Shown: one piece after another, positions 1 through 12,537 of the stretch | How the letters are laid out: each line of letters opens with the position of its first letter | Numbering within the stretch: position 1 is the stretch's first letter | Origin: Syntrophaceae bacterium | GTDB lineage: Bacteria > Desulfobacterota > Syntrophia > Syntrophales > Fen-1087 | Assembly (NCBI GenBank): GCA_003161855.1 | Contig: PMNM01000068.1 | Coordinates: forward strand, 1-12,537 | Length of the DNA stretch: 12,537 bases | Reading direction: 5' to 3' | Program-made: the position numbers and the translations under genes | The notes under the pieces: model-generated | Databases searched by the model: none | What the model was told of the DNA's origin: nothing | The model's input: only the letters and a program-made list of their open reading frames with translations

Positions 1-475
1 TTGAGCCGGGGATAGCGTCGCGAAGGTCGCTCATAGAAATCAGAGCGGATATGGACGCTCCGTCGGCAGCCTGAAAGTGAATCTGCTCCCTGCTCATGCT
101 CCTTGATCCCTGTTCAACAAACTCCTTAAAGAGCTCCTTTTCCTTCGGTGGGATTAACCGGTAGATGGAATCTCCTACTATGCTTTCAAGCGGTGTCTTG
201 ACCATGTCTGCGAAGCGCTGGTTGCAATAGAGAATCATACCGTCGGGAACCAGAGTCACAGCGCCTTCGCTCATGGTTTCCACCATGACCCGATAGGGCT
301 GCTCGGCACCCTTCAGCGTGAAGATCTGCGCACCCGTAGCCGTTTCGATGGCGAGGGCATCCACCTCGCCGCTGCTGATTGCACGGAGGGTCTCTTCCGC
401 TTCCGCCAGCCGCGACTCCAGATGCTCCACTTTGGCCAGGAGATCTTCCCGGCGTGTTTTTTGAGGTTTGCTCAT
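1..475 (-). CDS. PAS-domain sensor protein, probable histidine kinase (partial, C-terminus off the window)
   Basis: The reading frame is open from the ATG at 475 to the left edge, giving 158 codons of the N-terminus. Residues about 5-35 are charged and helical, with heptad-like spacing (EDLLAKVEHLESRLAEAEE), and run into LRAISSGEVDALAIE and a QIFTLKGAEQPYRVMVE segment. A PAS fold follows, with MSEGAVTLVPDGMILYCNQRFADMV and then GDSIYRLIPP. From memory this N-terminal layout is typical of PAS histidine kinases encoded beside kaiBC in proteobacteria. The kinase domains would lie outside the window, so the kinase call is inferred. It starts 8 bp after the kaiB2 stop, with an AAGAAGG ribosome-binding stretch just upstream, so it is the last visible gene of the Kai operon. 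It probably senses a signal or carries KaiBC state to the cell's response. Alternatives are a PAS-only protein or a diguanylate cyclase. Confidence 0.8.
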   Translation of the reverse strand, partial: MSKPQKTRREDLLAKVEHLESRLAEAEETLRAISSGEVDALAIETATGAQIFTLKGAEQPYRVMVETMSEGAVTLVPDGMILYCNQRFADMVKTPLESIVGDSIYRLIPPKEKELFKEFVEQGSRSMSREQIHFQAADGASISALISMSDLRDAIPGS

Positions 476-483
476 TACCTTCT

Positions 484-831
484 TCACGACTTCCTTGGTC
501 TTAAATCAATTCCCACCAGGAACTTTTCCGTATCGGACATATCGCCGATAAGCCTACGAAGCGGCAGGGGGAGCTTCTTGATCAATGTGGGGGCCGCGAT
601 AATCTGCTCACCCTTGGCAAGCTTGGGCTGCTGATAGATATCGATGACCTCGAGTTCGTAGCGGCCTTTTAGATATTCTTCGCAGATTTTTTTGACATTC
701 ACGATCGCCTTTGTCGATCTGGGGGTTATCCCCGTGACATAGAGGCGCAAAATGTATTTTTCCTCATTGGATCTTTTCAGAGCTTTTTCATATTCCCGGT
801 CGCCTGTCTTGGTCTTCTCCTTCATCATCAT
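484..831 (-). CDS. kaiB: KaiB-family protein, second copy (divergent)
   Basis: A 115-residue KaiB homologue. The thioredoxin-like KaiB core runs from YILRLYVTGITPRS (about 26-39) through a CEEYLKGRYELEVIDI stretch to the motif LIGDMSDTEKFLVGIDL. In known systems KaiB binds the CI ring of KaiC and switches fold to do so. It differs from copy 1 at the proline cluster: Pro88-Leu89-Pro90 here against three prolines there. It also carries a longer charged N-terminus (about 25 residues) and a basic C-terminus. Three ATGs in a row start at 831, 828 and 825. GGAG at 834-837 is only 2 nt from the first but 5 and 8 nt from the next two, so the true start is likely 828 or 825. It lies 26 bp after kaiB1 and 8 bp before the PAS gene, so it is co-transcribed. 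Family assignment is secure; its separate role is unknown. Confidence 0.93.
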   Translation of the reverse strand: MMMKEKTKTGDREYEKALKRSNEEKYILRLYVTGITPRSTKAIVNVKKICEEYLKGRYELEVIDIYQQPKLAKGEQIIAAPTLIKKLPLPLRRLIGDMSDTEKFLVGIDLRPRKS

Positions 832-857
832 TACTCCGTGTATTTATTTGATGAGTT

Positions 858-1184
858 TTATGCAGTCTTGATGTCGAGCCCGACTAATACACGTTGCGTG
901 TTGGCCAGATCTCCGATGAGCTTTTTTACCGGCGGTGGAAGTTGCCTCACCACGGTCGGGATGGCGAGGATCTGGTCTCCCTTTGCAAGCAGGGGATTCT
1001 TCAGAAGATCTATGATCTCGATCTGATACTTGCCGGCAAGGTACTCTTCGCAGATGCATTTGAGATTGGCGAGGGCCGCAATGGATTTCGGCGTCTGCCC
1101 CGCCACGTACAGCCTCAGTATCCAGACTTCTTCGACGGGAGCCGATTTGGCCGGCTTCTTTTTCTCAACTGGCTTATTTTTCAT
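858..1184 (-). CDS. kaiB: KaiB-family protein, first copy (canonical)
   Basis: A 108-residue protein very close to textbook KaiB. It has [14 protein letters not shown] (21-34), [20 protein letters not shown] (58-77), an intact Pro83-Pro84-Pro85 and [17 protein letters not shown]. It should bind KaiC in the cytoplasm and modulate its ATPase and phosphorylation state. The frame stays open far upstream, up to 1511, but that part overlaps kaiC in another frame and resembles nothing. The ATG at 1184 lies one base past the kaiC stop, follows an AAGGACG Shine-Dalgarno stretch inside the kaiC 3' end, and gives the normal KaiB length, so I chose it. The lysine-rich first 18 residues are an extra relative to cyanobacterial KaiB. 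The near-abutting junction with kaiC points to translational coupling and roughly matched production of the two partners. Confidence 0.96.
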
Positions 1185-1185
1185 C

Positions 1186-2919
1186 TCACGTCCTTTTTCT
1201 CCCTTTTTTCCGGGAATCCGTTGAACGATCCGCTTTGCGCAGACGCGCCATCTCAGATCGGTTCGCGATCCCAACTTTGTGTCTTTTCTTTTCATCCGCA
1301 GAAATAATATGCAGTTCCTCGGACTCCATGTCAAACTCAGAGCGCAGGCCCTCGATCTTGGCCTCCAGGACTTTGCGTTTGCGTTCCGCCTCGTGCGTTC
1401 TCCGGTCCACTTCGTACTGATAGTCCCTTGCCTCTTCCTTTTCCTTCGCTTCCTGTGTCGCACGGGCACTACCGGTGAGTACCCCTCCCGGACCGAGATA
1501 GACGTCCACAAGCTCGATGCCGCGGTCGCTGAGCAGGACTTCGCGAATCTGGTTGGAGTGCGCCATGCCCCGGGACTTCAAGATATACAGCCCGCGGTTG
1601 CGCTCCCCGTTGATTTCGATATCACGCAGAAGGATCCAGGCATCGATAAGGGATGATATCTCTTCGTTCGTCCGCTCCAGGCTGCTTCCAAAATGGATCA
1701 GGTCCGTGAGAAGCGTGGTGACATGACTCGCCTTCAGGTAATCGAAGAGACGCGTGAGCACCGATTTAACTTCGACGGGGGTCCCCACGGCCGTCAGGTT
1801 GCTGACCGGGTCCACGATGACGATTTTGGGCTTGAACTCGACGATCAGTTTATGGATCGTGACGAGGTGCATCTCCAGCCCGTAAAGGGAAGGACGGCTT
1901 GCGTGAAACTTGAGTCTCCCCTTTTTCACCCAGGGAGCGAGGTCTGTGCCGATAGACTTCATATTGCGGATGATCTGGTTGGTCGACTCCTCGAAGGCAA
2001 GGTAGAGGCAGCGCTCCCCGCGCTTGCAGGCGGCCTCAACAAACTTGGTCGCAAAGCTGGTCTTTCCCGTTCCCGCCGTGCCGGAGATGAGGATGGTGCT
2101 TCCACGGTAGAAACCATTCCCGGCCAGCATATTGTCAAGGCGCGGTATACCCGACGAGATGTGTTCGTTAGAAACGGTATGGTCTAGGAGGAGAGATGTC
2201 AATGGCAGGATGGAAATGCCTGTTTTCTCGATGAGGAAGGGATACTCGTCCGCGCCGTGGGAAGAGCCCCGGTACTTGATGATGCGCAAACGCCTGGTGG
2301 AGATCTGTTCCCTGATCCGGAAGTCGAGGAGGATTACGCAATCGGCCACGTATTCCTCAAGGCTGTAGCGGGTCAGGCTCTTCTCCCCGCTTTCTCCCGT
2401 GATGACGGCCGTGATTCCCCGGTCTTTCAGCCAATGGAAAAGCCTGCGAAGCTCCGCCCGCAGAATCCCGACATTGGTCAGTCCGGAAAAGAGGGATTCG
2501 ATGGTATCGAGAACGATCCGTTTCGCCTTGATCGAATCGATGGCATAAGCCAGGCGGATGAAAAGACCTTCAAGGTCGTATTCGCCCGTTTCCTCGATTT
2601 CGCTCCTCTCGATATAGACATGATCCATGGCGATAAGCTTGCGGGCGATCAGATCATTCAGGTCATAACCCAGGGAGGCAAAGTTCTGAGTCAGGTCTTT
2701 GGGGGTTTCCTCGAAGGAAACGAAGACACCCGGCTCCTTGTACTGAATAGCGCCCCGCAGCAGAAACTCCATAGCCAGCACAGTCTTTCCGCATCCGGCG
2801 CTCCCGCATATCAAAGTGGGACGGCCTTTCGGCAGTCCGCCGCTGCTGATTTCGTCAAATCCCCTGATGCCGGTCGGGCACTTTTTCAGAACAATCGCTT
2901 GTTGAAGCTTTGCCATCAT
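1186..2919 (-). CDS. kaiC: KaiC-family ATPase/autokinase with C-terminal coiled-coil tail
   Basis: A 577-residue double RecA-like ATPase. The CI domain shows Walker A GSAGCGKT (39-46), the catalytic Glu pair E70-E71 in SFEETP, and Walker B ending at D138. CII shows GTAGTGKT (280-287), E310-E311 in FEES and Walker B IVIVDP with D370. The CII phosphorylation site, Ser-Thr in Synechococcus KaiC, aligns with Ser422-Ser423 in [13 protein letters not shown]. Residues about 485-577 are an extra charged, helical, coiled-coil-like tail ending in a basic stretch. Cyanobacterial KaiC is about 519 residues and lacks this tail. Such tails are known in proteobacterial KaiC, including Rhodobacter sphaeroides, where the tail joins two hexamers into a dodecamer and the system works without KaiA. 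Two start codons lie in tandem; GGAGG at 2923-2927 is 3 nt from the ATG at 2919 and 6 nt from that at 2916, so 2916 may be used. First gene of the operon. Confidence 0.96.
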
Positions 2920-2960
2920 GCACCTCCGTTATGGCTGAGATGAGTTTATAAAGTTACCAT

Positions 2961-2974
2961 ATAGGATATCCTAT
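2961..2974. promoter_or_regulatory. 14-bp perfect palindrome upstream of kaiC (candidate operator)
   Basis: ATAGGATATCCTAT is a perfect inverted repeat of 7-bp arms with no spacer, centred about 48 bp upstream of the kaiC start. GGATA or AGGAT recurs just beyond it at 2975, 2981 and 2989. Its position between the AT-rich tract and the kaiC ribosome-binding site fits an operator for a dimeric regulator, but palindromes of this size can occur by chance in AT-rich DNA. No regulator can be named. Confidence 0.35.
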
Positions 2975-3108
2975 GGATAGAGGATGTCAGGATAATAAAA
3001 ATATCCCATCTAAAAAGATTGCTATTTTTATTCAGAATTTAAAAGAAATGCAACAGAAATATTTGACTTAAGGTATCAAAAAAATCTTAGAAAATATCAT
3101 TCAATGGG

Positions 3109-3198
3109 TTAGAAAGCTTTTCCCACCGATCTACCACCCCGGGGTAAGACCATCGTGACGCGAGTCCCGTTGCTGATCTTTCCCCCAGAACTTGTACC
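3109..3198 (-). pseudogene. Possible remnant of a histidine-kinase C-terminus
   Basis: On the minus strand an open stretch ends at a TAA (3109-3111). It encodes GTSSGGKISNGTRVTMVLPR followed by nine more residues. NGTRVTMVLPR resembles the last strand of a HATPase_c domain, where kinases end with a G-T-x-x-T-hydrophobic-x-L-P pattern. Nothing upstream in the frame looks like the rest of a kinase, there is no start codon with a ribosome-binding site, and the frame closes at a TGA near 3276. It may be the decayed tail of a lost sensor kinase, or chance. Confidence 0.2.
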
Positions 3199-3222
3199 CT
3201 GTGTTAAGTTAGAGTTCCGCAG

Positions 3223-3275
3223 TTTTTTGATTATTTCCGATTGAAAGGTTGAGTGAATTGGGGAAATTCAAAAAA
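3223..3275. repeat. Imperfect inverted repeat in the gap before kaiC
   Basis: TTTTTTGA at 3223-3230 is matched by TCAAAAAA at 3268-3275. The match resumes as TTTCC (3234-3238) against GGAAA (3262-3266), with a small asymmetric bulge and a 23-nt loop. It could be a weak hairpin or terminator-like structure, or a degraded repeat end. The arms are mostly A/T, so it is weak as a transcription terminator. Confidence 0.3.
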
Positions 3276-3366
3276 CAACATATTTCTATCTACCGGGTAT
3301 GATCTCTATTGATCAAGGTTGGAGAGAGGGGTGGCCGGTCAGAACGATCATTTGACGAAAAAATTT

Positions 3367-3480
3367 TTATGCCTTGGCGCGTGTAGATTTACCAGAACGT
3401 CTCTTCTTCTGGAGACGGGTTTTGCCATGCGTCCCCCGATGGATCTTGCCCCGCCTTGAACGTTGATCACCTTTACCCAT
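3367..3480 (-). CDS. Small ribosomal subunit protein bTHX (30S protein Thx)
   Basis: A 37-codon gene on the minus strand. The product starts MGKGDQRSRRGKIHRGTHGK and continues with a basic tail (KKRRSGK, ending TRAKA). The MGKGD start and the R-R-G-K-I-x-R-G-T-x-G-K core are the signature of bTHX (Thx), first described in Thermus 30S subunits, where it lies in the head and stabilises packed 16S rRNA. The length is a little above the Thermus form because of the extra basic tail. AAGGAG lies about 8 nt upstream of the ATG, a strong ribosome-binding site. It begins 44 bp after the mltA stop on the same strand, so it may be read through from the nadK-recN-argA-mltA operon; no separate promoter was identified. 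The size makes it easy for gene callers to miss. Confidence 0.92.
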   Translation of the reverse strand: MGKGDQRSRRGKIHRGTHGKTRLQKKRRSGKSTRAKA

Positions 3481-3524
3481 TGAACAGTCTCCTTATCAAA
3501 TATTTGTGAAGAGCATAACGATTC

Positions 3525-4781
3525 CTACCGATTTGTCAAGCCATTCCCGATCGGTGAGCTTTTTACCTTCTTTTTAACCAGAAAGTACAGGATCCCTTTT
3601 TCCTTCAAACTCCCTGCCAGTTGCTCTGCCTCCGGCCCGTCTCCGCAGAACAGATCAATCCTTCCCGGTCCCTTGATTGCGGCTCCGGCATCCTGGTTGA
3701 GTACAAAACGCGAGAAAGGAACCCAAGCCTGCACCTTTCCCCCTGGATCAAGCTGAGGTTTCTGTGCCTTCATGAAAGCGAGCGCCCCCTTTGGAAAAAA
3801 GTCCGGGTCGGTAGCAATGGAGCGGCCGGATGTAACGGAGATCTGCAAGGCGCCCATCGGACCGTTCTCCACTCTCTGAAAAAATATATATCGTTCGTTG
3901 AAATTAAAGATTTCCGCACACTCCTCCGGATGTTCCCGGAGGTAGTTTTTGATATTCTGATAGGCCATGTCGCGCCCGGCGATTCTGCCATGGTCTAACA
4001 AAAACCTGGAAATGGATTTAAAAGGCCTGCCATTGGACTGGGCAAAGCTCACACTGATGATCTGACCATCGGGCAACCTGATCTTTCCCGAACCCTGGAC
4101 ATGCAGTTGAAAGAGTTCAAAGGGATCATCCACCCATACCATCTCAAGATGGCGACCTCTGAGTACGCCCTTTTCGTCAATGTCCCTGCGGCTGTAATAG
4201 GGAACCAGATCGCCCTCCTCCAGCCGGCCGATCCTCTGTCCGCTCTTGAATTTTTTATTGACTTCGTTGAGATTGACGACGATCAGATCATCCGGCGTCT
4301 CATAGACCGGATAACGGTATCTCTCGGTCATGACGGGAGAACCATTCAATAACGGCACATAGTATCCGGTAAAGAGCATGGTTCCTCTTTCATCCATGCC
4401 CGCGGCCTGATAGAACTCGAAAGATTCCCTGATTTTTTTTGTCTTGATTTCCACCGCGTCGGGACGCTGTATGATTTCCCGGAAAAGTATCAGGGATTCC
4501 TTTAATTCGCCGGCGCTGACTTGACGGTTTCCAAAACGATAGGTCCCGGCGGGAACCCGCTCGTAATATTGAAGACTCCGGTCTATGGCGGCCTCTAATG
4601 AAGGAAGATCCAGATCATCGAGCAATGAAAGGACGTCGTCTCCATCAATCAACGTCAGAGGGGCAGAAAATCTTTGCACGGGTTTTTCAAACAGGGCCGC
4701 ACAGCCTGTCAACAACAGACTGACGGCCAGTAGAATCATGCAGAAAAGCAGGTGATTTCTATGCGTCGCTCTATTTTTCAA
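3525..4781 (-). CDS. mltA: Membrane-bound lytic murein transglycosylase A (MltA-type lipoprotein)
   Basis: A 418-residue outer-membrane lipoprotein that should cleave the MurNAc-GlcNAc bond of peptidoglycan, forming 1,6-anhydromuropeptides. The N-terminus is a lipoprotein signal: basic start, hydrophobic core and lipobox LLTGC with Cys27. The MltA barrel domain spans about 120-320 (TGYYVPLLNGSP, GDLVPYYSRRDID, FQLHVQGSGKIRL). The 3D domain follows with NQDAGAAIKGPGRIDLFCGDG (about 362-382). Asp364 and Asp376 align with E. coli Asp297 and the catalytic Asp308; there is one extra residue between them. The length is somewhat above E. coli MltA (about 365). The start codon overlaps the argA stop by 4 bp (ATGA), so translation is likely coupled. 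No GNAT-transglycosylase functional link is known; this is probably operon convenience. Confidence 0.95.
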   Translation of the reverse strand: MKNRATHRNHLLFCMILLAVSLLLTGCAALFEKPVQRFSAPLTLIDGDDVLSLLDDLDLPSLEAAIDRSLQYYERVPAGTYRFGNRQVSAGELKESLILFREIIQRPDAVEIKTKKIRESFEFYQAAGMDERGTMLFTGYYVPLLNGSPVMTERYRYPVYETPDDLIVVNLNEVNKKFKSGQRIGRLEEGDLVPYYSRRDIDEKGVLRGRHLEMVWVDDPFELFQLHVQGSGKIRLPDGQIISVSFAQSNGRPFKSISRFLLDHGRIAGRDMAYQNIKNYLREHPEECAEIFNFNERYIFFQRVENGPMGALQISVTSGRSIATDPDFFPKGALAFMKAQKPQLDPGGKVQAWVPFSRFVLNQDAGAAIKGPGRIDLFCGDGPEAEQLAGSLKEKGILYFLVKKKVKSSPIGNGLTNR

Positions 4782-5236
4782 AGATCGATCACCATCGCCA
4801 CTTCGTCACAGTAATCGGGGTACTTGGAGCACCGGAAGCAGTCAGAGAATATCTTTTCGGAGAGACTGGACCGTTCCACCTCTTTGAATCCCAGATGAAC
4901 AAAAAAATCCTTTTTGTAAGTCAGGGTGAATATCCGGTAGAGCTGAAGTGTGATGGCCTCGGAGATACAGGCTTCTACAAGATTCCGGCCGATGCCCCGG
5001 TTTCGATATCCTTCCTCCACGTACAGGGAACGAACCTCAGCCAGATTCTCCCAGATGATGTTCATGGCGCAAATACCGGCGATGGTCACCGTTTCCTCAT
5101 CAACATAGACAAAGAAATCCCGCAGACTTCCGTAGATATCCATGAGAGCGCGCGGGAGTACCTCCCCTTTCCCGGCTGAGATGTTAATCATCCGGTGGAT
5201 CGTTTTAACATCGCCAATTCGTGCTTTTCTCAACAT
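4778..5236 (-). CDS. argA: Short-form N-acetylglutamate synthase-like GNAT acetyltransferase
   Basis: A 152-residue GNAT-fold protein. Acetyl-CoA motif A is seen as RSLYVEEGYRNRGIGRNLVEAC (RNRGIG at 78-83 binds the pyrophosphate). The conserved LTYKKDFFVHLGF lies at 105-117. The C-terminal SDCFRCSKYPDYCDEVAMV carries Cys133, Cys136 and Cys143. This Cys-containing tail and the LPRALMDIYGSLRDFFV segment (27-43) match my memory of short, single-domain enzymes annotated as ArgA in Geobacter-like bacteria. Those make N-acetylglutamate from glutamate and acetyl-CoA, the first step of arginine synthesis, without the amino-acid-kinase domain of E. coli ArgA. Only 3 bp separate it from the recN stop, and it overlaps mltA by 4 bp. 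AAGGA about 9-10 nt upstream supports the ATG at 5236. Substrate specificity is inferred; a general GNAT is the alternative. Confidence 0.82.
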   Translation of the reverse strand: MLRKARIGDVKTIHRMINISAGKGEVLPRALMDIYGSLRDFFVYVDEETVTIAGICAMNIIWENLAEVRSLYVEEGYRNRGIGRNLVEACISEAITLQLYRIFTLTYKKDFFVHLGFKEVERSSLSEKIFSDCFRCSKYPDYCDEVAMVIDL

Positions 5237-5239
5237 CGT

Positions 5240-6922
5240 TCACATTCCTTTCCTGCCTGCCCTTTCCAGCATTTCCCGGGCGTGTTCTCTCGTTTTCTTT
5301 GTCAATTCCACCCCACCGAGCATGCGGGTCATCTCGTTCAGTCGCTCTTCCCCGGACAGCATGTCGACACAGGTACTGGTTTTGCCGCCGGCCACAACCT
5401 TGGTGACCTGGTAATGCCGGTCACCAAAACAGGCAATCTGCGGCAGATGGGTGATACACAACACCTGATAATGCCGGGCAACGTCTCTAAGTTTCTCTCC
5501 GACAATTTCCGCCGTGGCCCCGCCGATGCCGCTGTCCACTTCATCAAAGATGATGGTCCCCACGAACCCGGCGCGGGCCAGAACCTTTTTCATGGCCAGA
5601 ATGATCCGCGACAACTCTCCTCCAGAGGCAATACGATTCAAGGGTTTCAGCGTTTCTCCCACGTTCGTGGAAAGATAAAACTCTGCGTCGTCCATGCCCC
5701 GTTCGTTATAATGTGCCTCTTCGTCATCTGCTTTAAACTGTACCTTAAATTTTGTGGCTGACATATTCAGGGCATGGATCTCCTTCTCGATAGCTTTTTC
5801 CAGCAGGGTGGCCTTTTCCCGCCGCTTCCGGGAGAGGAGATTCGCCTGTTCCCCCATCGTCGCTTTCCGGACGGCCAGCTCTTCGGAAACCCTTTCCATC
5901 TCCTCATCGACAAAGGAGATCTCCTTTAATTCGGTCTCCAAGGCGGATTTCCTGGCCAACACCGCCTCCAGCGTCCCCCCGTATTTCCTTCTGAGCCGGC
6001 CGATCAGTTCCAGACGGTCATCAATAGCCTCCAGTCTTGCCGGATCGAGAGCCGCATGTTTCGTGTAATCACGCAGGGTCAGGGCCGCATCCTCCAATTG
6101 ATAGTACAGGTTCTCCATGTCCTGTTCGGACAGGGACAGCGTGGTGTCAATTTTCTTGATTTCCCGGATATCCGCGATGACCCCACGAAGTTCCTCAAGA
6201 ACACAACTGCTTTTTCCATAGAGCCGGTCATGGGCGCGAGCGGAGGATTCCATCAGTTTCTGAATATTGCTTAAACGTTTTTTCTCTTCCTGCAACGTGG
6301 TATCTTCACCGACGGCGAGCCCGGCATCCTCGATTTCCCGGAGTTGAAACCTCAGGAAATCCTCCCGTTCTGCCCGCTTCTCATTCATCGCCTGCAGCGA
6401 TCTGATCCGGTCTTGCCGTGCCTGAACCTGGCCATAACATTCGGCGTATGCAGAGCGGATGGATAAAAGGTCGCCGAACTCATCCAGAATGTCGATGTGA
6501 TGATCGGCATTCAGAATGATCTGGTGCTCATGCTGTCCGCAGATATTCAGCAGGGATTCACTAATCGCTGACAGGATGCCCAGTGTTGCGAGATGACCGT
6601 TAATATAAACCTTATTCTTGCCGGAGCGGGAGATGACGCGCCGGATCATCAGTTCATGTCCGTCATCAAAGCCCATCTCCTGCAACTTCCCTTGCAGCGC
6701 CGGATTTTTTCGGATATCAAAAAGAGCCTCGACCACCGCAGAATCCTCGGAAGACCGGATCATGTCCGCGGATGCACGGTCACCCAGCAGCAGGCTCACA
6801 GCGCCGATGATAATCGATTTGCCGGCCCCGGTTTCGCCCGAAATGACATTGAGACCGTCGATAAAAGAGACCGTCAGTTCATCAATGATGGCAAAATGTT
6901 TAATGTTTAATTCAATCAGCAT
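5240..6922 (-). CDS. recN: DNA repair protein RecN (SMC-like ATPase)
   Basis: A 560-residue protein of the usual RecN length (E. coli 553). The N-terminus has the family opening MLIELNIKHFAIIDELTVSF and Walker A GETGAGKS (29-36). Two long helical, coiled-coil arms (about 165-240 and 320-390) flank the central region. The C-terminal head has signature SGGELSR (433-439), Walker B TIIFDEVDSGIGG (456-468) and the H-loop CITHLPQIA (489-497). RecN is an SMC-family ATPase that gathers and bridges DNA at double-strand breaks for RecA-dependent repair. All ATPase motifs are intact. The start overlaps the nadK end by 11 bp, giving tight coupling; nadK-recN pairing is common in bacteria. In enterics recN is in the SOS regulon. 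I see no obvious LexA box near this start, so any control would act at the nadK promoter. Confidence 0.98.
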   Translation of the reverse strand: MLIELNIKHFAIIDELTVSFIDGLNVISGETGAGKSIIIGAVSLLLGDRASADMIRSSEDSAVVEALFDIRKNPALQGKLQEMGFDDGHELMIRRVISRSGKNKVYINGHLATLGILSAISESLLNICGQHEHQIILNADHHIDILDEFGDLLSIRSAYAECYGQVQARQDRIRSLQAMNEKRAEREDFLRFQLREIEDAGLAVGEDTTLQEEKKRLSNIQKLMESSARAHDRLYGKSSCVLEELRGVIADIREIKKIDTTLSLSEQDMENLYYQLEDAALTLRDYTKHAALDPARLEAIDDRLELIGRLRRKYGGTLEAVLARKSALETELKEISFVDEEMERVSEELAVRKATMGEQANLLSRKRREKATLLEKAIEKEIHALNMSATKFKVQFKADDEEAHYNERGMDDAEFYLSTNVGETLKPLNRIASGGELSRIILAMKKVLARAGFVGTIIFDEVDSGIGGATAEIVGEKLRDVARHYQVLCITHLPQIACFGDRHYQVTKVVAGGKTSTCVDMLSGEERLNEMTRMLGGVELTKKTREHAREMLERAGRKGM

Positions 6923-7799
6923 CTGGATGATTCCCCGTCGGCAGGCCTCCCCAGCCCAGTTTCGTCCTCAGGATCTCCAGATAATCCCGGTGCGGCGAGG
7001 CGACCAGGGTCGTCACATAGCGAGATTTCTGAACCCTGATGGTATCCCCTGATTTCAGGGTAAAAGACACCTGCCCATCCAGGGTCAGGGTAGCCCCTTG
7101 CTCTTTCGTCCAGAGAATGACTTTAACCCGGACATCCTCCGGCAGGATGACAGGCCGGTTCGTCAGGGTGTGGGCACAGATCGGATTGAGGATCATGGCA
7201 TTCTGCTCCGGGAAAATGATCGGACCGCCGGCGGATAGGGAATAGGCCGTTGAACCGGTGGGCGTCGCGATAATCAGGCCATCGGCCTTAAAAGTGGCCA
7301 GATGCCGGTCATTGATGGCTGTTTCCAGTTCCACAATTCTGGAAAGGTTGGCCCGGTTGATGACCACTTCATTGAGCACAGTGCCTTCACCAACCGTCTC
7401 GCCGTGACGGTCGGCGACGACGTCGAGCATCATTCGCTTTTCCGTCTTGAAATTGCCCTCGATGATCATTCCCAGGGCATTGATCATTTCGTTTAAATTA
7501 ACCTCAGTCAGATAGCCAAGCCCCCCGATGTTGATCCCCAGAATCGGGATGTCATATCCGCAAACAGCACGGGCTACTCTCAGCATGGTCCCGTCACCGC
7601 CAAAGACCACGATGAGATCCACGGCAGCAGCCAGGTTACTTCGTTCCAGCCCTGTGGATTCGCCAATCCGAATGGCAACAGCGTCATCCAGAAAGACCTG
7701 TAATCCCTGATGCAGCAACCAGTCTCTCAGACGGATGACATAGGCCGAAGACTTTTCCTTGGCAATATTAGCGACAATACCGATCTTTTTTATATGCAT
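6912..7799 (-). CDS. nadK: NAD kinase
   Basis: A 295-residue cytosolic ATP-NAD kinase that phosphorylates the 2'-hydroxyl of the adenosine ribose to make NADP. Signature elements are all present: FGGDGTMLR (66-74) with catalytic Asp69, GINIGGLGYLTEV (88-100), VLNEVVINR (141-149) with the NE motif, and TPTGSTAYSLSAGGP (179-193). The length matches the family (E. coli 292). The ATG at 7799 follows AAGG about 7 nt upstream. It is the first gene of the minus-strand operon, overlaps recN by 11 bp and diverges from rdgC. A minus-strand promoter should lie in 7800-7890. TTGCAA followed after 16 nt by TAGAAA is the best candidate I see, but it is weak. The leader also has the inverted repeat GTAGAA-N9-TTCTAC (7814-7834). 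Confidence 0.98.
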   Translation of the reverse strand: MHIKKIGIVANIAKEKSSAYVIRLRDWLLHQGLQVFLDDAVAIRIGESTGLERSNLAAAVDLIVVFGGDGTMLRVARAVCGYDIPILGINIGGLGYLTEVNLNEMINALGMIIEGNFKTEKRMMLDVVADRHGETVGEGTVLNEVVINRANLSRIVELETAINDRHLATFKADGLIIATPTGSTAYSLSAGGPIIFPEQNAMILNPICAHTLTNRPVILPEDVRVKVILWTKEQGATLTLDGQVSFTLKSGDTIRVQKSRYVTTLVASPHRDYLEILRTKLGWGGLPTGNHPDAD

Positions 7800-7813
7800 G
7801 GCGAAACCTTGCA

Positions 7814-7834
7814 GTAGAATAACCAGATTTCTAC
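7814..7834. repeat. Short inverted repeat in the nadK leader
   Basis: GTAGAA (7814-7819) and TTCTAC (7829-7834) form a perfect 6-bp inverted repeat with a 9-nt spacer, ending 15 bp before the nadK start. It could be a small operator or an RNA hairpin. Arms this short may be chance. Confidence 0.25.
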
Positions 7835-7889
7835 CATAAATAAAGGGCTTTGCAAAACTGAATTTTGACTGAGGAACTTTTCATTCAAC

Positions 7890-7918
7890 TTGACATCCCC
7901 CTGGAAACTGCGTAATGA
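7890..7918 (+). promoter_or_regulatory. Sigma70-type promoter of rdgC
   Basis: A perfect -35 box TTGACA (7890-7895) is followed after exactly 17 bp by TAATGA (7913-7918), a 4/6 match to TATAAT. Transcription would begin near 7925, giving a leader of about 19 nt that contains the AAGGAGG ribosome-binding site (7932-7938). The position just before rdgC and the ideal spacing make this the clearest promoter in the window. Confidence 0.75.
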
Positions 7919-7943
7919 GGTTCCACTCTTGAAGGAGGCATAC

Positions 7944-9041
7944 ATGGGATTATTAAAAGGCGCCTTAACCTTTTCACGATACCGGCTGATCGGTGACCTG
8001 CCGGATCAATTTTCCGAGCGAATCGATCAGCAGATCCGGAAGTTCGCCTTCCAGAATTTGAAAAAAAGCGCTGAGGAAAAGATCCTGGGCTGGACCAGTC
8101 TGGAGAACGTGTTGGATACGGATTTCCAGTATTCGTCTTATGCCTGGGGTGACTATCTCATTTTTTCCCTGCGCATCGACCGGTGGATGGTTCCCGCTTC
8201 CCTGCTTAAAATTCGCATTTTGGAAGCAGAAAAACAATATCTCACCGAAACAGGCCAAAAGAAAATCGACAGATACCGGCGTGAGGACATCAGGGAAAGG
8301 GTTCGTCTCGACCTTCTGAATCATACCCAGCCTGTTCCCACATTTTACGAAATCTGCTGGTCTGTTTCCGAACAGTCTGTACTGTTCACCTCGCTGTCCG
8401 ACAAAGTGGTCGATGATTTTCAGGATTTATTCAAGCGGTCTTTCGATAGGACCCCCTGCCCGTTTGTCCCCTGGGATCAGCAGTTTATGGATCCGGGGAC
8501 CGCCGTGAAAATGACCACTCCGGAAATGGACCTGAAGTTGCCGGGAAGGGAATTTCTGACCTGGCTGTGGTTTAAAAGTGAAGAGCGCAACGGCATGATC
8601 ACCCTGCCCGACGGCAGTGAGACGGAGGTGATCTTCGTGCAAAGGCTGGTCCTGGAATCGGGTGACGGGGAATACGCGGAATCCGTGGTCTGCCAGGGTT
8701 TCCATGCCGATCTGAAGGAGGGAAGAGAAGCACTGCGCCGGGGTAAGAAAATAAAAGAGGCGCGCATCAAGCTTTCCAGAGATGCGGCTTCCTGGGAATT
8801 TACCTTCAAAGCGGACCGGTTTCAATTCCAGTCTCTGAAACTTCCCCTCATCATGGACAGTGATGAGGAACAGGATGACCGGAGCGGCCGGGTCCTGGAG
8901 CGCCTTTATCTGCTGGAAACAGTCATCCGTACCATGGATCAGCTCTTTTCGCTGTTCCTGAGTCTCCGCCTGTCCGATCAGTGGCCGAAGGAATGCATCC
9001 GCCTGGACAAATGGCTCCGGCAGGCCATAGATAAGCCTTGA
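7944..9041 (+). CDS. rdgC: Recombination-associated protein RdgC-like
   Basis: A 365-residue protein starting MGLLKGALTFSRYRL. RdgC features include the N-terminal LTFSRYRLIGDLP strand, GWTSLENVLDTDF (49-61), the central ILEAEKQYL...KIDRYRREDIRERVRLDLL block (about 92-125) and VPTFYEICWSVSEQSVLFTSLSDK (131-154). In E. coli RdgC is a toroidal dsDNA-binding protein that restrains RecA. This member is longer than the E. coli one (about 300 residues), with a GREFLTWLWF segment (201-210). I recall that segment from related deltaproteobacterial proteins. The frame is open further upstream to a TTG at 7890, but that codon lies in the -35 box. The ATG at 7944 has AAGGAGG 5 nt before it. It is divergent from the nadK-recN operon, so two recombination genes share an intergenic region. 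Confidence 0.85.
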   Translation: MGLLKGALTFSRYRLIGDLPDQFSERIDQQIRKFAFQNLKKSAEEKILGWTSLENVLDTDFQYSSYAWGDYLIFSLRIDRWMVPASLLKIRILEAEKQYLTETGQKKIDRYRREDIRERVRLDLLNHTQPVPTFYEICWSVSEQSVLFTSLSDKVVDDFQDLFKRSFDRTPCPFVPWDQQFMDPGTAVKMTTPEMDLKLPGREFLTWLWFKSEERNGMITLPDGSETEVIFVQRLVLESGDGEYAESVVCQGFHADLKEGREALRRGKKIKEARIKLSRDAASWEFTFKADRFQFQSLKLPLIMDSDEEQDDRSGRVLERLYLLETVIRTMDQLFSLFLSLRLSDQWPKECIRLDKWLRQAIDKP

Positions 9042-9100
9042 CATCATTGACAATATTTGATGATGGAAGTCACAGTAAATCCTGAAAAAGGAGGATCATC

Positions 9101-9835
9101 ATGAATTTGAAAACAGTAGGCCTTTGCATCAGTGTCATCGTTATTCTTGCATCCACCACCCTTGCCTTCGCCGTCACCCCGGAGGAGTCCCTGAAAAAAA
9201 ACTTCCCCAATATTCCCCCCATCGACAATATCACGCCATCCAAGATCCCCGGTCTTTATGAAGTGATTTCGGGAGGGCGGATTTTCTACTATGCCCCGGA
9301 AGCGGAGTGCATCGTCGACGGTCAGATCATCATGAAAGGCGGCAGAAATCTGACGGTGGAAAAATATCAGGAAATTGAACAGAAGCACCTGGCCGCGATG
9401 GCCCTGAAAATCAAGGACCTCCCGCTGGACAAAGCGGTGAAGATCGGCAAGGGAAAAAATCGGGTCATCGAGATTACCGATCCGGATTGCCCTTACTGCC
9501 GAAGGGCCGCTGAATTTTTCGCCGGTCGCAAGGATGTGACAAAATATGTTTTCCTCTATCCGCTTGACATGCACAAACAGGCGGAAGAAAAGGTCCGCTA
9601 CATCCTCTGCGCCAAGGACAAGGCCAAAGCCTATGAGCAGGCCATGACCGGGAAACTGGATGATATGAAATTCAAGACCTGCAAGGACGGCAGCGTCGAT
9701 AAGCTGGTTAAAACCCATAAAGACGTGGCTGCCCAGCTCGGTGTCACCGGAACGCCGTTCTTCTTCATTAATGACCAGCCGGTGTCCGGCGCGAACATCC
9801 CCCTGATCGAGAAACTGCTGGGATCCAAAGATTAA
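9101..9835 (+). CDS. dsbC: Periplasmic thiol:disulfide isomerase, DsbC family
   Basis: A 244-residue protein with a signal peptide (basic MNLK, hydrophobic core to about residue 22, AFA cleavage motif near 22-24), so it acts in the periplasm. The N-terminal DsbC dimerisation domain is recognisable (IPGLYEVISGGRIFYYAPE, 49-67). The thioredoxin-fold domain has the active site CPYC (130-133) in TDPDCPYCRRA and the cis-proline loop TGTPFF (Pro219). Cys170 and Cys194 match in spacing the second, structural disulfide of E. coli DsbC. DsbC shuffles wrong disulfides and needs DsbD to stay reduced; no dsbD is in the window. An extra Cys70 lies in the dimerisation domain. AAGGAGG is 6 nt upstream of the ATG. 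It starts 59 bp after rdgC and may be read from the same promoter, though a functional link is unlikely. Confidence 0.93.
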   Translation: MNLKTVGLCISVIVILASTTLAFAVTPEESLKKNFPNIPPIDNITPSKIPGLYEVISGGRIFYYAPEAECIVDGQIIMKGGRNLTVEKYQEIEQKHLAAMALKIKDLPLDKAVKIGKGKNRVIEITDPDCPYCRRAAEFFAGRKDVTKYVFLYPLDMHKQAEEKVRYILCAKDKAKAYEQAMTGKLDDMKFKTCKDGSVDKLVKTHKDVAAQLGVTGTPFFFINDQPVSGANIPLIEKLLGSKD

Positions 9836-9904
9836 AAGTCGAAGACCCTATCCATCATTCGTCATGGAGAGAAAAAAGCGGGATTTTACGACTTGCGGGA
9901 CACA

Positions 9905-11401
9905 TTACCTTGATTTGTGAGGTCTTCTTAACGTCAGGACGTGATGGATGCATTTGGGTATTTCATCCTGATAATGGGTCACATAAAGAAGGTTCGTATC
10001 CGTGCGGGCACCGATCTTTTCAATCATGTCCAGGACCCGTCTGCGGTTTTCCTGGTCGAGTCCCTGGCAGGGTTCGTCAAGGATGAGTAAATCCGGTGAT
10101 TTCACCATAGACCGGGCTAAGAGTGCCATTCTCTTCTCTCCATAAGAAAGTTGGGTGAACGTCCTGTCAGCGATATGCAATAACCCGAAGAACTGAATCC
10201 ATCGATGGACACGTTGGTGTTGTTGGGTGGTTAGTTTCCTGTAAAGGCCGACGGAATCAAAAAGACCGGATGCCACGACATCATAAGTCATGATCTCGTT
10301 TCTATAGCGAGCCTGAAATTCAGACGAGATCATCCCGATTCGCGCCTTGACATCCCAGATACTCTCACCCGATCCTCTGCGTTTTCCAAATAAATAAATT
10401 TCATTAGCATAGGCTTGTGGATGATCTCCGGCAATCAGGCTTAACAACGTGGTTTTCCCCGAACCGTTGGGGCCGACGATCGCCCAGTTTTCGCCACGTT
10501 TAAGCATCCAGTCCAGGTGATCGATAATCTGTACATCTCCGTATTTCACGGCAACGCCTTTCATTTCCACGAGTATTTCCTGATTCCGTGAGGAAGAATT
10601 TATACCATCGGAGACACTTCTGCGCACCGGAGGAAATGAGATGATTTTTTTCTCATCGTATAGACGGCCCATCTGTTCTCGTGTCAGGATATCGTGACGC
10701 TTCCCTTGGAGAAAGACCCTTCCTTTTTTGACACAGAGCACATGAGAGATGCCTGGGAGTATTTCTTCCTCACGGTGAGTGACAAGAATAAGCTGCATCC
10801 CCTGCCTCATCAATGCACCGATGGATTCTTTCAATCGTTCCCGTGAATCAACATCGATTCCAGCGAAAGGTTCATCAAGGATCAGAATCACCGGAGATTT
10901 TATAAGAGCCCGGGCGATGAGCACCTTTCTCATTTCCCCCGTGGAGAGATAGCGAATATTTCGGTCCAGAAGATAGCGGATTCCCAGAAGGTCGACAATC
11001 CGCTCCAATTCAGGATGCCCGTCACCTTCATCATGATCGCCGGCAAGAATCGTTGATCTTGCTTTTTCAAAGTCATTCAGTTTGCGGGTAAAATAGCGTG
11101 CCCCATCTTGAGATTCTTCCCTGGCGATCAGACGTTCCTGGAGTTCGGATGAAACGTAACCTATGATTTCAACAGGACGATTGGGAAAATGATACGTGAT
11201 GCTGCCCCGGACATAGGGGATGTCACCGATCAGAACCCTGACGAGTGAAGATTTACCGGCTCCGTTGGGTCCAAGGATCGCCCAATGCTGGCCAGTCAGA
11301 ATTTCCCATGAAGTTTGGGGAAGAATAAACTTGTCACGGATGCGGATCGTGATGTCCTGAATCGTGATCACGGGCTTCTCTTCGTTACTCAAATAATCCA
11401 T
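9905..11401 (-). CDS. modF: Tandem ABC ATPase, ModF-type
   Basis: Two ABC ATPase domains in one soluble chain of 498 residues, with no membrane segment. Domain 1: Walker A GPNGAGKS (44-51), signature LSTGEMRKV (152-160), Walker B LILDEP with Glu177, H-loop His209. Domain 2: Walker A GPNGSGKT (310-317), signature LSYGEKRMA (418-426), LLILDEPCQGLD (438-449), His476. The second-domain run GLFDSVGLYRKL and LSYGEKR closely resemble E. coli ModF (about 490 residues), whose exact role is unclear. No molybdate transport genes lie nearby, so the symbol reflects family only. The frame extends to a GTG at 11437, but the promoter at 11443-11471 would put the transcript start there. The ATG at 11401, with GAGGA about 13 nt upstream, is preferred. 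It converges on dsbC. Confidence 0.85.
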   Translation of the reverse strand: MDYLSNEEKPVITIQDITIRIRDKFILPQTSWEILTGQHWAILGPNGAGKSSLVRVLIGDIPYVRGSITYHFPNRPVEIIGYVSSELQERLIAREESQDGARYFTRKLNDFEKARSTILAGDHDEGDGHPELERIVDLLGIRYLLDRNIRYLSTGEMRKVLIARALIKSPVILILDEPFAGIDVDSRERLKESIGALMRQGMQLILVTHREEEILPGISHVLCVKKGRVFLQGKRHDILTREQMGRLYDEKKIISFPPVRRSVSDGINSSSRNQEILVEMKGVAVKYGDVQIIDHLDWMLKRGENWAIVGPNGSGKTTLLSLIAGDHPQAYANEIYLFGKRRGSGESIWDVKARIGMISSEFQARYRNEIMTYDVVASGLFDSVGLYRKLTTQQHQRVHRWIQFFGLLHIADRTFTQLSYGEKRMALLARSMVKSPDLLILDEPCQGLDQENRRRVLDMIEKIGARTDTNLLYVTHYQDEIPKCIHHVLTLRRPHKSR

Positions 11402-11442
11402 CCTGTCAAAAAATTCCTCTTTTACAGATGAACGCACCGTTG

Positions 11443-11471
11443 CTTATAAAGGGTCATGAGGTATATTTCAA
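11443..11471 (-). promoter_or_regulatory. Sigma70-type promoter of the ModF-type gene
   Basis: On the minus strand TTGAAA (11466-11471) is followed after 17 bp by TATAAG (11443-11448). Each box matches consensus at 5 of 6 (-35) and 4 of 6 (-10) positions, with ideal spacing. Transcription would begin near 11436, leaving a leader of about 35 nt to the ATG at 11401. Confidence 0.55.
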
Positions 11472-11534
11472 CTTCAAATTGGCTGGATCAGATCCTTTTG
11501 AGCATGAGGAGACAATTAAAAATATTCAAATCGC

Positions 11535-11572
11535 ATGAGACATGATAAATACTCAGACGATCCGTGTCTCAT
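11535..11572 (+). repeat. Inverted repeat upstream of the MFS gene
   Basis: ATGAGACA (11535-11542) and TGTCTCAT (11565-11572) are perfect 8-bp arms around a 22-nt loop; one wobble and one further pair can extend the stem inward. The stem, or the DNA palindrome, could be an operator for the divergent MFS and ModF-type genes. CATGAG also recurs at 11455-11460, 11503-11508 and 11534-11539. Confidence 0.45.
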
Positions 11573-11579
11573 TTGGCAG

Positions 11580-11598
11580 GTAAGGGTACCTTACTTTT
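11580..11598 (+). promoter_or_regulatory. Hairpin plus T-run in the MFS leader (possible attenuator)
   Basis: GTAAGG (11580-11585), loop GTA and CCTTAC (11589-11594) make a perfect 6-bp stem followed by TTTT, 8 nt before the ATG of the MFS gene. The stem contains the only AAGG-like stretch near the start. It may therefore act as a weak terminator or hide the ribosome-binding site. The stem is short, so this is tentative. Confidence 0.35.
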
Positions 11599-11605
11599 AA
11601 AAAAT

Positions 11606-12537
11606 ATGGTCTTAAACGCAACAACTTCCGCCCGTCCGAAAGGTTTGAAACTGATTTTCCGGACACTGCGTTATCGAAATTACCGTCTCTTTTTTGCCGG
11701 GCAGTGCATATCCCTGATTGGCACATGGATGCAACAGATCGCGTTGAGTTGGTTGGTGTATCGCCTGACTCATTCTGTCTTCCTGTTGGGAATGGTTGGT
11801 TTTGTCGGTCAATTTCCCACATTTTTATTTGCCCCTTTTGCAGGCGTCCTGTCTGATCGATGGAATCGCCTTCATATTCTGATTTTTACACAATCGATGT
11901 CCATGCTCCTGGCTATGACGTTGGCCATTCTTGTTCTGACGGGAGCCATTGCCGTCTGGCATATTCTCTTATTAACTCTGTTCCTCGGTTGTGTGAATGC
12001 CCTGGATATCCCCACACGACAGTCATTTGTCATCTATATGATTGATAAGAGAGAGGATTTAGGAAACGCCATTGCATTGAATTCTGCCATGTTTAATGGT
12101 GCCAGGTTTTTAGGGCCTTCTGTTGCAGGTCTCTTGATTGCCGTTGTTGGCGAAGGGATTTGTTTTCTCCTCAATGGACTCAGTTATCTGGCTGTTATTG
12201 CGGCCTTACTCGCCATGAAGCTGTCACCTGTCCACTCCGAAAGCATGAAAACAAACATGCTCCATGATTTTAAAGAAGGATTAGCCTATACCTTTGGTTC
12301 GCAGCCGATCCGATCTATTCTCCTTCTCCTTGCCTTAACCAGCTTCATGGGTGTTCCTTATGCTGTGCTCATGCCTGCCTTTGCCAGAGACATTCTCCAT
12401 GGAGGTCCCCATACCCTCGGTTTTCTAATGTCGGCAACCGGAGCGGGAGCCTTGCTTGGCGCTGTTTATCTTGCATCGCGAAGAAGTATTATCGGCCTGG
12501 GGAAAATCATTCCAATCACAGCAGGCATTTTTGGTAT
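11606..12537 (+). CDS. MFS transporter, probable drug/metabolite exporter (partial, C-terminus off the window)
   Basis: The frame is open from ATG 11606 to the right edge, covering 310 codons. After a basic cytosolic N-terminus (RTLRYRNYRLFFAGQ, 19-33) come alternating hydrophobic helices. Loop 2-3 has the MFS motif A form GVLSDRWNR (80-88), and residues 132-143 give NALDIPTRQSFV, the D-x-P-x-R motif of the EntS-like (MFS_3) exporter group. About eight or nine membrane segments are visible. It should use the proton gradient to export small molecules; the substrate is unknown. The start is uncertain. No good Shine-Dalgarno lies at the usual distance from ATG 11606, and in-frame GTG (11564) and TTG (11573) also exist, though the family's homology begins after 11606. 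It diverges from the ModF-type ABC gene; two hairpins lie in its leader. Confidence 0.88.
   Translation, partial: MVLNATTSARPKGLKLIFRTLRYRNYRLFFAGQCISLIGTWMQQIALSWLVYRLTHSVFLLGMVGFVGQFPTFLFAPFAGVLSDRWNRLHILIFTQSMSMLLAMTLAILVLTGAIAVWHILLLTLFLGCVNALDIPTRQSFVIYMIDKREDLGNAIALNSAMFNGARFLGPSVAGLLIAVVGEGICFLLNGLSYLAVIAALLAMKLSPVHSESMKTNMLHDFKEGLAYTFGSQPIRSILLLLALTSFMGVPYAVLMPAFARDILHGGPHTLGFLMSATGAGALLGAVYLASRRSIIGLGKIIPITAGIFG

Follow-up and report, generated by a model that had tools for sequence, protein, structure and literature searches.

SasA and CikA are the output proteins of the cyanobacterial KaiABC clock. Operons that combine kaiC and kaiB with a signaling gene in the absence of kaiA have already been published, e.g., the kaiC-kaiB-PAS/histidine kinase operon described in the available text on Rhodopseudomonas palustris (PMC4794148). 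The accessible text of the 2011 Ramlibacter paper (PMC3164672) likewise reports linkage of kaiBC to signaling genes, a histidine kinase or a GGDEF/EAL protein coming after kaiC-kaiB, and describes RtaNt, a shared, weakly KaiB/SasA-like N-terminal domain of a kaiB-less group. The KaiBC hourglass of Cereibacter (Rhodobacter) sphaeroides KD131 consists of a full-length KaiC with a coiled-coil extension and Ser-Ser sites, a single KaiB of the KaiB1 type, and an HWE kinase, encoded in the order kaiC-kaiB-kinase. The solved KaiC_RS and KaiB_RS entries seen include no output protein.

The window analyzed here, 12,537 nucleotides from a Syntrophaceae bacterium starting at base 1 of a 51,261-bp contig (C149), contains an operon of this known kind (Table 1). 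The first-pass annotation had recognized a kaiC-kaiB-kaiB-PAS array on the minus strand with junctions of 1, 26 and 8 bp; the open reading frames, the sequence and a Pfam scan bear out this arrangement, with the junctions at positions 1185, 832-857 and 476-483, the last of which holds for a PAS start at ATG 475. The Pfam scan detects two KaiC ATPase stretches (E = 4.6e-112), two KaiB domains (E = 6.8e-26 and 9.0e-26) and a PAS_9 domain (E = 5.8e-9), none of which is a chance match because all score above their cut-offs. The order is kept across relatives as well, being C-B1-B2-module in 80 of the 80 loci with exactly one each of kaiC, kaiB1, kaiB2 and the N-terminal module of the fourth protein described below. 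Geomonas propionica (L075) provides an example of a complete operon, and C. sphaeroides 2.4.1 one of the form with a single KaiB. Gene order and the absence of kaiA from the operon are as in the R. palustris operon, for which, however, the available text describes one kaiB, against two in the window; the same difference in kaiB number sets the window apart from KD131.

Table 1. Features of the kai operon in the window
Feature	Positions	Strand	Description
kaiC (predicted KaiC2 type)	1186..2919	-	577 aa; CI and CII ATPase domains
kaiB1	858..1184	-	108 aa; KaiB1 subfamily
kaiB2	484..831	-	115 aa; KaiB2 subfamily, N-terminal extension, DIYQQP signature
Fourth gene: module and PAS domain	2..475	-	N-terminal 158 aa; open at the contig end
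Kai-linked N-terminal module	305..475 (approximate)	-	~57 residues, heptad-patterned stretch and linker
kaiC upstream region	2920..3330	-	AT-rich, 37.5% GC

Residues 10-568 of the window KaiC, coil included, align with the R. sphaeroides KaiC in PDB entry 8DBA (E = 2.1e-193), and the identity to the KD131 protein is 51% over 569 aligned residues. The features characteristic of KaiC2 are all present, namely two RecA-like domains with Walker A motifs (residues 39-46 and 280-287) and catalytic Glu pairs; a Ser-Ser phosphosite pair (S422/S423) rather than Ser/Thr, which is invariant in 20 aligned KaiCs and corresponds in the alignment to the E-E pair of 8FWI; and a C-terminal coiled-coil extension, starting around residue 490, of the kind expected to span some 50 residues. 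By these features, the protein is assigned to the KaiC2, or Rhodobacter sphaeroides, type. The two KaiBs are indeed different, as had been noticed, being 54% identical over 89 residues. Both contain the KaiB domain (PF07689; 90.3 and 89.9 bits for the kaiB1 and kaiB2 products vs a cut-off of 27) and fall below the threshold of the stricter NCBIfam circadian KaiB equivalogs (102 and 99 bits vs 110). The KaiB of R. sphaeroides scores best with the KaiB1-subfamily profile, and KaiB2 represents a second, conserved subfamily and is probably a non-redundant partner. Several candidate fusions were rejected: an apparent KaiB2-PAS fusion (L045) is no evidence because the ORF crosses a stretch of N, and the long KaiB ORFs that suggested KaiB-KaiB fusions (L057, L058) have N termini that are out of frame.

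A search of the host genome for KaiA (PF07688) yields no match, with the Synechococcus elongatus control detected; the presumed absence of KaiA is thus likely although unproven, given that the genome is 84% complete. The same 84%-complete genome yields no match to the reaction centre (PF00124) or to COX1 (PF00115), and the 12 named RecN relatives among the best 120 listed comprise 8 from Syntrophales/Syntrophus, 3 from Deltaproteobacteria and 1 from Pseudomonadota, all of which fits the non-phototrophic, anaerobic host that had been supposed. At 1.8 Mb, the assembly is a small one.

The first ~60 residues of the fourth protein form a conserved heptad module without a match in Pfam. Residues A32, I33, D39, Y61 and R62, numbered as in the first row of the module alignment (A2), are invariant. 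The heptad a/d contrast gives p = 1e-4, in a comparison tried post hoc, once the spacing had been seen, and the helical moment at 100 degrees is not significant (p = 0.12). Among 395 Desulfobacterota genomes, strong matches to the module are located directly behind kaiB in 25 of 25 cases, 19 of which are rows of the search model and 6 of which are new, all kai-linked. Counted per genome, and leaving out the 17 genomes that supplied model rows, 9 possess both the module and KaiC, 2 the module only, 20 KaiC only and 347 neither (odds ratio 78, p = 1.3e-9). A tblastn search of 72,556 plasmids, started with the window's own fragment, identifies the module in 13 records, all within the 16 that carry KaiC; these copies sit 0.3-0.7 kb behind kaiC and include those of C. 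sphaeroides KD131, where the module is the N terminus of the HWE kinase, and 2.4.1. The plasmid search and the six new matches in the phylum carry the case for linkage. The window fragment is row 1 of the module alignment (A2), so that its own match to the model holds by construction; the A2 module lies directly downstream of kaiB in the window, and the 13 kai-linked plasmid copies provide independent support for membership in this family. Of the earlier proposal that the PAS protein reads out or feeds the KaiBC state, the part that the two work together is suggested by this nearly exclusive linkage, and the direction of the signal is considered below.

The module is present in 11 named phyla (80 named loci) and occurs once per genome in 27 of the 32 genomes examined. 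A single strong copy was found away from kai genes (G400 C220), in a genome that also has a kai operon, and no kai genes are present in the stretches that hold two weak copies (G289 and G402 C67). A strong module is often missing next to more distant KaiCs. The module is kept beside coil-less KaiCs (L061, L184, L185) and in operons with just one detected KaiB type, be it KaiB1 or KaiB2; because it persists without each of them, neither the coil nor one given KaiB is its sole partner. Partial distance correlations between the module and the parts of KaiC or the KaiBs across 75 operons are weak, at most 0.19 (coil) and 0.15 (KaiB1), and single out no partner. The fourth protein presumably has the same role as SasA and CikA, reading the KaiC-KaiB state, but, unlike in the cyanobacterial system, no KaiA was found and no KaiB-like domain was detected in the 158 residues seen or in 19 scanned module proteins; neither the fragment nor these proteins are accordingly of the SasA type. 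RtaNt, by contrast with the module, belongs to a kaiB-less group in the accessible text of PMC3164672.

Across genomes, the module is followed by six classes of outputs: histidine kinases, hybrid kinases, sigma-54 activators, a LuxR-type regulator, GGDEF-EAL/HD-GYP proteins, and PAS alone. At 88% identity, it precedes both sigma-54 activators and HisKA kinases, and 28 changes of output class are needed on the KaiC tree; what follows the module as output domain is exchanged from one operon to another. Neither the short module nor sigma-54, LuxR or HD-GYP outputs appear in the available text of PMC3164672, and among the papers listed in the literature search none dealt with the module or with KaiBC having sigma-54 outputs, which is weak evidence of novelty as subscription papers were outside its reach.

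These observations are best compatible with an ATP/ADP-sensing KaiBC hourglass or switch that is read out by an interchangeable adaptor protein, a reading to which we assign a probability of about 0.6. On this view, the four genes would specify a KaiBC device of the R. sphaeroides type that works without KaiA, and a signaling partner dedicated to it. By homology, KaiC is predicted to need no KaiA for autophosphorylation at S422/S423, and two hexamers to be joined through the C-terminal coiled coil. In other Kai systems, KaiB binds phosphorylated KaiC and helps its return, and KaiB1 might do the same here. As judged from KaiC_RS, the KaiBC state would track the cellular ATP/ADP ratio, acting as an hourglass or an energy switch. 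From the gene linkage we infer that the fourth protein docks on the KaiC-KaiB state via the ~60-residue module, whence the signal would pass through the PAS domain to whichever output is fused behind it.

Nearly even odds apply to a variant in which the coupling is real and KaiBC is an energy or stress switch without a timing role. Stress roles of KaiC are cited for Legionella and Pseudomonas, the latter "without evidence for circadian function", in the accessible part of PMC11832031; the reaction centre was not found in the host genome; and the phosphorylation rates of KaiC_RS given in the available text of PMC10076222 are several per hour, i.e., minutes rather than a day. The same text, however, describes R. 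sphaeroides KaiBC as a primordial clock that the ATP/ADP difference between day and night drives, and a slow switch and an hourglass are inseparable by sequence alone.

The adaptor reading can be tentatively extended, at somewhat less than even confidence, to the proposal that the module is a dedicated Kai-docking adaptor, unlike the KaiB-like domain of SasA, which made KaiC2-type KaiBC a portable timing or energy-state cassette, plugged many times, in at least 11 phyla (archaeal-labeled records included), into two-component, sigma-54, LuxR and c-di-GMP circuits, with a functionally distinct KaiB2 kept for readout. Given that a kai-linked module joins many signaling outputs, KaiBC timers may be general-purpose, rewirable parts. 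Were the module the docking part, this ~60-residue piece would open readout to direct testing in C. sphaeroides, which carries it in its kai operon, and the range of fused outputs would show what the hosts time or gauge, be it sigma-54 transcription, a phosphorelay or the c-di-GMP level.

It is unlikely that the signal runs the opposite way, with the PAS protein sensing oxygen, redox or another cue and setting the KaiBC state. Such an input role is proposed in the accessible text on the R. sphaeroides kinase (PMC5520375, PMC10931921), and the best PDB matches of a module plus PAS profile are to the oxygen sensor DosP, via the PAS part only (profile positions 65-176). However, the fusions of the module to DNA-binding outputs (a sigma-54 activator with a Fis-type HTH, a LuxR HTH), GGDEF-EAL and HD-GYP have the look of output proteins; for an input to KaiC, such a range of effector domains would be superfluous, even if the PAS domain could still add a second signal.

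Whether the operon has an output in this particular host bears on the missing end of the fourth gene. The window starts at contig base 1, and the PAS gene is therefore cut by the assembly, so that any output domain would lie beyond the contig end, whereas the output of KD131 is the HWE kinase. Window positions 1-160, used as a DNA query, match only themselves in the host genome. Contig C101, which begins near a kinase ORF, was rejected as the continuation since the N terminus there is unrelated and the start is its own; by coordinates, the 7 sigma-54 domain proteins and 17 HATPase matches of the host genome include no further candidate. In the nearest relative (L043; KaiC 84% identical), the module-PAS protein stops after 194 residues, and a short stretch past the stop resembles the start of another PAS domain. 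This stop and the small host assembly would fit an operon that is decaying or devoid of output, which we regard as rather improbable: none of the four reading frames is interrupted in the part seen, their spacing is tight, and a Bacteroidales record (L101) encodes a module-PAS protein that stands alone, at 235 aa in the Pfam scan, with similar ORFs in other Bacteroidota loci, so that the short form may be normal. Co-transfer of the operon without any contact between the module and the Kai proteins is quite improbable: the scattered occurrence (1 of 3 genomes in the family; 2 of the 16 listed for the order, counting the host's own) and the similar operons in 11 phyla do indicate horizontal spread, yet the short module stays through 28 changes of output class, and pure hitchhiking offers no reason to retain it while the rest changes.

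Scans of positions 2800-3500 for sigma-70 promoters and terminators are at chance level, including the two sigma-70-like matches upstream of kaiC at 2990-2963 and 3257-3230 (mean of 1.4 in shuffles). Autoregulation via a sigma-54 promoter before kaiC was rejected, the -24/-12 consensus being absent from the window and matching upstream of 0 of 8 operons of the sigma-54 type. At the other end of the operon, an alternative start of the PAS gene at GTG 487 would produce a 4-bp overlap with kaiB2.

The kaiC, kaiB, kaiB and PAS genes that the first-pass annotation placed on one strand with gaps of 1, 26 and 8 bp are borne out by the open reading frames, the sequence and Pfam matches of all four products, so that the operon was correctly recognized. 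An operon of this kind is, as such, known and widespread; its novelty lies in the fourth gene, which encodes a short module that is tied to kai genes and combined with interchangeable output domains. Published work describes KaiC-B-PAS/HK operons in Rhodopseudomonas palustris and Rhodobacter sphaeroides (PMC4794148, PMC6627678), kaiBC followed by a kinase or a GGDEF/EAL protein (PMC3164672), a PAS kinase adjoining kaiBC in R. rubrum (PMC10931921), and several kaiBC clusters amid kinase genes in one magnetotactic member of the Nitrospirota (PMC10278575). Searches of the open-licence PMC literature turned up no account of this module, of kaiBC outputs of the sigma-54, LuxR or HD-GYP kind, or of KaiB1 and KaiB2 as conserved operon partners.

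Features of the kai region and its surroundings (window numbering)
Feature	Position	Strand	Product	Support
PAS gene	2–475, behind kaiB2, open at contig end	-	first 158 residues	Pfam above cut-off
kaiB2	behind kaiB1	-	115 aa	Pfam above cut-off
kaiB1	behind kaiC	-	108 aa	Pfam above cut-off
kaiC	starts at 2919	-	577 aa	Pfam above cut-off
30S ribosomal protein THX gene	3367–3480, upstream of the kai operon	-	37 aa	TIGR04560, 44 bits (cut-off 26)
Divergent RdgC-like protein	7890–9041	+		Pfam, 28.9 bits (cut-off 25)

The window comprises bases 1–12,537 of contig C149 (51,261 bp) from a 1.8-Mb genome in 197 contigs, 84% complete. Because the contig ends there, the PAS gene ends in the assembly; a DNA overlap search and a look at the candidates found no continuation in the genome. 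The THX gene is shorter than the length limit of the ORF listing. A search of this 84%-complete genome with the KaiA profile (PF07688) yields no match, in agreement with the proposed lack of kaiA, and neither do searches for the reaction centre (PF00124) and COX1 (PF00115); control genomes match in each case. The named relatives of RecN, encoded beside the kai operon (12 of the 120 listed), are 8 Syntrophales/Syntrophus, 3 Deltaproteobacteria and 1 Pseudomonadota. The host is likely to be a non-phototrophic anaerobe, as suggested, and of this kin.

The best match of the window KaiC among solved structures is R. sphaeroides KaiC (KaiC_RS, PDB entry 8DBA), with an E-value of 2.1e-193 and residues 10–568 aligned, the coil included; identity to KaiC of C. 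sphaeroides KD131 is 51% over 569 aligned residues. S422 and S423, which align with the E-E pair of the phosphomimetic entry 8FWI, are invariant in 20 aligned relatives. In published descriptions, Ser-Ser and a C-terminal extension mark the kaiC2 subgroup (PMC10076222, PMC5520375), and in KaiC_RS this extension forms a dodecamer and the clock is driven by the ATP/ADP ratio (PMC10076222). By analogy with KaiC_RS, the window KaiC would autophosphorylate without KaiA and form a dodecamer, and ATP/ADP would drive the Kai state.

Within its family, full KaiC is present in one of three genomes (the host only), and KaiC matches at E <= 1e-40 occur in 46 of the 395 phylum genomes searched; among 16 listed genomes of the same order, only the host and G349 (KaiC 70% identical) have one. 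The nearest KaiC (84% identity) is that of G035, from another family; because its contig is only 4.8 kb long, it may be misbinned. A comparison of operon order across the phylum set finds the kaiC-kaiB-module arrangement in relatives.

The module comprises the ~60 conserved N-terminal residues of the fourth protein (alignment A2, 19 rows). In Pfam scans of the window fragment and 19 further module proteins, no listed best stretch spans it. Its hydrophobic positions are spaced in a 3-4 heptad pattern; permutation gives p 1e-4 for the best of 7 registers, in a test applied once the spacing had been noticed. A plain helical-moment test yields no significant signal (p 0.12). A search with A2 (E <= 1e-5) identifies 31 places in 28 of the 395 genomes. 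Inspection of the surroundings of all 25 strong places (>= 85 bits, 23 genomes), 19 of them A2's own rows, shows 24 directly downstream of kaiB with kaiC ahead; that of G370 immediately follows kaiB2, and no kaiC was seen on its 6.3-kb contig. All six new strong places (G370, G260, G232, G338, G255 and G080) are kai-linked. Five of six weak places follow more distant kaiC-kaiB pairs (L175–L179), and that of G289 has no kai gene in its 16-kb stretch. All 23 KaiC places with at least 57% identity over at least 350 residues have the module behind, in G080 spread over two contigs. Module and KaiC co-occur in 26 phylum genomes, with 2 having the module only, 20 KaiC only and 347 neither (p 5e-26, kinship ignored); without the 17 genomes that gave A2 rows, the counts are 9, 2, 20 and 347 (odds ratio 78, p 1.3e-9, kinship ignored).

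KaiC matches (E <= 1e-60) occur in 16 of 72,556 plasmid records; the 13 records matched by the 92-aa module fragment of the window all fall within these 16 and are those with KaiC identity of ~52% or more. In each, the module match follows that of kaiC at a distance of 0.3–0.7 kb and in the same orientation; the 13 cases are far from independent because 9 are from C. sphaeroides. The order is kaiC-kaiB-HWE kinase in KD131 and kaiC-kaiB-kaiB-hybrid kinase in Pararhizobium.

Among named genomes, the best 80 kaiC loci listed, mostly from MAGs so that individual phylum labels may be wrong, represent 12 named phyla and 3 unranked records: Bacteroidota (20), Thermodesulfobacteriota (15), Pseudomonadota (14), Myxococcota (6), Planctomycetota and Verrucomicrobiota (5 each), Methanobacteriota (3), Acidobacteriota, Nitrospirota, Chloroflexota and Ignavibacteriota (2 each), and Spirochaetota (1). 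The module is present in 11 of the 12, with none seen in Ignavibacteriota. It exceeds 40 bits in 74 of the 80 loci, 64 of which have both KaiBs as well; as the loci were picked by KaiC, they show constancy of the module, not its specificity. The six module-less loci include three that reach a contig end (L065, L087, L098), one with a weak module (L102), and the two of Ignavibacteriota (L133, L137), which encode long KaiCs (581 and 578 aa, ~61% identical) with neither KaiB nor module detected nearby. Whole genomes behind 32 of the 80 loci, chosen for variety, contain 36 module places (31 of 32 genomes, a single place in 27); those compared by coordinates fall inside the contig ranges of kai loci. 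Second strong copies in G402 (contig C81) and G424 (C213) are each part of a further kai operon, both places in G412 lie within one ORF, and G402 has a weak unlinked match on C67. G400, which has a complete kai operon elsewhere, encodes as its second strong copy a large unlinked module-PAS-hybrid kinase on C220 (L234, 6518–11770), with no kai gene in the stretch.

The two KaiBs belong to distinct subfamilies. On a tree of 200 KaiB rows (matches >60 bits, ORFs with exactly one match; many forks unresolved), the KaiB1/KaiB2 labels require 3 changes versus 66 in shuffles, although the labels come from our own profiles, which favours a low count. Conserved gene order is a second witness for the split: wherever each gene is found exactly once, the order is kaiC-kaiB1-kaiB2-module (80 of 80 loci), including L045, in which the frame crosses an N stretch. 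With the rows of 12 distant loci left out, the first strand has W in KaiB1 (87% of 94) versus Y in KaiB2 (91% of 95), and KaiB2 further has Y (88%) and Q (93%) versus L (74%) and mixed residues in KaiB1; an N-terminal extension is a KaiB2 feature. The single KaiB of R. sphaeroides is KaiB1 by score and nearest to KaiB1 rows on the tree, so that, on this evidence, KaiB2 is the less studied subfamily. Three KaiB1-like ORFs precede KaiB2 in L070, and two KaiB1 in L067.

Linkage and fusion suggest that the fourth protein is coupled to the state of the Kai proteins through the module and that the domain fused behind it would be the output. The module is kept beside coil-less KaiCs (L061, L184, L185) and where KaiB1 alone or KaiB2 alone is detected; hence its candidate contacts are the body of KaiC or a complex of KaiC with either KaiB. 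Distance correlations single out no module partner.

In 115 kaiC loci (L050 and L077 being the same record), sorted by output class with profiles of our own that were anchored on Pfam scans, the module protein that comes first is a histidine kinase in 33 (+2 cut), a hybrid kinase in 25, a sigma-54 activator in 8, a GGDEF/EAL protein in 3, an HD-GYP protein in 3, a LuxR HTH protein in 1, and other or PAS only in 13 (+8 cut, the window included); in 19 no module passes 40 bits, and some of those loci contain a weak one. A quick KaiC tree was built from 113 rows after removal of L077 and of L187, which is short; 86 rows carry an output label, and 37 of the 110 inner branches are unresolved. On this tree, output class requires 28 changes, compared with a possible minimum of 6 and 45 in shuffles, so that outputs are clustered yet have been swapped many times. 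Well-supported branches alone force 10 changes for HK, 12 for HK-REC, 3 each for sigma-54 and GGDEF/EAL, and 2 for HD-GYP. In the protein database (120 of 355 matches listed), the module at 88% identity precedes sigma-54 activators and HisKA kinases alike.

The locus L052 of G194 (3967–7737) reads kaiC-kaiB1-kaiB2-[module HisKA_3 kinase]-kaiB2'-[module sigma-54 activator], with kaiB2 and a module gene present twice as a unit. Two database proteins, a module HisKA kinase (P0126) and a module sigma-54 activator (P0138), share the same entry for longest contig (7961) and are perhaps L052-like neighbours. In L182 of G277 (377–1798), a sigma-54 activator with no detected module follows a more distant KaiC (40%) and KaiB. 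In L043, the kai locus of the nearest relative G035, the fourth gene (3780–4364) encodes the module and PAS in 194 aa, and a PAS-like start lies behind the stop.
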